Part shown: positions 1 through 64,000 of the stretch, piece after piece
Layout: each line of letters starts with the position of its first letter
Position numbering within the stretch: position 1 is the first letter of the stretch
NCBI RefSeq assembly: GCF_018070025.1
Contig: NZ_JAGPYQ010000001.1
Span: 4,154,001-4,218,000, forward strand
Direction: 5' to 3'
Source of the DNA: Streptomyces liliiviolaceus
GTDB taxonomy: Bacteria; Actinomycetota; Actinomycetes; Streptomycetales; Streptomycetaceae
Length of the DNA stretch: 64,000 nt
Notes under the pieces: generated by a model
Databases searched by the model: none
Told to the model about the DNA's origin: nothing
The model's input: only the letters and a program-made list of their open reading frames with translations
Program-made: the position numbers and the translations under genes

Positions 1-1
1 C

Positions 2-2896
2 AACGCCGTCCGGTACGCCGACCCCGGCATGGGCCCGGTCGCCGACGTGCTGGACGCCGCCCGCCGGCTGGTCCCCGTAGACCCCCGCAAGGAGCTGGAC
101 AGCGGAGAGGCCTGGCTCAAGGACGAGGGGGCCATGCTCGCCGCCGCCGAACGGATCGTCGAGGCCGCCGGCTACCGCCGCGACACCGCCCACCGGCTGC
201 TCGAACAGACCCGGGCCACTGCCGACGAGTGCCGGGTCGACCCGGAGGACGACCTCGGGATCGGCGCGGTGCACTTCCCCGAGGCGCACCTCGTCGGCGC
301 CGGGCGCCGCACCGCGCAGCGCGTACTGGCCTCCCGGGCGGCGGCGGGGATGACGCGCCTCGGGTACGACCGCTCCTCCCGGGCGCGGGAGTACTGGGAG
401 CGCATGCACCGCGAGCTGGACATCATCGCCCATCACCACTTCGCCTCCTACTTCCTGACGGTCTCTCAGGTCGTGGACGACGTGAAGGGGATGGGCATCC
501 GGGTCGCCGCGCGCGGCTCCGGGGCGGGCTCGCTCGTCAACCACCTCATCGGCATCGCGCACGCCGACCCCGTCGAACACGGACTGCTGATGGAACGCTT
601 CCTGTCCAAGCGCCGCGCGGTCCTGCCCGACATCGACATCGACGTGGAGTCCGCGCGCCGCATCGAGGTCTACCGCGCGATCATCGGCCGGTTCGGCACC
701 GAGCGGGTCGCGACGGTGGCGATGCCGGAGACGTACCGGGTGCGTCACGCGGTACGGGACGTCGGCGCGGCCCTCTCCATGGACCCGGCCGACATCGACC
801 GTATCGCCAAGTCCTTCCCGCACATCCGCGCCCGCGACGCCCGCGCCGCGCTGGCGGAACTCCCCGAACTCCGTTCCCTGGCCGAGGAGTCCGCGCGGAA
901 AGGGTCGAAGTACGGGCGGTTGTGGGAACTGGTGGAGTCGCTGGACGCCCTGCCGCGCGGAGTCGCCATGCACCCGTGCGGGGTCCTCCTCTCCGACGCC
1001 TCGCTCCTCGCCCGTACGCCGGTCGTGCCGACCAGTGGCGAAGGGCTCCCCATGGCGCAGTTCGACAAGGAGGACGTCGAGGACCTCGGGCTGCTCAAGC
1101 TCGACGTGCTGGGCGTGCGGATGCAGTCCGCGATGGCGCACGCGGTGGCCGAGGTGAAACGGGCGACGGGCGACGAGGTCGACCTGGACGCCGTCGCCGT
1201 CGAGGAGGGCGACCCGCGGACGTACCGGCTCATCCGGTCCACGGAGACGCTGGGCTGCTTCCAGATCGAGTCGCCGGGGCAGCGGGACCTGGTCGGCAGG
1301 CTCCAGCCCGCGACCTTCCACGACCTCGTCGTCGACATCTCCCTCTTCCGCCCCGGACCGGTCGCGGCCGACATGGTGCGCCCGTTCATCGAGGCACGGC
1401 ACGGCCGCGCGCCGGTCCGCTATCCGCACCCGGATCTGGAGGAGCCGCTGCGGAGCACGTACGGGGTCGTGGTCTTCCACGAGCAGGTCATCGACATCGT
1501 CGACATCATGACCGGCTGCGGACGGGGCGAGGCGGACCGGGTGCGGCGCGGGCTGTCCGACCCCGAGTCGCAGGAGCGGATCCGCTTCTGGTTCGCACAG
1601 CACGCGGCCTCGCGGGGGTACGACGCGCAGACGATCACCCGTACCTGGGAGATCGTCGAGGCCTTCGGGGCGTACGGCTTCTGCAAGGCGCACGCGGTCG
1701 CGTTCGCCGTGCCGACCTATCAGTCGGCGTGGCTGAAGGCGCACCACCCGGCCGCCTTCTACGCGGGGCTGCTCACGCACGATCCCGGGATGTACCCGAA
1801 GCGGCTGCTGCTCGCGGACGCGCGACGGCGGGGGGTGCCGATCCTGCCGTTGGACGTGAACCGATCGTCGGTCGCACACAGTATCGAACTGGTGTCTGAA
1901 TCCTCTGAAGGGGTACGGGACTCGGAGGGGACCTGGGGAGTGCGGCTCGCGCTCTCCGACGTGCACGGGATCAGCGAGGCCGAGGCGGCCCGGATCGAGC
2001 AGGGGCAGCCGTACGCCTCGCTGCTCGACTTCTGGGAACGGGCCCGGCCGAGCCGCCCGCTGGCCGGACGGCTCGCGCAGGTGGGCGCGTTGGACACCTT
2101 CGGCGCCAACCGCCGTGATCTGCAACTGCACCTGACCGAGCTGCACCGGGGCGCACGCGGCGCCGGCGGTGCGGGAGGTTCCCAACTCCCGCTGAACGGA
2201 GGCCAGCAGACCGCGTCGGCCGGGCTGCCCGACCTCTCCTCGGCGGAACGGCTCAGTGCCGAACTGGGCGTGCTCTCCATGGACGCCTCACGCAATCTGA
2301 TGGACGATCACCGGACGTTCCTGGACGAGCTGGGCGTCGTCACGGCACGCCGGCTGCGGGCGGCCGAGCACGGCGAGACGGTGCTGGTCGCGGGCGCCAA
2401 GGCCGCCACCCAGACACCCCCGATCCGCTCCGGAAAGCGGGTCATCTTCACCACCCTGGACGACGGTACGGGCCTGCTCGACCTCGCCTTCTTCGACGAC
2501 TCCCACGACGCGTGCGCGCACACCGTCTTCCACTCCTGGCTCCTGCTCGTGCGCGGCGTGGTGCAGCGGCGCGGCCCGCGCAGCCTCAGCGTCGTCGGGG
2601 CGGCCGCCTGGAACCTCGCCGACCTGGCGGAACTGCGGCAGGAGGAAGGGCTGGAGGGAGTGGCGATGAGACTGGCCGAGCCGCGGGGAGGGCCGGAGGG
2701 CGGGGTCGAGGGGGCGCCCGGGGGTGAGTCCGGGGCCGGGGCCGGTTCCCGGGGGTCGGGGGATCCGACGGGCGGCCGTCGCATCCAGTTGCCCACGGGA
2801 TACGAAATGCATCCGTGGGCCGATCTGCGCCCGGCGGGCGAGGGGCCCGCGAGCGGAAAGAAACTGTGGCACCAGAGCCCGGGGAGTGCGGGATGA
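2..2896 (+). CDS. dnaE2: Error-prone DNA polymerase DnaE2 (5' truncated by window)
   Basis: C-family DNA polymerase used in damage-induced translesion synthesis. The frame is already open at base 2 and reads NAVRYADP before the first internal ATG at 29, so the true start lies upstream and the N-terminal PHP domain is mostly missing. Visible polymerase signatures include ARGSGAGSLVN and DIDIDVES (palm acidic residues), FHEQVIDI and the finger segment AYGFCKAHAVAFA. An OB-fold follows near the C-terminus (VLVAGAKAATQTPP, FTTLDDGTG), then a low-complexity Gly/Glu tail. The stop overlaps the start of the next gene by ATGA, so the two are translationally coupled, like the dnaE2/imuB mutasome cassettes of other actinobacteria. 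Confidence 0.93.
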   Translation, partial: NAVRYADPGMGPVADVLDAARRLVPVDPRKELDSGEAWLKDEGAMLAAAERIVEAAGYRRDTAHRLLEQTRATADECRVDPEDDLGIGAVHFPEAHLVGAGRRTAQRVLASRAAAGMTRLGYDRSSRAREYWERMHRELDIIAHHHFASYFLTVSQVVDDVKGMGIRVAARGSGAGSLVNHLIGIAHADPVEHGLLMERFLSKRRAVLPDIDIDVESARRIEVYRAIIGRFGTERVATVAMPETYRVRHAVRDVGAALSMDPADIDRIAKSFPHIRARDARAALAELPELRSLAEESARKGSKYGRLWELVESLDALPRGVAMHPCGVLLSDASLLARTPVVPTSGEGLPMAQFDKEDVEDLGLLKLDVLGVRMQSAMAHAVAEVKRATGDEVDLDAVAVEEGDPRTYRLIRSTETLGCFQIESPGQRDLVGRLQPATFHDLVVDISLFRPGPVAADMVRPFIEARHGRAPVRYPHPDLEEPLRSTYGVVVFHEQVIDIVDIMTGCGRGEADRVRRGLSDPESQERIRFWFAQHAASRGYDAQTITRTWEIVEAFGAYGFCKAHAVAFAVPTYQSAWLKAHHPAAFYAGLLTHDPGMYPKRLLLADARRRGVPILPLDVNRSSVAHSIELVSESSEGVRDSEGTWGVRLALSDVHGISEAEAARIEQGQPYASLLDFWERARPSRPLAGRLAQVGALDTFGANRRDLQLHLTELHRGARGAGGAGGSQLPLNGGQQTASAGLPDLSSAERLSAELGVLSMDASRNLMDDHRTFLDELGVVTARRLRAAEHGETVLVAGAKAATQTPPIRSGKRVIFTTLDDGTGLLDLAFFDDSHDACAHTVFHSWLLLVRGVVQRRGPRSLSVVGAAAWNLADLAELRQEEGLEGVAMRLAEPRGGPEGGVEGAPGGESGAGAGSRGSGDPTGGRRIQLPTGYEMHPWADLRPAGEGPASGKKLWHQSPGSAG

Positions 2897-3867
2897 CCAT
2901 CCTCTGCGTACGTTTCCAACTGCCGCCGATGTACGAGGCCGCCCTGCCCGGGCTCCTCGGCACGTTGGAGGAGTTCACCCCCGTCGTCGAGGCGCTGCCG
3001 CCCGACGGGGCGCTGGCCGATCTGCGGGGCGCCGAGCGGTACTTCCGGCGGGACGTCGTGGAACTGGCCTCGCTGATCCGGGTACGGGCGCTCGCCTGGC
3101 ACGGCGTCGACTGCGCGATCGGGGCGGGGCCCGGCCCGATGTTCGCGCGGATGGCCCTGCGGGAGGCCGCCCCCGGGGAGATCCGGGTGGTCCCCGAAGG
3201 CCCCCTCGCCCTCACGGAGTTCCTGGCGGAACGGCCCGTCGGGGCGCTGCCGGGAGTCGGTACGGCCACCGCCCGCACCCTGTGCGAGTACGGACTGGAC
3301 AGCATCGGCAAGGTGGCCGCCGCGCCGCTGTCCACACTGCAGCGGCTCACCACCGCCCGTACCGGCCGCGAACTGCACGAGAAGGCGCGGGGCATCGACC
3401 GCGGCCGGGTCGTACCGAACGCCGTCTCCCGGTCGCTCGCCGCCGAACGGCCCTTCCCGCGCGACGAGTTGGACCCCGCGCAGCATCGGCGCGCGCTGCT
3501 CTCCGCCGCCGGGGAGCTGGGCTCGCGGCTGCGCGCCCTGGAGAAGGTGTGCCGCACGCTCACCCTCACCGTCCGCTACGCCGACCGATCGCTGACCACC
3601 CGCAGCCGGAAGCTCCCCGAGCCGACCGCCCACTCCTCCGCGCTCACCGATGCCGCGTACCGCATGTACGAGGCGCTGGGCCTGCAGCGGGCCCGGGTCC
3701 GTGGTGTGGCTCTGCGGGCCGAGGGGCTCGACCCCGCCGACCAGGCCTCGCACCAGCTCACGTTCGATCCCGTGGACGAGAAGGTGCGGCGCCTTGAGGA
3801 GGTGGCGCACCGGGTGCGGGAGAAGTTCGGGGCGGGGGCGGTGGTGCCGGGGGCGCTTGCGGCGTAG
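2893..3867 (+). CDS. ImuB-like Y-family polymerase homologue, probably non-catalytic
   Basis: 324-residue DinB/ImuB-type protein whose ATG overlaps the dnaE2 stop. The helix-hairpin-helix stretch RPVGALPGVGTATARTL and the little-finger region (LSAAGELGSRLRALEKVCRTLTL) mark the Y family. The N-terminal strand that normally carries the metal-binding DxD reads ILCVRFQLPPMYEAALPG, and the second acidic motif (usually SIDEAF) reads ALADLRGAERYF. The catalytic acids therefore seem lost, as in ImuB, which acts as a scaffold between DnaE2 and the clamp. HQLTFDP near the C-terminus could be the clamp-binding peptide. Loss of catalysis is inferred from the sequence; the ImuB role is from family knowledge. 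Confidence 0.82.
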   Translation: MTILCVRFQLPPMYEAALPGLLGTLEEFTPVVEALPPDGALADLRGAERYFRRDVVELASLIRVRALAWHGVDCAIGAGPGPMFARMALREAAPGEIRVVPEGPLALTEFLAERPVGALPGVGTATARTLCEYGLDSIGKVAAAPLSTLQRLTTARTGRELHEKARGIDRGRVVPNAVSRSLAAERPFPRDELDPAQHRRALLSAAGELGSRLRALEKVCRTLTLTVRYADRSLTTRSRKLPEPTAHSSALTDAAYRMYEALGLQRARVRGVALRAEGLDPADQASHQLTFDPVDEKVRRLEEVAHRVREKFGAGAVVPGALAA

Positions 3868-3931
3868 CCGCGTTGTGCTCCGCAGGGGGGGCCGGGGGAG
3901 TGTGTCGGGTGCGGGCCGGTGGGGGCTTGTC

Positions 3932-3951
3932 GCGCAGTTCCCCGCGCCCCT
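3932..3951 (+). repeat. Streptomyces-type intergenic GC repeat, copy 1
   Basis: Exact copy of GCGCAGTTCCCCGCGCCCCT, preceded by the GGGCCGGTGGGGGCTTGTC leader that also precedes other copies. It lies 3' of the imuB-like gene and may help end transcription. The same unit recurs near 5133, 28285, 37181, 49583 and 52216. Confidence 0.85.
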
Positions 3952-4179
3952 TTCGGGGCCCTGGGGCGTTCGGTCGTGGGTCGAACTAATCGGGGAGGGT
4001 GAAGTGCGGGCGTTGCGCGATCATTTGTTGCGCATTGCCCCCTACGGTCCCATCAGGCCCGCCTGGTGACGGTTCAACGGCACGTGTCAGTGCTCCCGGC
4101 TATCACTGGAAGTTTTTACTGACGCGTAACTTCACACATTTACTACTCGCCCGTAACTTGAAAAAAGAACAGCATCCTC

Positions 4180-4193
4180 GTGATCCGGATCAC
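4180..4193. promoter_or_regulatory. Perfect palindrome, Crp-like operator candidate
   Basis: GTGATCCGGATCAC is a perfect 14-bp palindrome with GTGA-N6-TCAC architecture, which matches Crp/Fnr-type half-sites. It lies 48 bases upstream of the lipase start. That Crp binds here is inference. Confidence 0.4.
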
Positions 4194-4240
4194 AGGGCGT
4201 ATGGCCTCGTCACTCCCTTGAGCCGCAAGGAGATCACCCG

Positions 4241-5119
4241 ATGCTGCCCTGGAAGCACCTGCTCAGACCGCTGTCGGCGCTGCTGCTGACCGCGGTGGTC
4301 ACGATCGTCCCCGCCACCACGGCCACCGCCGCCGGCACCGACCGGGCCGCGACCGCGACCAGCAGAGGCTGGAACGACTACTCCTGCAAGCCGTCCGCCG
4401 CCCACCCGCGCCCCGTCGTCCTCGTCCACGGCACCTTCGCCAACTCCGTCGACAACTGGCTGGGCCTCGCGCCCTATCTGGTCAGCCGCGACTACTGCGT
4501 CTACGCCCTCGACTACGGGCAGCTTCCCGGCGTACCGCTCGTCCACGGGCTCGGTCCCATCGACAAGTCGGCGGAGCAGCTGAAGGTCTTCGTCGACAAG
4601 GTGCTCGCCGCTACCGGGGCGGCCAAGGCGGACCTCGTCGGCCACTCGCAGGGCGGCATGATGCCACGCCACTACCTGAAGTTCCTCGGCGGCGCCGCCA
4701 AGGTGAACGCCCTCGTCGGTATCGCCCCCGACAACCACGGCACCACCCTGAACGGACTGGCCAAGCTGGTCACGCACTTCCCCGGCGCGAGCGAGGTGCT
4801 CTCGGCGGCCACTCCGGCCCTGGCCGACCAGGTGGCCGGCTCCGCGTTCCTCACGCGGCTCAACGCGGGCGGCGACACCGTGCCGGGCGTCCGCTACACG
4901 GTCATCGCCACCCGGTACGACGAGGTCGTCACGCCGTACCGCTCACAGTTCCTCGACGGCCCGAACGTACGCAACATCCTGATCCAGGACCTGTGCGCGC
5001 TCGACCTCTCCGAGCACGCGGCGATCGGACTCGTCGACCGCATCGCCTTCCACGAGGTCGCCAACGCCCTGGACCCGTCCCGAGCCACCCCCACGACCTG
5101 CCTGTCGGCGGTCAGCTAG
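4241..5119 (+). CDS. Secreted triacylglycerol lipase / esterase (alpha/beta hydrolase)
   Basis: 292-residue extracellular lipase of the class-2 lipase / EstA-LipA group. A signal peptide covers about residues 1-31 (basic start, hydrophobic core, ATTATAA cleavage region). The oxyanion loop VLVHGTFAN sits near residue 60, the nucleophile elbow GHSQGG puts Ser near 136, and the likely acid and base are Asp in RYDEVVTP and His in FHEVANAL. The start is an ATG with AAGGAG 8 bases upstream. The gene stands alone and converges on the LPMO gene, with a GC repeat hairpin between them. Confidence 0.9.
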   Translation: MLPWKHLLRPLSALLLTAVVTIVPATTATAAGTDRAATATSRGWNDYSCKPSAAHPRPVVLVHGTFANSVDNWLGLAPYLVSRDYCVYALDYGQLPGVPLVHGLGPIDKSAEQLKVFVDKVLAATGAAKADLVGHSQGGMMPRHYLKFLGGAAKVNALVGIAPDNHGTTLNGLAKLVTHFPGASEVLSAATPALADQVAGSAFLTRLNAGGDTVPGVRYTVIATRYDEVVTPYRSQFLDGPNVRNILIQDLCALDLSEHAAIGLVDRIAFHEVANALDPSRATPTTCLSAVS

Positions 5120-5132
5120 CCCGAGCCCCGTA

Positions 5133-5152
5133 AGGGGCGCGGGGAACTGCGC
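5133..5152 (-). repeat. Streptomyces-type intergenic GC repeat, copy 2 (inverted)
   Basis: Reverse complement of GCGCAGTTCCCCGCGCCCCT, sitting between the convergent lipase and LPMO genes. The flanking GCCCCGTAAGGGGC forms a short hairpin, consistent with a bidirectional terminator. Confidence 0.8.
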
Positions 5153-5204
5153 GCCCAGCCACAACCGGACCCGCAGTTCCCGTACAGCCGAACCCCTACG
5201 ATCC

Positions 5205-6239
5205 CTACTTGCCGGCGGCAGCCCTCCGGCGGACGGACGCGAACATCGCCGCCGCCCCGAGGGCCAGCGCCCCCGCCCCACCCACCGCGAGGTACGCGGT
5301 CGAGTCGGACCCCCCGGTCTCGGCGAGGTTCGCCGACGCACCGGCGGGTTCGGCACCGTTCCCGGAGCCGGGCTCGGTCTCGGCCTCGGCGGCTCCGGCC
5401 GTCTCCTCGGCCCCGGCCCCGGAGTCCGGGTCCGACTTCGTGCCCGCGGCGGCCGTGACCGAGGCCTGGGTCTTGGGGTCGTCGTCCCCGTGCCCGCCGT
5501 GCTCCACGGACGACTCGTCCGCACCGTCCGCGATGTCCTCGTCGGACGGCGCCGACGCGGCCGGGGCCGCGGAGGCCTCCGCACCCGCGCCGCCCTCGCC
5601 GAAGACGACGTCCGAGCAGGTGTAGAAGGCCTCGGGGGAATCGGAGCGCTGCCAGATCGAGTAGATGAGGTGGCGGCCCGACTTGACCGGGACGACCCCG
5701 CTGAAGACGTAGTCGCCGTTCTCCAGCTTCGGGTCGGTGACCTTGAGGAACGGCGTCGACTCCAGGTCCGACCACTTCAGCGGCTTCGCCGGGTCGTACC
5801 CGTCCTTGGTGACGTACAGCTCGAACGACCCCTTGTGCGGGGCGGTCCCCTTGTAGCGGAAGGTGCGGTTGCCCGAGGTCAGCTGCGTGGCGGGCCAGTC
5901 GGCGCGGGCCAGGTCGAGGCCCTTGAACTTGTCGTTGCCGGCGCTGCACAGCTTCCCGTCGGGGATGATCTCCTTCGACTTCCCGGCGGCGTTGGCGATG
6001 TTGACGCCGTTCCAGTCGTAGAGGGCCTGTGTGCCGCCGGCCGCGACCGCCGCCTTGCAGGCGGCGGACTTCGGGTTCTCCGGACCCTCCGCGAAGCAGC
6101 CCGCGACCCGGCTCACCGGGTCCGTCATCGAGCCGTGGGCGACGGCGGGAGCGGCGGCGAGCGCGGTCAGCGCGAGCGGGGCGACGCCGACCGCGACGAC
6201 GGTGGCGATACGGGCGGCTGCCTGGTGGCGAGCGGGCAT
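5205..6239 (-). CDS. AA10 lytic polysaccharide monooxygenase with LAETG cell-wall anchor
   Basis: 344-residue copper enzyme family that oxidatively cleaves chitin or cellulose. The signal peptide ends at AVA, so mature residue 1 is His35 (HGSMTDPVSR), as the histidine brace requires; the second brace His is probably in TAPHKGSFELYV. The catalytic domain (about 35-220) ends at FYTCSDVVF. After it come an acidic Ala/Glu/Ser-rich linker and LAETGG, a hydrophobic helix and the basic tail RRRAAAGK, a class E sortase signal. The enzyme should therefore be tethered to the wall, not released. No carbohydrate-binding module is visible. Confidence 0.92.
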   Translation of the reverse strand: MPARHQAAARIATVVAVGVAPLALTALAAAPAVAHGSMTDPVSRVAGCFAEGPENPKSAACKAAVAAGGTQALYDWNGVNIANAAGKSKEIIPDGKLCSAGNDKFKGLDLARADWPATQLTSGNRTFRYKGTAPHKGSFELYVTKDGYDPAKPLKWSDLESTPFLKVTDPKLENGDYVFSGVVPVKSGRHLIYSIWQRSDSPEAFYTCSDVVFGEGGAGAEASAAPAASAPSDEDIADGADESSVEHGGHGDDDPKTQASVTAAAGTKSDPDSGAGAEETAGAAEAETEPGSGNGAEPAGASANLAETGGSDSTAYLAVGGAGALALGAAAMFASVRRRAAAGK

Positions 6240-6349
6240 GGGGGTACTCCTCGAAACGGATCCGGCGGGTGCCTGTGATGCCTGGGGGCGATCAGCAAGC
6301 TAGCCCCTGGAAACCGCGAAATCGCCTGCTGGGAGCGGGTGGAGGCGAT

Positions 6350-6390
6350 CCTTATGGTGCCGTTAAGACAGGGCTAACCGAGGGCTCAGG
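6350..6390 (+). other. attL candidate
   Basis: This 41-base stretch matches 21870-21910 at 32 positions without gaps. Blocks GGTGCCGTTAAG (6356-6367) and GGGCTCAGG (6382-6390) are identical in both. The left end CCTTA...TTAAG is itself an imperfect palindrome, as expected of a recombinase core. The divergence between copies means the exact crossover is uncertain. Confidence 0.55.
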
Positions 6391-6480
6391 CAGAGCGGTT
6401 GAAGGGCCCTGCCTCACCTGCGGGCGAAAGGCGCCACTGTCCGTGGCAGTTCGCGTCCGTCCGCTGCCGGACGCGTCAGT

Positions 6481-6500
6481 TGGCTCCCCGTATGGCTCCC
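6481..6500 (+). repeat. Left arm-type integrase site candidate (doubled TGGCTCCC)
   Basis: TGGCTCCCCGTATGGCTCCC: two 8-bp direct repeats 12 bases apart. The right end of the element has the same arrangement at 21781-21800 (18 of 20 identical). After excision these would flank the joined core about 70 and 90 bases away, like the arm sites of tyrosine-recombinase attP. Confidence 0.6.
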
Positions 6501-6592
6501 GGCTGATCGATGGTTCGACGCAGAAAGACGGGGGGGGCTGGTTTCAGCGCTGGAGGCGACGCAGTGTCAACATTTTGAGGGGGGGGAGGACC

Positions 6593-6739
6593 ATGTCGCA
6601 CGAGAGGAGCGGGCTCCTTGAACCGTCCGCGCGTCGTCCAGAGCACCTGAACGTCATGCCGACACAGGTGCTTGGGTATCGCAAGTCCGTTCGGCGTCAT
6701 CGGACTCAGGAGGTGTGTGTGGACGACACTGCTGCCTGA
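6593..6739 (+). CDS. Small 48-residue ORF of unknown function (doubtful)
   Basis: ATG at 6593 follows a strong purine-rich Shine-Dalgarno stretch (GGGGGGGAGGA, 2-3 bases before the ATG). The product starts MSHERSGLLEPSARRP and is rich in Arg and His. I do not recognise it; there are no membrane segments or metal motifs. It lies inside the left element end, before the promoter of the ATPase gene. It could be a remnant or a leader peptide. Confidence 0.3.
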   Translation: MSHERSGLLEPSARRPEHLNVMPTQVLGYRKSVRRHRTQEVCVDDTAA

Positions 6740-6754
6740 CGCATCAAATCCCTG

Positions 6755-6783
6755 TTGACGGTTGCGTGATCGGACGATATTAA
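6755..6783 (+). promoter_or_regulatory. Near-consensus housekeeping promoter of the ATPase-TOPRIM gene
   Basis: TTGACG at 6755-6760, a 17-base spacer, then TATTAA at 6778-6783: close to the HrdB/sigma-70 consensus. Transcription would start near 6790. This rules out the in-frame TTG at 6762 as the translation start of the next gene and points to GTG 6858. Confidence 0.7.
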
Positions 6784-6857
6784 AAGACTGCTACGCCAAA
6801 CCTGTCGCCCACCCTCGTGCGGCAATTCGGTTTATTCAAAATCTCTCACTGGAATCG

Positions 6858-8804
6858 GTGAAACAAGAAGTGCAGCTGCTGAAGATCGAGGCAAGAAATT
6901 TCAGGGCGTACGACAATCTGCATTTGCCTAATAATCCAGGTGGCTTGACGCTTGTAACTGGACCCAACAATACGGGCAAGAGCTCACTTCTAAACGTTCT
7001 AGACGTAGTCGCAATGGTGCCTTCAGAGACATATTTTGGACGCTACGGAACGCAGCCAGAAGTGCGTGTGCGCTTTTCCCTCAGTTTTCGCGAGAGGGTG
7101 GAAGCTTTCCACGGTGTAAACGTAGTTGCCGAGGAGGATGCCGAAAAGCTACTAGCCAAATCTGATCTTGAATGGGTGGAGTGGGCATTTGCAGGGCATG
7201 ACGGAAAGATGGTCCCGATAGAAATCAGGACGTATCTTCACGGACAAGAAAGGTCAATTGCAAAAGTCCTTCAGGATGGATCTCGCTTCAAGATTCTCGC
7301 GCCAAGTATGGTGCTGAGCCACTGGGATGGAACTCCGAATACCACTGCCGGGTTCGATCTAGAGACAGCGATTTTGGCTCTCAGTACACCGATAGTCTTG
7401 GATCCTCTTGCCAAGCTGCTTGAATTTTTCCTGGAATGGCGGAGAGGATATTTTCATTTTGAACCCCTGCGTCGCTCGCGAGCCCGCGAGGTCTCTCTTG
7501 CTTCTCACGAGCGACTGGAAAGTGACGGTCAAAACCTTGCCGAAGTCCTTCTGCACCTGCAACATAACGAGCCTGAAGCGTGGAGACATCTAGGCGAGCT
7601 ACTTGAGCGTATCGTTCCAAATGTGGGGCAACTCATGACGCCCACCTCGCAAGGTATGTTTCATGTTGCTTTCCGGGAAAAATGGGTGGGGGGTAACTTT
7701 TCGCACAACCTTAAGGACGTGGGAACGGGTGTTGAGCAGGTGCTACTAACGCTCGTGGCAGGGCTGACATCAGCAGCGCACACCCTAGTGCTGGAAGAGC
7801 CAGAGACGGGGCTACATCCAGCCGCGCAGCGTGCCTTGCTCAGTGTGATTCAAGATTGGGCACGCCAAGGACGCAATTTCTTCATCTCCACACACTCGAC
7901 AGTCTTCCTCGATTGGGCATCTTCGAACATCTTGGAAGTTCGTAAGGAAGGTGCGGCTTCTAAAGTGCAGTTGGTCTCGACTAACCGCGAAAAAGTACTC
8001 CATGCGCTGGGAGTTCGCCTAAGTGACGCTCTGTCCGCTGAAAGGCTGCTCGTCCTCGAAGGGAAATCAGACGAACTGATCATTGAGCAGTGGTTTCCTC
8101 ATCTAATTGGTGACCCAACCGTCGCCATTATCAGAGGTGAGGGAGGTGACAGTGCACGCCACGTCGATATCCTATCAAAATGGCTGGAGCAAGCGGACCC
8201 AGTCGGATTGCGCAAGGTTCTATATATTCGCGATCGAGACGAACTGCCTCATAGGCTCGTGGAAAAACTGAATGCGAAAGATTCAGCTTTCCTTCTGCCC
8301 TGTCGGGAAATTGAGAACCTGCTGGTTGATTTTGTTGCACTTTCAGCACACCTGGAGGATTGTGGCGCTCAAAGAAAGCTGTCGCCTAGTGAGATCGAAA
8401 CGTACGCTCGCACGGTTGCCGATAGTTTGCAACAGGTTGTAGTAATGAAAAGAACATCATGGGACCTTGAGCCTCTCAGGTTCGTTGACAATAGCTCGCG
8501 AAATAAAATGGCTAAGGCGAATTTCTCCAGGGAGGAAATGATTGCGCGGACCGTCTCGCAAATTCCCGATAAAATGGAATTCGCCGATTTTGTGCGAACT
8601 CGATGGAATGAAAATGAGGGGCAGATTCGGGAGCTTTGGGAGAGGGATTGGCGCATCCTCGCTCCTGGGTATGAGCTGCTAAATTCGATCTATAGAAGGT
8701 ATCTGGATAGGTCGTACGACAAAATTGCAGACGGCCCTAAGCTTGCCGCCAAAGTCACCCCTATCCCCGAACTGGTGCGAATTGTAGAATCCTTTGTGCG
8801 GTAA
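6858..8804 (+). CDS. AAA/ABC-type ATPase fused to TOPRIM/DUF4435-like nuclease (OLD/PARIS-like; candidate anti-phage defence)
   Basis: 648 residues if the GTG at 6858 is used (GGAA 5-6 bases before it; a further in-frame GTG lies at 6870). The conserved region begins LLKIEARNFRAYDNL. Walker A is GPNNTGKSS (Lys about 41), Walker B/D-loop is LVLEEPETGLHPAAQ (about 310) and the switch His is in FISTHST. The C-terminal half has TOPRIM-type acids LEGKSDE (about 398) and IRDRDE (about 456), then CREIENLLVD, which resembles the IEN motif of DUF4435 in AriB. ATPase plus TOPRIM recalls OLD nucleases and fused PARIS systems. Codons are AT-rich (AAA, GAA, AAT, TTT common), unlike its neighbours, so acquisition is recent. 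It sits at the cargo end of the element behind its own promoter. The defence role is inferred. Confidence 0.8.
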   Translation: MKQEVQLLKIEARNFRAYDNLHLPNNPGGLTLVTGPNNTGKSSLLNVLDVVAMVPSETYFGRYGTQPEVRVRFSLSFRERVEAFHGVNVVAEEDAEKLLAKSDLEWVEWAFAGHDGKMVPIEIRTYLHGQERSIAKVLQDGSRFKILAPSMVLSHWDGTPNTTAGFDLETAILALSTPIVLDPLAKLLEFFLEWRRGYFHFEPLRRSRAREVSLASHERLESDGQNLAEVLLHLQHNEPEAWRHLGELLERIVPNVGQLMTPTSQGMFHVAFREKWVGGNFSHNLKDVGTGVEQVLLTLVAGLTSAAHTLVLEEPETGLHPAAQRALLSVIQDWARQGRNFFISTHSTVFLDWASSNILEVRKEGAASKVQLVSTNREKVLHALGVRLSDALSAERLLVLEGKSDELIIEQWFPHLIGDPTVAIIRGEGGDSARHVDILSKWLEQADPVGLRKVLYIRDRDELPHRLVEKLNAKDSAFLLPCREIENLLVDFVALSAHLEDCGAQRKLSPSEIETYARTVADSLQQVVVMKRTSWDLEPLRFVDNSSRNKMAKANFSREEMIARTVSQIPDKMEFADFVRTRWNENEGQIRELWERDWRILAPGYELLNSIYRRYLDRSYDKIADGPKLAAKVTPIPELVRIVESFVR

Positions 8805-8938
8805 GTTCTTAGCTGAGAGAGCTGGCAGCCGCGTACTAAAGCGGGGCAGCGAGTGCTCTTGCCTGGAAGTCGGCCTGCCCCGGTGCCGCACTTCGTGGGA
8901 TCCTTGGCGGCGAACGATGGACGAAGCGAGGGGGCGAA

Positions 8939-9376
8939 GTGTCAGACGCCAGTCCGCGAGGGACCTATTTGGTCATTGCGGAGGTGCTGCGAGAGCAGAT
9001 CGTAGAGGGAGAGTCGTTGCCTTCGGAGGCAGCCCTCATGCGCTCTCACGGTGTCTCGCGGAACACTATCCGTCGCGCGCTCAAGACGCTCGAAGCGGAG
9101 GGCGTTGTCGAGGCTGCACCCGGCATCGGATGGCGTCCCGCTGGGAGCGGTGACCGCCGGTCGCTTGCCGATCGCATGAACGACGTGATCACGGAAGACT
9201 CTCTGAAAGTAGGCGATACCTACCCGTCAGAGGCGAAGCTGTGCGAGCGGTTCGACGCATCCCGAACCGCTGTGCGTCGCATCCTTGCGCAGATGGAAGG
9301 GACCGGCCTGCTCGCTACTGTTCACGGGAAGGGGCGCACGGTGCGCGCCCTCCCGACTCCCGCCTCGCGGCCGTAG
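8939..9376 (+). CDS. Double winged-helix GntR-type regulator
   Basis: 145 residues starting at GTG 8939 with an AGGGGG ribosome binding site. Two GntR-type winged helices are arranged in tandem: about 9-70 (SLPSEAALMRSHGVSRNTIRRALKTLEAEGVV) and about 78-140 (TYPSEAKLCERFDASRTAVRRILAQMEGTGLL). There is no effector domain. GntR regulators such as KorSA control pSAM2-type elements but usually carry a UTRA domain, so this architecture is unusual. The HD gene follows 11 bases downstream, probably in the same transcript. Confidence 0.85.
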   Translation: MSDASPRGTYLVIAEVLREQIVEGESLPSEAALMRSHGVSRNTIRRALKTLEAEGVVEAAPGIGWRPAGSGDRRSLADRMNDVITEDSLKVGDTYPSEAKLCERFDASRTAVRRILAQMEGTGLLATVHGKGRTVRALPTPASRP

Positions 9377-9387
9377 TCTTGGCAGTC

Positions 9388-9948
9388 ATGGGACTGACTG
9401 AGTGGGCTTACTCGCTCTCCGAAGCGATGCTGTCCGAACCGTTGCCGCGCCGGTGGGCGCACTCTCTCGGGGTCGCCAAGCGTGCTCGCTCGTTGAGCCC
9501 GATCCTGGGAGCCGATGCGGAGCTGCTGGAAGCCGCGGCCGTGCTGCATGACGTCGGGTACTCGCCGGCCATCGCCACCACGGGCTTTCACCCACTGGAT
9601 GGCGCGCGATTTCTCCGGGATCAGGAGGGAGCGGACGAGCGTGTCGTTCGTCTCGTGGCTCACCACTCTTGCGCGCTGCTGGAAGCCGAGGAACGCGGAT
9701 TGAGGCGTGACCTAGAGGGGGAGTTCGAGCTAGAGCGGCCGGACCTGGTCGACGCCCTGGTGTACTGCGACATGACGACAACGCCCGATGGGACACCGAC
9801 CACGCCGGCCGCGCGGCTGGACGAGATCGTGAAGCGGTACGGTCCCGACACGATCGTCGGGCGGTTCATTCAGCGCGCGTCTCCCGAGATCTATGCAGCG
9901 TCGGAGCGTGTTGAGAGCCGGTTGGTGCTGGTCTCTGCCGACGGTTAG
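9388..9948 (+). CDS. HD-domain phosphohydrolase
   Basis: 186 residues from ATG 9388. HD-superfamily metal ligands are visible: RRWAHSLGVA (His), AAVLHDVGY (His-Asp), FHPLDG and LVAHHS, then a late Asp in ALVYCDMTT. Such proteins hydrolyse nucleotides or related phosphate esters; the substrate is unknown. Small HD hydrolases are common accessory genes in Streptomyces AICEs. It is co-directional with the GntR gene and its stop overlaps the end of the convergent Nudix gene by 4 bases. Confidence 0.85.
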   Translation: MGLTEWAYSLSEAMLSEPLPRRWAHSLGVAKRARSLSPILGADAELLEAAAVLHDVGYSPAIATTGFHPLDGARFLRDQEGADERVVRLVAHHSCALLEAEERGLRRDLEGEFELERPDLVDALVYCDMTTTPDGTPTTPAARLDEIVKRYGPDTIVGRFIQRASPEIYAASERVESRLVLVSADG

Positions 9949-10418
9949 CCAATGTAGGGTTCCCGTCGCGATGCATCCAAGCCGTGCCGAATGCGCAGCA
10001 TCATCGACGGGTGGATATCGAGTCGGTCTAGGTCCGCTGGGTTTACCCAGCGGACCTCTTTTGATTCACTACTTGTGCGCAGAGAACCGCCCGTGGGGTG
10101 AGCCCGGAAGCAGATGGAGAACTGTTGCCGGACTTCCCCGTCGTCGTACGCCAGCACGTGAGAAGGGTCAGTGTAAAGCCCGACGATGTTGTCGACCACA
10201 ACCTGAATTCCTGTCTCTTCCGAGACTTCCCGGACGACTGTTTCGCCGATGCTTTCACCAATGTCGTGACCGCCGCCAGGAAGGGCCCATAGGTCGTTGT
10301 CGGTCTTATGGATGAGAAGAAGCTGCCCTGAGTCGTCCTGGACAACTGCGGTGACTGAAGGCACCACTGAGTTGGCTTGCGGAGCGTTCGGGTCGCGGAA
10401 GTAGTCGATGCGGCTCAT
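9945..10418 (-). CDS. Nudix hydrolase, Pif-like
   Basis: 157 residues from ATG 10418 (MSRIDYFRDPN). The complete Nudix box is GGGHDIGESIGETVVREVSEETGI (G-x5-E-x7-REVSEETG). The ATG overlaps the stop of the upstream XRE gene (ATGA), so the two are coupled. In pSAM2 the Nudix protein Pif blocks redundant transfer between cells that already hold the element; the same role is likely here by position and family but is not shown by sequence. Confidence 0.88.
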   Translation of the reverse strand: MSRIDYFRDPNAPQANSVVPSVTAVVQDDSGQLLLIHKTDNDLWALPGGGHDIGESIGETVVREVSEETGIQVVVDNIVGLYTDPSHVLAYDDGEVRQQFSICFRAHPTGGSLRTSSESKEVRWVNPADLDRLDIHPSMMLRIRHGLDASRREPYIG

Positions 10419-11185
10419 GAGTGCGTGCCTTCCCAATCGGCCGGCGTGGAGATAGGCCGGGCGGACTCCCAGACCCTCTCAACACTCTCAGCGTAGGAGT
10501 CGAAGAGTTCTCCGCCGGGGACGCGTCGCAGGTGCAGTACAGGGGCCATGTAGGCGCCGACGCCGTAGAGGTGACCATTCGCCAGCATCTCGTCATCGGC
10601 TCGATAGATCGAGTTGTATAGGGTGGTGCTATGTAGGCGAAATTCCACCCCCGGGAGACGGAAGAGCGGGCCGTAGTTGATTAGGGCGTTCCGGATCTTC
10701 CCTCCCATTGTCGCGCCGATTCCCTCGTCTTCCCCGCGCACTGCTACAGCGGACGACGTCGGCTCTCCCAGCATGAAGCGGATCGGGACTCCATCGGCGG
10801 ACTTTTCTTTCACGATGCGATGGAATGTCGCGTCTTCTGTGAGCCAAAATCCGGAGTACACCAGCACGTCGAATTGTCGCGTCGATTTGGAGTAGAGGTT
10901 CGTCCACAGCGTCTGCATCACGACGGACCGGTGTGGATAGAGCCTGACTAACTCCGCATTACCAGAAGCCGTGACCTCGGCCGAGGTGCGTTCGTCAGGC
11001 CATAGGTACGACACTTCGCACTTTAGTAGTGAGGCGGTCGCGTACTGGAAGCGCCGGTACGGCTTGCGCTCGGGGTCGTTGATCCATCGCTCAACCGTCT
11101 TGGGCGCGACCCCGAGCCGCTCGGCAACCTCATCAAGGGTCAGGCCCAAGTCCACTATGGCGCCGCGCAGTCGCTCGTTCGCCAT
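10415..11185 (-). CDS. XRE-type regulator with C-terminal DUF5919-like domain
   Basis: 256 residues. An N-terminal helix-turn-helix (about 5-60: LTLDEVAERLGVAPKTVERWI) is followed by a domain of about 150 residues containing VVMQTLWTNLYSKSTRQFDVLVYSG, FRLHSTTLYNSIYRADDEMLANGHLYG and a C-terminal VERVWESARP. The pattern recalls the phospholipase-D-like DUF5919 regulators common in Streptomyces mobile elements; no catalytic activity can be claimed. It is the first gene of a leftward operon with the Nudix gene and probably represses one side of the 11186-11822 control region. Confidence 0.8.
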   Translation of the reverse strand: MANERLRGAIVDLGLTLDEVAERLGVAPKTVERWINDPERKPYRRFQYATASLLKCEVSYLWPDERTSAEVTASGNAELVRLYPHRSVVMQTLWTNLYSKSTRQFDVLVYSGFWLTEDATFHRIVKEKSADGVPIRFMLGEPTSSAVAVRGEDEGIGATMGGKIRNALINYGPLFRLPGVEFRLHSTTLYNSIYRADDEMLANGHLYGVGAYMAPVLHLRRVPGGELFDSYAESVERVWESARPISTPADWEGTHS

Positions 11186-11214
11186 GCCAACCTCCGTCTA
11201 GCCGGGACGACTTG

Positions 11215-11253
11215 GTACGACTTCACGCTATCCAAGAACGACTCAGGTCGTAC
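11215..11253. promoter_or_regulatory. Inverted repeat upstream of the XRE gene, operator candidate
   Basis: GTACGAC at 11215-11221 and GTCGTAC at 11247-11253 form 7-bp arms around 25 bases. A further ACGACT / GAAGTCG pair lies between and beside them. The position 30-68 bases before the XRE start suggests autoregulation or control of the rightward transcript. Confidence 0.4.
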
Positions 11254-11754
11254 AGGTGCGAAGTCGATCGTCGTCGCTGTCGGAGTCAGGCTCTAGGTAC
11301 ATCACGGCGAGGGGCTCGCCGAACTTCAGAAAGTCGAAGGGCTTGACGGAGCGAACCCCTCTCTGCATGATGAGGAACACGTACTACATGTACCTCTCGG
11401 GGCGGGGACGCTGCAATCCCGCTAAAGGCCAGGTGGAACAGGGTTTCGGCCCGTACTGGCGAGGTGGCCCGGCGACCGCGAGCAACGGCCGGAGTGTGGG
11501 GACTGGGTCCCCCTTGCAGTGCTGGTTCTTGTTCCTTCGATCTTCGGGAGTGCTGTGCGTCAACGAATGTTTTGGGCGTCGCCGTGATGGACCGACCGGC
11601 GGCGCCTGCAGAGCAACTTTCCGGTCCGTCTTCTGGTTTCGCGGCGCCTTGAGCCGCGGCTGGCTGCCTCTCTCGCCCGTCCGTCCCGCGCACTGCGTGA
11701 GGACGTACGGACGGGAGTGCGGGGAGCCGGAACTCCCTGGTTCCACAACGGCGC

Positions 11755-11789
11755 GCGGCCCCGGTGCTCGAACACCGGGGCCGCTTTTT
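11755..11789 (+). terminator. Strong Rho-independent terminator in the transfer-operon leader
   Basis: Perfect 12-bp stem GCGGCCCCGGTG / CACCGGGGCCGC with a 6-base loop, directly followed by TTTTT. It ends 33 bases before the ATG of the first transfer-operon gene, so it either ends an upstream transcript or works as an attenuator. Confidence 0.8.
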
Positions 11790-11822
11790 CGGGCCGTTCC
11801 GTCTGCTGAGGAGAGACGACCC

Positions 11823-12125
11823 ATGAAGTGCATCGTTGCTGGTCATGAAGCCGTTACCGCGACGGAGTTCGCGGAGCTGGCGTTCGGTATCGACCCGGAG
11901 CTGTTCACCGACCCGGCCATGGAGTCCGAGGGTGATCGGGTGGTGCGGTTGGACGTGGCGCGGGAGGTTCTCGCGGAGCTGCGGGAGTCGGACCCGCCGG
12001 CCGCGGCGTACGCGGAGACGCTGCTGCGTACGAGCCCGCTGAGGGACGCGCGGGCTGTGGCCCGTCGGCCGCGGACGCGCCGGACGGCGCGTGGCTCCGT
12101 GGTGCGTACGGCGGTGGCGGCATGA
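11823..12125 (+). CDS. Conserved AICE-type small protein, unknown function
   Basis: 100 residues from ATG 11823 with GAGGAGAG upstream. The acidic N-terminal part (MKCIVAGHEAVTATEFAELAFGIDPELF, LDVAREVLAELRESDPPAA) ends in a very basic tail (ARRPRTRRTARGS). I see no known domain. The stop overlaps the next start (ATGA), beginning a run of four coupled genes in the transfer operon. Codon bias supports a real gene. Confidence 0.75.
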   Translation: MKCIVAGHEAVTATEFAELAFGIDPELFTDPAMESEGDRVVRLDVAREVLAELRESDPPAAAYAETLLRTSPLRDARAVARRPRTRRTARGSVVRTAVAA

Positions 12126-12289
12126 GTGAGCGCGAGATTCTCGACAGCTTCCCCGCCGGTCACCCGCGAGGGAGTTGGCCGGCTGAGGAGCGGGCCGCGG
12201 CACTGCGGGAGCAGGGCGAGAGCGCCACGGTCGTCATGGACCTGGACACGGACAGCTTCCTGATCGTCTCCGAGGGGGCTGCCGTATGA
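12122..12289 (+). CDS. Small 55-residue protein, unknown function
   Basis: ATG 12122 overlaps the previous stop and its own TGA (12287-12289) overlaps the next ATG at 12286. The product begins MSEREILDSFPAGHP and ends DTDSFLIVSEGAAV; it is acidic and soluble. Both overlaps and the GC-rich third positions show it is a real gene although it is very short. Function unknown. Confidence 0.75.
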   Translation: MSEREILDSFPAGHPRGSWPAEERAAALREQGESATVVMDLDTDSFLIVSEGAAV

Positions 12290-12615
12290 GCGGGACCCTG
12301 ACGCTGGACGAGGTGGCCGTTCCCCTGCGGGCGCTGCGTCTGCTGTCCGTGGACTTCGGGCACCTGCCGGCTCCGTCCGTGCACGTGTCGACGATCTACC
12401 CGGAACGGCTGGAGTTGTCGTTCTACAACGACCTTTGCGGCTTCGAGATGTGGCGGGAAGCTCTAGGGGTCGCTGCGGACGCGGTTACCTACCGGGAGCA
12501 GACCGACGGACGGACCGGAGTCCTGAGCGCGAGCGTCGACCACGCGGGTGCCACGGTGCTCCTGATTGCTTACGCCGACGTCGTCACCCCTGCGTTGGTC
12601 GGGGGTGCGGCGTGA
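12286..12615 (+). CDS. Conserved AICE-type protein, unknown function
   Basis: 109 residues, coupled on both sides (ATGA at 12286, GTGA at 12612). Contains LDEVAVPLRALRLLSVDFGHLPAPSVHVS and a C-terminal SVDHAGATVLLIAYADVV. It looks like a small mixed alpha/beta protein with no transmembrane segment or catalytic motif. Similar-sized proteins precede the Spd genes in Streptomyces mobile elements. Confidence 0.7.
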   Translation: MSGTLTLDEVAVPLRALRLLSVDFGHLPAPSVHVSTIYPERLELSFYNDLCGFEMWREALGVAADAVTYREQTDGRTGVLSASVDHAGATVLLIAYADVVTPALVGGAA

Positions 12616-13490
12616 GCGCCGCGGCTCGCGTCGACGCGTCGTTGACGCCCGTCGAAACTGCGTCGACGCCCGCCGCGGTGGACCATGCGATCACCGCTCT
12701 CGCCGCGGTGCTCACGGTGCTGTTGACGGCGGTGGCGTTCTGGCTCTCCTACGAGCACTTGCAGGAAGTCGCCGCCCGTCACGGCATGCAAGAGGCGGTC
12801 GCCCGGTCGTGGGCGTGGCCGGCCACGGTGGATCTGTTCATCGTGATCGGTGAGCTGTTGATCCTGCGGGCTTCGCTGGCGCACCGGGTCGACTGGTGGG
12901 CGATCGGCCTGGTCACCGCAGGTGACGGCGCTTCCATCGCGCTGAACGTGGCGGGAGTCGGTGAGGGTGCCGGGGTCCTGAACTATGTGGTGGCCGCGGT
13001 TCCTCCGGTGGCCGCGCTGCTGGCGTTCGGTGCGCTGATGCGGCAGGTGCATGCCTACCTTGCCCGCCGTGCGTCGACGGGCGTCAACGTCCCGCCGCCG
13101 GGCGTCGAAGCACCCTCGACGCCCGTCATGGTGAGCGTCGACCGCCCGACTGCCCCGCCGGCTGCCCCCGCGGTTCCGGTGCCTGCGGCCGTGGCTGCGC
13201 CGATGGCTGTGGAGGCTGCGTCGACGCCCGTCACCACGGATCCGGTCCCCGTCGACACCGCGTCGGCGCCCGTCGACCTGTGCGCCCCGGTGATCTACCC
13301 GAACCGGGTCGATCAGTTGGTGCGCGCCCTGTACGGCACCGACTTCACGCAGCCGAGCACGGCCCGCATGACACAGGCCATGGCCGCGGCGGGTCTCGGG
13401 ACGTCGGAGTCGACGGCCCGCACCGCCCGCGGACGGGTCAAGACCCGCGAGCCGCACCTCGCAGACCTCCCGACCGCGCTCACCGGCTGA
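12612..13490 (+). CDS. DUF2637 membrane protein (Spd-type plasmid-spreading protein)
   Basis: 292 residues from GTG 12612, which overlaps the previous stop. Four transmembrane helices lie at about 27-45 (ALAAVLTVLLTAVAFWLSY), 74-90 (TVDLFIVIGELLILRAS), 98-118 and 126-146. A Pro/Thr/Val linker with repeated STPV follows, then a helical C-terminal domain (YPNRVDQLVRALYG...MTQAMAAAGLGTSESTARTARGRV) that looks like a DNA-binding HTH. DUF2637 proteins belong to Streptomyces transfer clusters and are thought to help intramycelial spread. Confidence 0.85.
   Translation: MSAAARVDASLTPVETASTPAAVDHAITALAAVLTVLLTAVAFWLSYEHLQEVAARHGMQEAVARSWAWPATVDLFIVIGELLILRASLAHRVDWWAIGLVTAGDGASIALNVAGVGEGAGVLNYVVAAVPPVAALLAFGALMRQVHAYLARRASTGVNVPPPGVEAPSTPVMVSVDRPTAPPAAPAVPVPAAVAAPMAVEAASTPVTTDPVPVDTASAPVDLCAPVIYPNRVDQLVRALYGTDFTQPSTARMTQAMAAAGLGTSESTARTARGRVKTREPHLADLPTALTG
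12642..13275 (+). repeat. Dispersed TCGACGCCCGTC repeats inside the DUF2637 gene
   Basis: Exact TCGACGCCCGTC occurs at 13116-13127 and 13221-13232, with near copies at 12642, 12663 and 13266 and inverted near copies around 13077 and 13098. Direct copies encode STPV-like residues. They may be only a protein repeat, or a protein-binding DNA element. Confidence 0.5.
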
Positions 13491-13507
13491 ACGGGAGGAC
13501 GGCTCCC

Positions 13508-13891
13508 ATGTCGTACTCCTACGCGAAGTGCTTCGACCCGTCCGGCGCCCGCCACGGGATCCCCACCTTCCCGTGGCGCTGCGCCCCGGACGGCTACGCC
13601 ACCCGCCGGCAGCTCCGTGCCCGCGGTCTGCGCCCTGGTGGGCAGCCGGTCGCGGGGCAGGTGCTGCGTCCGCGCTACCGGCGCGGCCCGCTGGTCGCCT
13701 ACCTCTACCGACTCGACTGCGCCAAGCCCGTCCGCCCGATGACGCCGGCGAAACGGGCCGCGCTCGCCAAGGCCAACACCGCGCGCCGCACCTGCCCGCA
13801 GTGCCGGCGGGATGCCGGCTACGTCATCCCCACCTCGCTCGGGGTGTGCGTGCCCTGCGCCTACCCCGAGGACGAACAGCGCGCCGCCTGA
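13508..13891 (+). CDS. RRQRL-motif zinc-binding protein
   Basis: 127 residues from ATG 13508 (GGGAGGA ribosome binding site). The name-giving segment reads RRQLRARGLRPGGQPV; a zinc knuckle CPQC...CVPC is at the C-terminus (about 94-118). This family is found almost only in Streptomyces AICEs and plasmids next to Spd and Tra genes. Its role is unknown; nucleic-acid binding is plausible. Confidence 0.85.
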   Translation: MSYSYAKCFDPSGARHGIPTFPWRCAPDGYATRRQLRARGLRPGGQPVAGQVLRPRYRRGPLVAYLYRLDCAKPVRPMTPAKRAALAKANTARRTCPQCRRDAGYVIPTSLGVCVPCAYPEDEQRAA

Positions 13892-13924
13892 ACATCCCAT
13901 CGTCCCGTCTGGAAGGGGCCTTTC

Positions 13925-14389
13925 ATGGCCAGCCCGAAGACCGTCCGTATCCCGCGCCAACGTGGCCGCGGACGGCAGCCGTACATCGTCGTCGTGCCGG
14001 AACACCGGCACTCCCTGACCGGGCGCGCGGCCTCTGCGCTCGCGCTGCTCGTGTGGGACCACCGCCGTGCGCTCGCCCCCACCGGGCTGGCGTTACTGGC
14101 GTTCGTGCTCACCGCCGTACTCCACACGCTCGCGTGGTGGGCGGCTCTCGTGCTCGCCCCGGCCGCGCTCGCGCCCCTCGTCTGGTTCGCCCTCGTCCAG
14201 CGCCGCCACCCCGCCGACGGATCCGCGCTCGCGTGGCGGATCACGCTCGCGGCCGTCTCCGCTCTCGCCGGGGGGTGGGTGGCGCTCGCGGTCGCGGTCG
14301 GTCCGCTCGCCGGTCCGCTGGAGGTCTGGTGGCTGCTGCTCCTGCTCGGCACACAGACCGCATGGCTCATCGTTCGCCGCACCCACTGA
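13925..14389 (+). CDS. Integral membrane protein of the transfer operon (Spd-like)
   Basis: 154 residues. A basic cytoplasmic N-terminus is followed by four hydrophobic helices: ALAPTGLALLAFVLTAVLHTL, WWAALVLAPAALAPLVWFAL, ITLAAVSALAGGWVALAVAV and VWWLLLLLGTQTAWLIV. No known domain is recognised. It lies between the RRQRL gene and traA-like gene, so a role in spreading or the transfer pore is inferred from context. Confidence 0.75.
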   Translation: MASPKTVRIPRQRGRGRQPYIVVVPEHRHSLTGRAASALALLVWDHRRALAPTGLALLAFVLTAVLHTLAWWAALVLAPAALAPLVWFALVQRRHPADGSALAWRITLAAVSALAGGWVALAVAVGPLAGPLEVWWLLLLLGTQTAWLIVRRTH

Positions 14390-14407
14390 CCTGACCAGGA
14401 GGAACCT

Positions 14408-15022
14408 GTGGCTTCAAACAACGCGGGCCAGCGCAACGGCGGCCCGAGCGCTTCCGCGCAGGCCCGCAACTTCGCCCGACACCAGGCGCAGCAGCCGTAC
14501 CAGAGGCCCAACAACGGCAACAGCAACCACGGCAAGGGCAACAAGTTCACCAACGCGGGAGCAGCGGTCGGAGGGTTCGTCGGCGCGATGGGCGGCTCGT
14601 TCGTCCCGCCCGTCAACATCACCGTGAACAACAACCGGGCCCGCGGCAACAGCGGCCGGCGCGGGCACGAAACCCTGCTCCCCGCACCGGACTTCAGCTC
14701 TCCCGCGCTGATCCGCAACTACTGCAACACCCTGCGCGCGGCTGCGGTGACCTTGTCCATCGAGGTGGCCATGGGTGCGGAGATTTTGAACGGCGTGCTT
14801 GCGGCGGTGCCGGACCCGGAGGGCCGCGCGTTCGGCTCCCGCCTGCGTGCGGCCAAGGTGTCGCGCAAGATGCGCCGCGCCTCCGACGACCTGCGCCACG
14901 CGGCCAAGAGCGCGGCTGCGGCCTACGCGACGTTCCAGCAGGAGTACGAGGAAGAGATCAACCGCGTCCGCCACCGGGCCCGCAAACCGCAGGCGCCCGT
15001 CATCGACTGGTCGCAGCAGTAA
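14408..15022 (+). CDS. Transfer-operon protein upstream of traB, unknown function
   Basis: 204 residues from GTG 14408 (AGGAGGAACC ribosome binding site). The N-terminus is low-complexity Asn/Gln/Gly (QQPYQRPNNGNSNHGKGNK), followed by a short Gly/Ala hydrophobic stretch (AAVGGFVGAMGGSF), and a helical C-terminal half rich in Ala and charged residues. Proteins of this kind accompany traB in Streptomyces AICEs; the function is not known. The stop lies 12 bases before traB. Confidence 0.7.
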   Translation: MASNNAGQRNGGPSASAQARNFARHQAQQPYQRPNNGNSNHGKGNKFTNAGAAVGGFVGAMGGSFVPPVNITVNNNRARGNSGRRGHETLLPAPDFSSPALIRNYCNTLRAAAVTLSIEVAMGAEILNGVLAAVPDPEGRAFGSRLRAAKVSRKMRRASDDLRHAAKSAAAAYATFQQEYEEEINRVRHRARKPQAPVIDWSQQ

Positions 15023-15034
15023 GGAGGGTTGACC

Positions 15035-17128
15035 ATGGCAAGGAACAGCAGCGGTGGCCGCGCGCGGCACACCGACTACCTCGGAGACGGCATCGTCGCC
15101 GACTACCGGGGTGAGGGTCTGCTCCCCGGGCAGGGCTCCGGGGGCGGGATCGGCGCGTACCTCCTCAACCGGGCCAAGCCGCATCTGCCGCCGTGGCTGG
15201 GAGTCGGTGCGGCCGGTGTCGCGGGCGCGTTGGGGAACTGGCGGTGGGGGGAGAGCGCTCCGGCCGGAGTCGGCCTCACCCTCGCCTCCGTCGCCCTCAC
15301 CGGCGTCACCTGGTGGGTCGGCCGCAACACCTCCGCACAGCGCCGGCTGCACTCCGCGATCACCGTGGCCGCGGGCTCCGCGTGGGTGACCGGAGCATGC
15401 CTCGCCGGGCCGCTCGCGGGACCGCTGGACGACCTGTATCTGATGGGCGGGCCGGTCGTGGCCCTGTCGTGGAACGTGCGCATGATCCTGCGCACCCCGG
15501 ACGGGGAAGCGAGCGGACAGGGCGGCGACAAGGGACTGCTGGAGAAGATCGGTCTGGCCCGTGCGCAGATCGGCGCCGCGAAAGTCGAGCCGAACCGGGT
15601 CACCGCGCCCATCGCGCTCGCTGCGGGGGAGCAGACCAACGACGACGTGACGAAGGCGCTCGGACTGCTCGCGTCCGCGCTGGACCTGCCCGCCTCCGCG
15701 GTGCGCTACCAGCCCGACCCGGACTCCGTGCGCCGCGGCGAACTCGTCATCGTCCCCGAGGACATGCTTGCCGAGTTCGTCGAATACGACGGGCCCTCCA
15801 ACCTCGGAGGCTCCATCGCGGACCCGCTGCTCCTCGGCCGGTACGACGACGGCGCGCCGATGCACCTGTGGCTGCCCGGCGACCCGGAGGCCGACCGCAA
15901 CGGCACCCACGTGCTCATCGCCGGCGGCTCCGGCTCCGGCAAGGGCGACACCGCCCTGAATCTCCAGACGGAGATCCTTTCCCGCTCCGACGTGCTGCTG
16001 TGGCTGTCCGACCCGAAGATGTTCCAGGACTTCCGCCCCCTGCTCCCCGGCATCGACTGGGCAGCCGAGGGCGGCACCCCCACCGAAGTCATGGTCGAAG
16101 CGTTGCAGGAGGTCATCCCTGCCCGGACCCGCTGGCTCGGGCAGCACTCCTACCGGCAGTGGCTCCCGCAGGCAGCCCAGCAGCAGAACGACCCCCAGCA
16201 CTCCTGCCGGCCGGACGGCACCGCGTGCGGCTGCGCGGGGATGCCGTTCCTCGTGGCCTGGATGGAAGAGGCCGCCAGCACCCTGCGGGCTCTCGGGGAC
16301 GACGCGTTCACCGGGATCTCGCAAGAGGCCCGTTCCGCGGGTGTCTCCCTGATCGTCTCGTTGCAGCGCCCCTCCTACGACCAGATGTCCACCAGCACCC
16401 GCGCCGCCCTGCCGTCCGTGATCGCACTCGGCTGCGACCCGCGCGACGAGGGATTCTCCCTCCCGGACCGGGTCTTGGACGCGGGCGCGCACCCGGGAGC
16501 GTGGGGCAACCGCAAGCCCGGTTACTGCTACCTCGTGAGCACGGGCGTGCCCGAGGACCGCTACGCCTCCCCGGGGCGCACCCGTGCCTTTACCCACCGG
16601 TCGGTGTCCCTCATGGAAGTCGTCGCCGCGTGGGCACAGCGCAACGGCGCCACCGCCGACCCGATCACCGCCGGGGCCGCCGCATCCATCGCGGGCAACG
16701 CCTACGGCGGCCGGCCGGTACCCGGGGACGGGCACGGCGCACCGCATGCCGCTCTCGCTGCGGTCGATCCGGAGGACGACGACATGGACGACGCCCCGCG
16801 ACACGACCCCGAGGACGAGCAGATCGACCCGGAGGAGGAACTCCCCGCGGCGCAGACCGGAGACGATGCCCCGATCTTCGGAGAGGGCACCGGCCGCAAG
16901 CCGAAGGGGGAAGAGGCCCGCCGGCTGCTCGCGGAGGCGCTCGCGGAGTTCGAACGAGACGGACAGATGATCATCGGTCCCAAGGATCTGTCCGACTGGT
17001 GCGACCGCCACAACCTCTCCCGCCCGTGGGTGTCCAAGAAGCTCGCGGAGGCAGCCGCGGAGGGCCGACTCGCCCCGACGAACACCACCGGCCGGTGGCG
17101 CATCGTCCCCTCCCTGACCCGCGCGTGA
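15035..17128 (+). CDS. FtsK/SpoIIIE-type conjugative DNA translocase TraB
   Basis: 697 residues from ATG 15035, chosen because AAGGAGGG lies 6 bases upstream; an in-frame TTG at 15029 overlaps that site. Two or three membrane helices lie in the first 130 residues. Walker A is GGSGSGKGD (Lys about 303) and Walker B is FLVAWMEEAAS (about 410). An acidic linker leads to a C-terminal winged helix (about 630-697; KDLSDWCDRHNLSRPWVSKKLAEAA). In Streptomyces, TraB alone moves double-stranded DNA between mycelia and its winged helix reads short repeats at clt. A TGACACC array overlaps its own stop. Confidence 0.93.
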   Translation: MARNSSGGRARHTDYLGDGIVADYRGEGLLPGQGSGGGIGAYLLNRAKPHLPPWLGVGAAGVAGALGNWRWGESAPAGVGLTLASVALTGVTWWVGRNTSAQRRLHSAITVAAGSAWVTGACLAGPLAGPLDDLYLMGGPVVALSWNVRMILRTPDGEASGQGGDKGLLEKIGLARAQIGAAKVEPNRVTAPIALAAGEQTNDDVTKALGLLASALDLPASAVRYQPDPDSVRRGELVIVPEDMLAEFVEYDGPSNLGGSIADPLLLGRYDDGAPMHLWLPGDPEADRNGTHVLIAGGSGSGKGDTALNLQTEILSRSDVLLWLSDPKMFQDFRPLLPGIDWAAEGGTPTEVMVEALQEVIPARTRWLGQHSYRQWLPQAAQQQNDPQHSCRPDGTACGCAGMPFLVAWMEEAASTLRALGDDAFTGISQEARSAGVSLIVSLQRPSYDQMSTSTRAALPSVIALGCDPRDEGFSLPDRVLDAGAHPGAWGNRKPGYCYLVSTGVPEDRYASPGRTRAFTHRSVSLMEVVAAWAQRNGATADPITAGAAASIAGNAYGGRPVPGDGHGAPHAALAAVDPEDDDMDDAPRHDPEDEQIDPEEELPAAQTGDDAPIFGEGTGRKPKGEEARRLLAEALAEFERDGQMIIGPKDLSDWCDRHNLSRPWVSKKLAEAAAEGRLAPTNTTGRWRIVPSLTRA

Positions 17129-17234
17129 CACCTGACACCGTCACGCCCCTGTGACACCCAAACCCCTAGGCGGGGGCAGGTGTCACGCGCCCTGACACCC
17201 GTCCCTGACACCCCTGTGACACCCGCCTGACACC
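17126..17234 (+). repeat. TGACACC iteron array, candidate clt (TraB site) or replication origin
   Basis: Seven direct copies of TGACACC start at 17126, 17133, 17152, 17193, 17206, 17217 and 17228, and one inverted copy (GGTGTCA) is at 17179-17185. The first copy includes the traB stop codon. Copies are preceded by C or G, giving STGACACC, which fits the 8-bp TRS repeats bound by TraB winged helices. Iterons for the nearby replication genes are the alternative. Confidence 0.7.
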
Positions 17235-17299
17235 TCACCCGCACGCGCCCCCGCAGCACCCGCGGACACGAGCGCGCGCCTCACCCAAGGAAGGCTCCA

Positions 17300-17611
17300 A
17301 TGACCTACCGCGACCCGCCGGGGATCATCGCCCCGCACATCCCCGCCGACGCCTACCGCCGCGCCGAAGCCACCGGGCAGCCGGTCGTCATCGTCGTCCC
17401 GACCACCCACCCGACCACCCTCCCGTGGCGCCGGATCATGACCGCGCTCGCCGTGGCCGGGGCCGTCGCCCTCGGTGGGTGGGGGCTGGTCGTCGCGCTG
17501 TGCGCGCTGCTCGATGCCGCCGCCCACACCGCGACCGTCATCGCCGGCGCCGCCGGACCCATCGGATTCGGAGGAATCACCCTCCGGCTCGCCCGTACCA
17601 AGCACCTCTAG
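17300..17611 (+). CDS. Small membrane protein (SpdA-like position)
   Basis: 103 residues from ATG 17300 (AAGGAAGG upstream). The N-terminal soluble part reads PPGIIAPHIPADAYRRAEATGQPVVIVVPT, then two hydrophobic helices (IMTALAVAGAVALGGWGLVVALCAL and TATVIAGAAGPIGFGGITL). Not recognised as a known family. It lies between the TGACACC array and a terminator-like hairpin, before the replication genes. Confidence 0.7.
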   Translation: MTYRDPPGIIAPHIPADAYRRAEATGQPVVIVVPTTHPTTLPWRRIMTALAVAGAVALGGWGLVVALCALLDAAAHTATVIAGAAGPIGFGGITLRLARTKHL

Positions 17612-17618
17612 TTACGCC

Positions 17619-17661
17619 AAGGGCGGCCCCCTCGTCTCGCCAAAGTCGCGGGGCCGCCCTT
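17619..17661 (+). terminator. Hairpin between transfer and replication genes
   Basis: Perfect 12-bp inverted repeat AAGGGCGGCCCC / GGGGCCGCCCTT with a 19-base loop, 8 bases after the stop of the small membrane protein. There is no T-tract, so it may act as an I-shaped actinobacterial terminator or an mRNA-processing structure. Confidence 0.55.
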
Positions 17662-17699
17662 GCCACCAGCATCCATCGAAGGAACTGGAGACCTCCAGC

Positions 17700-18608
17700 A
17701 TGACCCATGACCCCCGTACCGCGCTGCTGTCCGCAGCGCTGGATGCCGCCGCGCGCGGGTGGCACGTCTTCCCGCTCCGGCCCGGCACGAAGCGGCCCGC
17801 CCTGCACGGCGCCGACCGCTGCCGCACCACCGGCGACTGCGCCGGCGGGCATCTGAAGTGGCAGGAGCGGGCGACCGTCGACCCGCACCGCATCACCCGG
17901 TGCTGGGAGGCCAGCCCCGCGAACGTCGGGCTCGCTACCGGCCCCTCCGGGCTGGTCGTCGTGGACCTGGACGTGCCCAAGAATCAGGACAACAGCAGTG
18001 CGGACGCGCCTGACGGCGCGGCGACCTTTGAGGCGCTCTGCGAGCGCACCGGCCACACCGTCCCCACCACCTACCGGGTCCGGACCGCGAGCGGCGGACA
18101 ACACCTGTACTTCACCGCCCCGGCCGGCGTCCGGCTGGGCAACACCGCGGGCACCCTCGCACCCCTGGTCGACACGAGGGCATGGGGCGGATACGTCGTC
18201 GCCGCCGGCAGCACCATCCCAGGCGGATCGTACGAGACCGTCAACGACACCGCCCCAGCACCGCTGCCGGGATGGCTGCTGGAGGTGCTGCAGCCCGCCC
18301 CCGCACAACTGGTGGTGCCGTTGCCGTTGCCCGCGGTCGACGGCAGCCGCGCAGCGCTGGCTGCGCTGGAAGCCGAATGCGCGGTCGTCGCGGCGGCGCT
18401 GGAGAAGCAGGGCAACATCACGCTGAACCGGTGCGCGTTCAAGGTGGGGCGGTTCGTCGCGTGGGGCGACCTCCCCCGGCACGTGGCAGAGAACGCCTTC
18501 CAAGCGGTGGGAGAGGCCCGGGGACTCACCGCTGCGGAGTGCCGGAGCACGATCCGCAGTGCCCTGGACAGTTCCCTGCGCAAGGTCAGGCCCCGGGAGA
18601 CGGCATGA
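17700..18608 (+). CDS. Bifunctional DNA primase/polymerase (prim-pol, AEP superfamily)
   Basis: 302 residues from ATG 17700 (GGAG upstream). The prim-pol domain covers about 8-200: WHVFPLRPGTKRPAL, the catalytic DLD at residues 89-91, and GGQHLYF with His135 of the active site. It supplies primer synthesis for autonomous element replication in AICEs. The stop overlaps the helicase start by ATGA. The C-terminal third (NRCAFKVGRFVAWGDL...) is a helical primase-associated region. Confidence 0.9.
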   Translation: MTHDPRTALLSAALDAAARGWHVFPLRPGTKRPALHGADRCRTTGDCAGGHLKWQERATVDPHRITRCWEASPANVGLATGPSGLVVVDLDVPKNQDNSSADAPDGAATFEALCERTGHTVPTTYRVRTASGGQHLYFTAPAGVRLGNTAGTLAPLVDTRAWGGYVVAAGSTIPGGSYETVNDTAPAPLPGWLLEVLQPAPAQLVVPLPLPAVDGSRAALAALEAECAVVAAALEKQGNITLNRCAFKVGRFVAWGDLPRHVAENAFQAVGEARGLTAAECRSTIRSALDSSLRKVRPRETA

Positions 18609-20233
18609 ACACCCCTCCCCGCCCCCGCTTGGAAGGCCAACCAGAACCGAGCAGCCCGCACCCCGCCCAACCGGCCGCACCCGGGCCGGTCATGGGCGAG
18701 CCGAAAAGCGCCGCCCGCAAGGGCGTCCGCACTGCTCCTGGTCCTGACTTGGACGTAACCACGGGCAGCAGCATGAAAGACCCGCAGGCGTTCGAGGATG
18801 AGGAGCTGCCCGCACCGTCGAACCCGCTGGCGGTCGCGCGTCGACTGCTGCCCGACTGGCAGACCGAGGACGGACAGCTCATCTGCCGGCGCTGGCGTGC
18901 CTCCTGGATGTGGTGGAACGGCGCCAGCTGGCGGGAACAGGACGAAGCGCAACTGCGCGCTTCGATGTACCGGCGCCTGGAACACGCAGTCTTCTACGTG
19001 CCCGGCAAGGACGAACAGCCGGAGCCGCGGGAGTGGGCGCCGACCAAACAGAAGATCAGCAACCTTCTAGACGCGATGGGAGCCATCACCCTGCTGCCCA
19101 CCGGTACCGACGCTCCGGTCTGGCTCGACACCAATGGCGACCCGAGCGAGCAGGACTGTGGCCCCATCGTGGCATGCGCGAACGGCTTGCTCAGGATCAG
19201 GGACCGTGTCCTACTTCCGCACGGTCCGCACTTCTTCAACCTCGTCTCCGTCCCCTTCGCCTACGACCCGACTGCGACCGCACCTACCTGGGAGAGGTTC
19301 CTGGGGCAGATCTGGCCTGATGACCTGGATGCGATCAACGCCCTGCAGGAGTGGTTCGGCTACGTGTTGTCCGGCCGCACTGACCAGCAGAAAGTCATGC
19401 TGATCGTCGGCCCGTCCCGCTCCGGCAAGGGCACCATCGCGCGCGTACTCAAAGAACTGGTCGGCAAAGAGAACCTCGCCGGGCCCACGCTCGCCGGACT
19501 CGGCACCAACTTCGGACTGTCCACCCTGATCGGCAAGCCGCTCGCGGTCATCTCCGACGCCCGGCTGTCCGGCAGCGACAACAGCCAGGTCGTGGAGCGG
19601 CTACTGACGATCTCCGGGGAGGACACCATCGACGTGGACCGCAAGTACCGTGAACAGTGGACGGGCAAGCTCCCCACCCGACTGATGCTGCTGTCCAACG
19701 AACTGCCGCACTTCGGCGACTCCTCCGGCGTCATCGCCAAACGGTTCATCCTGCTCAACATGCGCGTCTCATGGCTGGGCAAGGAAGACACCACCCTCAC
19801 CGACCGGCTCGCAACGGAGATGCCCGGCATCCTGAACTGGGCTCTCGACGGCATCGCCCGACTCCAGCAGACCGGCCGGATCACAGAACCGCAGTCCAGC
19901 CGCGAAGCAGTCACCACCATGCAGGACACCGCCTCACCAACGAGCGCGTTCGTCCGCGAGCGCTGCGCCACCGGTCCCACGTGCAGCGTCCCCGTGGATG
20001 TCCTATGGAACGTGTGGCGGGAGTGGTCTGAGGACAACGGCGTGCGACCCGGCACGAAGCAGATGTTCGGCCGCAACCTGCTGTCCGTCGTTCCCCAACT
20101 CAACCGAACTCGCCCCCGCGACGCGTACGGCCGGCAGGTGATCACCTACAACGGGATCACGCTCGCCCTGCGCGAACCACATTTGCCAGAGTCGCGACTC
20201 AGCGACGCTCAAGACCCCTCTGAGCGCCGTTGA
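18605..20233 (+). CDS. Phage/plasmid primase, P4-type SF3 helicase (replication initiator)
   Basis: 542 residues from ATG 18605, coupled to the prim-pol gene; internal ATGs at 18692 and 18774 are less likely. The D5 N-terminal domain (LICRRWRASWMWWNG..., about 80-220) leads to the SF3 helicase with Walker A GPSRSGKGT (Lys about 275), AVISDARLSG and sensor LPTRLMLLSNELPHFGD. A C-terminal winged-helix segment ends the protein. Together with the prim-pol it forms the AICE replication module. Confidence 0.9.
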   Translation: MNTPPRPRLEGQPEPSSPHPAQPAAPGPVMGEPKSAARKGVRTAPGPDLDVTTGSSMKDPQAFEDEELPAPSNPLAVARRLLPDWQTEDGQLICRRWRASWMWWNGASWREQDEAQLRASMYRRLEHAVFYVPGKDEQPEPREWAPTKQKISNLLDAMGAITLLPTGTDAPVWLDTNGDPSEQDCGPIVACANGLLRIRDRVLLPHGPHFFNLVSVPFAYDPTATAPTWERFLGQIWPDDLDAINALQEWFGYVLSGRTDQQKVMLIVGPSRSGKGTIARVLKELVGKENLAGPTLAGLGTNFGLSTLIGKPLAVISDARLSGSDNSQVVERLLTISGEDTIDVDRKYREQWTGKLPTRLMLLSNELPHFGDSSGVIAKRFILLNMRVSWLGKEDTTLTDRLATEMPGILNWALDGIARLQQTGRITEPQSSREAVTTMQDTASPTSAFVRERCATGPTCSVPVDVLWNVWREWSEDNGVRPGTKQMFGRNLLSVVPQLNRTRPRDAYGRQVITYNGITLALREPHLPESRLSDAQDPSERR

Positions 20234-20286
20234 GTGCCGATGAGTCGCGACTCAGAGGAATGTATTCCCAACTCGTGGAGGTCTCC

Positions 20287-20508
20287 GTGAGTGCATCTGT
20301 GACGGAGGCCGCCGTTCCGGCACTGCCCCGTCTGTGCAGCGTGGAAGTCGCAGCAGAGCTCCTTGGCATCGGGCGCACCGCGACGTACGACGAGATACGC
20401 CTTGGGCGGCTCCGTACCGTCCGCCGTGGTCGCCGGCGTCTCGTGCCCGTGGAGTGGATCGATGAGTACGTCGAACTTCTGAAACACGAAGCTGACACAG
20501 CCGCCTGA
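20287..20508 (+). CDS. xis: Excisionase (Xis), MerR/helix-turn-helix type
   Basis: 73 residues from GTG 20287, chosen for its GGAGG site 5 bases upstream; the frame also opens at TTG 20230, which overlaps the helicase stop. Core LCSVEVAAELLGIGRTATYDEIRLGRLRTVRRGRRRLVPVEWIDEYV is a typical DNA-binding excisionase winged helix. It directs excision together with the downstream integrase. A terminator separates the two genes. Confidence 0.88.
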   Translation: MSASVTEAAVPALPRLCSVEVAAELLGIGRTATYDEIRLGRLRTVRRGRRRLVPVEWIDEYVELLKHEADTAA

Positions 20509-20517
20509 CGTCACCAC

Positions 20518-20560
20518 AGAGCAGGGCCGCATCCACGGATGCGGCCCTGCTCTTCTGTTT
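20518..20560 (+). terminator. Strong terminator between xis and int
   Basis: Perfect 15-bp stem (AGAGCAGGGCCGCAT / ATGCGGCCCTGCTCT) with a CCACGG loop, followed by TCTGTTT. It lies between the xis stop and the int ribosome binding site GGAAGG, so int needs readthrough or its own promoter. Confidence 0.8.
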
Positions 20561-20575
20561 GGAAGGTAACGACGC

Positions 20576-21769
20576 ATGACCGAGACCCCCGATCGGCGTC
20601 CCAGAGCGGGACACGGCGACGACTCGATCTACTGGGACAAGTCCAAGAACCGGTACATCGGCGCGGTGTCTCTCGGCTACACCCCGGCCGGCAAGCGCAA
20701 CCGCTCGAAGGTGTCAGGCAGGACAAAGGCCGAGGTCCGCCAGAAACTCCGTGAGTTGCGGAAGGAGTTGGAGAAGGGAGCCAAGGCGCCCGCCAACTAC
20801 AGCGTCGCCCAAGCCGTGACCGACTGGCTGTCCCAGGGGCTCAGGGGCAGGGAGGCGACGAGTGTCGATACATACAAGAGCCTCGCGGATCACCACATCA
20901 TCCCGCATCTCGGTAAGGCCAAGATGCGGGATCTTGAGGCCGATGATCTTGACGAGTGGTTGGAGGCAGAGGCCGAGGTTCTCGCGACTCAGTCTCTGAA
21001 GATGGTTCATTCGATCCTGCGGCGGTCGATCAGCCACGCTCAGAGGAGAGGCAGGGCTATCCGTAACGTGGCTGATCTGGTCGAGGTACCGGACGGGCAG
21101 GCTGGCCGGCCGAGCAAGTCGCTTTCGCTGAAACAGGGGGAGGCGGTTCTTCGTGCGCGGGAGGGCAGTTGGATCCACGCCTACGTGGTCTTGTCGCTTC
21201 TCGTGGGCGTCCGCCCGGAGGAAGCGCGCCCCCTCACGTGGGCCCACATTCACCTGTCAGGCTCCGGCAAGGACAAGCCTCACGTCGACGTGTGGCGTTC
21301 AGTGCGTCGACACGGCGATACGAAGACCCGTAAGAGCCGACGATCACTGGCTATGCCGCGGCAAGCCGCTCTCGTCATGAAGGCGCACAAGCGTCAAGAG
21401 CAGGCCAGATGCCTGGCAGGCGGGAAAGCGTGGAGTGATGAGACTCTCGTCTTCCCGACCGAGACCGGCGAAGTGCGTAGCGCTCTGAATGTGCGCCGGA
21501 ACTTCCGAGGGCTGCTCAAAGAGGCGGGTTTCGTGCATCCGCATGAGTGGACTCCGCGCGAGCTGCGGACAAGCTTCGTGTCCCTGCTGTCGGACCATGG
21601 GATTCCGATCGAGGTCATCGCGCGCCTTGTCGGGCACATGGGTAGCGGAACGACTGAGCGGGTCTACCGCAAGCAACTGCGCCCCGTCATCTCCGAGGGC
21701 GCGGAAGCGATGGACGACATCTTTGGTGAAGACGACGCGAAGGATGGAGGTACCCCTGAGGCAGGCTGA
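20576..21769 (+). CDS. int: Site-specific tyrosine integrase
   Basis: 397 residues from ATG 20576. SAM-like N-terminal DNA-binding domain (VAQAVTDWLSQGLRG..., about 75-170) and catalytic domain from about 185. The first Arg is in GVRPEEARPL, Lys in TKTRKSRRSL, box II reads TPRELRTSF (the usual His before LR is not at its standard place), the late His is in LVGHMGSGTT, and the nucleophile is probably Tyr in ERVYRKQ (about 371). It ends 12 bases before the right arm site, the standard place for an element integrase. Confidence 0.93.
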   Translation: MTETPDRRPRAGHGDDSIYWDKSKNRYIGAVSLGYTPAGKRNRSKVSGRTKAEVRQKLRELRKELEKGAKAPANYSVAQAVTDWLSQGLRGREATSVDTYKSLADHHIIPHLGKAKMRDLEADDLDEWLEAEAEVLATQSLKMVHSILRRSISHAQRRGRAIRNVADLVEVPDGQAGRPSKSLSLKQGEAVLRAREGSWIHAYVVLSLLVGVRPEEARPLTWAHIHLSGSGKDKPHVDVWRSVRRHGDTKTRKSRRSLAMPRQAALVMKAHKRQEQARCLAGGKAWSDETLVFPTETGEVRSALNVRRNFRGLLKEAGFVHPHEWTPRELRTSFVSLLSDHGIPIEVIARLVGHMGSGTTERVYRKQLRPVISEGAEAMDDIFGEDDAKDGGTPEAG

Positions 21770-21780
21770 CTCGCGCGCGG

Positions 21781-21800
21781 TGGCTCCCTGTTTGGCTCCC
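21781..21800 (+). repeat. Right arm-type integrase site candidate
   Basis: TGGCTCCCTGTTTGGCTCCC, the same doubled TGGCTCCC with 12-base period as at 6481-6500. It lies just after int. Confidence 0.6.
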
Positions 21801-21827
21801 CGTGCCTAGATGAGGTCCTCGGGTACC

Positions 21828-21869
21828 GCCTCTGACCTGCGAGCGAGGCTCTTGCGGCAGGTCAGAGGC
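21828..21869. terminator. Long inverted repeat beside attR
   Basis: Perfect 13-bp arms GCCTCTGACCTGC / GCAGGTCAGAGGC around 16 bases, ending at the first base before the attR candidate. It can terminate int transcription before the chromosome, or form part of the recombination complex. Confidence 0.5.
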
Positions 21870-21910
21870 CCTTACGGTGCCGTTAAGGGAGTGCTGAGAC
21901 TGGGCTCAGG
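21870..21910 (+). other. attR candidate
   Basis: Partner of the 6350-6390 repeat (32 of 41 identical). CCTTACGGTGCCGTTAAGG at the left end is an imperfect palindrome. The copy lies 18 bases upstream of the GNAT start, so it may also be part of that gene's promoter. Confidence 0.55.
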
Positions 21911-21927
21911 TAGGTACCGTTCCGGGC

Positions 21928-22392
21928 ATGGAAGACAGTGCGCGGGAGCCGGGGATCCGGCCGGCCGTCCTCGCCGACGCGGCCGTCGTGCGGGCCGTGA
22001 CCGATGCGGCGTACGGCCCCTACATCGAGCGGATCGGGGTCGTGCCGCAGCCCATGCGGGCGGACCACGCGGCCGAGATCGCCGCGGGGCGGGTGTTCGT
22101 CCTGGGGGAGCCGGTGGTCGGGCTCGTGGTGGTCGAGGCGCACGAGGACCATCTGTTCCTCGACAGCGTCGCCGTCCGCCCGGACGCCCACGGTCAGGGC
22201 GTGGGACGGCGGCTGCTCGCCTTCGTGGACGCGCACGCGCGGGCGCTGGGGCTGCCCGAGGTCAGGCTCTACACGAACGCGCTGATGTGGGAGAACCGGA
22301 ACCTCTACCCCCGGTACGGGTACGAACTCGTCGAACGCCGCGTGGACGGCCCCTACGACCGGCTCCACTACCGCAAGCGGCTCGCACCCTGA
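21928..22392 (+). CDS. GNAT-family N-acetyltransferase
   Basis: 154 residues from ATG 21928. The acetyl-CoA pyrophosphate loop is VAVRPDAHGQGVGRRLLAF (motif A, about 91-108), followed by LPEVRLYTNALMWENRNLYPRYGYE (motif B). The substrate is unknown. This is the first chromosomal gene right of the element; element insertion has probably replaced its upstream sequence. Confidence 0.88.
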   Translation: MEDSAREPGIRPAVLADAAVVRAVTDAAYGPYIERIGVVPQPMRADHAAEIAAGRVFVLGEPVVGLVVVEAHEDHLFLDSVAVRPDAHGQGVGRRLLAFVDAHARALGLPEVRLYTNALMWENRNLYPRYGYELVERRVDGPYDRLHYRKRLAP

Positions 22393-22434
22393 CCGTCTCC
22401 GACCCGACCGGGGAGGCGTTCTGCCCCGGGGCGC

Positions 22435-22569
22435 TCACCCGTCCGGCCACCAGGTGCGATGGATGTCCTTCCGGACTTCCGGACGCTCGGCCGGGCGCTG
22501 GTCGGCCTCTTCCCGTACGCGACGGGAATCCGACTTCTTCAGGGGCTTCTGCATGGTCATGCGGCGCAT
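22435..22569 (-). CDS. Small 44-residue basic protein, unknown function
   Basis: Starts at ATG 22569 with GGGAGG 5-6 bases upstream on the minus strand. The product MRRMTMQKPLKKSDSRR... ends HRTWWPDG. Almost every third codon position is G or C, and it is rich in Lys, Arg and Glu, so it is likely a real small gene. No function is recognised. Confidence 0.6.
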   Translation of the reverse strand: MRRMTMQKPLKKSDSRRVREEADQRPAERPEVRKDIHRTWWPDG

Positions 22570-22654
22570 AGGGGCCTCCCTGCGGCTGGTCTGCCGAGTA
22601 CCGCGTTCTCACGGGGTCAGACCATTTCCGGGAGGGTGACTCATCGGTGGCCGC

Positions 22655-22785
22655 TTGTCAGTGGCGACTGTCACGTTTCATCAATGAGTCCACATGTCGG
22701 ACATCTTGTCGGTTTGTACGAAGGATGGGCCCGGGTGGGGGCCCGGACCGGGACTCGGCCCGTTGTCAGTGGCGGGTGCCACTCT
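22655..22785 (+). promoter_or_regulatory. Two PafBC/RecA-NDp-like promoter motifs
   Basis: TTGTCAGTGGCG occurs at 22655-22666 and 22763-22774. Each TTGTCAGTG is followed after 8 bases by CACGTT or CACTCT, close to the TAnnnT of the actinobacterial RecA-independent damage promoter. The second site ends 7 bases before the methyltransferase ATG, so that start would be almost leaderless. Confidence 0.4.
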
Positions 22786-22791
22786 GGGTGC

Positions 22792-23406
22792 ATGACGGGT
22801 GACAGTGCTGGTGGAGAGCGGTCCGGCGTCGACTGGGACGTGGAGGCCGACACCTTCGACGACGAGCCGGACCACGGACTGCGGGACCCCACCGTGCGCG
22901 AGGCATGGGCGGCCAGACTGCGCGGCTGGCTGCCCCGCAGCCCCTCGGACGTGCTCGATCTGGGCTGCGGCACGGGCAGCCTGTCGCTCCTCGCGTCCGA
23001 GGCGCGGCACCGGGTCACCGGCGTCGACCTCTCGCCCCGCATGGTCGGGCTGGCCCGCGCCAAACTGGCCGGACGCGACGCCGCGTTCCTGGTCGGTGAC
23101 GCGGCGGCCCCGCCCGTCGGGGAGCAGCGGTTCGACGTCGTCCTCGTCCGCCATGTGCTGTGGACACTGCCCGAGCCCGGCCGCGTCCTGCGGCACTGGC
23201 GCGGGCTGCTGCGCCCCGGCGGGCGGCTCGTCCTCGTCGAGGGCGTCTGGGGGACGGTGAGCCCGGTCGGCATACCCGCCGACCGGCTGACGGCTCTGCT
23301 CGCGCCCCTCGCCGAGGACGTGCGCGTGGAACGCCTGTCGGACGACTCCCTGCTGTGGGGCCGGGAGGTGGGGGACGAGCGGTACGCGGTGATCGCCGTG
23401 CCGTGA
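22792..23406 (+). CDS. Class I SAM-dependent methyltransferase
   Basis: 204 residues from ATG 22792. SAM-binding motif I is VLDLGCGTGSLSLLA (about 54-68), motif II VTGVDLSPRMV, motif III FLVGDAAAPPV, and post-III LLRPGGRLVLVEGVWG (Methyltransf_11 type). The N-terminus WDVEADTFDDEPDHGL resembles small-molecule methyltransferases. The substrate is unknown. Confidence 0.88.
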   Translation: MTGDSAGGERSGVDWDVEADTFDDEPDHGLRDPTVREAWAARLRGWLPRSPSDVLDLGCGTGSLSLLASEARHRVTGVDLSPRMVGLARAKLAGRDAAFLVGDAAAPPVGEQRFDVVLVRHVLWTLPEPGRVLRHWRGLLRPGGRLVLVEGVWGTVSPVGIPADRLTALLAPLAEDVRVERLSDDSLLWGREVGDERYAVIAVP

Positions 23407-23437
23407 GACGCCGGGGGAGGGCTACCTGGCTGCGGGG

Positions 23438-23959
23438 CTAGGCCAGCAGTGCCTCGAAGTCGCCTTCGCGGGCGCGGAGTTCGAGTTCGTCCAGGGCCGC
23501 CCGGGCTGCGGACGCGGCCCGCGGATCGGTGGTCTCCAGGCCGCTCGCCGCGAACTCGTCCTCGTCGAGGCGCAGTACGGTCCCGCCGTCGGCGGAGCGC
23601 CACAGGTCCAGGTCGAGATCCTCGCAGACCACCTCGCCCGGGGTGGCGTCGGCCGTGGTGACCTCGGCCGGGCGGGCGATGTCGCAGTACCAGCCCTTGA
23701 GCGTGCCCTCGGCGTTCCGGACCTCCTTCACGGCGTACCAGCGGTCGCGCCAGTAGTGCTCGGTGAAGACGTCGCCCGGCTCGAAGCGTACGAAGCCGAA
23801 GTCGCGGACGCCCGCTCCCGCCCAGGCCGCGCGGACGACGACGTGCGTCCCGTCGTCGTGGAGCAGGTCGGCCGGGTACCGGATCTTCGTACGGCCGGCC
23901 TTGACCAGGACGATGTCCACGGCCTTCCGGAGTGAGGGATCAGCCGAGTTCGCGGACAT
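23438..23959 (-). CDS. DUF402 domain protein
   Basis: 173 residues from ATG 23959 (GGAGG 6 bases upstream). The DUF402 beta-barrel region includes FTEHYWRDRWYAVKEVRNAEGTLKGWYCDIARP and the acidic EDLDLDLWRSADGG metal site. Family members such as FomD and Ntdp hydrolyse nucleotide phosphates; activity here is only inferred. Its start overlaps the end of the upstream GNAT gene by 20 bases, so the two form an operon. Confidence 0.85.
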   Translation of the reverse strand: MSANSADPSLRKAVDIVLVKAGRTKIRYPADLLHDDGTHVVVRAAWAGAGVRDFGFVRFEPGDVFTEHYWRDRWYAVKEVRNAEGTLKGWYCDIARPAEVTTADATPGEVVCEDLDLDLWRSADGGTVLRLDEDEFAASGLETTDPRAASAARAALDELELRAREGDFEALLA

Positions 23960-24869
23960 GCTGCACCTCCGTGGCGCAGATCTCGTAGCCGAACCACTTG
24001 TTGATCGCGAGCATCGGGCCGTTGCCCGAGTCGTTGCCCGTGAACGCCTCCGTGAAGCCGGCGGCGCGGGCGCGGTGCAGGGAGTCGGCCTTGGCGAGTT
24101 TGGCCAGGCCCCGTCCGCGGTGGGCGCGGGCCGTGCCGGTCATCACCGTGCCGTACCGGGTGCCGCCGTCGGTGCGGGCGGCGCTGAACGCGGCGGGCCG
24201 GCCGTCGACGACCGCGACCGAGGTCAGCTCCTGGCTGAGGAGGGGGTGGTGCCAGGTCTCCTTCAGCCACGCCTCGTAGTCGGTGAACTCGTGGGCGATG
24301 TCGCTCGGTTCGTCCGCGAGCGTCTCCGCGTCCAGTTCGAACAGGGGGCGCGGGTCGTCGGCGAAGTCCGCGGCCGTGCGCAGCTCCACGCCCGCGGGCG
24401 CCTCCGGGCGCGGCGGCAGCGGGCTGTTCGCCAGGTCGAGACGGAGGAAGTGCGCGGAGCGGCTCGCGCGGTAGCCGCGCCGCTCGGCGAAGGACCGGTT
24501 CGCGGGCTCGTCGAGGACCCAGGCGAAGAGCTTGTTCGCGGACACCTCGGCGAGATGCTCCTCCGCTGTCCGTACGAGCAGCGCGCCCGCGCCGCGGCCA
24601 CGGCGCTCCGGGTGCACGTACACGTTCAGATAGCCCTGGCCCGGCTGCGGGCTGTCGTACACGACGCCCGTGTTGGCCGTGCCGATGAGTTCGCCGTCCT
24701 CCTCGGCGACCAGCGGCCGGAAATGCGCGTCGGGGTGAGCGTGTGTGACGTCGTGGAGGACGGACTCCGGGGTGGAGAGCATGTAGGGGAGGGCCAGACG
24801 CCGGATGTGCGAGAAGCCTTCGGCGTCCTCGGCATCCTCGGTGCGGAGGTCGCGGACGATCACAGTCAT
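23940..24869 (-). CDS. Tandem GNAT N-acetyltransferase
   Basis: 309 residues with two GNAT folds. The first has VYVHPERRGRGAGALLVRTAEEHL (about 83-106) and the second TGTARAHRGRGLAKLAKADSL (about 245-265). Duplicated GNATs of this layout resemble mycothiol synthase in fold, but the sequence is not MshD. The 3' end overlaps the DUF402 gene. Substrate unknown. Confidence 0.85.
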   Translation of the reverse strand: MTVIVRDLRTEDAEDAEGFSHIRRLALPYMLSTPESVLHDVTHAHPDAHFRPLVAEEDGELIGTANTGVVYDSPQPGQGYLNVYVHPERRGRGAGALLVRTAEEHLAEVSANKLFAWVLDEPANRSFAERRGYRASRSAHFLRLDLANSPLPPRPEAPAGVELRTAADFADDPRPLFELDAETLADEPSDIAHEFTDYEAWLKETWHHPLLSQELTSVAVVDGRPAAFSAARTDGGTRYGTVMTGTARAHRGRGLAKLAKADSLHRARAAGFTEAFTGNDSGNGPMLAINKWFGYEICATEVQHVRELG

Positions 24870-24940
24870 GGAATCGCACGCTACGCGCGGGGTGCGGCAG
24901 GCCGCCTCTCATTTTCCGGCGGGTGCGGGACAATCACGGG

Positions 24941-25321
24941 GTGACACTGAAGATCGACATCGATGACGGTACGGGGGTCGCGCCCTACGAGCAGGTGCGC
25001 GCCCAGATCTCCGAGCAGGCGAGGGCCGGGGCGCTGCCGGTGGGGTACCGGCTGCCCACGGTGCGGGGGCTGGCGGAGGAGCTCGGTCTCGCCGCCAACA
25101 CGGTCGCCAAGGCGTACCGGGCGCTTGAGGCCGACGGGGTCATCGAGACGCGGGGGCGCAACGGCACGCTCGTCGCCGCCGCGGGCTCGGCGGCCGACCG
25201 TACGGCCGCGTCCGACGCGCAGGCCTACGCCGAGCGCGTACGGCGGCTCGGGCTGTCGGAGGCCGCGGCCCTCGCCGCGGTACGGGATGCGCTGCGCGCG
25301 GCTTACGGGGAGTCCGGCTGA
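24941..25321 (+). CDS. Short GntR-family (YtrA-type) regulator
   Basis: 126 residues from GTG 24941. GntR winged helix at about 10-75 (PYEQVRAQISEQARAGALPVGYRLPTVRGLAEELGLAANTVAKAYRALEADGVIETRG) and a short helical C-terminus for dimerisation, as in the YtrA group. No Shine-Dalgarno is seen; GACAAT ends 6 bases before the start and could be the -10 of a leaderless transcript. An in-frame GTG at 24923 is the alternative. Confidence 0.82.
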   Translation: MTLKIDIDDGTGVAPYEQVRAQISEQARAGALPVGYRLPTVRGLAEELGLAANTVAKAYRALEADGVIETRGRNGTLVAAAGSAADRTAASDAQAYAERVRRLGLSEAAALAAVRDALRAAYGESG

Positions 25322-25530
25322 CGGGTGGGGCGCGGCCGTCGCCCCACCGCCCTGCCCGGCCACCCCGGCCGACCGCCGCGGTCGGGTCCCGGGCGGCGGC
25401 CGGTGGTCGTGGCCTGCGCGGAGTGGGCGGGGGTGGGTTCGGCACCGCCGGGGTGCGTCGCGGTGGTTGCTCGCCGGCGCGGCGGAGTTGAGCGGCGGGG
25501 AGTGAGCGGTGCTGGTGGGTGGCAGGTTGG

Positions 25531-26625
25531 TCAGAGGTACAAGCCTGCCTCCGTGTCGGCCCGTTGGTCCGGGACCGAGGTCGGGGTCGTGCCTCTGCGT
25601 AGGGCGTACAGCTCCGCCAGGGTTGCGCCGTCGCGGCCCACGCCCTCGTCCGTGCCCAGCCAGGCCGTGGACTCCCGGCGGGTCAGCGGGCCCACCTCGA
25701 TGCGCGCGAGGCAGCGGCCGGGGCGGACCACCGCGGGGTGCAGGCGCTCCAGGTCCTCGTTGGTCGTGACGCCCACCAGGACGTTGCGGCCCTGGCCCAG
25801 CAGTCCGTCCGTGAGGTTGAGCAGCCGCGACAGCGCCTGACCCGCCGTGTGCTTGGCCTCGCCGCGGATCAGTTCGTCGCAGTCCTCAAGGAGGAGCAGC
25901 CGCCAGCGCCCCTTCCCCGAGCCGTCCTCCTCGCCGATGGCGATGTCCATCAGATAGCCGACGTCGGAGAACAGCCGTTCCGGGTCCAGGACGCAGTCCA
26001 CCTGGCACCAGTCCCGCCACGAACGCGCCAGCGTGCGCAGCGCCGAGGTCTTGCCCGTGCCCGGTGGACCGTGCAGCAACAGCAGCCGGCCCGCGATGTC
26101 CTCGGGCGTGGTCTTCATCAGGCCGTCCATGGCGTCCGCCACCGGCGCCGTGTAGTTGCCGCGCACCTCTTCCCACGTACCCGCCGAGATCTGCCGGGTC
26201 GTGCGGTGCGGGCCGCGCCGCGGGGACACGTACCAGAACCCCATGGTCACGTTCTCTGGTTGCGGTTCGGGCTCGTCGGCCGCGCCGTCCGTGGCCTGGC
26301 CGAGGACCTTCTCGGCGAGCTCCTCGCTGGTCGCGGTGACCGTCACGTCGGCGCCGCGGTTCCAGCGCGACACGAGCAGCGTCCAGCCGTCGCCCTCCGC
26401 GAGCGTCGCGCTGCGGTCGTCGTCGCGGGCGGACCGCAACACCCGCGCGCCCGGCGGGAGAAGGGAGACCCCGGACCGTACGCGGTCGATGTTCGCCGAG
26501 TGCGAGTGCGGCTGCTCGCCCGTCGCGAAGCGGCCGAGGAACAGCGCGTCGACGACGTCCGACGGTGAGTCGCTGTCGTCGACGTTGAGCCGGATCGGCA
26601 GAGCGTCGTGCGGGTTGGCAGACAT
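25531..26625 (-). CDS. AAA-family ATPase (DUF5925-type)
   Basis: 364 residues from ATG 26625. The N-terminal domain (about 1-160) is specific to actinobacteria; the AAA core has Walker A LLHGPPGTGKTSALRTL (about 175-191), Walker B WRLLLLEDCDEL, sensor 1 VLVGVTTNEDLERLHPAVVRPGRC with an arginine finger. It resembles FtsH/p97-type modules without a protease. Function unknown. No partner gene is adjacent; 25322-25530 downstream contains nothing recognisable. Confidence 0.85.
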   Translation of the reverse strand: MSANPHDALPIRLNVDDSDSPSDVVDALFLGRFATGEQPHSHSANIDRVRSGVSLLPPGARVLRSARDDDRSATLAEGDGWTLLVSRWNRGADVTVTATSEELAEKVLGQATDGAADEPEPQPENVTMGFWYVSPRRGPHRTTRQISAGTWEEVRGNYTAPVADAMDGLMKTTPEDIAGRLLLLHGPPGTGKTSALRTLARSWRDWCQVDCVLDPERLFSDVGYLMDIAIGEEDGSGKGRWRLLLLEDCDELIRGEAKHTAGQALSRLLNLTDGLLGQGRNVLVGVTTNEDLERLHPAVVRPGRCLARIEVGPLTRRESTAWLGTDEGVGRDGATLAELYALRRGTTPTSVPDQRADTEAGLYL

Positions 26626-26801
26626 GCCGACATGATCCGTCACACGGACGCCCCGTGCATCCGGTTTCCGCGTTGCGTCCACGGGCGTCCTCGGCGGGGC
26701 CCACGGGTCCCTGCCGGCCTGCCCGGGCGCTGTCCTGTTACAGGGCTGTGGTGTTCCGGAAGCTGTTCCGCCGCTGACGCGCGCGGTTACTGTTGTCCTT
26801 G

Positions 26802-28232
26802 ATGGCACGTCATGGGTGGAATTCGGGGGCTCGGCGGTGGCGCTTCACCGCTCTGCTCGGCGTGGGTGTGGCCGCTGTGGCCCTGGTCCTGACCCTGATC
26901 CACACGCTGCCCGGAAGCGCCGGGAGTGAGGCGGGCACGACCCGCGACGGCGACAAGGTGCACGGCACGCCGTCCGTCCCCCCGGCGCCGAAGCCGGAAG
27001 TGGGCTGGGGGTTCACCCACACCCAGTACAGCGCCGACGAGGGCAGCGTGGCCGCCACGAAGCGCGTGGCGGAGCGCCTCGGAGAGCAGTCCCCGCCGCA
27101 GATCCAGCACATCATGGGCTGGGGCGCGGACAACCCCGAGCCGGTGAAGGGGCGTTACGACTTCGAGGCGATGGACCGCCGGATCGACTTCGTCCGCGAG
27201 ACGGGCGGCACGCCGGTCGTCACGCTGTGCTGCGCGCCGGACTGGATGAAGGGCGGCAAGCCCGGCGCCGACCGGACCGACTGGAGCCAGGCGGCCCTGG
27301 AGACGGCTCCGGACCGCGCCCACTACAAGGACTACGCGGCACTCGCCGCGACCGTCGCCAGGCGTTATCCGGACGTACGCCACTTCATCGTGTGGAACGA
27401 GTTCAAGGGTTTCTGGAACGACTCCGCCGCCCGCTGGGACTACGAGGGCTACACGCAGTTGTACAACCTCGTCTACAAGGCGCTGAAGAAGGTCGACGAG
27501 GACATCGAGGTCGGCGGGCCGTATCTGGTGATGGACAGTCTCGACCCCCGCCAGAAGGAGGACGCCTCGCCCACGGTGAGGGGCAGTTGGGGCGCGCTGG
27601 ACCAACGGGTCCTCGATGCCTTCGACTACTGGAACAAGCACAAGGCGGGCGCGGATTTCGTCGTCGTCGACGGATCCAGTTACACCAGGGACGACGAGCT
27701 GCTGCCGGACGAGTTTGCGGCCACCGAGAAGTTCACGGCCGTGAGCCGGTGGGTCCGCTCGCGGACCGGCGACCTGCCGCTGTGGTGGGCCGAGTACTAC
27801 GTGGAGCCCGCGGACGCCGACGACGTACGGGACGGGTGGTCCGAGTCGCACCGGGTCGCCGTGCACGCCGCCGCGTTGATCGCCATGGTGCGGGGCGGGG
27901 CCACGTCCGGCTTCTACTGGAATCCGGAGACGGAGAAGGGGGGCGGGGGCGGGGACGGGTGTGCGGGGTGTCTGTGGACGCCCACGGATCGCTCCTCGGG
28001 GGGCAAGCCGTTGCCGATGCTCGGCCTTCTCTCCCGGTTCGGGGCGGAGTTCCCTCCCGGGACGGAGTACGAGTCGGTGGCCGTCGCGGCGGACGATCGG
28101 GCCAATGTGCGGGTGCTGGCGTCCGAGCGGGTTGTTCTCGTCGTGAACACGTTGGGGCGCACGATCAGTGCGCAGGTTGATGGGCGGCGGTTCGACATGG
28201 GGGCGTATGAAGTGAAGTGGGTTCGCCGGTAG
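26802..28232 (+). CDS. GH39-family glycoside hydrolase, PslG-like, membrane-anchored or secreted
   Basis: 476 residues from ATG 26802. Residues about 15-38 form a signal anchor (FTALLGVGVAAVALVLTLIHTL). A TIM-barrel follows with the acid/base Glu in FIVWNEFKGFWN and the nucleophile Glu in PLWWAEYYVEP. GH39 includes xylosidases, but PslG-type endoglycosidases sit in exopolysaccharide clusters as this one does. Trimming or release of the polymer made by the convergent operon is the inferred role. TACTGT about 10 bases upstream suggests a leaderless transcript. Confidence 0.85.
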   Translation: MARHGWNSGARRWRFTALLGVGVAAVALVLTLIHTLPGSAGSEAGTTRDGDKVHGTPSVPPAPKPEVGWGFTHTQYSADEGSVAATKRVAERLGEQSPPQIQHIMGWGADNPEPVKGRYDFEAMDRRIDFVRETGGTPVVTLCCAPDWMKGGKPGADRTDWSQAALETAPDRAHYKDYAALAATVARRYPDVRHFIVWNEFKGFWNDSAARWDYEGYTQLYNLVYKALKKVDEDIEVGGPYLVMDSLDPRQKEDASPTVRGSWGALDQRVLDAFDYWNKHKAGADFVVVDGSSYTRDDELLPDEFAATEKFTAVSRWVRSRTGDLPLWWAEYYVEPADADDVRDGWSESHRVAVHAAALIAMVRGGATSGFYWNPETEKGGGGGDGCAGCLWTPTDRSSGGKPLPMLGLLSRFGAEFPPGTEYESVAVAADDRANVRVLASERVVLVVNTLGRTISAQVDGRRFDMGAYEVKWVRR

Positions 28233-28284
28233 GGGGTGGGGCGCGGCGGGTCGTGTGTCGGCTGCGGGCCGGTGGGGGCTTGTC

Positions 28285-28407
28285 GCGCAGTTCCCCGCGC
28301 CCCTAAAGGCGAAAGGATTGCGCAGTTCCCCGCGCCCCTAAAGACAAAAGATTGCGCCGTTCCTCGCGCCCCTAAGGACAAAAGATTGCGCCGTTCCCCG
28401 CGCCCCC
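28285..28407 (+). repeat. Tandem array of four GC repeats (copy 3)
   Basis: Units start at 28285, 28320, 28354 and 28388, period 34-35 bases. They read GCGCAGTTCCCCGCGCCCCT, identical, GCGCCGTTCCTCGCGCCCCT and GCGCCGTTCCCCGCGCCCCC, separated by AAAGACAAAAGATT-like spacers. The array lies between the convergent GH39 and flippase-fusion genes and is not a CRISPR. Confidence 0.85.
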
Positions 28408-28416
28408 AACGGCGGT

Positions 28417-31400
28417 TCAGGCCATCGTCAGGAATCTCTGGATCAAGGACGCCAGCAGCAGGGCCAGTAGGGGCAGCGAGAACCAGAACGTCGCCTGCAG
28501 CCACAGGTGCTGGCGCACGCTCGGGCGCGCAGCCACCCGTACGACCTCCCGCGTCGCGAGCAGCGCGATCAGTGCCACCGCCGCGAGCGCCCCCACCACC
28601 GACCAGGGCGTCCAGGTCACCTGCGGACCGATCGGGCCGGGGTCGGCCTTGGCGACCTTGCCGCTCGGCTGCTGCCGCAGGGCGTACAGGGACACGTCCT
28701 CGTTCACGAAGACCTTGCGCAGTTCCTGCCGCGCGTCGAGGTTGCGGATGAGCCGGTACTCGTACGTCTTCGAGTAGCCGATGTCCAGTTGCAGATAGGT
28801 CACCTGACTGCGGTTGATCATGAGGTACGAGTTCGGGCCCGCGTCCTTGAGCGACTTGACCAGGCTCGACACCAGCACGGGGTCGGCGGGCGCGAGCGTC
28901 GGTACGTAGTTGACCTTCTCCATGTCCCGGGTGCCCCACGGCATCGCGGGCGTCACGTTGTTGACCGTGTCGTTGCTCAGCCACAGCACCCGTGTCGTGG
29001 GTTTGTCGTGGGCGTACACGTACTCCATCGCGGCGACCTCGCCCGGCCTGATCCGCTCGAACGGCTCGTTGCCCCAGCGGGCCACCAGGAAGCCGCCCAT
29101 CAGGACGAGGCCCGCCATCAGCGCGGCGAGCGGTGCGAGGCTCACCCGGTCCTTGTCCCGTTCGTCCGCGGTGACGCCCGTGCGCGGGAAGAGCGCGAGG
29201 CCGGCGAGCAGGGCCGCTCCCGGCAGAGCGAACATGAAGACGCGCAGCGCCATCTCGCCGCCGTACGACTGCAGGCCGAAGCCGAGGAACGGGACGAAGG
29301 TGAGGACGAGCAGCGACCGTTCGCGGTACTTGTGGTCGCGTCGGCGCCACCAGCCCCAGCAGGCCAGCGCAAGCACACCGCCGGCCAGCGCCACGCGCGC
29401 GTAGAGGACGAGTTTGTGGGACGAACTGCCCTCGCCGATACGGCCGGAGACCGAGGACGAGACGTTGTCGCCGACTCCGCCGACGCCGCCGAACAGTTCG
29501 CCGAAGTGCCCCGACCAGTACGGCTCGGCGAGGAAGCCGATCCATACGCTGACCACGACGGCGAACAGGATCGGCAGGCCCCGCAGTTCGCAGCGGCCGA
29601 CCAGGACGAGGACCGCGAGGACGCCCAGCATCACGAACGGCGTCAGCTGATGGGCCGGCACGGTCGCCATGAACAGACCGATCAGCACCACGAGCAGCAC
29701 GGCGCGTTCGCGCCGGCCGGTCGGCTCGACCTCCAGCTCGCCGGGCCGCATCCTCGTCCACAGCACCCGTGGTGCCCGGAACCACACCAGGAGGATCGCC
29801 ACGAAGACTAGGTAGAGGAGGTAGGTGAAGCCCTGCGGGGAGAAGTAGTCCTGGCCCACCCAGCCGCTGAGCACGAAGATCCAGATGCCGGTCCACTGGG
29901 CGCGCCAGCTCGCCCGCATATGGCGTACGAGCAGGAACAGCGGTGCCAGGTAAAGGAGTTGCATGGCTGTCGGCCACCAGCGGATGACCTCGGTCAGGTC
30001 GTCGACCCCGCACGCCTTGGAGAGGAACGCGGCCGCCGCGAAGAAGCCCGGCCAGCTCCAGCGGGCGTCCAGATCGGGCACGGCCGAGCCGGTCCGGTCG
30101 ATGTAGTCGATGAAGCCGAGGTGCTGCCACGCCGTGGCGAACCGCGGCTCGGTCTCGATCACGGCGGGCAGCGCGTGCAGCGACACCACGGTGGCCAGCA
30201 GGGTGACCATGAGCAGCGCCTTGTGCTCGCGCCCCAGCCACAGCAGCGAGGCGAACACCAGGACCAGCAGTCCGGCCCCGACCAGGGTCGCCGTGGGCAG
30301 GACGGAGATCAGGCCGAGCCCGCCCATCCGGTCCAGATCGCGCTCCCCGAGCTCGGACGCCGGCACCCAGTACAGGACGAGCGCGGCCGTCAGCAGAGAG
30401 CCGAGCAGCACCCCGAGCCGGGTCGGCCGCAGCCGCTGCCACCCGACGACTGGCGGCTCCGGCGGTTCGGGCCCGTCCGCCTCCCGTACGGCTCCGGACG
30501 CGCCGCCCGTGCCGGACGCGAGCGCGCCGCGTACGCCCTCCGGTTCCTCGGGAACGCCGCCGACCGGTGGGTCGAAGGGGGCGTCCACCTCGATCTCGGA
30601 CGGGCTGAGGGAGGTCTCCGAGCCCGGTTCCCGCCGCTCGACGGGCAGCCCCAGATCCAGCCGCGAGGAGGGGAGTCGTGGCGGGGGAGTCTGCGGAGTG
30701 CGCAGCGCCCAGGTCGGCCGGTGGTCCGGCCGGGGCCCCGAGGGGCGGCCCGGCCGGTCGACCGCGGGTGTTCCGGCGGGCGGTGTCCCGGGGCCGGGCC
30801 GTACGTCCGGCCGTCGCTCCAGGTGGTCGAAGTCGAGCTGGACGCCGAGCGCCAGCGTGTCCGTGTCCAGGCGCTGCGCCCAGGCCGGACCGCGCCCCTT
30901 CCGCGGCTCGACCTTCCTGGGCCCGTCCTTCCCCGGGCCGTCCGTCCTCGGCCCGTCCTGCTCCGGCCCTCGCACCTTCCCGGCGCCCAGGTCCGCCAGG
31001 TCCCCGTCGGACGCCGCGTCCCCGGCGGCTTCCCCGGGCTGCGCGGTCATGACGATCCGGTACAGCCGGGGAGCGGCGAGCAGCACGATCACCGCGAGGC
31101 TGGAGATCTCCGCGACGCCCGCGCCGGTCAGTCCCATGCGGGGCAGCAGGATCACCGTGAGGCCGAGGACCAGTACGCACAACAGGCCCTGCAGCCAAGC
31201 GAGTCCGGCGGTGCGGCTCTGGGCGCGCAGCACCGCGAAGTACGTCTCCATGACGACCCGCAGCACCGCGCCGACCGCGAACCAGCGCAGCAGCGGCGTC
31301 GCCGCGTCCGCGTATCCCTGGCCGAACACACCGAGGATCCAGGGCGCCCCGAAGAACAGCACCCCGGCCACCGGCAGCATGATCCGTGCCATCCGGCGCA

Positions 31401-32376
31401 GCGCCGCCCGGGTGTTCGCGGCGAGCCGTGCCGGGTCGTGCGAGCCCTCGACGGTCAGCGAGGCACCCATGTTGATGGCGAGCAGATTGACCGTGCCGCC
31501 GATGGTGGTGGTGATGTAGAAGTACGCGTTGTCGGCCGAGCCGACCTGCGAGGCGACGATCACCGGGACGAGGTAGACGACGGCGAGCGAGAACAGCGAG
31601 CCCGTGTAGTCGCCCGCCAGGAACCGTCCGATCTCCCGCAGAGTGGGCGGCTCGGCGCCCTCCGCGGTCTCCTCCACATGCCGGGGGACCAGCCGCCGGA
31701 ACACCAGCCAGCCCAGCGGCAGCACGGACACCGCGATCGCCGCGACCCACGACACGAAGACACCCATGGTCGGGATCGCCGACGCGAACGCCACGAGCAG
31801 CGCGAGCTTCACCGCCGAGAACACGGTGTTGCCGACGGGCACCCACAGCGCGCTGCGCAGCCCGGTCAGTACGCCGTCCTGGAGGGTCAGCACCGACCAG
31901 GCGACGACCGACAGGACGAAACAGAGCCCGATGAGCGGATCGTGCAGGAAGCGGTACGAGGATCCCCAGAGCCCCAGGGTGAGCAGGAAGACGCCCGCGG
32001 CCAGCGCCACGACCACCGAACTGCCCGCGTAGGTACGGAAGATGAGCCGTCCGGTGCCGCGGCCCGCCACCGGGATGAACCGGGCGAGGGCGCCCGTCAG
32101 CGTCACCGCGGTGAGGCCCGCGAGGAGTTTCATCGCGGCGATCGCGGCGGAGCCCTGCCCGACCGCCGACTCGGAGTAGTACCGGGCGGCGGCCAGCCAG
32201 AAGCCGAGCCCGAGGACGGCCGAGATACCGGTGTTCAGCATCAGGGCGTAGGCGTTCCGGAACAGCTGGCTGCCTCCGGACGACGGACCCAGCCGGGGCA
32301 GGCGCAGGCGCCGCCCGGACCGCTCGGGTGGATCGGGCGCGGGGGTGTCGGCTTCGGCCGTGGTCGTGTCAGACAC
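28417..32376 (-). CDS. Wzx-like polysaccharide flippase fused to a membrane glycosyltransferase/ligase-like domain
   Basis: 1319 residues from GTG 32376, which overlaps the deacetylase stop. Residues about 40-460 are a MATE/Wzx-type flippase with about 12-14 helices (LMLNTGISAVLGLGFWLAAARYYSESAVGQGS, SADNAYFYITTTIGGTVNLLAINMG). A Pro/Asp-rich cytoplasmic linker of about 180 residues follows, then a second membrane half (about 660-1319) with 10 or more helices, large loops (FSPQGFTYLLYLVFVAILLVWF, VSVWIGFLAEPYWSGHFGELFGG) and a C-terminal helix, resembling GT-C transferases or ligases. The fusion would couple export of lipid-linked units to polymerisation. The second half's activity is inferred. 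Confidence 0.8.
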   Translation of the reverse strand: MSDTTTAEADTPAPDPPERSGRRLRLPRLGPSSGGSQLFRNAYALMLNTGISAVLGLGFWLAAARYYSESAVGQGSAAIAAMKLLAGLTAVTLTGALARFIPVAGRGTGRLIFRTYAGSSVVVALAAGVFLLTLGLWGSSYRFLHDPLIGLCFVLSVVAWSVLTLQDGVLTGLRSALWVPVGNTVFSAVKLALLVAFASAIPTMGVFVSWVAAIAVSVLPLGWLVFRRLVPRHVEETAEGAEPPTLREIGRFLAGDYTGSLFSLAVVYLVPVIVASQVGSADNAYFYITTTIGGTVNLLAINMGASLTVEGSHDPARLAANTRAALRRMARIMLPVAGVLFFGAPWILGVFGQGYADAATPLLRWFAVGAVLRVVMETYFAVLRAQSRTAGLAWLQGLLCVLVLGLTVILLPRMGLTGAGVAEISSLAVIVLLAAPRLYRIVMTAQPGEAAGDAASDGDLADLGAGKVRGPEQDGPRTDGPGKDGPRKVEPRKGRGPAWAQRLDTDTLALGVQLDFDHLERRPDVRPGPGTPPAGTPAVDRPGRPSGPRPDHRPTWALRTPQTPPPRLPSSRLDLGLPVERREPGSETSLSPSEIEVDAPFDPPVGGVPEEPEGVRGALASGTGGASGAVREADGPEPPEPPVVGWQRLRPTRLGVLLGSLLTAALVLYWVPASELGERDLDRMGGLGLISVLPTATLVGAGLLVLVFASLLWLGREHKALLMVTLLATVVSLHALPAVIETEPRFATAWQHLGFIDYIDRTGSAVPDLDARWSWPGFFAAAAFLSKACGVDDLTEVIRWWPTAMQLLYLAPLFLLVRHMRASWRAQWTGIWIFVLSGWVGQDYFSPQGFTYLLYLVFVAILLVWFRAPRVLWTRMRPGELEVEPTGRRERAVLLVVLIGLFMATVPAHQLTPFVMLGVLAVLVLVGRCELRGLPILFAVVVSVWIGFLAEPYWSGHFGELFGGVGGVGDNVSSSVSGRIGEGSSSHKLVLYARVALAGGVLALACWGWWRRRDHKYRERSLLVLTFVPFLGFGLQSYGGEMALRVFMFALPGAALLAGLALFPRTGVTADERDKDRVSLAPLAALMAGLVLMGGFLVARWGNEPFERIRPGEVAAMEYVYAHDKPTTRVLWLSNDTVNNVTPAMPWGTRDMEKVNYVPTLAPADPVLVSSLVKSLKDAGPNSYLMINRSQVTYLQLDIGYSKTYEYRLIRNLDARQELRKVFVNEDVSLYALRQQPSGKVAKADPGPIGPQVTWTPWSVVGALAAVALIALLATREVVRVAARPSVRQHLWLQATFWFSLPLLALLLASLIQRFLTMA

Positions 32377-33178
32377 GGGAACGGATGGCCTTCCGGCGAA
32401 CCTGTCGTGCTCTGCGGACCATGGAGTACCCCTTGGTGAGGGCACGGTCCCTGGCGAAGACACGGGTGAGCGCGCGGCCCTCGACGAGCCGCTCGAACTC
32501 CCCGATCCCGGTGCTGCGGCGCACGGTGACCCGCCGCAGCGCGTACGGTCCCTGGCGGCGGCGCGCGAGAGCGTTGCCCACGGCGAGCGACTGGGTGAAG
32601 CCCGCCTCGCGCACGGCCCGGCGCACCCGGCGGCTGGAGTAGCCGTACGGGTACGCGAACGACGCCGGGAGCACGCCCAGTTCGGCGGCGATGATCTCCC
32701 GGCAGTGCCGCAGTTCGTAGCGCAGGGCGTCGTCGGGCAGCTGGTCCAGCTGCGGATGTGTATGGCTGTGGCCGCCGATCTCGACGCCGGAGGCGGCCAG
32801 TTCGCGCACCTGGTCCCAGTCGAGCATGACGTCGAGGCCGCCCCCGGTGTCGTACTCCCCGCGCAGCCAGCCCGTCGACACGAACAGCGTGGCCGCGAAG
32901 CCGTGCCGGGAGAGCACGGGCAGCGCGTGCCGGTGCACGCCCTCGTAGCCGTCGTCGAAGGTGATCAGCACGGGGCGTTCCGGCAGCGGTGTCGCCTCGC
33001 GCCAACTCCCGGCGAGCGACGCGGTGTCGACCGGGGTGAAGCCCGAGCCGCGCAGCAGCGCCATCTGTTCGGCGAACGCCTCGGGTGTCACGGACAGCGT
33101 GCGGGTGGCGTCGTTCGGCGCCTTCGCCACCGCGTGGTACATGAGGATCGGCACGCGTGGCTCGGGTGATCCACTCAT
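32369..33178 (-). CDS. Polysaccharide deacetylase (NodB/CE4)
   Basis: 269 residues from ATG 33178, overlapping the upstream GT2 stop (ATGA). NodB motifs are complete: VLITFDDGYEG (motif 1, metal Asp), EIGGHSHTHPQLDQL (motif 2, metal His pair), and SFAYPYGYSSRRVRRAVREAGF (motif 3). MYHAVAK at the N-terminus is typical. No signal peptide is visible, so it probably acts on the cytoplasmic side or on lipid-linked units in the exopolysaccharide pathway. Confidence 0.9.
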   Translation of the reverse strand: MSGSPEPRVPILMYHAVAKAPNDATRTLSVTPEAFAEQMALLRGSGFTPVDTASLAGSWREATPLPERPVLITFDDGYEGVHRHALPVLSRHGFAATLFVSTGWLRGEYDTGGGLDVMLDWDQVRELAASGVEIGGHSHTHPQLDQLPDDALRYELRHCREIIAAELGVLPASFAYPYGYSSRRVRRAVREAGFTQSLAVGNALARRRQGPYALRRVTVRRSTGIGEFERLVEGRALTRVFARDRALTKGYSMVRRARQVRRKAIRSRV

Positions 33179-34233
33179 GGTTCGGCCCCCTCGTTCCGCT
33201 CGATTCCGTCGGTCCCCTCGGTCCGGCTGTTCCGCTCGATCGGGAGCGCCGCGAACGTGGTGCCACCCCTGCGCGCCCGGACGCTCCCCAGGGCGTACCC
33301 GCCCGCCGCCGTCACCACCCCGGCGACGATGGCGGCGGCCCGGCCCGCGCCGCCGGGGCGGGCGAGCAGGGCGTCGCGCAGACCGCGCGCGACTCCGGCG
33401 GGCAGGACACGCGTGGTGTAGCGGCGTTCCGACTCAAGTCCCTTGCCCGCGCCGACGCTCCGGGCGACCAGGGCCTTGGACAGACCTTCGGCGTACGTAC
33501 GGGTGCGGAAGTACGCGAAGTGCTCGCGTGCCTCGGGCACCCGGTGGTGGATCACCGCCCGGTCGTCGATCAGCAGGACGGCGTCCGGCCGGGCCCGGGT
33601 GAGCCGGATGCACAGCTCCGTCTCCTCGCAGCCCAGCGGACGTCTGTCGCCGTCGCGCCCGATACCGGTCGCGAAACCGCCCGCCGCGTCGAAGGCGGTA
33701 CGGCGGAACGAGGCGTTGCCGCCGAGCACGTTGCGCACCCGGACCCGGCCGGGCGGCAGACCCTTGTACGTGCAGCCCACCACCCAGTCGAACTCGGCGG
33801 GGAACCAGACGGGCCGGCGGCCCGACGCCCAGATCGGCATCGTCCGGCCGCCGACCGCCATCACCCGCGGATCCGCGTACCCCTCGGCGAAGCGGCGGAG
33901 CCAGTCGCGCTCGGCCACCGCGTCGTCGTCCAGGAAGGCGATCACGTCGCCGCGGGACGCGGCGATCCCGGTGTTGCGGCCCGCGGACAGGCCGCGGGGG
34001 CCCGCGTTGGCGAGCACCCGCACCTCTCCGGTCCCCTTGTGCGCCGCGTGTTCCCGGTACTCCTTGTACTCCCTGGACAGCCGGTCCAGGAGCGCCTGGT
34101 TGTGGTCGACGACCAGCAGGGTCTCCCGTGCGGGCCGGGACTGCGTCCGCACCGAGGCGACCGCCGCGAGGATGTCCTCCCAGCGGTCCTCGGTGTAGAC
34201 GCAGATCACCACTGAGATGTCCAGAGCGTTCAA
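33175..34233 (-). CDS. Family 2 glycosyltransferase
   Basis: 352 residues from TTG 34233, which overlaps the previous stop (TTGA) and has GGGAG upstream. GT-A fold: VVICVYTEDRWEDILAAVASVRTQ, the nucleotide-binding DDD motif in VIAFLDDDAVAERDWL (about 99-103), GGNASFRRTAFDAAGGF and CEETELCIRL (catalytic ED-type motif). A hydrophobic helix near the C-terminus (GRAAAIVAGVVTAAGGYALG) may anchor it to the membrane. Confidence 0.88.
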   Translation of the reverse strand: MNALDISVVICVYTEDRWEDILAAVASVRTQSRPARETLLVVDHNQALLDRLSREYKEYREHAAHKGTGEVRVLANAGPRGLSAGRNTGIAASRGDVIAFLDDDAVAERDWLRRFAEGYADPRVMAVGGRTMPIWASGRRPVWFPAEFDWVVGCTYKGLPPGRVRVRNVLGGNASFRRTAFDAAGGFATGIGRDGDRRPLGCEETELCIRLTRARPDAVLLIDDRAVIHHRVPEAREHFAYFRTRTYAEGLSKALVARSVGAGKGLESERRYTTRVLPAGVARGLRDALLARPGGAGRAAAIVAGVVTAAGGYALGSVRARRGGTTFAALPIERNSRTEGTDGIERNEGAEP

Positions 34234-35273
34234 GACGCTTCTCCCGCACCGGAGTTGAGCGTGACCGCGTGCGGGCGCCGGCGCAGCGACCGCCGGTTGG
34301 AGCGCTCCTTGAGGATCACCTTGAGCACCCGCAGCCCGTCCCGCACGGCCCGCAGATTGCTCGCGCCGTGGATGCGTACGTACTCGTGGCTCGGTATCTC
34401 CTGGACCTTCAGCCCCGCCTTGACCACCCGGATGTTCATCAGGGTCTCCACCTCGAAACCCGTGCAGTCGAGGTCGATCTTGTCCAGGCAGTGCCGCCAG
34501 AAAGCGTTGTATCCGTAGCAGAGATCGGTGTAGCGCGCGCCGAACTTGCGGTTGACGACCGTGCACAGGGCCCAGTTGCCGAGCTTGCGGATCGGTGTCA
34601 TGTCGTCCGTGCCGCCGCCGTTGGCGAACCGCGAACCCTTCGCGAAGTCGGCCCCGGAGACCAGCGCGGAGACGTAACTGACGATCTCGTGACCGTCGGC
34701 CGAGCCGTCCGCGTCGACCATCACGATGATGTCGCCGGTGCACGCCTCGAAACCGGTGATCAGGGCGTCGCCCTTGCCCTTCCCGCGCTGCCCGACGACC
34801 TTGACGTCGGGCCACAGTTCGCGGGCGACCGCCACGGTGTCGTCGGTGGAATTCCCGTCGACGAGCACCACTTCGTGAATCCACCGCGGAAGTGTCTTGA
34901 AGACGAACGGGAGATTCTCCGCCTCGTTCATGGCGGGAATCACGATGCTCACCGGAGGCGCTATGGCCAGGTGAGTTGATATGGGCCGGTACGTGCTGGC
35001 AGCGATCTGATCCTGAATGTGACCTTGAATCTGACCTTGCATCTCATTCTGGAGCTGATCTTTGAGCTGATCTTGTCCCGAATCCGCCGGGCGCAGAAAA
35101 GAAGTCATTGAGTCTGGTCCCTCTCGTCCGGTGGACCGCCCGCCCCTGGGCGGTCCGGTTCTTTGTCCGGTTCGAAAGGGGGGTTTCTCACTTACGGCAT
35201 GCCGAAATAGATCTCCGTCCATGCCGGGTGAGCTGGCATAACTGGCCGACTGTCTGGGTCGGTCTCGCGGCAC
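34230..35273 (-). CDS. Family 2 glycosyltransferase, DPM1/polyprenyl-phosphate type
   Basis: 347 residues. After an unusual Gln/Asp-rich N-terminal extension (QDQLKDQLQNEMQGQIQGHIQDQ) the GT2 domain begins VSIVIPAMNEAENLPFVFKTL, with VDGNSTDDTVAVA, the DxD motif IVMVDADGSADGHEI, KGSRFANGGGTDDMT and a C-terminal RREVKVIL-like segment (RDGLRVLKVILKER). It resembles dolichyl-phosphate sugar transferases that charge lipid carriers. A shorter start near ATG 35106 (MTSFLRPADSGQDQ) is possible. First gene of the ATGA/TTGA-coupled set. Confidence 0.85.
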   Translation of the reverse strand: MPRDRPRQSASYASSPGMDGDLFRHAVSEKPPFRTGQRTGPPRGGRSTGREGPDSMTSFLRPADSGQDQLKDQLQNEMQGQIQGHIQDQIAASTYRPISTHLAIAPPVSIVIPAMNEAENLPFVFKTLPRWIHEVVLVDGNSTDDTVAVARELWPDVKVVGQRGKGKGDALITGFEACTGDIIVMVDADGSADGHEIVSYVSALVSGADFAKGSRFANGGGTDDMTPIRKLGNWALCTVVNRKFGARYTDLCYGYNAFWRHCLDKIDLDCTGFEVETLMNIRVVKAGLKVQEIPSHEYVRIHGASNLRAVRDGLRVLKVILKERSNRRSLRRRPHAVTLNSGAGEAS

Positions 35274-35475
35274 GGCCCGGCAGCCTTGCGGTCACCGAGC
35301 ACGGCACCCCCCTACCGCGCCCCGCGCCGGGCCCTCGTCGCGATCTTGAGCCCTCCCCTAGATCGCATATGCGCTGATGGACCGATGCGGGTGAGATGTA
35401 CGACGGTATTGATGATTGAGACGCTATGGCAAGACCTGGAACATGGCCTCACGTTTTTGTTGGTTTGGCCGTTAC
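35274..35475. other. Gap upstream of the GT2 operon
   Basis: 202 bases, partly AT-rich (35395-35475), between the FemAB-like gene and the GT2 gene on the same strand. It contains CGCATATGCG (35365-35374), a perfect 10-bp palindrome. No clear promoter consensus could be fixed. Confidence 0.35.
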
Positions 35476-36570
35476 TCAACCGCCCGAACGGATCTTCCCC
35501 ATCCGTTTGAGCATTTTGTCGGCCGGCTCGAACAACTCCGGCCTCCCCAGCACCGCATTGCGCAGAGCGCGGACGGGGGCGCGTCGCGCCCGGTGTCCGA
35601 ACGCCACGGGATGGCGGCGCGCAACCCACCCTTCGGACACGGTGAGTTCCCGTGTCTTGAGGGAGTCCTTGTATTCCTTCTGGCCCCTGCCGAGATCCAG
35701 ATAGGCGATGCCGTCGGCGGCGGCCGCCTCGGCCATGCGTAAATGCAGGATCAGACCGGGGGAGTATTTCGAGAACGCCGGATCGTACGCGGGGAACCAG
35801 CACGCCAGCACCCGTTCGGAACGCAGTCCGAAGTGCGCGGCGATCGGCCGGCCGTCGGCGTAGAGCACCGACAGGAGCCCGGCGAACGACTCGGAACGGC
35901 TGTGGAAGAGCTGCTGTGCCAGCCGGGCGATCCAGTCCTGCGCGAAGCGGTCGCTGCGCCCGGTCCTGCGGTACTGCGCCGACTTCCAGCGCATCAACGT
36001 GCCCAGCGCCTCGGGGTCGCGCTCGTCGTGCACGTACCGCACGTCCGCGTGGTCGCGGCCCAGCTTGCGCTCCTTGGCGAGCGTGGTCCGGGTGAACTTG
36101 GGTGACTGGGAGCGCAGTTGGGTCAGATACGCCTCGTACCCTCGGTCGACGTCGATGACCGGGGACGGGAAGGCGCCGGAGGCTCCGGCCTCGAACGGTG
36201 CCTGGCCCTGGGCCAGATGGTCGAACTCCCACACGGAGAGGCCGCAGGCCCTCAGCAGTTGGCGGGCGTCCCAGGTGAAACCGGGGCGGTGGACCAGCCC
36301 CTGACAGTCCGAGATGCCCAGTCCGATCGCCCGGCCGACGCCCGCGGCGGTGGTGTGGAAGGGGAAGAACGCGGCGGGTTCGCCGTTCTCCCTGATGACC
36401 GCGATCCGTACGCCGCGCCGGCAGCGGCCCACGGCCAGTGTGAACTCCGGGGACAGGAACGGGTTCGCGAGTTCCGGGGTGTCGTGCAGATGGGCCTTCG
36501 ACTGGAAGGCCGTCCACGCCGACCGGTCGGCGGAGGTCAGTTCGCCGGGGCGGTACACGCTGATGTCCAT
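35476..36570 (-). CDS. FemAB-like/GNAT acyltransferase of exopolysaccharide cluster
   Basis: 364 residues from ATG 36570 (MDISVYRPGELTSADRSAW); three upstream in-frame GTGs at 36579, 36588 and 36597 lie within a GACGTG repeat and could also start. The core contains FLSPEFTLAVGRCRRGVRIAVIRENGEPAAFFPFH, ADGRPIAAHFGLRSERVLACWFPAYDPAFSKYSPGLILHLRMAEAAAADGIAYLDLGRGQKEYK, characteristic of BcsL/CelD/FemAB-like GNATs found in cellulose and other exopolysaccharide loci. The acyl or amino-acyl donor is unknown. Confidence 0.83.
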   Translation of the reverse strand: MDISVYRPGELTSADRSAWTAFQSKAHLHDTPELANPFLSPEFTLAVGRCRRGVRIAVIRENGEPAAFFPFHTTAAGVGRAIGLGISDCQGLVHRPGFTWDARQLLRACGLSVWEFDHLAQGQAPFEAGASGAFPSPVIDVDRGYEAYLTQLRSQSPKFTRTTLAKERKLGRDHADVRYVHDERDPEALGTLMRWKSAQYRRTGRSDRFAQDWIARLAQQLFHSRSESFAGLLSVLYADGRPIAAHFGLRSERVLACWFPAYDPAFSKYSPGLILHLRMAEAAAADGIAYLDLGRGQKEYKDSLKTRELTVSEGWVARRHPVAFGHRARRAPVRALRNAVLGRPELFEPADKMLKRMGKIRSGG

Positions 36571-36598
36571 GTCATCCACGTCGTCCACGTCGTCCACG

Positions 36599-37045
36599 TC
36601 AGGAAACCCGTCTTCTCGCCGTACGGCCGCGCAGCCGCCGTACCAGGACCAGCAGGAGAATGAGGGAACTGAGTGCGGCCACGGCCGCGATTCCGCCCGG
36701 GACCGACCACCGGTGCACGGCGAGCATGCCCTGGGCGACCAGGAGATTGACAGCTACCGCTGCCGACAAGGACGCCAGGACGCGGCCCACCGGTTCCAGG
36801 TTCCGCAGGGCGATCGCCACGGCGGCGGCGGGGGCGGCGAGCAGGAAGAAGAGTGTGAGGGGGGCGCGCAGGGGGGAGTCGATGTCGGCGAGGGCCAGGA
36901 CGGCGCCCACGCCGGCGATCGTGGTGGCCGCTCCCGCGAGCAGGGGGAGCAGGTCCCTTGCCGGGGTCCGCGCCTGCCGTAACCGCTCGTCGCCGTCCTG
37001 GTCGGGCGGGTCCGATGATGATGACTTGATACCTATGGTCTGCAT
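36599..37045 (-). CDS. Small integral membrane protein
   Basis: 148 residues from ATG 37045. Four hydrophobic helices: LLPLLAGAATTIAGVGAVLALA, LTLFFLLAAPAAAVAIAL, VLASLSAAVAVNLLVAQGML and IAAVAALSSLILLLVLVRRL; a basic C-terminal tail RRLRGRTARRRVS. No known domain. It immediately precedes the FemAB-like gene (stop 36599), so it is probably part of the exopolysaccharide operon. Confidence 0.75.
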   Translation of the reverse strand: MQTIGIKSSSSDPPDQDGDERLRQARTPARDLLPLLAGAATTIAGVGAVLALADIDSPLRAPLTLFFLLAAPAAAVAIALRNLEPVGRVLASLSAAVAVNLLVAQGMLAVHRWSVPGGIAAVAALSSLILLLVLVRRLRGRTARRRVS

Positions 37046-37180
37046 GGGCGACTTGCCCCCTGAAGCGCCGGATGTCGGGCTTCAATGTCGCGCAGCTGTC
37101 GGGGAGCAGTCAAGCCCTGTGGCGGCTGCCGGCGCGTGAAGGGGGGTTGTCGTTCGCCTGCGGGCCGGTGGGGGCTGGTC

Positions 37181-37200
37181 GCGCAGTTCCCCGCGCCCCT
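37181..37200 (+). repeat. Streptomyces-type intergenic GC repeat, copy 4
   Basis: Exact GCGCAGTTCCCCGCGCCCCT, followed by AAAGACCAAAAGACT and a large hairpin made of two opposed copies. Confidence 0.85.
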
Positions 37201-37215
37201 AAAGACCAAAAGACT

Positions 37216-37265
37216 GCGCCGTTCCCCGCGCCCCTTCAGGGGCGCGGGGAACGGCGCGATCTTTT
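37216..37265. terminator. 20-bp hairpin built from opposed GC repeats
   Basis: GCGCCGTTCCCCGCGCCCCT at 37216-37235 pairs perfectly with 37238-37257 across a two-base gap, followed by GATCTTTTT. Lying 3' of the subtilase gene, it is a very stable, probably bidirectional terminator. Confidence 0.85.
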
Positions 37266-37274
37266 TGTGACGGG

Positions 37275-38483
37275 TTACGGGACTATCTTCAGGAGGCGGT
37301 TGGGGGAGCCTGTGCCGGGGGACGTGACCTTTCCGGTGGTGGCGCCGTTCGTCAGGGCCGTGGCGACCTGGGCAGGAGTCGCCGAGGTGTGACCGGCCAG
37401 GTACACCGCCGCCGCGCCCGCGACATGCGGCGTGGCCATCGACGTACCCGAGATCGTGTTCGTCGCGCTGTCACTCGTGTTCCAGCCCGCCGTGATCGAC
37501 GACCCGGGCGCGAAGATGTCCAGCACGGAACCGTAGTTCGAGTAGCTGGCCTTCGCGTCCGTGCTGGTGGTCGCGCCCACGGTGATCGCCGCCGCGACCC
37601 GCGCCGGCGAGTACGACGAGGCGTTGGCGCTGCTGTTGCCCGCCGCCACCGCGTAGGTCACCCCGCTCGCGATGGAGTTGGACACCGCGGCGTCCAGCGT
37701 CGAGGAGGCGCCGCCGCCGAGCGACAGGTTGGCGACCGAGGGACCGCTGTGGTTCGCGGTCACCCAGTTGATGCCGGCGATGACACCCGCCGTGGTGCCG
37801 GAGCCGGCGTTGTCGAGCACGCGGACCGCCACGATGTTCGCCTTCTTGGCGATGCCGTAGGTCGAGCCCGCGATGGTCGTGGCGACGTGCGTGCCGTGAC
37901 CGTTGCCGTCCGAGGCGACGGTGTCGCCGTCCACGGCGTCGTAGCCGTAGCTGGCCCGCCCGCTGATCTGCGAGTGCGTGATGCGTACGCCGGTGTCGAT
38001 GACGTACGCCGTCACCCCGCTGCCCGCCGAGTCCGGGTAGGTGTACGTGCCGGACAGCGGCAGCGACGCCTGGTCGGAGCGGTCGAGGCCCCAGGGCGCG
38101 TTGGACTGGGTGGTGTCGCTCGCGCGCACGATCTGGTTCTGCTCGACCGTCGCCACCGACGGGTCGGCGGCGAGTCTGCGGGCCTCGGCCGCGGAGAGGT
38201 TCGCCGAGTAGCCGTTCAGCGCGGCGCCGAACGTCTTCGCGACGGTGCCGCCGTACCCCTTGATGAGGCTCTTGCCCTGGGCCGACGAGGCCTTGAAGCC
38301 GGCGCCCTTCTTGAGCGTGACGATGTAGCTGTCCTTGACGGCGGTGGGGGAGTCGGCCGCCAGGACCCGGCCCTCGGCCGGTGCGGCCTGGGCGGGCAGG
38401 GCGGTGACGGCGCCGAGCAGGGCGGCGGTCACCACGGAGGTCGCCGCGGCGATCCGGATCTTCTTGCTACGCAGCTGTGCCAT
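37275..38483 (-). CDS. Secreted S8 subtilisin-family serine protease
   Basis: 402-residue preproprotein from ATG 38483 (GAGGAGG upstream). Signal peptide about 1-33 (ALPAQA), I9 propeptide about 45-122 (SYIVTLKKGAGF ... VATVEQNQIV), then a proteinase-K-type catalytic domain: Asp in YVIDTGVRI, His in GNGHGTHVATT, oxyanion Asn in AVAAGNSSA, Ser in SGTSMATPHVAG. It resembles extracellular alkaline proteases of Streptomyces. A single-gene unit with a hairpin downstream. Confidence 0.93.
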   Translation of the reverse strand: MAQLRSKKIRIAAATSVVTAALLGAVTALPAQAAPAEGRVLAADSPTAVKDSYIVTLKKGAGFKASSAQGKSLIKGYGGTVAKTFGAALNGYSANLSAAEARRLAADPSVATVEQNQIVRASDTTQSNAPWGLDRSDQASLPLSGTYTYPDSAGSGVTAYVIDTGVRITHSQISGRASYGYDAVDGDTVASDGNGHGTHVATTIAGSTYGIAKKANIVAVRVLDNAGSGTTAGVIAGINWVTANHSGPSVANLSLGGGASSTLDAAVSNSIASGVTYAVAAGNSSANASSYSPARVAAAITVGATTSTDAKASYSNYGSVLDIFAPGSSITAGWNTSDSATNTISGTSMATPHVAGAAAVYLAGHTSATPAQVATALTNGATTGKVTSPGTGSPNRLLKIVP

Positions 38484-38800
38484 TACGAGGGATTCCTCCT
38501 CATAGGCGGCGCGCGCCTGGGATGGGGCGCGCGTCTGTGGGGGGTGCGCACGTGATTGCGCGCACAGCCAGGAGCGTCGCGTTCCGCTACTGGTCGAGAC
38601 ATCAGCGTGATCGGTCTACGGGCGTAGCTCAAGGGAGTTGAGGGTATGTCACATGTCTGTCATGAGCACGCAATCGAACGTGTGGTGAACGTCAGGAAGA
38701 ACTACCTGCCTGACCTGAAAAGTCTTGGCATGAACGCTTCCTGACGACACGTGCGGCTGGTACCAAAGTCACGGCAGAGATCCTGCTAAAGGGAGGTTCC
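38484..38800. other. Divergent regulatory region between protease and esterase genes
   Basis: 317 bases without a gene. It holds the protease ribosome binding site, an imperfect inverted repeat GTGCGCA/TGCGCGCAC near 38547-38568, an AT-richer middle (38585-38760) and the esterase site GGGAGG at 38791. Promoters for both secreted enzymes must lie here; I could not assign a sigma factor. Confidence 0.4.
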
Positions 38801-39610
38801 ATGAGACGTTCCCGACTTACGGCATACGTGACCTCGCTTCTCCTCGCCGCCGCCGTCGCCCTCACCGGGGCAGCGACGGCCGAGGCGTCCCAACAAGCCG
38901 CCGCCACGGGCTATGTGGCCCTCGGCGACTCCTACTCCTCCGGCGTCGGCGCGGGCAGCTACATCAGCTCCAGCGGCGACTGCAAGCGCAGCACGAAGGC
39001 CTACCCCTACCTCTGGGCGGCCGCGCATTCACCCTCGTCCTTCGACTTCACCGCTTGCTCGGGCGCCCGTACGGGTGATGTTCTGGCGAATCAGCTGGGC
39101 CCGCTCAACTCCTCCACCGGCGTCGTCTCGATCTCCGTCGGCGGCAACGACGCCGGGTTCGCCGACGTCATGACGACCTGCGTCCTGCAGTCCGACAGCG
39201 CCTGCGTCGCCCGCGTCAACCAGGCGAAGGCGTACGTCGACTCGACACTCCCCGGCAAGCTCGACTCGGTCTACTCGGCGATCAGCGCCAAGGCCCCGGC
39301 GGCCCAGGTCGTCGTCCTGGGCTACCCCCGCTTCTACAAGCTGAGCGGCAGCTGCCTGGCCGGTCTCTCCGAGACGGAACGGGCCGCCATCAACGGCGCC
39401 GCCGACTACCTGGACAGCGCCATCGCCAAGCGCGCCGCCGACCACGGCTTCACGTTCGGCGACGTACGCCCCACGTTCACGAACCACGAGATCTGCTCCG
39501 GCAGCGCCTGGCTGCACAGCGTCAACTGGTTGAACATCGGTGAGTCCTACCACCCGACCGCCGCCGGTCAGTCGGGCGGCTACCTGCCCGTCTTCACCGC
39601 CGCCGCCTGA
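38801..39610 (+). CDS. Secreted SGNH/GDSL esterase-lipase
   Basis: 269 residues from ATG 38801. Signal peptide about 1-30 (ATAEAS). SGNH blocks: I VALGDSYSSGVG (nucleophile Ser near 45), II TGDVL with the Gly, III SVGGNDAGF (Asn oxyanion), V SYHPTAAGQ (catalytic His, with the Ser/Asp upstream). Six Cys suggest three disulfides, as in known Streptomyces SGNH lipases. Monocistronic. Confidence 0.92.
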   Translation: MRRSRLTAYVTSLLLAAAVALTGAATAEASQQAAATGYVALGDSYSSGVGAGSYISSSGDCKRSTKAYPYLWAAAHSPSSFDFTACSGARTGDVLANQLGPLNSSTGVVSISVGGNDAGFADVMTTCVLQSDSACVARVNQAKAYVDSTLPGKLDSVYSAISAKAPAAQVVVLGYPRFYKLSGSCLAGLSETERAAINGAADYLDSAIAKRAADHGFTFGDVRPTFTNHEICSGSAWLHSVNWLNIGESYHPTAAGQSGGYLPVFTAAA

Positions 39611-39661
39611 CCGATTCCGCCACCTGACCGATTCCGCGGGCCTGATCCACCCGCGGCCTGC

Positions 39662-41359
39662 TCACCCCCAGGGCCTGAGCGCCCCGTCCGGGGCCAGTGC
39701 CTGGGGAGAACCGGAGCCGGAGGTCCCGCCCGTCGGGGCCTCCGTCTCGCAGGTGACCGAGAACGGCACCTGGTTCGACTTCGTCCGCTGGGGGCTGCGG
39801 ACCTCCACACCGATCTTGTTCGTGAGCGTCCCCGACGTGTCGTACGTCGTCAGGACGACCGTGTTCTGCTTGCTCTTCCCGCCGCCCTGCGGGAACGAGA
39901 GCGTCTTCCAGCCCGGGTCGGACACCTCACCGGTCTCCGTCACCCAGCGGTACTGCACATCGACCGGTACGACGCCCACGGTGAACGTCGCCGTGAAGGT
40001 CGGAGCCCCCGCCTCGGGCGGCGGGCAGGCGCCGGTGTAGTCGGTGTGCGAGCCCGAGACCGTCACCTTCACGGACTGGGTGGGCGCGGGTGTCGTAGCC
40101 CCGCCGCCCGTGGTCGAGCCGCCGTCCGACCCGCTCGTACCGGAGTTCTCCGTCGTCGAGCCGCCGTCGGTGCCGCCCCCGTCGCTCCCGTTGCTCGCGC
40201 CGCCGTCGCCCCCGCCCGTGGAGCCGCCGGTGGTCCCGCCGGTCGAGCTGTTGGCCCCGTTTCCCCCGTCGCCGCCGTTGTCGCGGTTGATCAGCGCGTA
40301 GCTCAGGCCCGCGATGGCCAGGGCGAGAGCGGCCAGACCCGCGATCATCACGATCATGGTGCGCCGGGAACGGTCGGGCTGCGCGGTCGTCGTCGTGGCG
40401 GTGGGAGTCTGCGGGCCGGGTGAGGCGGGCGAGTACGCCGGCACCGGGGACGGCCGGGTCGGGTCGCCCCGGTCCGGCTGCGGGAACGCGGCGATCGTCG
40501 GCGCGTAGGGGACGGTGCCCGTACGGGGTGTGCCGCCGGCCGAGACGAGCCGCAGATCCCGCTCGGCGTCCTCTGCCGACATGCGCTCCGCCGGGTCCTT
40601 GCGCAGCAGCCCCTCGATGACCGGAGCGAGCGGACCCGCCCGGAGCGGCGGCGGCAACTCCTCGTCGACGACCGCGCGCAGGGTGCTGAGCGGGGTGTTC
40701 TGCCGGAACGGAGAGTTCCCCTCGACGGCCGCGTACAGGAGCACGCCGAGCGACCACAGGTCCGACTCGGGCCCCGGCGTACGCCCCAGCGCCCGCTCGG
40801 GGGCGAGGAACTCGGGCGAGCCGATCACCTCGCCGGTCATCGTGAGCGCCGAACTGCCCTCGACCGTGGCGATGCCGAAGTCGGTGAGCACGATGCGGCC
40901 GTCGTTGGACAGCAGGACGTTGCCGGGCTTCACGTCCCGGTGCAGGACCCCCGCCTCGTGCGCGGCCCGCAGCGCGGCGAGCACCTCCGCGCCGATGTGG
41001 GCGGCGCGCTCCGGGGACAACGGGCCCTCGGCGTCCAGTGCGTCGGACAGCGCGATCCCGCGGATCAGCTCCATCACGATCCACGGGCGGCCGTCCTCCA
41101 TCGCCACGTCGTAGACCGTCACCACATTGCGGTTCGAGACCCGGGCCGCGGCCCACGCCTCACGCTCCAGGCGGGCGTACATCCGCTCGACGTCGGGGCC
41201 CGGCAGCCCGCCCGGGGCCCGTACCTCCTTGACCGCCACCTCGCGGTGCAGCACCTCGTCGCGGGCCCGCCACACCGTCCCCATCCCGCCCTCGCCCAGC
41301 GGCGAGAGAAGACGGTAGCGGCCCGCGATCACACGTTCACTGCCCGGCTCTTCGGACAC
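39662..41359 (-). CDS. Transmembrane Ser/Thr protein kinase (PknB-type)
   Basis: 565 residues from GTG 41359, chosen for its GGGGGA site 5 bases upstream. Kinase domain about 12-270: GEGGMGTVW loop, AVKEV Lys, HRDVKPGN catalytic loop, DFG, SPEFLAPE. A Pro-rich linker, one transmembrane helix (IVMIAGLAALALAIAGLSYALI, about 335-356), a Gly/Ser/Thr low-complexity spacer and an extracellular beta domain with a Cys pair (GACPP ... VTCETE) follow. No PASTA repeats, so the sensed signal differs from PknB. Confidence 0.9.
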   Translation of the reverse strand: MSEEPGSERVIAGRYRLLSPLGEGGMGTVWRARDEVLHREVAVKEVRAPGGLPGPDVERMYARLEREAWAAARVSNRNVVTVYDVAMEDGRPWIVMELIRGIALSDALDAEGPLSPERAAHIGAEVLAALRAAHEAGVLHRDVKPGNVLLSNDGRIVLTDFGIATVEGSSALTMTGEVIGSPEFLAPERALGRTPGPESDLWSLGVLLYAAVEGNSPFRQNTPLSTLRAVVDEELPPPLRAGPLAPVIEGLLRKDPAERMSAEDAERDLRLVSAGGTPRTGTVPYAPTIAAFPQPDRGDPTRPSPVPAYSPASPGPQTPTATTTTAQPDRSRRTMIVMIAGLAALALAIAGLSYALINRDNGGDGGNGANSSTGGTTGGSTGGGDGGASNGSDGGGTDGGSTTENSGTSGSDGGSTTGGGATTPAPTQSVKVTVSGSHTDYTGACPPPEAGAPTFTATFTVGVVPVDVQYRWVTETGEVSDPGWKTLSFPQGGGKSKQNTVVLTTYDTSGTLTNKIGVEVRSPQRTKSNQVPFSVTCETEAPTGGTSGSGSPQALAPDGALRPWG

Positions 41360-41403
41360 GGGCGTCCCCCATTCGCATCCGCACGATTCTGAACAAAAGT
41401 AGC

Positions 41404-43056
41404 TCAACCGAGTGCGGTTGCCGCCCCCTTGAACACCAAACCGGCCCCAAGGGCCACTACTACGAACGCGGATCCGAGCGGCGTGGCCCGGCGGACCAGC
41501 GCCGCGGTCCTCCCGCCCGACCAGCGGGCGCCGTTCTCGATGGCCTTCGCGACCCGGCTGCCGACCCTGACGACGGCGAACCCGGCCGCCGTGAGGGTGA
41601 GCGCGAGCCCGGCCCCGTACGCCAGGACGAGCAGCAGCCCGAACCAGGCCTTGCCGAGCGCCGCCGCGCCGACGAGCACGACCACGGCGGACGGGCTGGG
41701 GACGAGACCTCCCGCGAAGCCGAGGAGAAGCGTGTCCTTGAGCTTGAGGGCCGGCCCGTGCGTGTGGGTGTGCGGGTGGGGGTGCGCATGCCCGTGCCCA
41801 TGGCCGTGCGCATGCCCGTGCTCGTCCTCGTGGCTGTGCTTGTGGCCGTCGCCCTCCCCATGCCCGTGCTTGTCCCCGTCCCCGTGGTCGTGCGTGTGCG
41901 CCGGGCCGTGGCTGTGCGTATGTCCGGGGCCGTGACTGTGCGAGTGGGAGTGCCCGTGCCCGTGTCCGCGCTGCTGCCAGGCCCGGCGTACGAGGGTCGC
42001 GCCGGCCACCGTGACGATGACGCCGCTCGTCACGCCCAGCCAGGCGATCACCGAGGGCGCCGCCGCCGAACCGGCGGTGACCAGGATGCCCAGGGCGACC
42101 ACGCCGAGGGTGTGAGTGACCGTCACGGAGGCGGCCAGCGGCAGCACGTCACGCATCGTCGCGTTGCCGCGGGCGGCGGCCGTGGCGGCCATGATGGTCT
42201 TGCCGTGTCCCGGAGCCAGGGCGTGCAGCGCGCCGAGCAGGACCGCGATGCCCAGGGCCAGCGCGGCGAAGCCCAGCGTCAGATCGTGCCGGGAGACCAG
42301 ATCGTCCAGCGCGCGCGTGAAGCGGTCGGCGCCACGCGGCAGCACGGACGAGGCGGGCGCGTCGGTCTTCTCCTCGACGAGCGCGGGACCACCGGGGCGC
42401 ACGCGCAGGGAGGCGGACGCCGTGTCGGCGGGCGACGACAGCAACTCCGCCGGGTACTTGGTCAGTTCGCCCGAGACGGACTTCTCGGGTACGTCGGAGG
42501 AGGTGAGCGTCATCCGGTCGCCGCGCGCCGTGACCTCGCGCCAGCCCGGCCCGTCGTCCACGGAGGCGCGGAAGCGCACCGCCAGGTTCCCGTCGGGCAG
42601 CGGAGCCGTCCAACGGCACTCCACCCGGAGCGTCTTGAGGCCGGCCTGCCCGGGCCGCACCCGGGCACGGCTCTCACCGGCGGTCAGCGCGACGGGCTTC
42701 CCGCCCACGCTCACCCGGCTCCTCCCGGCCGCCGTCTCGCACCGCTCCCGCGCCCAACTCCCCATGCCCGCCTTGTCGATGGCGGGCTGGGCCTGGGTCG
42801 CCGGGATCTCCGCGAGGTCCTCCACATGCAGGACCCGCAGCTTTCCGGGCGCGACGACCAGACCGTCGTACCGGTTCACGGTGAAGTTGCCCAGCGGGTG
42901 CGCCGAGGCCGACCCGGAGGGGATCAGCACGAGCGCGCAGGCGGCCATGAGCACGGCCGCGCAGGACCCGTACGCGCGACGGCGCACGGTCGCCCGCCGG
43001 TTCCGGGTGAGGCGGGAACGGAGGCCGCGCAGTCCGGGCAGGGTGAGGGCGCTCAC
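41404..43056 (-). CDS. NicO/RcnA-type nickel-cobalt transporter with His-rich loop
   Basis: 550 residues from GTG 43056, overlapping the upstream TPR stop (GTGA). A signal/anchor segment (AVLMAACALVLIPSGSASAHPLGNFTVNR) leads into an extracellular beta domain about 50-240, then the NicO transporter with LGALHALAPGHGKTIMAA (HxxxxGHGK-type motif) and FAGGLVPSPSAVVVLVG. Between helices lies a loop of about 70 residues that is nearly half His (GHGHGHSHSHSHGPGHTHSHG...), a metal-binding buffer. The HPLGNFT start is typical of HupE-like Actinobacterial members. Metal identity and direction are not shown. Confidence 0.88.
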   Translation of the reverse strand: MSALTLPGLRGLRSRLTRNRRATVRRRAYGSCAAVLMAACALVLIPSGSASAHPLGNFTVNRYDGLVVAPGKLRVLHVEDLAEIPATQAQPAIDKAGMGSWARERCETAAGRSRVSVGGKPVALTAGESRARVRPGQAGLKTLRVECRWTAPLPDGNLAVRFRASVDDGPGWREVTARGDRMTLTSSDVPEKSVSGELTKYPAELLSSPADTASASLRVRPGGPALVEEKTDAPASSVLPRGADRFTRALDDLVSRHDLTLGFAALALGIAVLLGALHALAPGHGKTIMAATAAARGNATMRDVLPLAASVTVTHTLGVVALGILVTAGSAAAPSVIAWLGVTSGVIVTVAGATLVRRAWQQRGHGHGHSHSHSHGPGHTHSHGPAHTHDHGDGDKHGHGEGDGHKHSHEDEHGHAHGHGHGHAHPHPHTHTHGPALKLKDTLLLGFAGGLVPSPSAVVVLVGAAALGKAWFGLLLVLAYGAGLALTLTAAGFAVVRVGSRVAKAIENGARWSGGRTAALVRRATPLGSAFVVVALGAGLVFKGAATALG

Positions 43057-44582
43057 CGCGCACCGCCCAGGGCGGTCAGGGCCTTCTCGGCCTGCTGCGC
43101 GCCCACCGGCGAGAAGCCCGGGTTGAGTTCGAGCGCCGCCGACAGGCTGCCGCGGGCCTCCTTCGCGTGGCCCGTGGCGCGTTCGATCATGCCGCGGTGG
43201 TAGAGGAACGTGGCGTCGCGGTAGCCGGTCGCGGTGGCGCGCCGGGCGTAGGCCAGGGCCTCGTCGTCACGGTCATTGACGTGCAGGGCCCAGGCGAGCG
43301 CGTCCGCGGTGTGCACGGTGTGGCGGCGTTCCCACTCCGCGCGGGCGGCGCGCAGGGCGGCCTTGCGGTCGCCGTGGTCCGCCGCCGCGAGGGCGGTGTC
43401 CAGATCGGCGTTGACGCCGTTGGCGCGGGCCAGCGAGGTCCAGGCGTCGACCAGCGCGTACTGGTCGCGGGCCTTCGCCGGGTCACCCTCGTCGTCGCGT
43501 GCCTCGTACAGCTCGCCGAGCACGACCAGCGGTCCCGGCAGCGGGAAGCGCGCCACGACCTCCTCCATCCCGCGGATCGCGGCCGCCCGGTCGCCGTTCG
43601 CGGCCTGCGCGCGGGCGCGGCCCTCCAGCGCCGGCAGATAGGTCCTGTCGGCCCGGAGCGCCTGCTCGTAGTACTTCAGGGCCACCCCGTAGTCGCCCTC
43701 GCGCCAGGAGAGCTGGCCCAGCGACCCCGCCACGTACGCGATGTCCCCGGGCGCGGTGGCACCGGCCAGCGCCTGCTTCAGGACACGGCGTGCCGTGCCG
43801 ATGTCGCCGCGCAGCTCACGCACATAGGCGTACCGGGTGAAGACCGGAACGCCCGGGCGGCGCGAGTCGGCCTCGTCGGCGGCCTTCGCCGCCTCCTTGT
43901 AGCGGCCCAGTTCGACCAGGGCGTCTATGCGGACCGACAGCGCGCGCTCGTTGAAGGCGTTCTCGTCCAGTGCCTGCTCCGAGAAGGCCAGTGCCTCGGG
44001 GAACTCGTGCCGGGCCGCGGCGAGCGCCGCCCGGCCGGCCAGCGCCGGATCGTTGTCGGGGCTCAGCTCCAGCGACCGTGCCAGCGCGCGCTGTGCTTGC
44101 GGATAGCGGGACGGGTCGCCGTTGGTGCGGGCCTGTTCGACATAGGCCATGCCCAGCGTGGCCCAGCCGCCGGAGTCCTTGGGCTGCGCCTTGAGATGGG
44201 ACTGCAGCGCGGAGATGCCCGAGGCCAGGCTGCCGCCCGCCAGCAGTTCGGGATCGAGGCCGGGCGCGGACGACACCGTGCTCGTGTCGTCCCCGCCCCG
44301 GTTGCCCAGCACCACGGCCCCCGCGGTCATCGCGACGGCGAGAGCGACGGCGCAGGCCGCGAGCTGCAGCGCCCGGGACCGCCCGGATCCCCGGCGCTCC
44401 CCGGGCGCGGGCCGACCGGTCCCGGTGGTCGCTGCCGCCGCTGCCGACCCGGCCGCCCCTGCCGTCTCGGCCGGCGTGGCCGTCCCGGTCGGGTCGGCAG
44501 CTGTCTCCGCCGTCCCGGCCGGATCGGCGGCCTCGTCGACGAGGTCCCTCTCCTGCGCGTCGTCGTTGCTCCGCGGGGACAT
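43053..44582 (-). CDS. Membrane-anchored TPR-repeat protein
   Basis: 509 residues from ATG 44582 (GGAGAG 6 bases upstream; an ATG at 44603 lacks a site). An Ala/Thr-rich cytoplasmic part is followed by one transmembrane helix (LQLAACAVALAVAMTAGAVVLG, about 72-93) and extracellular tetratricopeptide repeats (GWATLGMAYVEQAR, ALAGRAALAAARHEFPEALAFSEQAL, YVAGSLGQLSWREGDYGVALKYYEQAL and others). It is the middle gene of the DUF4331-TPR-NicO operon and probably a scaffold at the cell surface. Confidence 0.85.
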   Translation of the reverse strand: MSPRSNDDAQERDLVDEAADPAGTAETAADPTGTATPAETAGAAGSAAAAATTGTGRPAPGERRGSGRSRALQLAACAVALAVAMTAGAVVLGNRGGDDTSTVSSAPGLDPELLAGGSLASGISALQSHLKAQPKDSGGWATLGMAYVEQARTNGDPSRYPQAQRALARSLELSPDNDPALAGRAALAAARHEFPEALAFSEQALDENAFNERALSVRIDALVELGRYKEAAKAADEADSRRPGVPVFTRYAYVRELRGDIGTARRVLKQALAGATAPGDIAYVAGSLGQLSWREGDYGVALKYYEQALRADRTYLPALEGRARAQAANGDRAAAIRGMEEVVARFPLPGPLVVLGELYEARDDEGDPAKARDQYALVDAWTSLARANGVNADLDTALAAADHGDRKAALRAARAEWERRHTVHTADALAWALHVNDRDDEALAYARRATATGYRDATFLYHRGMIERATGHAKEARGSLSAALELNPGFSPVGAQQAEKALTALGGAR

Positions 44583-44721
44583 TGCGCTCTCCTCAATCGC
44601 CATGCTGGAAAAGGTGGTTCACGTGGTGGATGCGTTCGATGCGGTGGGTGGCGCGGCCCGTGCGCCGTGGGGGACGGTTACGCACGGACCGCGCCAGTCA
44701 CTGATGCCGGCCGGACGCGGG

Positions 44722-46260
44722 TCAGTACGACCGGCGGCGGCTGCGCCACCAGAGCAGACCCGTGCCGACGAGCAGGAACCCGGCCGCGCCCGAGGCCGCC
44801 GAGACGGCGATCAGCGTGGTGTCGTCCATACCGCCCGTGCCGTTCGCGCCGGCGGGCTGCAGCGCGTCACCGAGCTGGTTGCGGACGTCGTTGGTGCCGG
44901 TCGTGCCCTTGGCCAGCGGCCCGCGCGAACCCGAGGTCGGCTGACCGACGTACGGGAACGTCTTCTCGAACTTCACGTCGTTCTTGTCGACGGCGTCGCC
45001 CAGGTCGTTCTTGGAGCCGACCAGTTCGCCCTCGACGACCTGCAGCGCGATGTCCAGCACGTCGTCGCCGAGCCGGCGGCCGTTCGGGAAGCCCGCGTTG
45101 TCGCCGTCCAGTACACCGAGGCGCTTCTCCTCGGCGGCCGGCTTGGTGGAGGTGTTGAGACGCAGCATCTCCGAAGGGCGCACGTTCGGCGGCTGGTTGA
45201 GGCCCTCGACGCCCTTCAGGAACACGTCGACCAGGTCGTTGCGGGGCTCGTCGGGCGCCTCGATCTTGTAGATCGCCTCGATGAGCTTCGGCAGCTCGGG
45301 GTTGGTGACGTTCTTCAGGAAGTCACCGTCGTTCCAGGGCGCGGACGCGTTGAACTTGTCCTTGTCCTTGAGCGGGTTGACGACCTCGTTCACCAGCGGC
45401 ATGCCCAGGCGCGAGACCTGGCGGTAGTGGCCGCTCGCGTTCTTGCGCTGGGTCGTCGACCAGATGCCCACGATCGGCTGGTCGGCCGACTCCTGGATCA
45501 CGTCGTTCGGGAGCTGGAGGGCGACCGAGTTGACGTTGTAGCCCTTGAGGGTGTCGTTGCCGACCTCGGACAGGTTCCCGCCGTACAGCAGGTCGAAGAC
45601 GCGCAGGTCGAGGAAGAACGGGTCGTCCGCCTGGCCGGCGAACGTGGTCGCCCCGCCCGGCAGTTCGTGCACGGCCTCGGAACGGAGCTTGGCGTAGTCC
45701 GGCATGGACGCCTTGCCGACGTTCGACGGCGCGACCGCCACGTCGTCCGCGTACTTCGTCTTCTTGACCAGGTGCTGGTCCTTGAGCTGCAGCAGATCTA
45801 TGTCGTACGTCTGCGTGATGTTGAGGTCCGGGTCGTCGAGGCTCTCCACCGGACCGGTGTTGTACAGGAAGGTCTTGTCGTTCTTGACGTGCGTCTTGAA
45901 CGTGTAGCGGAAGACCAGTTCGCCCTGCGCGTCACCGTTGTTGTCGATGTGCAGGTCGTACTGGGCGTCCTCGGCGAACGGGAAGAAGTTCGGTCCGCCG
46001 GCCGGCTCCTCGAACGGGATCCAGTTGGCGATGATGGTCGTCGTGTCCGGCTTGTCGGGGCTCGCGAACGCGTACACGTCGGTGTTGTCGTACTGCGGCT
46101 GCCCCGAGATGAGCGGAGCCTCCCGGTGACTGGAGGCGCTCGCCGCCCCCGGTTCGAGCGCGGTCACGCCGACGGCCGCGAGCCCGCCGGTGGCCAGCGC
46201 ACCGCAGACAAGGGTCGCGAGGCTCCTGCGTCCCACGAACCCGCTGGTGAAAGGTGTCAT
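44722..46260 (-). CDS. DUF4331 secreted, membrane-anchored protein
   Basis: 512 residues from ATG 46260. Signal peptide about 1-42 (LEPGAASA), followed at once by SSHREAPLISGQPQYDNTDVYAFASPDKPDTTTIIANWIPFEEPAGGPNFF, the DUF4331 signature. The C-terminus has one helix (LIAVSAASGAAGFLLVGTGLLWW) and RSRRRS, a tail anchor. DUF4331 function is unknown. It is first in an operon with TPR and NicO genes and has an ECF-type promoter 117 bases upstream, shared in sequence with the divergent sigma gene. Confidence 0.9.
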   Translation of the reverse strand: MTPFTSGFVGRRSLATLVCGALATGGLAAVGVTALEPGAASASSHREAPLISGQPQYDNTDVYAFASPDKPDTTTIIANWIPFEEPAGGPNFFPFAEDAQYDLHIDNNGDAQGELVFRYTFKTHVKNDKTFLYNTGPVESLDDPDLNITQTYDIDLLQLKDQHLVKKTKYADDVAVAPSNVGKASMPDYAKLRSEAVHELPGGATTFAGQADDPFFLDLRVFDLLYGGNLSEVGNDTLKGYNVNSVALQLPNDVIQESADQPIVGIWSTTQRKNASGHYRQVSRLGMPLVNEVVNPLKDKDKFNASAPWNDGDFLKNVTNPELPKLIEAIYKIEAPDEPRNDLVDVFLKGVEGLNQPPNVRPSEMLRLNTSTKPAAEEKRLGVLDGDNAGFPNGRRLGDDVLDIALQVVEGELVGSKNDLGDAVDKNDVKFEKTFPYVGQPTSGSRGPLAKGTTGTNDVRNQLGDALQPAGANGTGGMDDTTLIAVSAASGAAGFLLVGTGLLWWRSRRRSY

Positions 46261-46383
46261 GCCGTCCGTCCTCTGTCCCAAAGCTGTGTTCCGGCGGTGA
46301 TGTGGCGGAAGCGACCTGTCGATCTGTCGACCGGTCCGCCCCCACGCTCGTCCCGCGTCGGTGGGTGATGCCTGATGCACGCC

Positions 46384-46411
46384 ATTCGGAGCCGGGGGGA
46401 GAAAGGATTGG
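46384..46411 (-). promoter_or_regulatory. ECF (SigK-like) promoter of the DUF4331 operon
   Basis: On the minus strand CCAATCC, 15 bases, CCGAAT. The -10 element and spacing match the divergent promoter at 46454-46479. The start of transcription would be near 46377. Confidence 0.65.
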
Positions 46412-46453
46412 TTCGACATTCACCCGCGTTTTCGAGCGGCTGATCCGTAACCC

Positions 46454-46479
46454 CATCCGACGGCGTTCCTGCGCCGAAT
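46454..46479 (+). promoter_or_regulatory. ECF (SigK-like) promoter of the sigma/anti-sigma genes
   Basis: CATCC at 46454-46458, 15 bases, CCGAAT at 46474-46479, which fits the CATCC / CCGAAT motif reported for SigK-type (ECF19) factors. It lies 47 bases before the sigma GTG, implying autoregulation. Confidence 0.68.
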
Positions 46480-46525
46480 ACGTGAGGACGGGACGAGCCG
46501 TTCAGACCGGCGAAGGGGGAAACGG

Positions 46526-47068
46526 GTGGAGGCGGACGAACTTCTGGTGCTCGTGGCCGGAGGCGACCAGAAGGCCTTCGAGGATCTGTACGCCCTGGTG
46601 TCCGGGCCGGTCTTCGGGCTGGTCCGCCGGGTGGTGCGCGATCCGGCCCAGTCCGAGGAAGTCGCGCAGGAGGTGTTACTCGAACTCTGGCGCTCCGCCG
46701 CGCGCTACGACCCCGGCCGCGGCACCGCACTCGCCTGGGTCCTGACCCTCGCGCACCGCAGGGCCGTCGACCGGGTCCGCAGCGCCCGCTCCGCCACCGA
46801 ACGCGAACTGCGCATGGCACGGCGGGCGAACGGCCCCGCCTTCGACCACGTCGCCGAGGAGGTCGAGGCCGGCCTCGAACGGGAATGGGTACGCCGCTGC
46901 CTCGACCGGCTCACCGCCCTGCAACGACAGTCCGTCACCCTCGCCTACTACGACGGCTACACCTACCGTGAGGTCGCCGAACGGCTCTCCCTGCCGCTCG
47001 GCACGGTCAAGACCCGCATGCGCGACGGACTCACGCGGCTGCGCGACTGCCTCGGAGGTGTCGCATGA
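46526..47068 (+). CDS. ECF sigma factor, SigK-like (ECF19)
   Basis: 180 residues from GTG 46526 (AAGGGGGA upstream). Region 2 spans about 10-78 (FEDLYALVSGPVFGLVRRVV...SEEVAQEVLLELWRSAARYD...WVLTLAHRRAVDRVR), region 4 about 120-175 (LDRLTALQRQSVTLAYYDGYTYREVAERLSLPLGTVKTRMRDGLTRLRD). The 3' end overlaps the anti-sigma start by 4 bases (ATGA). It probably drives its own promoter and the DUF4331-TPR-NicO operon. Confidence 0.92.
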   Translation: MEADELLVLVAGGDQKAFEDLYALVSGPVFGLVRRVVRDPAQSEEVAQEVLLELWRSAARYDPGRGTALAWVLTLAHRRAVDRVRSARSATERELRMARRANGPAFDHVAEEVEAGLEREWVRRCLDRLTALQRQSVTLAYYDGYTYREVAERLSLPLGTVKTRMRDGLTRLRDCLGGVA

Positions 47069-47850
47069 GCACCCTCTTCCGCCGCGGTGATCTGCACTCG
47101 CTGGCCGCCCCGTACGCCCTCGACGCCCTGGAACCCCATGAGCACAAGCGATTCGAGAAGCACCTGAAGCGCTGCGACGGCTGCGCCGCCGAAGTGCGCG
47201 CCCTGCGCGAGGACGCGGTGCGCCTCGCCTGGTCCACGGCCGCCCCGGCCCCCGCCGCGATGCGCGACCGGGTCCTGACGGCCATCCGGACGACCCCTCA
47301 GGAACCGGCCTCCGCGGAGCCCCCGGCACGCGCGCGCGTGGAACGGCCGCCGTCCCGCGCCCGCCGCTCGCCCTTCTCGGTCTTCCTCGTCCCGCTCGCC
47401 TCCACCACGGCCGCCGCCGCTCTCGTCGTCGCCGCGCTCTTCGGCATGCAGGCGTCCCGGACACAGGACCAGCTGGCCGAACAGCGGGCGCAGGCACGTG
47501 AGATCGCCCACGTTCTCGCGGCGCCGGACGCGCGGGCCGCCGCCGGACGCGACGCGAACGGCCAGGGCATCGGTGTCGTCGCGTCCGCCGAACAGAAGAC
47601 CGCCGTCGTCACCTCGGCCGGGCTCGGCACGCCCGCGAACGACGGGGTCCACCAGCTGTGGCTCATGCGACCGGAGGAGAAACCGCGCTCCCTGGGACTC
47701 CTCGACGGCGACACGCCCTTGATTGCCACCGGACTGAACACGGACGCGACCTCACTCGCTGTAACCGTCGAGCCGTCCGGCGGCTCCCCGCAGCCAACCA
47801 CCGCACCGGTTGTCCAACTCGCCCTGAAATCGCTCGGATTCGGAGAGTAA
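47065..47850 (+). CDS. Membrane anti-sigma factor, RskA-like zinc anti-sigma
   Basis: 261 residues. The cytoplasmic zinc anti-sigma domain holds HLKRCDGC (H-x3-C-x2-C, about 30-37). A transmembrane helix (FLVPLASTTAAAALVVAALFGM, about 106-127) leads to an extracytoplasmic RskA domain (VVASAEQKTAVVTSAGLGTPANDGVHQLWLMRPEEKPRSLGLL). RskA-type factors release SigK after regulated proteolysis; the inducing signal is unknown, perhaps linked to the metal transporter. Confidence 0.92.
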   Translation: MSTLFRRGDLHSLAAPYALDALEPHEHKRFEKHLKRCDGCAAEVRALREDAVRLAWSTAAPAPAAMRDRVLTAIRTTPQEPASAEPPARARVERPPSRARRSPFSVFLVPLASTTAAAALVVAALFGMQASRTQDQLAEQRAQAREIAHVLAAPDARAAAGRDANGQGIGVVASAEQKTAVVTSAGLGTPANDGVHQLWLMRPEEKPRSLGLLDGDTPLIATGLNTDATSLAVTVEPSGGSPQPTTAPVVQLALKSLGFGE

Positions 47851-47965
47851 TCGTCAACCCCCTTTGCGGGTAGGTGAATACCGTGCCCGGGATACACGAG
47901 TGTGATGAGGGAGCGATAGGGTTAACCTGCCCGGGCCGGGTGCCCTCGTACGGGTGGGGAGTGAC

Positions 47966-48235
47966 ATGGAACAGATAACAGTGCGTGGCAGGGCGCGAGT
48001 CCCTGCTATCACGTGTGGGAGCAGCGCGACGAGTTCGCGCCTCGACCGCCATCTTTCGGTGATGGGTGGCCCTGCCATCCCTCAGCGCGAGGCGGCCGAG
48101 GCGACGTCCCTGATGCGCGAACTGACCGCACGTGACACCGCGCACGACCGCACCGGCAGGAGTGCGCGCGTGAGGCGGGTCTCGCTCTTCGCGCCGCTGC
48201 GCCGGCTGCGCCGTTCCCTGTTCGGCGGCCGCTGA
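47966..48235 (+). CDS. Conserved small basic protein, unknown function
   Basis: 89 residues from ATG 47966 with GGGGAG 5 bases upstream. Product starts MEQITVRGRARVPAITCGSS and ends RVRRVSLFAPLRRLRRSLFGG, very basic and without membrane helix. Codon bias supports expression. I believe close homologues are widespread in Streptomyces, but no function is known. Confidence 0.65.
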   Translation: MEQITVRGRARVPAITCGSSATSSRLDRHLSVMGGPAIPQREAAEATSLMRELTARDTAHDRTGRSARVRRVSLFAPLRRLRRSLFGGR

Positions 48236-48336
48236 CCGGCGACCCCGGTCGCCGAGAGGCGGCCGAAACCGAGCAGGACCAGCGGAAGCAGCGGCATCGG
48301 TAGGACCAGCAGGACCAGCGGAACCCCGACCCGCGC

Positions 48337-49533
48337 TCAGGCGGACACACCGTCCCGGCGCAGTGCTGCGATCTCATCGTCCGTCATCCCCACGGCACGC
48401 AGCACCGCCCCGGTGTGTTCCCCGAGTGCGGGTACGGGCCCCATACGCGCCGCGTCCCCGCCCGGCAGCGTGATCGGCGGCAGCAGAGCCCGCAGCGGCC
48501 CGACCGGTGACCCGACATCCCGCCACCGGTCCCTGGCCGCCAGCTGCGGATGCTCCGCCACGTCCGCCACGTCCCTCAACAGTGCGCAGGCGATCCCGGC
48601 CGCTTCGAGCCGCGCCACCGCCTCCGGCGCGGTGAGCCCCGCGAGCGCCGTGGCGACCAGCCCGTCGGTACGGTCCCGGTTCTCCACCCGGGCCGCGTTC
48701 GTCGCGTACGCCGGATCGTGGGCCAGCTCCGGCCGCTCCAGCACCTGTTCGGCGAGGCGGCGCCACTCCCGGTCGTTCTGCACCGACAACAGCACCCGCC
48801 CCCCGTCACCCGTCGGATAGCCGTCGTACGGGGCGATGACGGCGTGCGCGAGCCCGGTGCGCGCCGGGGGAGTTCCTCCGTGCATCGCATGGTGCAGCGG
48901 ATGCCCCATCCACTCGGCCAGCGCGTCCAGCATCGCCACCTCCACCGGCCCGCCGCGCCCGGTCGTCCCGCGCCGCACCAGTGCCGCGAGCACCCCCGAG
49001 AACGCGTACATCGCCGCCGCGATGTCGGCCGCCGGAATGCCGGCCTTGACCGGTTGCCCGGCCGTTCCGGTCACGGACACCAGACCCGCCTCGCACTGCA
49101 CGAGCATGTCGTACGCGCGCTTCTCGGCGTAGGGGCCCGAGGGTCCGTAACCCGAGATGTCCACGGCGATCAGCCGTGGGTGCGCGGCGCACAGGGTGGC
49201 CGCGTCGAGGCCGAGCCGCGCGGCGGCGCCGTGTGCGAGGTTCTGTACGAAGACGTCGGCGCCGGCGATCAGGCGGCGCACCACGTCGAGGCCGCGCGGG
49301 TCCTTCAGGTCGAGGGCGACGGACTCCTTGCCGCGGTTGCACCACACGAAGTGCGAGGCGAGTCCGGCGGCCGCGGTGTCGTAGCCGCGTGCGAAGTCGC
49401 CGCCGTCCGGGCGCTCGACCTTGATGACCCGTGCGCCCAGGTCGGCGAGTTGCCGGGTGGCGAAGGGGGCGGCGACGGCCTGCTCGACGGCGACGACGGT
49501 GATGCCCTCCAGGGGCAGGGGGTGCGGCTCCAT
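48337..49533 (-). CDS. CaiB/BaiF-family CoA-transferase
   Basis: 398 residues from ATG 49533. Family III CoA-transferase signatures: LADLGARVIKVERPDGGDFARGY, HFVWCNRGKESVALDLKDPRG, FVQNLAHGAAARLGL, and AYDMLVQCEAGLVSVTG with the catalytic Asp (about 145). It moves CoA between carboxylic acids; substrates are unknown. A GC repeat lies just upstream, followed by the ABC permease gene on the same strand. Confidence 0.9.
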   Translation of the reverse strand: MEPHPLPLEGITVVAVEQAVAAPFATRQLADLGARVIKVERPDGGDFARGYDTAAAGLASHFVWCNRGKESVALDLKDPRGLDVVRRLIAGADVFVQNLAHGAAARLGLDAATLCAAHPRLIAVDISGYGPSGPYAEKRAYDMLVQCEAGLVSVTGTAGQPVKAGIPAADIAAAMYAFSGVLAALVRRGTTGRGGPVEVAMLDALAEWMGHPLHHAMHGGTPPARTGLAHAVIAPYDGYPTGDGGRVLLSVQNDREWRRLAEQVLERPELAHDPAYATNAARVENRDRTDGLVATALAGLTAPEAVARLEAAGIACALLRDVADVAEHPQLAARDRWRDVGSPVGPLRALLPPITLPGGDAARMGPVPALGEHTGAVLRAVGMTDDEIAALRRDGVSA

Positions 49534-49582
49534 GTGGGGATGGTAGGTCGGGTGGTTGGCTGCGGGTGTGTGGGGGCTGGTC

Positions 49583-49602
49583 GCGCAGTTCCTCGCGCCC
49601 CT
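49583..49602 (+). repeat. Streptomyces-type intergenic GC repeat, copy 5
   Basis: GCGCAGTTCCTCGCGCCCCT, one base different from the main unit, with the TGGGGGCTGGTC leader, between the CoA-transferase and ABC permease genes. Confidence 0.8.
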
Positions 49603-49619
49603 TTGGGGTGGGGCGGGGG

Positions 49620-50426
49620 TCAGCGGTTGCCGGTTGCGTAGCGGTGTATTGCGAGGGGCATGAATACCGCGATGAGGGCCGCGCACCAGGCCAGTGAGCC
49701 TGCGACGGGGTGTGTCACCGGCCAGGCGCCGTCGGCCGGGACCGGTGCGTTGCCGAACAGGTGCCGCAGGGCCGTGGTGACCGCGCTGATCGGGTTCCAC
49801 TCGGCGAGCGTGCGCAGCCAGCCCGGCAGGTTGTCCGTCGGGATGTACGCGTTCGACAGCAGCGGCAGTATGAAGGTCGCGCCCCCGAGCTGTCCGGCCG
49901 CCTCCTCGCTGCGTGAGGCGAGCCCCAGCAGGATCCCGATCCACGTGGTCGTGAACCGGAAGAGCAGCAACAGCCCCACGGCGGCCGCAGCTTCGAGCGC
50001 GGAGCCCTCGATCCGCCAGCCCACCGCGAGCCCCACGAGCAGGAACGGCACGGTACCGGCCGCGGTGACGACGAGGTCGGCGGCGGCCTGCCCGAGCGGT
50101 ACGGCGGCCCTGCTCACCGGCAGCGTACGGAGGCGGTCCGTGACGCCCCGGTGTGCGTCCTGGGCCGCCTGGAACATGCCCGTCATGATGCCGTTGGCCG
50201 CCGTAGCGACCAGCAGCCCCGGCACCAGGAAGGCCCGGTACTCCTCGCCGGGCACGGCCAGCGCGCTGCCGAAGACGTATCCGAAGAACAGCAGCATCGT
50301 GACCGGCATGGTCTGGGTGAGGATCAGCAGACCGGGATTGTGCCGGATGCGGCGCAGCTGGCGGCCCAGCATGGCGGTTCCGTCGTAGGCCAGGGCGGAG
50401 ACGGGTGTGGGTATGGATGCGCTCAT
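49620..50426 (-). CDS. DrrB-like ABC-2 type exporter permease
   Basis: 268 residues. Six hydrophobic helices typical of ABC-2 (ILTQTMPVTMLLFFGYVFGSAL, FLVPGLLVATAANGIMTGMFQ, DLVVTAAGTVPFLLVGLAVGW, AAAAVGLLLLFRFTTTWIGILLGL, ILPLLSNAYIPTDNLPGWL, SLAWCAALIAVFMPLAIHRY) and the conserved ADRLRTLPVSRAA-like loop. The start overlaps the ATPase stop by 4 bases. Together they form a daunorubicin-resistance-type exporter under TetR control. Confidence 0.9.
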   Translation of the reverse strand: MSASIPTPVSALAYDGTAMLGRQLRRIRHNPGLLILTQTMPVTMLLFFGYVFGSALAVPGEEYRAFLVPGLLVATAANGIMTGMFQAAQDAHRGVTDRLRTLPVSRAAVPLGQAAADLVVTAAGTVPFLLVGLAVGWRIEGSALEAAAAVGLLLLFRFTTTWIGILLGLASRSEEAAGQLGGATFILPLLSNAYIPTDNLPGWLRTLAEWNPISAVTTALRHLFGNAPVPADGAWPVTHPVAGSLAWCAALIAVFMPLAIHRYATGNR

Positions 50427-51367
50427 GCCACGAGCTCCTTCCGGTCGGTCAGGCGCAGGAAGACGTCGTCGAGGGTCGGCGGGCGCAGGCTCACGTCGAG
50501 CAACGGCACACCGGCGGCGTCGAGTTCGCGTACCAGCCGGGGGAGCGTGAGCGTCGGGTCGGTGGTGACCGCGCCGACGGCGTGCCGCTCCCGGTCGAAG
50601 GCCGGCACGGATCCGGTCAGCCGGTCCAGCACGGCCGCCGCGCCCGCCATCGCGTCCGCGTGGGCGACGACCGCTTCCGCGTACGAGCCGATGAGCGCCT
50701 TGAGTTCGGCGGGCGTCCCCGAGTGGGCGGCTCGGCCCCGGTCCACGAGCACGATGTCGTCGGCGAGCTGGTCCGCCTCCTCCAGGTACTGGGTGGTGAG
50801 CAGGACGGTCGTGCCCTCGGACCGCAGGGCGCGCACGGCTTCCCAGATCTGGTTGCGGCTGTGCGGGTCGAGGCCCGTCGTCGGCTCGTCGAGGAAGAGC
50901 ACGGCGGGCCGGGTGAGCAGGCAGGCGGCCAGGTCGAGACGGCGCCGCATACCGCCCGAGTAGGTGGACGCGGTCCGGTCCGCCGCGTCGGTCAGCTCGA
51001 AGCGTTCGAGCAGTTGGTCGGCCCGGGCGGCGGTCTTCGGGAGGCGGTGCAGCCTCGCGAAGAGCCGGAGGTTCTCCCGGCCCGTGAGGTCGCCGTCCAC
51101 CGACGCGTACTGCCCCGTGACGCCTATCGCGCGGCGCACGGCGGCCGGCTCCCGTACGAGATCGTGCCCCGCGATCCGGGCGGACCCGGCGTCGGGCCGC
51201 AGCAGGGTGGTGAGCAGTCGTACCGCCGTGGTCTTGCCCGCGCCGTTGGGGCCGAGCAGTCCGCAGACCGTGCCCTCCGCCACCGCGAGATCCAGCCCGC
51301 GCAGGGCATGGACGTCCCCGAAGCGCTTCTCCAGACCTTCACTAAGTACGCCGTACGTAGTAGTCAT
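50423..51367 (-). CDS. DrrA-like ABC transporter ATP-binding protein
   Basis: 314 residues from ATG 51367. Walker A GPNGAGKTT, Q-loop TGQYASVDGDLTGRENL, signature YSGGMRRRLDLA, Walker B VLFLDEPTTGLDP, switch His replaced by Gln-containing TTQYLEEADQLAD (usual in DrrA). C-terminal DrrA extension ends FLRLTDRKELVA. Its start lies beside a perfect palindromic operator and it diverges from the TetR gene. Confidence 0.92.
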   Translation of the reverse strand: MTTTYGVLSEGLEKRFGDVHALRGLDLAVAEGTVCGLLGPNGAGKTTAVRLLTTLLRPDAGSARIAGHDLVREPAAVRRAIGVTGQYASVDGDLTGRENLRLFARLHRLPKTAARADQLLERFELTDAADRTASTYSGGMRRRLDLAACLLTRPAVLFLDEPTTGLDPHSRNQIWEAVRALRSEGTTVLLTTQYLEEADQLADDIVLVDRGRAAHSGTPAELKALIGSYAEAVVAHADAMAGAAAVLDRLTGSVPAFDRERHAVGAVTTDPTLTLPRLVRELDAAGVPLLDVSLRPPTLDDVFLRLTDRKELVA

Positions 51368-51384
51368 GGCTCGACCATAGCGCA

Positions 51385-51403
51385 TTACGTACGCTGTACG
51401 TAA
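51385..51403. promoter_or_regulatory. TetR operator between exporter and regulator genes
   Basis: TTACGTACGCTGTACGTAA: perfect 8-bp arms with a 3-base spacer. A related sequence, GTACGCCGTACGTAG, lies at about 51345-51360 within the first codons of the ATPase gene. Position between divergent genes fits repression of both by the TetR protein. Confidence 0.8.
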
Positions 51404-51430
51404 CTAGGATGGTGGCGACAGGATCCACCG

Positions 51431-52165
51431 ATGGCAGGGCTGGCGACACCGATGGCAGGACGTGCCGACGTACCCGAAGTGATCTGGGCCCGACCCGAGC
51501 GCACGGGACGGGGGCCGAGGCCCGCGTTCACACGCGCCGACATCGCGGCGGCGGCCGTGCGGATCGCGGACGCGCAGGGGCTCGACGCCGTGTCGATGCG
51601 GCACGTGGCGGCCGAGCTGGGCTGCGGGACGATGTCGCTCTACAACTACGTGCCGCGCAAGGAGGACCTGTACGAGCTGATGGTCGACGCCGTCAGCGCC
51701 GAGCACGAGCTGTGGGAGCCGGCGGGGGACTGGCGGGCCGACATGCTCCGGGTCGCGTACCAGACGCGGGCGCTGATGCACCGGCATCCCTGGCTGCCCG
51801 CCCTGATGTCACCGGTGTACGGCTTCAGCCCGAACGCCCTGCGGTACCTGGAGCACTGCCTGGCCTGCCTCGACTCCTTCGACGGCACGTACGGGACGAA
51901 GTTCGAGCTGGTCGCGATGGTCAACGGCGTGGTGACGACGTACGTCGGCAACGAACTGGCCACCGCCGAGCGGGCGCGGGCGCTGCCGTGGTCCGAGGAG
52001 CGGGAGAACGCGGTGCGGGGGGCGTATCTGGGGGGTCAGGTGGCCAGTGGGGTCTATCCGCGGATGGCTGCGGCGTTCGCGGAGGACTCGGGGCCGATTG
52101 ATCTGGGGGCGGTGTTTCGGCGGGCGTTGGAACGGGTGCTCGACGGGTTTGACCCGTCTCGCTGA
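51431..52165 (+). CDS. TetR-family repressor of the adjacent exporter
   Basis: 244 residues from ATG 51431 (AGGA 7 bases upstream). HTH about 32-80: RADIAAAAVRIADAQGLDAVSMRHVAAELGCGTMSLYNYVPRKEDLYELM. C-terminal ligand domain is of the TetR_C_1 (tetracycline-repressor-like) type (HPWLPALMSPVYGFSPNALRYLEHCLACLD). Divergent from drrAB-like genes with the palindrome between; ligand unknown. Confidence 0.9.
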   Translation: MAGLATPMAGRADVPEVIWARPERTGRGPRPAFTRADIAAAAVRIADAQGLDAVSMRHVAAELGCGTMSLYNYVPRKEDLYELMVDAVSAEHELWEPAGDWRADMLRVAYQTRALMHRHPWLPALMSPVYGFSPNALRYLEHCLACLDSFDGTYGTKFELVAMVNGVVTTYVGNELATAERARALPWSEERENAVRGAYLGGQVASGVYPRMAAAFAEDSGPIDLGAVFRRALERVLDGFDPSR

Positions 52166-52215
52166 AGGGGGCCCTGGAGGGTTGTTTTGCGGCTGCGGTT
52201 GCGTCGTGGCTGGTC

Positions 52216-52286
52216 GCGCAGTTCCCCGCGCCCCTTGGGGGCTGCGCCCCCTGAAAGCAAAAGATTGCGCCGTTCCCCGCGCCCCC
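52216..52286 (+). repeat. Streptomyces-type GC repeats, copies 6a/6b
   Basis: GCGCAGTTCCCCGCGCCCCT at 52216-52235 and GCGCCGTTCCCCGCGCCCCC at 52267-52286, with an intervening hairpin GGGGGCTGCGCCCCC. Between the convergent TetR and Type ISP-like genes. Confidence 0.85.
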
Positions 52287-52294
52287 AGCGGGGC

Positions 52295-53509
52295 TTACAG
52301 CAGGGTGAATTGGCCCTCCGGGCCCTCCTCCTCGTGGGTCAGGACCGAGGCCGGGTGGCGGGTGGTGGGTGGGGGTGGGAGGACTTCCGCCTTGCGCAGG
52401 TCCGCCGCGGTGATGGGGGACTCGATCGTCAACTCCCGCTGCTGCGCGCGCAGTTCGGACAGCAGGGTCAGGATCGTCACCAGTTCCAGGAGCTCGGTGG
52501 TCCAGGACTGGGGCCAGGTCGTGGGGCGGACGGCCTCCAGCGTGCCCGGCTCGGGGCGGGTGATCCGGCTGCCGAACCACTGGTCCAGGACGCGGACACC
52601 GCCGACCTCGAAGTCCCAGGCCGCGGGCGGGACGGGGGAGATACGGCCCTCGTCGAGGCGGAGGGTCTCCTCCTCCCGGTCGTAACGCGGTTCGACCGGG
52701 AAGGGCGGCAGCGGGGCCCGTACGTAAGGGCGTCGGCCGCCGGGGAGCTTGGGGCGCTCACCGTCGCGGCGCATCAGCCACAGCATGCGGTGGCCCAACT
52801 CCGTACCGCGTGCCCACAGTTCGGGGTCGGCCGTGAGCGGGACGGTCACCCCGCGCGGCCCCCGGCCGGCGACCGCGACCGTCCAGGCGAGGACGTCGAG
52901 CGGGGCGGGTGAGTGGCCGAGGCGTCCGGCCAGGAGGTCCGACAGGCCCGGTGCCAGGTTCGGTTCGAGGCCGCCGGGGCGCCGGTACAGGGGGTGCACA
53001 CGGCCGGGCCGGGCGACCGGAGCGGCCTTCGTCCCGGGGAGCTTCGGCTGCGGCGGGACCACCGGCAGCACCGACGCGACGAGGAGCACCGGCCCGTCGG
53101 GCGAGGGCGGCTGCTCGACCGCGAACACCTGCTGCTCGTCGGCCACCCGCCACAGCTCGGGACGCGCCGCGTCGATCAGCCGGTGGTCGGGGATCAGCCA
53201 CTGCTCGTCGAACGGGCCGGTCTGGATCCGCACCGGCTCCGCGCACGGGCCCGAGGCGCGCGCCAGCCGGCCCGTACCGGAGGCCTGGCCGGGCAGCTGC
53301 CCCACGGCCGAGTGCAGGGTCCGCGCGCGGGTGGCGCCGAACAGGGCCTCCCGGTCGGGCCCCTCGGCCTTCACCAGGGCGTCCCACCGCGCTTTCAGGG
53401 ACGCCGGGTCGGGGGCCGCCGGCCACGCCCGGCCCAGCCGGGGAGGTGCGACGGACCACGGCATGAGGTCCGCGAGCAGCGGAGCGTCGTCGTGCGTCAC
53501 GCTCGGCAT
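52295..53509 (-). CDS. Stand-alone Type ISP restriction-modification C-terminal domain protein
   Basis: 404 residues from ATG 53509 (GTG 53500 and ATG 53464 also possible). It resembles the C-terminal specificity region of Type ISP restriction enzymes: WLIPDHRLIDAARPELW, YRRPGGLEPNLAPGLSDLLA, FDFEVGGVRVLDQWFGSRITRP-like segment (actual FEVGGVRVLDQWFGSR) and WTTELLELVTILTLLSELRAQQRELT. There is no helicase, nuclease or methyltransferase motif, and no such gene next to it. It is probably a conserved Streptomyces orphan with an unknown DNA-related role. Confidence 0.75.
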   Translation of the reverse strand: MPSVTHDDAPLLADLMPWSVAPPRLGRAWPAAPDPASLKARWDALVKAEGPDREALFGATRARTLHSAVGQLPGQASGTGRLARASGPCAEPVRIQTGPFDEQWLIPDHRLIDAARPELWRVADEQQVFAVEQPPSPDGPVLLVASVLPVVPPQPKLPGTKAAPVARPGRVHPLYRRPGGLEPNLAPGLSDLLAGRLGHSPAPLDVLAWTVAVAGRGPRGVTVPLTADPELWARGTELGHRMLWLMRRDGERPKLPGGRRPYVRAPLPPFPVEPRYDREEETLRLDEGRISPVPPAAWDFEVGGVRVLDQWFGSRITRPEPGTLEAVRPTTWPQSWTTELLELVTILTLLSELRAQQRELTIESPITAADLRKAEVLPPPPTTRHPASVLTHEEEGPEGQFTLL

Positions 53510-53550
53510 CGTACGACGTGGCCCGTGGGCGGCGACCGGGTCCCGCACGG

Positions 53551-54300
53551 TCAGTGGGCGTCGAGGGTGACGGTGAACGAGAAACGGTCGCCCCGGTAGT
53601 GGATGCGGACCACGTCCAGCGCCCGGCCGTCCGCGCCGTGCACGACGCCCGTGTAGTGCAGGATCGGGCTCAGCAGCGGGACCTGGAGCAGCCGGGCGGT
53701 CTCCGGGTCGGCGAGCCGCGCCTCGACCGTGTCGGTGATCTGGCCGATCCGCGCCCCCGCGACATCCCGCAGGACCTTGGTCATGGGCCAGCGGACCAGA
53801 TCCTCCGGATCGAACAGGGCCGCCAGCTCCGGCCGTACGTAGTTGCGCGCGTGGTTGGTCGGTTCACCGGTCTTCTCGTCGCTGCGCAGCCGGTGGTACG
53901 TGGCCACCTCCGTCAGATCCGGGAAGTACGCGGAGAGTTCGCCGGACACGGGCTCGTTGCCGTGGTCGAGCAGTTCCGTCGTCATACCGGACTGCTGGGC
54001 CACGATGGCGTCGACCGAGCCGAGGAGGCGGACCGGCGCGCCCCGCAGAGCGCTCGGCTCGATGAACGTGCCGCGTCTGCGGTGCCGGGTGATGAGCCCC
54101 TCGCCCTCCAGCTCCTTGAGCGCCTGCCGCATGGTCAGCACACTCACCCCGTAGTGCTCCGCCAGCTGTTCCTCGGTGGGCAGGCGCAGCGGATCCTGCG
54201 CGGACCGCCCCAGTATCGAGGCGCGCAGGGACTGCGACACCTGATACCAGAGCGGCAGCTTGCGGTTCAGGACGATCGAGTCCGGCGCGAAGGAGGTCAC
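53551..54300 (-). CDS. GntR-family regulator with UTRA domain, next to hmgA
   Basis: 249 residues if GTG 54300 is used; an in-frame GTG at 54360 would add 20. Winged helix about 12-80 (LWYQVSQSLRASILG...LPTEEQLAEHYGVSVLTMRQALKELEGEGLITRHRRRGTF), UTRA ligand domain about 100-245 (ATYHRLRSDEKTGEPTNHARNYVRPEL...). Same strand, 99 bases after hmgA, so it likely controls tyrosine/homogentisate breakdown. Confidence 0.88.
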   Translation of the reverse strand: MTSFAPDSIVLNRKLPLWYQVSQSLRASILGRSAQDPLRLPTEEQLAEHYGVSVLTMRQALKELEGEGLITRHRRRGTFIEPSALRGAPVRLLGSVDAIVAQQSGMTTELLDHGNEPVSGELSAYFPDLTEVATYHRLRSDEKTGEPTNHARNYVRPELAALFDPEDLVRWPMTKVLRDVAGARIGQITDTVEARLADPETARLLQVPLLSPILHYTGVVHGADGRALDVVRIHYRGDRFSFTVTLDAH

Positions 54301-54399
54301 GAGGGTATCCGTACCGGTCGCGGGCGTCGGTTGCAACGGGCGCTCACGACGGACGGCCACGGGAGACGGCAGTCGGGGCCCTGTGGGGGCCGTGCGCAG

Positions 54400-55791
54400 T
54401 CACGGCCGCCCGCCCGCCCGGAAGTGCCGTTCGAGCCCCTGCCACACGTCGTCGTACGAGGCCTGGAGATGCTCGGCGTGGGCTGCCTGCGCGGTGGCGG
54501 TGACCGGCCAGCGCGTCTCGAACATGAAGGCGAGGCCGTCGTCGATCTTCTGCGGTCGCAGTTCGGCGGCGCTGGCCCGCTCGAAGGTCTCCCGGTCGGG
54601 GCCGTGCGCGGACATCATGTTGTGCAGCGAACCGCCGCCCGGTACGAACCCCTCCGCCTTCGCGTCGTAGGCGCCTTCGATGAGCCCCATGTACTCGCTC
54701 ATCACGTTCCGGTGGAAGTAGGGCGGCCGGAAGGTGTCCTCGCCCACCAGCCAGCGCGGGGCGAAGACCACGAAGTCGACGCCGGCGAGGCCCGGGGTGT
54801 CGGACGGTGACGTCAGCACGGTGAAGATGGACGGGTCGGGGTGGTCGTAGCTGATGGTGCCGATCACATTGAACAGGCGCAGATCGTAGGTGTACGGCAC
54901 ATGGTTGCCGTGCCAGGCCACGACGTCCAGCGGCGAGTGGTCGTACATCGCCGTCCAGAGGTTGCCGCAGAACTTGTTGACCACCTCCACGGGCTCCGCC
55001 GTGTGCCCGTCGGCCTCCGCGTCCTCGTACGCGGCGACCGGCGCGCGGAAGTCCCGGGGGTTGGCGAGGCCGTTGGCGCCGATCGGACCGAGGTCGGGGA
55101 GCTGGAAGGGCGCCCCGTAGTTCTCGCACACATAACCCCGGGCGGTCGGGTGTGTGGTCCGTGCGTCGTCGGAGGCGTCGCCCAGCAGCTCCACACGGAA
55201 GCGGACCCCACGAGGAATGAGCGCCACATGTCCTGGCTCCACATGCAGCAGCCCGAACTCGGTGCGCAGGAGCAGCCCGCCCTGTTCGGGCACGATCAGC
55301 AGCTCGCCGTCGGCGTCGCTGAAGACCCGCTCCATCGAGGAGTTGGCGTGATACAGGTGCACGGCCATGCCCGTGCGCTGGGTGGCGTCGCCGTTGCCGC
55401 CGAGGGTCCACAGGCCCGCCAGGAAGTCGGTGCCGGGCGCCGGCTCCGGCAGGGGGTTCCAGCGCAGCCGGTTCGGGTCCGGCACCGACTCGGTGAAGGG
55501 GGCCGAGCGCAGGGCGCCGTTGTCGGTGCGGGTGAACGCCGGGTGCGCCGCCGAGGGGCGGATGCGGTACAGCCACGAGCGGCGGTTGTGCGCCCTCGGC
55601 TCGGTGAACGCCGAACCGCTCAGCTGCTCCGCGTACAGGCCGAGAGGGACCCGCTGCGGTGAGTTGCGGCCCTGCGGGAGGGCGCCCGGGACCGCCTCCG
55701 AACTGTGTTCGTTGCCGAACCCGGAGAGATACGTCAGCGCCTCGGCGGTCTTCCGCAGTGCCGTTGCGCCGTTGCGCGCGTCCCCGCTCAT
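54400..55791 (-). CDS. hmgA: Homogentisate 1,2-dioxygenase
   Basis: 463 residues from ATG 55791 (GGGAG upstream). Opens the homogentisate ring to maleylacetoacetate in tyrosine/phenylalanine catabolism, iron(II) dependent. Signatures: [33 protein letters not shown], and the iron-binding C-terminal part [20 protein letters not shown]...[14 protein letters not shown] with His, Glu and His ligands. Length and cupin arrangement match the family. A GntR gene follows. Confidence 0.95.
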
Positions 55792-55815
55792 GAGTGATCG
55801 CTCCCTCGTTCTGAT

Positions 55816-55846
55816 TCCTATGCATCACCGTAGGATTCGGTGAATC
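55816..55846. promoter_or_regulatory. Inverted repeats upstream of hmgA
   Basis: TCCTA (55816) and TAGGA (55831) form one pair; GATTCGGTGAATC (55834-55846) is a second, perfect 5-bp-arm repeat. They lie 25-55 bases before the hmgA start and could be the GntR operator. Confidence 0.4.
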
Positions 55847-56003
55847 GGTGCGCAAGAGGGAGGTGCCCCGGGCCCGCCGGGAGGCGGCGGGATCGCGCCA
55901 GGTCCGCGAAGATGGCCAGGAGTGGCGCCTGGGAGCCCGACTCGGACCAAGAACCCGACTCAAGGGGGATCCGGCTGTCGGAGCGGTGCTCTAACCTCCC
56001 GGC

Positions 56004-56777
56004 ATGTCGTGGACGCGCACATTCCTCACCGCGCTCGCGGTCTGTGCCCTGTTCGGAGCTCTGCTCGTCGGAGCGACGGGCTGCGGGTCCGATGGCGCGC
56101 GCGAGGACGACGAGGTCAGACCGTCACCGGTGGGCAGGGTGCTGAAGGACACCGACGAGGAGGGGCGGCACTACCGTGAGATCGACGAGAAGAGCGCACC
56201 CGAGGTCGAGATCGAGATACAGCCCGCGGTGGACGGGGACGCCGACGACGCCGGCTGGGACGTCCGGCTGACGGTCCACGACTTCCGCTTCTCGCCGGCC
56301 GGCGCGCGGAAGAAGGCCGAACCGGGCCGCGGTTACGCGCTGCTCCGGCTGGACGACCGGCCCCTGTCCCTGCTCCGGGGCCCGACCCACCACCTTGCGG
56401 GGAACGTCGTCCCACGCGGCACCCACCAGGTGACGGTGCGCCTGCACGCCGACGACGACACGGTGTGGGCCGTGGACGGAAAGCCCGTCGCCGGCACGGC
56501 GGACATCACGGTGTCGAACCCGGCCCCCACGTCGACCTCGTACCGGACGCCGACCTCGCACCGGACCCCGACCGAACCATCGTCCACGAGGCCGACCGGA
56601 CCGCCGTCCACGACGCCGACGCCCGATGTCTCGGCGCCCGACGCCGTGACGTCCGACGGTTCGGCGCTTTCGGTCTCCCCGGTCGGTGAGGCGCTCCTGT
56701 CCGCCTCGGACGACGGCCCGCCGCCCTCGGCGACCCCGGCTGCCCTGGCCGGCGACCCCCGGCCTTCTGCCTCATGA
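56004..56777 (+). CDS. Putative lipoprotein with Ser/Thr/Pro-rich tail
   Basis: 257 residues from ATG 56004. Lipobox-like VGATGC puts the lipidated Cys at about 27, after a hydrophobic segment (FLTALAVCALFGALLVG). The folded part (about 55-170: EVEIEIQPAVDGDADDAGWDVRLTVHDFRFSPAGARK) looks beta-rich; the tail is a Thr/Pro/Ser stretch. Unknown function; copper-chaperone-like or adhesive roles cannot be told apart. Confidence 0.75.
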   Translation: MSWTRTFLTALAVCALFGALLVGATGCGSDGAREDDEVRPSPVGRVLKDTDEEGRHYREIDEKSAPEVEIEIQPAVDGDADDAGWDVRLTVHDFRFSPAGARKKAEPGRGYALLRLDDRPLSLLRGPTHHLAGNVVPRGTHQVTVRLHADDDTVWAVDGKPVAGTADITVSNPAPTSTSYRTPTSHRTPTEPSSTRPTGPPSTTPTPDVSAPDAVTSDGSALSVSPVGEALLSASDDGPPPSATPAALAGDPRPSAS

Positions 56778-56951
56778 CCTGCACCATCACCTGCACCGCT
56801 TGCGGGCGGTAGCGCGCCCCGCCACCGCCGTCCGTCGCGCGGTCCGGCGCGGCGCGCGCCCCGGCACGCCCCCCACGTCCTCGGATGAGTGGTACGGGCA
56901 CCGACTTCGTACCCAAGGGCAAGGTTCACCGGACCCCGGCGGAAAGGCATC

Positions 56952-57572
56952 ATGAAGCCCGTGCCCCAAGCGACCTCGCTGCGCCGCGCGCCCGTCCAGC
57001 GCCGTAGCGCCGAACGACTCACCCGTATCCTCGACGCCTGCGCCGACCTCCTGGACGAGGTCGGCTACGACGCCCTGAGCACCCGCGCGGTCGCCCTGCG
57101 CGCGGGCGTGCCCATAGGGTCCGTCTACCGGTTCTTCGGCAACAAGCGGGCCATGGTCGACGCGCTCGCCCAGCGCAACCTGGACATCTACACCGAGCGT
57201 GTCACCCACCGCCTCCAGGAGACCGGCAGCGGAGCGGGCTGGCGGGTGGCCATGGACGCGGTCCTCGACGAGTACCTCGCCATGAAGCGCACCGCTCCCG
57301 GCTTCTCCCTCGTCGACTTCGGCAACCAGATCCCCGTCGGCACCCGCGTCGCCGAGCCCAACACCCGCGTCGCCGACCGGCTGACCGACATGCTCTCCGC
57401 GTATCTCGACCGCGCCCCCGACGACGACCTCCGGCGGGTCTTCCTCATCGCCGTCGAGGCCGCCGACACCCTCGTGCAGCTCGCCTTCCGCCTCGACCCG
57501 GCCGGCGACGAGCGGGTCATAGGCGAGACACGGGAACTGCTCCGGGCGTATCTCTCGCGCTCGCTCGACTGA
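56952..57572 (+). CDS. TetR-family regulator
   Basis: 206 residues from ATG 56952 (GGAAAGG upstream). HTH about 18-62: ERLTRILDACADLLDEVGYDALSTRAVALRAGVPIGSVYRFFGNKRAMVDAL. C-terminal domain of TetR_C_17-like helices (FSLVDFGNQIPVGTRVAEPNTRVADRL). The next gene is the molybdopterin oxidoreductase, with a TetR-like palindrome between. Confidence 0.88.
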   Translation: MKPVPQATSLRRAPVQRRSAERLTRILDACADLLDEVGYDALSTRAVALRAGVPIGSVYRFFGNKRAMVDALAQRNLDIYTERVTHRLQETGSGAGWRVAMDAVLDEYLAMKRTAPGFSLVDFGNQIPVGTRVAEPNTRVADRLTDMLSAYLDRAPDDDLRRVFLIAVEAADTLVQLAFRLDPAGDERVIGETRELLRAYLSRSLD

Positions 57573-57604
57573 CCGACCGCTCGACTGGCCGGCCAGCCGA
57601 CCGA

Positions 57605-57668
57605 CCGACCGCTCGACCGGCCGACCGCTCGACCGGCCGACCGCTCGACCGGCCGACCGGCCGACAGG
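57605..57668 (+). repeat. 16-bp tandem repeat
   Basis: CCGACCGCTCGACCGG at 57605-57620, 57621-57636 and 57637-57652, then a partial copy; degenerate units extend to about 57570. A simple tandem array 3' of the TetR gene, possibly length-variable. Confidence 0.8.
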
Positions 57669-57749
57669 CCGTGCGTACGGCGGTCGCCCGCCCTCCCGTC
57701 GACTCCGGGATGCGCGAACATCCGGACCCCGCACCCCCTCCCCACCGTT

Positions 57750-57765
57750 CATACCGGTCGGTATG
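57750..57765. promoter_or_regulatory. TetR-type operator before the molybdopterin oxidoreductase
   Basis: CATACCGGTCGGTATG: 6-bp arms CATACC/GGTATG around GGTC, the common AcrR-type operator form. It is 63 bases upstream of the oxidoreductase GTG; repression by the preceding TetR protein is inferred. Confidence 0.6.
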
Positions 57766-57827
57766 CTCGGCCCGGTCAGGTCAGAGTCAGAGCGTCACCG
57801 TCGTCGCCGTTCCCTCCGGGAGGACCC

Positions 57828-60089
57828 GTGTCCACCACCGCCGACTCCCACTCCCGTACAGCCCTGCGCATCTGCCCGCTCTGCGAGGCCACCTGCGGGC
57901 TCACGCTCACCATCGAGGGGACCCGGGTGACGAGCGCGCGCGGGGACCGTGACGATGTGTTCAGCCAGGGGTTCATCTGCCCGAAGGGGGCGTCGTTCGG
58001 GGCCGCCGACGGGGACCCGGACCGTCTGCGCACCCCCCTCGTCCGCACGGACGGCGAGCTGCGCGAGGCCACCTGGGAGGAGGCCTTCGACGCCGTCGCC
58101 GCCGGACTGCGACCGGTCGTCGAGCGGTACGGGCCGCACTCCGTCGGAGCCGTCCTCGGCAACCCGAACGTGCACACCATGGCCGGCGCCCTCTACCCGG
58201 CCGTCCTGCTCTCCGGACTCGGCACGCACAGCGTCTTCACCGCGTCCACCGTCGACCAGATGCCCAAGCACGTCTCCAGCGGTCTCCTCTACGGCGACGC
58301 CAACGCGATCCCCGTACCCGACCTCGACCACACCGACCACCTGCTGCTGATCGGCGCCAACCCCCTGGAGTCCAACGGAAGTCTGTGCACCGCACCCGAC
58401 TTCCCCGGCAAGCTCAAGGCCCTCAAGGCGCGCGGCGGCACCCTCACGGTCGTCGACCCCCGCCGCACCCGCACCGCCAAACTCGCCGACCGGCACGTCG
58501 CCGTCCGCCCCGGCACCGACGCCCTGCTCCTCGCGGCCATGGCGCACGTCCTCTTCGAGGAGCACCTCACCGACCTCGGCGAGCTGACCGCGATGGTCCA
58601 GGGATACGACGAACTGCGCGACGCCGTGCGCGACTTCACGCCCGAGGCCGCCGCCGGGGCGTGCGACATCGACGCCGACACCATCCGCGCGCTCGCCCGT
58701 GAACTCGCCGCCGCGCCCACCGCCGCCGTGTACGGCCGCATCGGCAGCTGCACCGTCCCGCACGGCACCCTCGCCAGCTGGCTGGTCGACGTCCTCAACA
58801 TCCTCACCGGCAACCTCGACCGGCCCGGTGGCGCCCTCTTCCCGCAGGCCGCCACCGACCGCACGCCCCGCCCCGCGGGCCCCGGCCGCGGCTTCGCGCT
58901 CGGCCGCTGGCACAGCCGCGTCAGCCGTCACCCGGAGGCCAAGGGCGAACTGCCGCTCGCCGCGCTCGCCGAGGAGATCGACACCGCCACCGAGGAGGGC
59001 GAGCCGATCCGCGCCCTCGTCGTCATCGCCGCCAACCCCGTCCTGTCCGCCCCCGACGGCGACCGCCTCGACAAGGCCCTCGACTCGCTCGACTTCATGG
59101 TCAGTGTCGACCCGTATCTGAACGAGACCTCGCGCCATGCCCACGTCGTGCTGCCGCCGCCCCCGCCCTCGCAGAGCCCGCACCACGACTTCGCCTTCAA
59201 CACCCTCGCCGTACGCAACCAGGTCCGTTACACCCGGGCCGCCGTCCCCCTGGAACCCGGCAGGAAGGCCGAGACGGAGATCCTCGCCCGGCTCGTCCTC
59301 GCCGCCACCGGCATGCACGGCGCCGACCCCTCCGCCGTCGACACCCTGGTCATCGACCAGACCCTCGCCAGGGCCGTCAAGGAACCGCACTCCCCGGTGC
59401 ACGGCCGCGACCCCCGCGAACTCGCCGCCGCCCTCACCGGTGACACCGGCCCCGAGCGCCGCCTCGACCTGATGCTGCGCCTCGGCCCGTACGGCGACGG
59501 ATTCGGCGCCCGCCCCGACGGCCTGAACCTGACGAAGCTGCTGGCCGCGCCCCACGGCATCGACCTCGGGCCGCTCCGGTCCCGGCTGCCCGGCCCCCTC
59601 AAGACCCGCAGCGGACTCGTGGAACTGCTTCCGCGGCCCCTCGCCGACGACCTCCCGCGGCTCAGGGACGCCCTCCGGCAGCGTCCGGACGGTCTCGTCC
59701 TGGTAGGCCGCCGCCATCTGCGGTCCAACAACAGTTGGATGCACAACATCCCCGCCCTCACCGGCGGCACCAACCGCTGCACCCTGCACATCCACCCCGA
59801 CGACGCCGAACGCCTCGGCGTCACCGACGGGGCACCCGTACGTGTGAAGGGCGCCGGGGGAGAGGTCGTCGCCCCCGCCGAGGTCACCGACTCCGTGCGG
59901 CGCGGTGTCGTGAGCCTGCCGCACGGCTGGGGACACGACCGGCCCGGCACCCGGCTGCGGCACGCCACCGCGGACCCCGGCGTCAACGTCAACCAGCTCC
60001 TGGACGGCAGCCTGCTCGACCCGCTGTCCGGCACCGCGGTCCTCAACGGCGTACCCGTGGACATCGCGCCGGCGGGCGTGGAGCTCTGA
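57828..60089 (+). CDS. Molybdopterin oxidoreductase (formate dehydrogenase/nitrate reductase family)
   Basis: 753 residues from GTG 57828 (GGGAGGA upstream). An N-terminal 4Fe-4S site is formed by CPLCEATC (16-23) and FICPKGAS. Domains II/III bind the bis-MGD cofactor (LLIGANPLESNGSL, RVYGRIGSCT-like YGRIGSCTVPHGTLASWLVDVLNILTGNLDRPGG), and the C-terminal dinucleotide domain includes RSNNSWMHNIPALTGG and LPHGWGHDRPGTRL. The position of the Mo ligand (Cys/SeCys/Ser) is not clear to me. Substrate unknown. Confidence 0.88.
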   Translation: MSTTADSHSRTALRICPLCEATCGLTLTIEGTRVTSARGDRDDVFSQGFICPKGASFGAADGDPDRLRTPLVRTDGELREATWEEAFDAVAAGLRPVVERYGPHSVGAVLGNPNVHTMAGALYPAVLLSGLGTHSVFTASTVDQMPKHVSSGLLYGDANAIPVPDLDHTDHLLLIGANPLESNGSLCTAPDFPGKLKALKARGGTLTVVDPRRTRTAKLADRHVAVRPGTDALLLAAMAHVLFEEHLTDLGELTAMVQGYDELRDAVRDFTPEAAAGACDIDADTIRALARELAAAPTAAVYGRIGSCTVPHGTLASWLVDVLNILTGNLDRPGGALFPQAATDRTPRPAGPGRGFALGRWHSRVSRHPEAKGELPLAALAEEIDTATEEGEPIRALVVIAANPVLSAPDGDRLDKALDSLDFMVSVDPYLNETSRHAHVVLPPPPPSQSPHHDFAFNTLAVRNQVRYTRAAVPLEPGRKAETEILARLVLAATGMHGADPSAVDTLVIDQTLARAVKEPHSPVHGRDPRELAAALTGDTGPERRLDLMLRLGPYGDGFGARPDGLNLTKLLAAPHGIDLGPLRSRLPGPLKTRSGLVELLPRPLADDLPRLRDALRQRPDGLVLVGRRHLRSNNSWMHNIPALTGGTNRCTLHIHPDDAERLGVTDGAPVRVKGAGGEVVAPAEVTDSVRRGVVSLPHGWGHDRPGTRLRHATADPGVNVNQLLDGSLLDPLSGTAVLNGVPVDIAPAGVEL

Positions 60090-60229
60090 CCGCGGCGAAC
60101 GCTGTGACCAGGAGTTTTGCGCTTATTGCTCTCGTGTCAACATCTTGTTAAGACTTGTCGGCCCGACCTAACGTCACTCGAACCGCCGTCCCTGGTGGGA
60201 GTTCAAGGGCGAACGTTAGGTATCCACTC

Positions 60230-61729
60230 ATGCTGACCATCCTCGGCTTCACCATGATCGCGACCTTCCTGGTCCTGATCATGATGAAGAAGATGTCGCC
60301 GATCGCGGCGCTGGTGCTGATCCCGGCACTGTTCTGTGTGTTCGTCGGAAAAGGCGCCCACCTCGGCGACTACGTCATCGAAGGGGTGGGCACCCTCGCG
60401 CCCACCGCCGCGATGCTGATGTTCGCCATCGTGTACTTCGGCGTCATGATCGACGTCGGCCTCTTCGATCCGGTCGTGCGGGGCATCCTCAAGTTCTGCA
60501 AGGCCGACCCGATGCGCATCGTCGTCGGTACGGCCCTGCTCGCCGCGATCGTCTCCCTGGACGGCGACGGCTCGACCACCTTCATGATCACGGTCTCGGC
60601 GATGTACCCGCTGTACAAGCGCCTCAAGATGAGCCTCGTGGTGATGACGGGTGTCGCCGCCACCGCCAACGGCGTGATGAACACCCTGCCCTGGGGCGGC
60701 CCGACGGCCCGCGCCGCCACCGCGCTCAAGCTCGACGCCGGCGACATCTTCGTCCCGATGATCCCGGCGCTCGCCGTCGGTCTGGTCGCCGTGATCGGCC
60801 TCGCGTACGTCCTCGGCCTGCGCGAGCGCAAGCGCCTCGGCGTGCTGAGCCTGGCCGACGTCCTGGAGAAGGAGGAGCAGGAGAAGAAGGAGCTGCGGGA
60901 GACCGAGACCGAGACGGTGCTCGTCGGTGCGGGTGCGTCCGGTGTCTCCGGTGGCTCGGGTGCTTCCGGCGACTCCGGTGACGGCAAGGTGCGCTTCGCC
61001 AAGACCGCGGGCGGGTCGGGTTCCGGCACCGGCGCGGCGGTCGGCTCCGAGGGCGGATCCGAGGACGACGACGCGGACGACGTACGCCTCCAGGGTCTTG
61101 ACCCGAACCGCGCGACCCTGCGTCCCAAGCTGTACTGGTTCAACGCGCTGCTCACGGCGGTCCTGCTCACCGCCATGATCATGGAGCTGCTGCCGATCCC
61201 GGTCCTGTTCCTGCTCGCCGCGGCGCTCGCCCTGACCGTCAACTTCCCGAACATCCCGGACCAGCGTGAGCGGCTCGCCGCGCACGCCGACAACGTCCTC
61301 AACGTCTCCGGCATGGTCTTCGCCGCCGCCGTCTTCACCGGCGTCCTCCAGGGCACCGGCATGGTCGACTCCATGGCCAAGTGGCTCGTCGACGGCATCC
61401 CCGACGGCATGGGCCCGCACATGGCGATCGTCACCGGCGCCCTGAGCCTGCCGCTCACCTACTTCATGTCGAACGACGGCTTCTACTTCGGCGTGCTGCC
61501 CGTCCTCGCCGAGGCCGGTGCCGCGCACGGCGTCTCGCCGCTGGAGATCGCCCGGGCCTCGCTCGTGGGCCAGCCGCTGCACATGTCGAGCCCGTTGGTC
61601 CCGGCCGTGTACGTACTGGTCGGCATGGCCAAGGTCGACTTCGGCGACCACACCAAGTTCGTGGTGAAGTGGGCCGCCCTCACGTCACTCGTGGTGCTCG
61701 GGTCCGGAATCCTGTTCGGCATCATCTGA
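60230..61729 (+). CDS. CitMHS-family metal-citrate:proton symporter
   Basis: 499 residues from ATG 60230. About 12 helices beginning MLTILGFTMIATFLVLIMMKKMSPIAALVLIPALFCV; the conserved MLMFAIVYFGVMIDVGLFDP, SLDGDGSTTFMITVSAMYPLY, NTLPWGGPTARAA and YFMSNDGFYFGVLPVLAE motifs mark CitMHS. The central cytoplasmic loop (about 210-300) is unusually long and Gly/Ser-rich. Takes up citrate complexed with a divalent ion. Confidence 0.92.
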   Translation: MLTILGFTMIATFLVLIMMKKMSPIAALVLIPALFCVFVGKGAHLGDYVIEGVGTLAPTAAMLMFAIVYFGVMIDVGLFDPVVRGILKFCKADPMRIVVGTALLAAIVSLDGDGSTTFMITVSAMYPLYKRLKMSLVVMTGVAATANGVMNTLPWGGPTARAATALKLDAGDIFVPMIPALAVGLVAVIGLAYVLGLRERKRLGVLSLADVLEKEEQEKKELRETETETVLVGAGASGVSGGSGASGDSGDGKVRFAKTAGGSGSGTGAAVGSEGGSEDDDADDVRLQGLDPNRATLRPKLYWFNALLTAVLLTAMIMELLPIPVLFLLAAALALTVNFPNIPDQRERLAAHADNVLNVSGMVFAAAVFTGVLQGTGMVDSMAKWLVDGIPDGMGPHMAIVTGALSLPLTYFMSNDGFYFGVLPVLAEAGAAHGVSPLEIARASLVGQPLHMSSPLVPAVYVLVGMAKVDFGDHTKFVVKWAALTSLVVLGSGILFGII

Positions 61730-61743
61730 GGCATGACCGTCCG

Positions 61744-63063
61744 ATGGAGAACGTCACTGTGAAGCCCGGTAGGAACCGCGGCTGGCTGCTCCGCCTGGTC
61801 ATCGCCTTCAGCTTCGCGCAGGGGGCGGTGTCCATGGCACGGCCCGCCGTCTCCTACCGGGCCCTCGCGCTGGGCGCCGACGAGCGGGCGATCGGCGTCA
61901 TCGCCGGGGTGTACGCGCTGCTGCCGCTCTTCGCCGCCGTACCGCTCGGCCGCCGGACCGACCACGGCCGGTGCGCCCCGCTGCTGCCCGTGGGCGTCGT
62001 CCTGATCGCCGGCGGCTGCGCCCTCAGCGGTACGGCCGGCTCCCTCACGGCGATGGCGGCCTGGAGCGGTGTCATGGGCCTCGGACACCTCTCCTTCGTG
62101 ATCGGCGCCCAGTCGCTCGTGGCCCGCCAGTCCGCGCCCCACGAACAGGACCGCAACTTCGGCCACTTCACCATCGGCGCCTCGCTCGGCCAGCTCGTCG
62201 GACCGATCGCCGCGGGCGCCCTGATCGGTGGCCCCGACATGGCGGGCACCAGCGCCCTCGCCCTGCTGGTCGCGGGCGGCGTCGCGGCGTTCTCGTTCGT
62301 CTCCCTGTGGCGCATCGAGGACCGTACGCCGTCCACGTCCCGTACGGGATCGGGTGGACGTGTGCCCGTGCACCGCATCCTGCGGACCCGGGGCGTGCCC
62401 GCGGGCATCTTCATCAGCCTCGCCGTGCTCTCCGCGACGGACATCCTCACCGCGTATCTGCCGGTGGTCGGCGAACACCGGGGCATCGCGCCCTCCGTGA
62501 TCGGCCTGCTGCTCAGCCTGCGCGCGGCGGCGACCATCGCCTGCCGGCTGGTGATGACGCCCATGCTGCGGCTGCTGGGCCGGGCCGCGCTGCTCACCAC
62601 GACCTGTCTGCTGGCGGCCCTGCTGTGCGCCGGGATCGCGCTGCCCGTGCCCGTCTGGGCGCTCGCCGTGATCCTTGCCGTGCTCGGCTTCTGCCTGGGC
62701 GTCGGCCAGCCCCTGTCGATGACCACGGTCGTCCAGGCCGCCCCGGACGACGCCCGCTCCACCGCCCTCGCCCTGCGGCTGACCGGCAACCGGCTCGGGC
62801 AGGTCGCCGCGCCCGCCACCGCGGGCCTGATTGCCGGAGTCGCGGGCGTGGCCGCGCCGTTCGTGATGCTCGGGGCGCTGCTGCTGATCGCCTCGGGGCT
62901 GGGGCTGCGACAGGGGCGTACCGCGCCGGGGGCCGTCGCAGGAGCAGGAGGAGAAGCAACAGCAGGAGGAAAAGCGGGAGGAGTCGGAACGGATGCGGGC
63001 CGGGACGCGACCGTGCCCTCTCCTGAACTGGAGAAACGCCGAACAGGCCGCGGCAGCGCCTGA
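61744..63063 (+). CDS. Major facilitator superfamily transporter
   Basis: 439 residues from ATG 61744, 14 bases after the citMHS stop. Twelve helices (LLRLVIAFSFAQGAVSMARPAVSY ...). The signature loop between helices 2 and 3 reads PLGRRTDHGR. The C-terminal tail is Gly/Ala-rich and charged. Probably cotranscribed with the citrate transporter; substrate unknown. Confidence 0.88.
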   Translation: MENVTVKPGRNRGWLLRLVIAFSFAQGAVSMARPAVSYRALALGADERAIGVIAGVYALLPLFAAVPLGRRTDHGRCAPLLPVGVVLIAGGCALSGTAGSLTAMAAWSGVMGLGHLSFVIGAQSLVARQSAPHEQDRNFGHFTIGASLGQLVGPIAAGALIGGPDMAGTSALALLVAGGVAAFSFVSLWRIEDRTPSTSRTGSGGRVPVHRILRTRGVPAGIFISLAVLSATDILTAYLPVVGEHRGIAPSVIGLLLSLRAAATIACRLVMTPMLRLLGRAALLTTTCLLAALLCAGIALPVPVWALAVILAVLGFCLGVGQPLSMTTVVQAAPDDARSTALALRLTGNRLGQVAAPATAGLIAGVAGVAAPFVMLGALLLIASGLGLRQGRTAPGAVAGAGGEATAGGKAGGVGTDAGRDATVPSPELEKRRTGRGSA

Positions 63064-63226
63064 GTTGCGGCGATTCGAGGTGTTCAAAGGGTTCCCCGGG
63101 GCCCGCGCGGTCCGTTAGCTTCCGTGACTCACAGGTCTCGTACGTACCCGTACGGGCCGTCCGAACCGTCAGGCCGCGGAGCATCGTGAGCATCGGTGCC
63201 CCGTGGGCCCCCGGGGGTCACGTCCC

Positions 63227-64000
63227 ATGTCACGTGCCGTCTCTCTTCACCAGGTGAGCAAGTCCTACACGCAGGGCGTCCGCGTGGTGCAGCGGCTGTC
63301 GCTGGACATCGAGCCCGGTGAGTTCCTGGTGCTCCTCGGCCCCTCCGGCTGCGGCAAGTCGACCGTGCTGAGAATGATCGCCGGACTTGAGGAGCCCACC
63401 GAGGGGGAGGTGCGGCTCGACGGGGAGTATGCCAACCATCTCGCGCCCGCCGAACGGCACATGGCGATGGTCTTCCAGAACTACGCGCTCTACCCGACCA
63501 TGAACAGCCGCGCGAACATCGGCTTCCCCCTGCGTATCGAGGAACCCGGCCGGGACCCGGGCCCGCGGGTGGAGGCAACGGCCCGGATGCTCGGCATCGA
63601 GGACCTCCTGGACCGTTTCCCCCACCAGCTCTCCGGCGGGGAGCGCCAGCGAGTGGCCATGGGCCGGGCGATCGCCCGGCACCCCTCCGCCTTCCTGATG
63701 GACGAACCGCTGGCCAACCTGGACGCCAAGCTGCGCAGCCATCTGCGGGCGGAGATCGCCCGGCTCACCCGGGACCTGGACGTCACGACGCTGTACGTCA
63801 CCCACGACCAGGCGGAGGCGATGTCCCTCGGGGACCGGGTGGCCGTGCTGCGCGGCGGGGTGCTCCAGCAGCTCGGTACCCCGCGCGCGGTCTACGCGCT
63901 GCCGGAGAACGTCTTCGTCGCCGCCTTCATCGGCACCCCAAGGATCAATCTCCTGCGGGGTGTCGTGCTCGCCCCGCTCGACGGGGCGATGTCGATCGGC
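63227..64000 (+). CDS. Sugar-type ABC transporter ATP-binding protein (MalK/MsiK/UgpC family), 3' truncated
   Basis: At least 258 codons, open at the window end. Starts at ATG 63227 (MSRAVSLHQVSKSYTQGVRVV). Walker A LLGPSGCGKSTVLRMI, Q-loop MVFQNYALYPTMN, signature LSGGERQRVAMGRAIA, Walker B AFLMDEPLANLDAKL, switch VTHDQAEAMSLGDRV, then the start of the TOBE/regulatory domain (GTPRINLLRG). Likely energises a carbohydrate or polyol importer encoded downstream. Confidence 0.93.
   Translation, partial: MSRAVSLHQVSKSYTQGVRVVQRLSLDIEPGEFLVLLGPSGCGKSTVLRMIAGLEEPTEGEVRLDGEYANHLAPAERHMAMVFQNYALYPTMNSRANIGFPLRIEEPGRDPGPRVEATARMLGIEDLLDRFPHQLSGGERQRVAMGRAIARHPSAFLMDEPLANLDAKLRSHLRAEIARLTRDLDVTTLYVTHDQAEAMSLGDRVAVLRGGVLQQLGTPRAVYALPENVFVAAFIGTPRINLLRGVVLAPLDGAMSIG

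Follow-up and report, generated by a model that had tools for sequence, protein, structure and literature searches.

A probable distant one-gene relative of the AriA-AriB fusions carried by a conjugative element of Streptomyces liliiviolaceus

In the PARIS system, AriB is kept inactive by the sensor ATPase AriA until a phage protein sets it free; AriB then pairs and cleaves tRNA by a two-metal mechanism (PMC12409363). The 2022 description of PARIS already included single-gene AriA-AriB fusions; it used DUF4435 for the two-gene system and recovered the fusions through profiles made from ATPase+DUF4435 proteins (Rousset 2022, PMC9122126). The fusions have been mentioned later as well (PMC10568477, PMC12409363). 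A 2023 review (PMC10568477), in which OLD and GajA are described as cleaving DNA, calls it unclear whether the fused form acts differently from the two-gene form. A gene of Streptomyces liliiviolaceus, located in a 64,000-nucleotide stretch of DNA (hereafter the window), combines similar parts and had been put forward in an initial annotation as a candidate new defence protein. Since the fusions are already on record, with a PADLOC model available for them, this claim reduces to that of a divergent member: the protein is most likely a distant member of the known one-gene AriAB kind and not a new kind, but its family is divergent and escapes the DUF4435 definition. A search of the open-licence PMC literature found no published description of this family.

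The gene is an open frame of 648 amino acids on the + strand (6858..8804), with its start at GTG 6858 or GTG 6870; a longer frame is open from TTG 6762, the longest possible, and the homologues in the alignment begin at about 6858 or 6870, in agreement with the frame originally called. Its GC content of 0.512 (GC3 0.515) falls below the minimum of 0.611 found among other 1947-base stretches of the window (mean 0.710, sd 0.028), so that the gene is indeed AT-rich relative to its surroundings, as first noticed. The near-consensus promoter assigned to it found no support: the sequence TTGACG-17-TATTAA at 6755-6783 has 9/12 matches counted by hand and lacks the final T, and a scan over 6241-9400 with this T mandatory reported a single site, within the gene, against 0.9 expected by chance.

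The ATPase half of the protein contains a Walker A motif, GPNNTGKS (residues 35-42; 6960..6983, +), with G35, G40 and K41 invariant in an alignment of 42 family sequences, followed by the stretch NLKDVGTGVEQV (residues 284-295; 7707..7742, +), a putative ABC signature with N284, G289, G291, V292 and Q294 invariant. Walker B, LVLEEPE (residues 310-316; 7785..7805, +), keeps E313, E314, P315 and E316, and the H-loop THS (residues 345-347; 7890..7898, +) keeps T345, H346 and S347 throughout the 42 sequences. Next comes a TOPRIM domain (residues 396-480; 8043..8297, +), where strands and helices alternate in the predicted models and E401-G402-D405 and R458-D459-D461 are invariant, then a REIEN motif (residues 483-487; 8304..8318, +; R483, E484, E486 and N487 invariant) and, in the predicted model, a C-terminal helical domain (residues 490-648; 8325..8801, +). 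The motifs listed at the outset (GPNNTGKSS, LVLEEPETGLHP, LEGKSDE, IRDRDE and an IEN-type motif, here REIEN) are thus all present, and they are not chance occurrences, since their key residues are invariant across the alignment, among them the TOPRIM acids E401, D405, D459 and D461 and the Walker A lysine K41. E401 would be the counterpart of AriB E26.

Sequence profiles recognise the ATPase half (AAA_15, 4.5e-19, 69.7 bits with a cut-off of 32.1; AAA_21, 1.2e-16, 62.1 bits with a cut-off of 27). The PADLOC model of fused AriAB, PDLC02981, matches the protein at 1.1e-23 (81.9 bits), a model for which no cut-off is given, in a search where 122 PADLOC families match; the C-terminus alone also goes to AriAB (45.3 bits, again no cut-off given) and not to OLD or GajA. 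Neither DUF4435 (PF14491, for which Rousset 2022 used a cut-off of 27 bits) nor the OLD-like TOPRIM family (PF20469) matches the window protein at E 1. Sequence queries of the PDB, made with the C-terminus, a 9-row alignment of it and pieces of L109 and L107, gave nothing useful, so AriB K60 and K64 are not placeable on the protein by a residue-level alignment. The AlphaFold model of the 648 residues reached a mean pLDDT of 87.8, and as hits to the ATPase half crowded out others when the whole protein was used for fold searches, the C-terminus (271 residues) was modelled separately. Its best fold matches are AriB, aligned over 227-231 of those residues, and OLD TOPRIM entries, aligned over 126-165, and the model combines TOPRIM and helical domains as in an AriB-type fold. 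The TOPRIM fold whose absence would have spoken against the annotation is therefore there in prediction, and the proposed likeness to DUF4435/AriB stands in predicted structure but not in sequence.

By domain make-up, motifs and fold matches, the likeness of the parts to those of OLD and PARIS holds. The closest resemblance is with the single-gene AriAB fusions (PDLC02981; Rousset 2022), which share one polypeptide with an ATPase followed by a TOPRIM-helical domain in identical order, and AriB as top fold match, while PDLC02981, with no cut-off given, matches both ATPase and C-terminus; the window family differs from them in having no PF14491 match and in forming a separate clade, actinobacterial where named. 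With two-gene PARIS (AriA + AriB of E. coli B185; PDB 8ux9, 8v46) it has in common both modules, the acidic TOPRIM site and, by predicted fold, the AriB-like helical domain, whereas the fused protein has no AriB part releasable as a separate dimer and its sequence is too distant for a residue-level match. The protein very probably belongs to the ATPase-TOPRIM defence nucleases, whether AriAB-like or OLD-like, and within them we lean towards a one-polypeptide PARIS (AriAB)-like abortive-infection nuclease carried as cargo of a conjugative element; its role in phage defence is one that we infer.

A single-gene OLD-family DNA nuclease, class-1-like, cutting DNA and not tRNA and possibly from an uncharacterised OLD clade, is the foremost alternative, and we consider it possible though less probable. 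OLD class 1 (T. scotoductus OLD, 6p74) and GajA of class 2 also join an ABC ATPase and a TOPRIM domain in a single chain, and class 1 goes without a partner gene, just as the homologue here is the sole gene common to all five loci compared by blastp of called open frames, a comparison made with a heuristic open-frame caller and with less than 2 kb on one side of L002. GajA differs in requiring GajB, and no Gabija-type UvrD-like helicase was found beside the gene, which has a GntR regulator downstream and, upstream, an attachment site and a host LPMO gene. Against an OLD nuclease speak the longer alignment of the C-terminus with AriB, its assignment by PADLOC and the AriB-like spacing of the EN motif. 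The E of REIEN lies 27 residues past the first D of RDRD, a spacing kept in 41 of 42 family members. In 0 of 6 rows labelled class 1 OLD by their motifs, and not by a family scan, does such a motif follow the TOPRIM DxD. With one DUF4435 fusion as query, a database search at E 1e-8 gave 3728 proteins; every one of the 120 listed has PF14491 and an ATPase domain, and the spacing is 26 in 71 of them, with 48 unmatched by the pattern and 1 other.

If the protein acts as a PARIS-like nuclease, the N-terminal ABC ATPase (AriA-like or OLD-like) would assemble and keep the AriB-like C-terminal TOPRIM-helical domain inactive, until a phage-made trigger, as Ocr is for PARIS, alters the ATPase assembly and allows two TOPRIM domains to pair. 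The paired domains would then cleave a nucleic acid with two metals, the likeliest target being an RNA, for instance tRNA, and growth of the infected cell would be arrested. The oligomer, the trigger, the substrate and abortive infection itself are all drawn by analogy from work on PARIS and OLD; what is seen directly is the make-up in domains, the invariance of the catalytic residues, the fold in prediction, and the element together with its empty sites. As sensor and effector form one chain, unlike in two-gene PARIS, the AriB part is not freed unless the chain is cut, and activation in place of this tethered part seems likelier. Being compact, well conserved and cleanly divided into domains, this Streptomyces family would offer a direct test case for a fused versus a released nuclease.

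The family was delimited by a protein search with 7998 candidates scored, which gave 50 matches at E 1e-10 and a gap after the 47th. Its alignment comprises 42 of those 47 (P0017, P0019, P0028, P0038 and P0047, mostly shorter or partial, were left out), and the single-chain state of all 42 is partly built in, as the search returns only proteins of 0.55-1.75 times the query length. A profile search from this alignment gave 57 matches at E 1e-8 with a similar gap, and PF14491 does not appear in the precomputed domains of the rows listed for either search. At E 1 or better, DUF4435 matches 21 of the 42 members (best 1.5e-4) and the OLD-like TOPRIM family 19, P0041 exceeding the cut-off. Named hosts are Streptomyces, Kitasatospora, Micromonospora, Geodermatophilus and Virgisporangium, many other members being metagenome proteins. 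Full-length homologues are rare and patchy in their spread: at 1e-40, 6 of 392 Streptomyces genomes match, 3 of them at full length (the window's own included) and 3 only over about residues 281-644, and a class-wide sample at 1e-70 gave 1 of 394, the window's own genome. A search of genome contigs returned at least 52 loci, among which, of those listed, only L002 and L003 are family members and the others weaker OLD-type relatives. With the C-terminus as query, tblastn gave one weak match in a plasmid collection (E 0.1, 53% covered) and none in a phage collection, and a scan of IMG/VR gave 39 loci, none of them family-like (the best 29% over residues 285-502, with higher identity only over shorter parts).

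In a 46-row tree without two-gene AriA/AriB and with long branches, used only for family unity and side, the 14 family rows form one side of a branch with support 100/100, and the family lies outside the DUF4435 fusions, on the side of the long-branched OLD-type rows. Profile comparison of C-terminal parts by hhalign gave a probability of 100 with a Streptomyces ATPase-TOPRIM group of 725-758 amino acids (L104, L107, L108, L088, L089), which shares a REIEN/RELEN/REMEN motif and AT-richness with the window protein and differs in being about 100 residues longer and in forming its own clade. Probabilities for other relatives were 98 for L106 and L056, 97.6 for L014/L017, 95.5 for L018/L024/L026, 94.6 for L048, 93.3 for L015, 90 for L060, 72 for L019 and 20 for L105. 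Class-1-OLD-type rows gave 82 (57 columns) and DUF4435 fusions 73 (129 columns), so the family has no particularly high sequence similarity to DUF4435; L105 itself matched the DUF4435 fusions at 95.

DUF4435 was found in 0 of 295 Streptomyces genomes at E 1e-6 or over the cut-off; in a sample of the phylum it was found in 1 of 296, there as a single-gene fusion. In the host family, 55 of 394 genomes have a match to the fused-AriAB profile at 1e-10, in many cases confined to the ATPase, yet in Streptomyces proteins such as L054 and L058 the match runs from the last part of the ATPase across the C-terminal region, which suggests that a census based on DUF4435 misses PARIS-like proteins in this genus. 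A bolder proposal, that these proteins make up a separate actinobacterial ATPase-TOPRIM immunity class missed by the DUF4435 definition, in which a tethered AriB-like nuclease is switched on in place, is tentative and rather doubtful.

The gene lies within a 15.5-kb actinomycete integrative conjugative element (AICE), 0.5 kb inward from its integrase-distal end, and its position as cargo at one end is borne out by matches to transfer and integrase genes, by attachment repeats and by empty sites. On the + strand the element encodes TraA (14408..15022; NF041213, 7.6e-70) and TraB (15029..17128; NF041214, 3.7e-296), both above cut-off, a P4-type primase/helicase for replication (18182..20233; TIGR01613, 1.3e-52, above cut-off; the true start may differ) and a tyrosine integrase (20576..21769; Phage_integrase, 5e-13; phrog_1, 1.7e-43). 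It is bounded by attL, CCTTATGGTGCCGTTAAG (6350..6367), common with one mismatch to attR and also to the empty sites of relatives, and by its repeat attR, CCTTACGGTGCCGTTAAG (21870..21887), neither with a strand assigned. When both flanks were searched in nine loci of relatives, eight matched both and L093 the right flank only, and in L092, L096 and L099 the flanks join across the att repeat as an empty site. Integrase, replication gene, TraB-type translocase, att repeats and an empty site, the marks of an AICE, are thus all present. The sequence TTGGCTCCCCGT (6480..6491, +) is repeated at 21792-21803, just within the other end, and may be an integrase arm site.

AICEs usually attach at a tRNA gene. 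The attachment core here, GGTGCCGTTAAG, lies between the host LPMO gene and an acetyltransferase gene, and ARAGORN detects none of these genes, either across the window or in L091, L092, L096 and L099, unlike the usual AICE site. L094, another relative's locus, carries a sequence resembling positions 6379-6440 of the window, immediately inward of attL, which may be left over from an element or belong to a different one inserted there. Directly after the ATPase-TOPRIM gene (8939-9376, +) there is a frame of 145 amino acids with two tandem GntR DNA-binding stretches and no effector domain, and the NUDIX gene of the element (9945-10436, -) matches the PADLOC candidate PDC-S07 at 1.1e-11, probably through the mere shared NUDIX fold.

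Mobility-type genes accompany the homologue in 4 of 5 loci with flanks read, namely the window, L102 (FtsK_SpoIIIE, 4.9e-7), L103 (a frame without Pfam match resembling that of L102, blastp 6e-25) and L003 (TraG-D_C, 1.8e-6, and Replic_Relax, 4.7e-19), the Pfam scan covering 4 neighbours of L102, 4 of L103, 2 of L003 and 0 of L002; between L002 and the window, the homologue and an HD gene (56% over 87 residues) are the only genes in common. With full-length homologues so scattered and mobility-type genes in four of the five loci, the result that would have undone the first proposal, homologues mainly outside mobile elements and with a housekeeping role, was not found. This company, together with an archaeal OLD protein, Cran1, that is apparently not antiviral (PMC12796447), could fit a non-defence function of mobile elements, either keeping out competing plasmids or a part in regulation or repair while the AICE transfers, which is improbable given the rarity of full-length matches and a gene not fixed to one element type, as in the homologue genomes G411 and G407 the TraB matches are distant (E 4e-8 and 7e-8, 177 residues).

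The AT-richness of the gene is accompanied by an absence of TTA, the codon linked to the bldA tRNA: zero are found despite the GC3 of 0.515, when about 11 are predicted from the TTG count and the share of A in Lys, Glu and Gln codons. Four homologue genes that were read (GC 54-56%) have 0, 0, 0 and 1 TTA, the 1 in Virgisporangium, and the AT-rich ATPase-TOPRIM genes of Streptomycetaceae (window, L102, L103, L003, L104-L108; GC3 about 0.5-0.6) have zero, with about 8-15 predicted in each. A recent import from a low-GC donor was set aside, as the four homologues are also of 54-56% GC and TTA is absent from the gene. The avoidance is a general one that reaches beyond this family, since 61 distinct AT-rich open frames from Streptomycetaceae loci, some of them surely non-genes, contain 17 TTA in 13 frames against about 209 predicted, and it argues for AT-rich genes long resident in Streptomyces and meant for translation during growth. 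Finally, the L102 locus carries near the homologue an SRA-HNH gene (10976-11926) and an HNH_2 gene (6676-7998), likely restriction enzymes for modified DNA, which are of interest because PARIS answers anti-restriction proteins.
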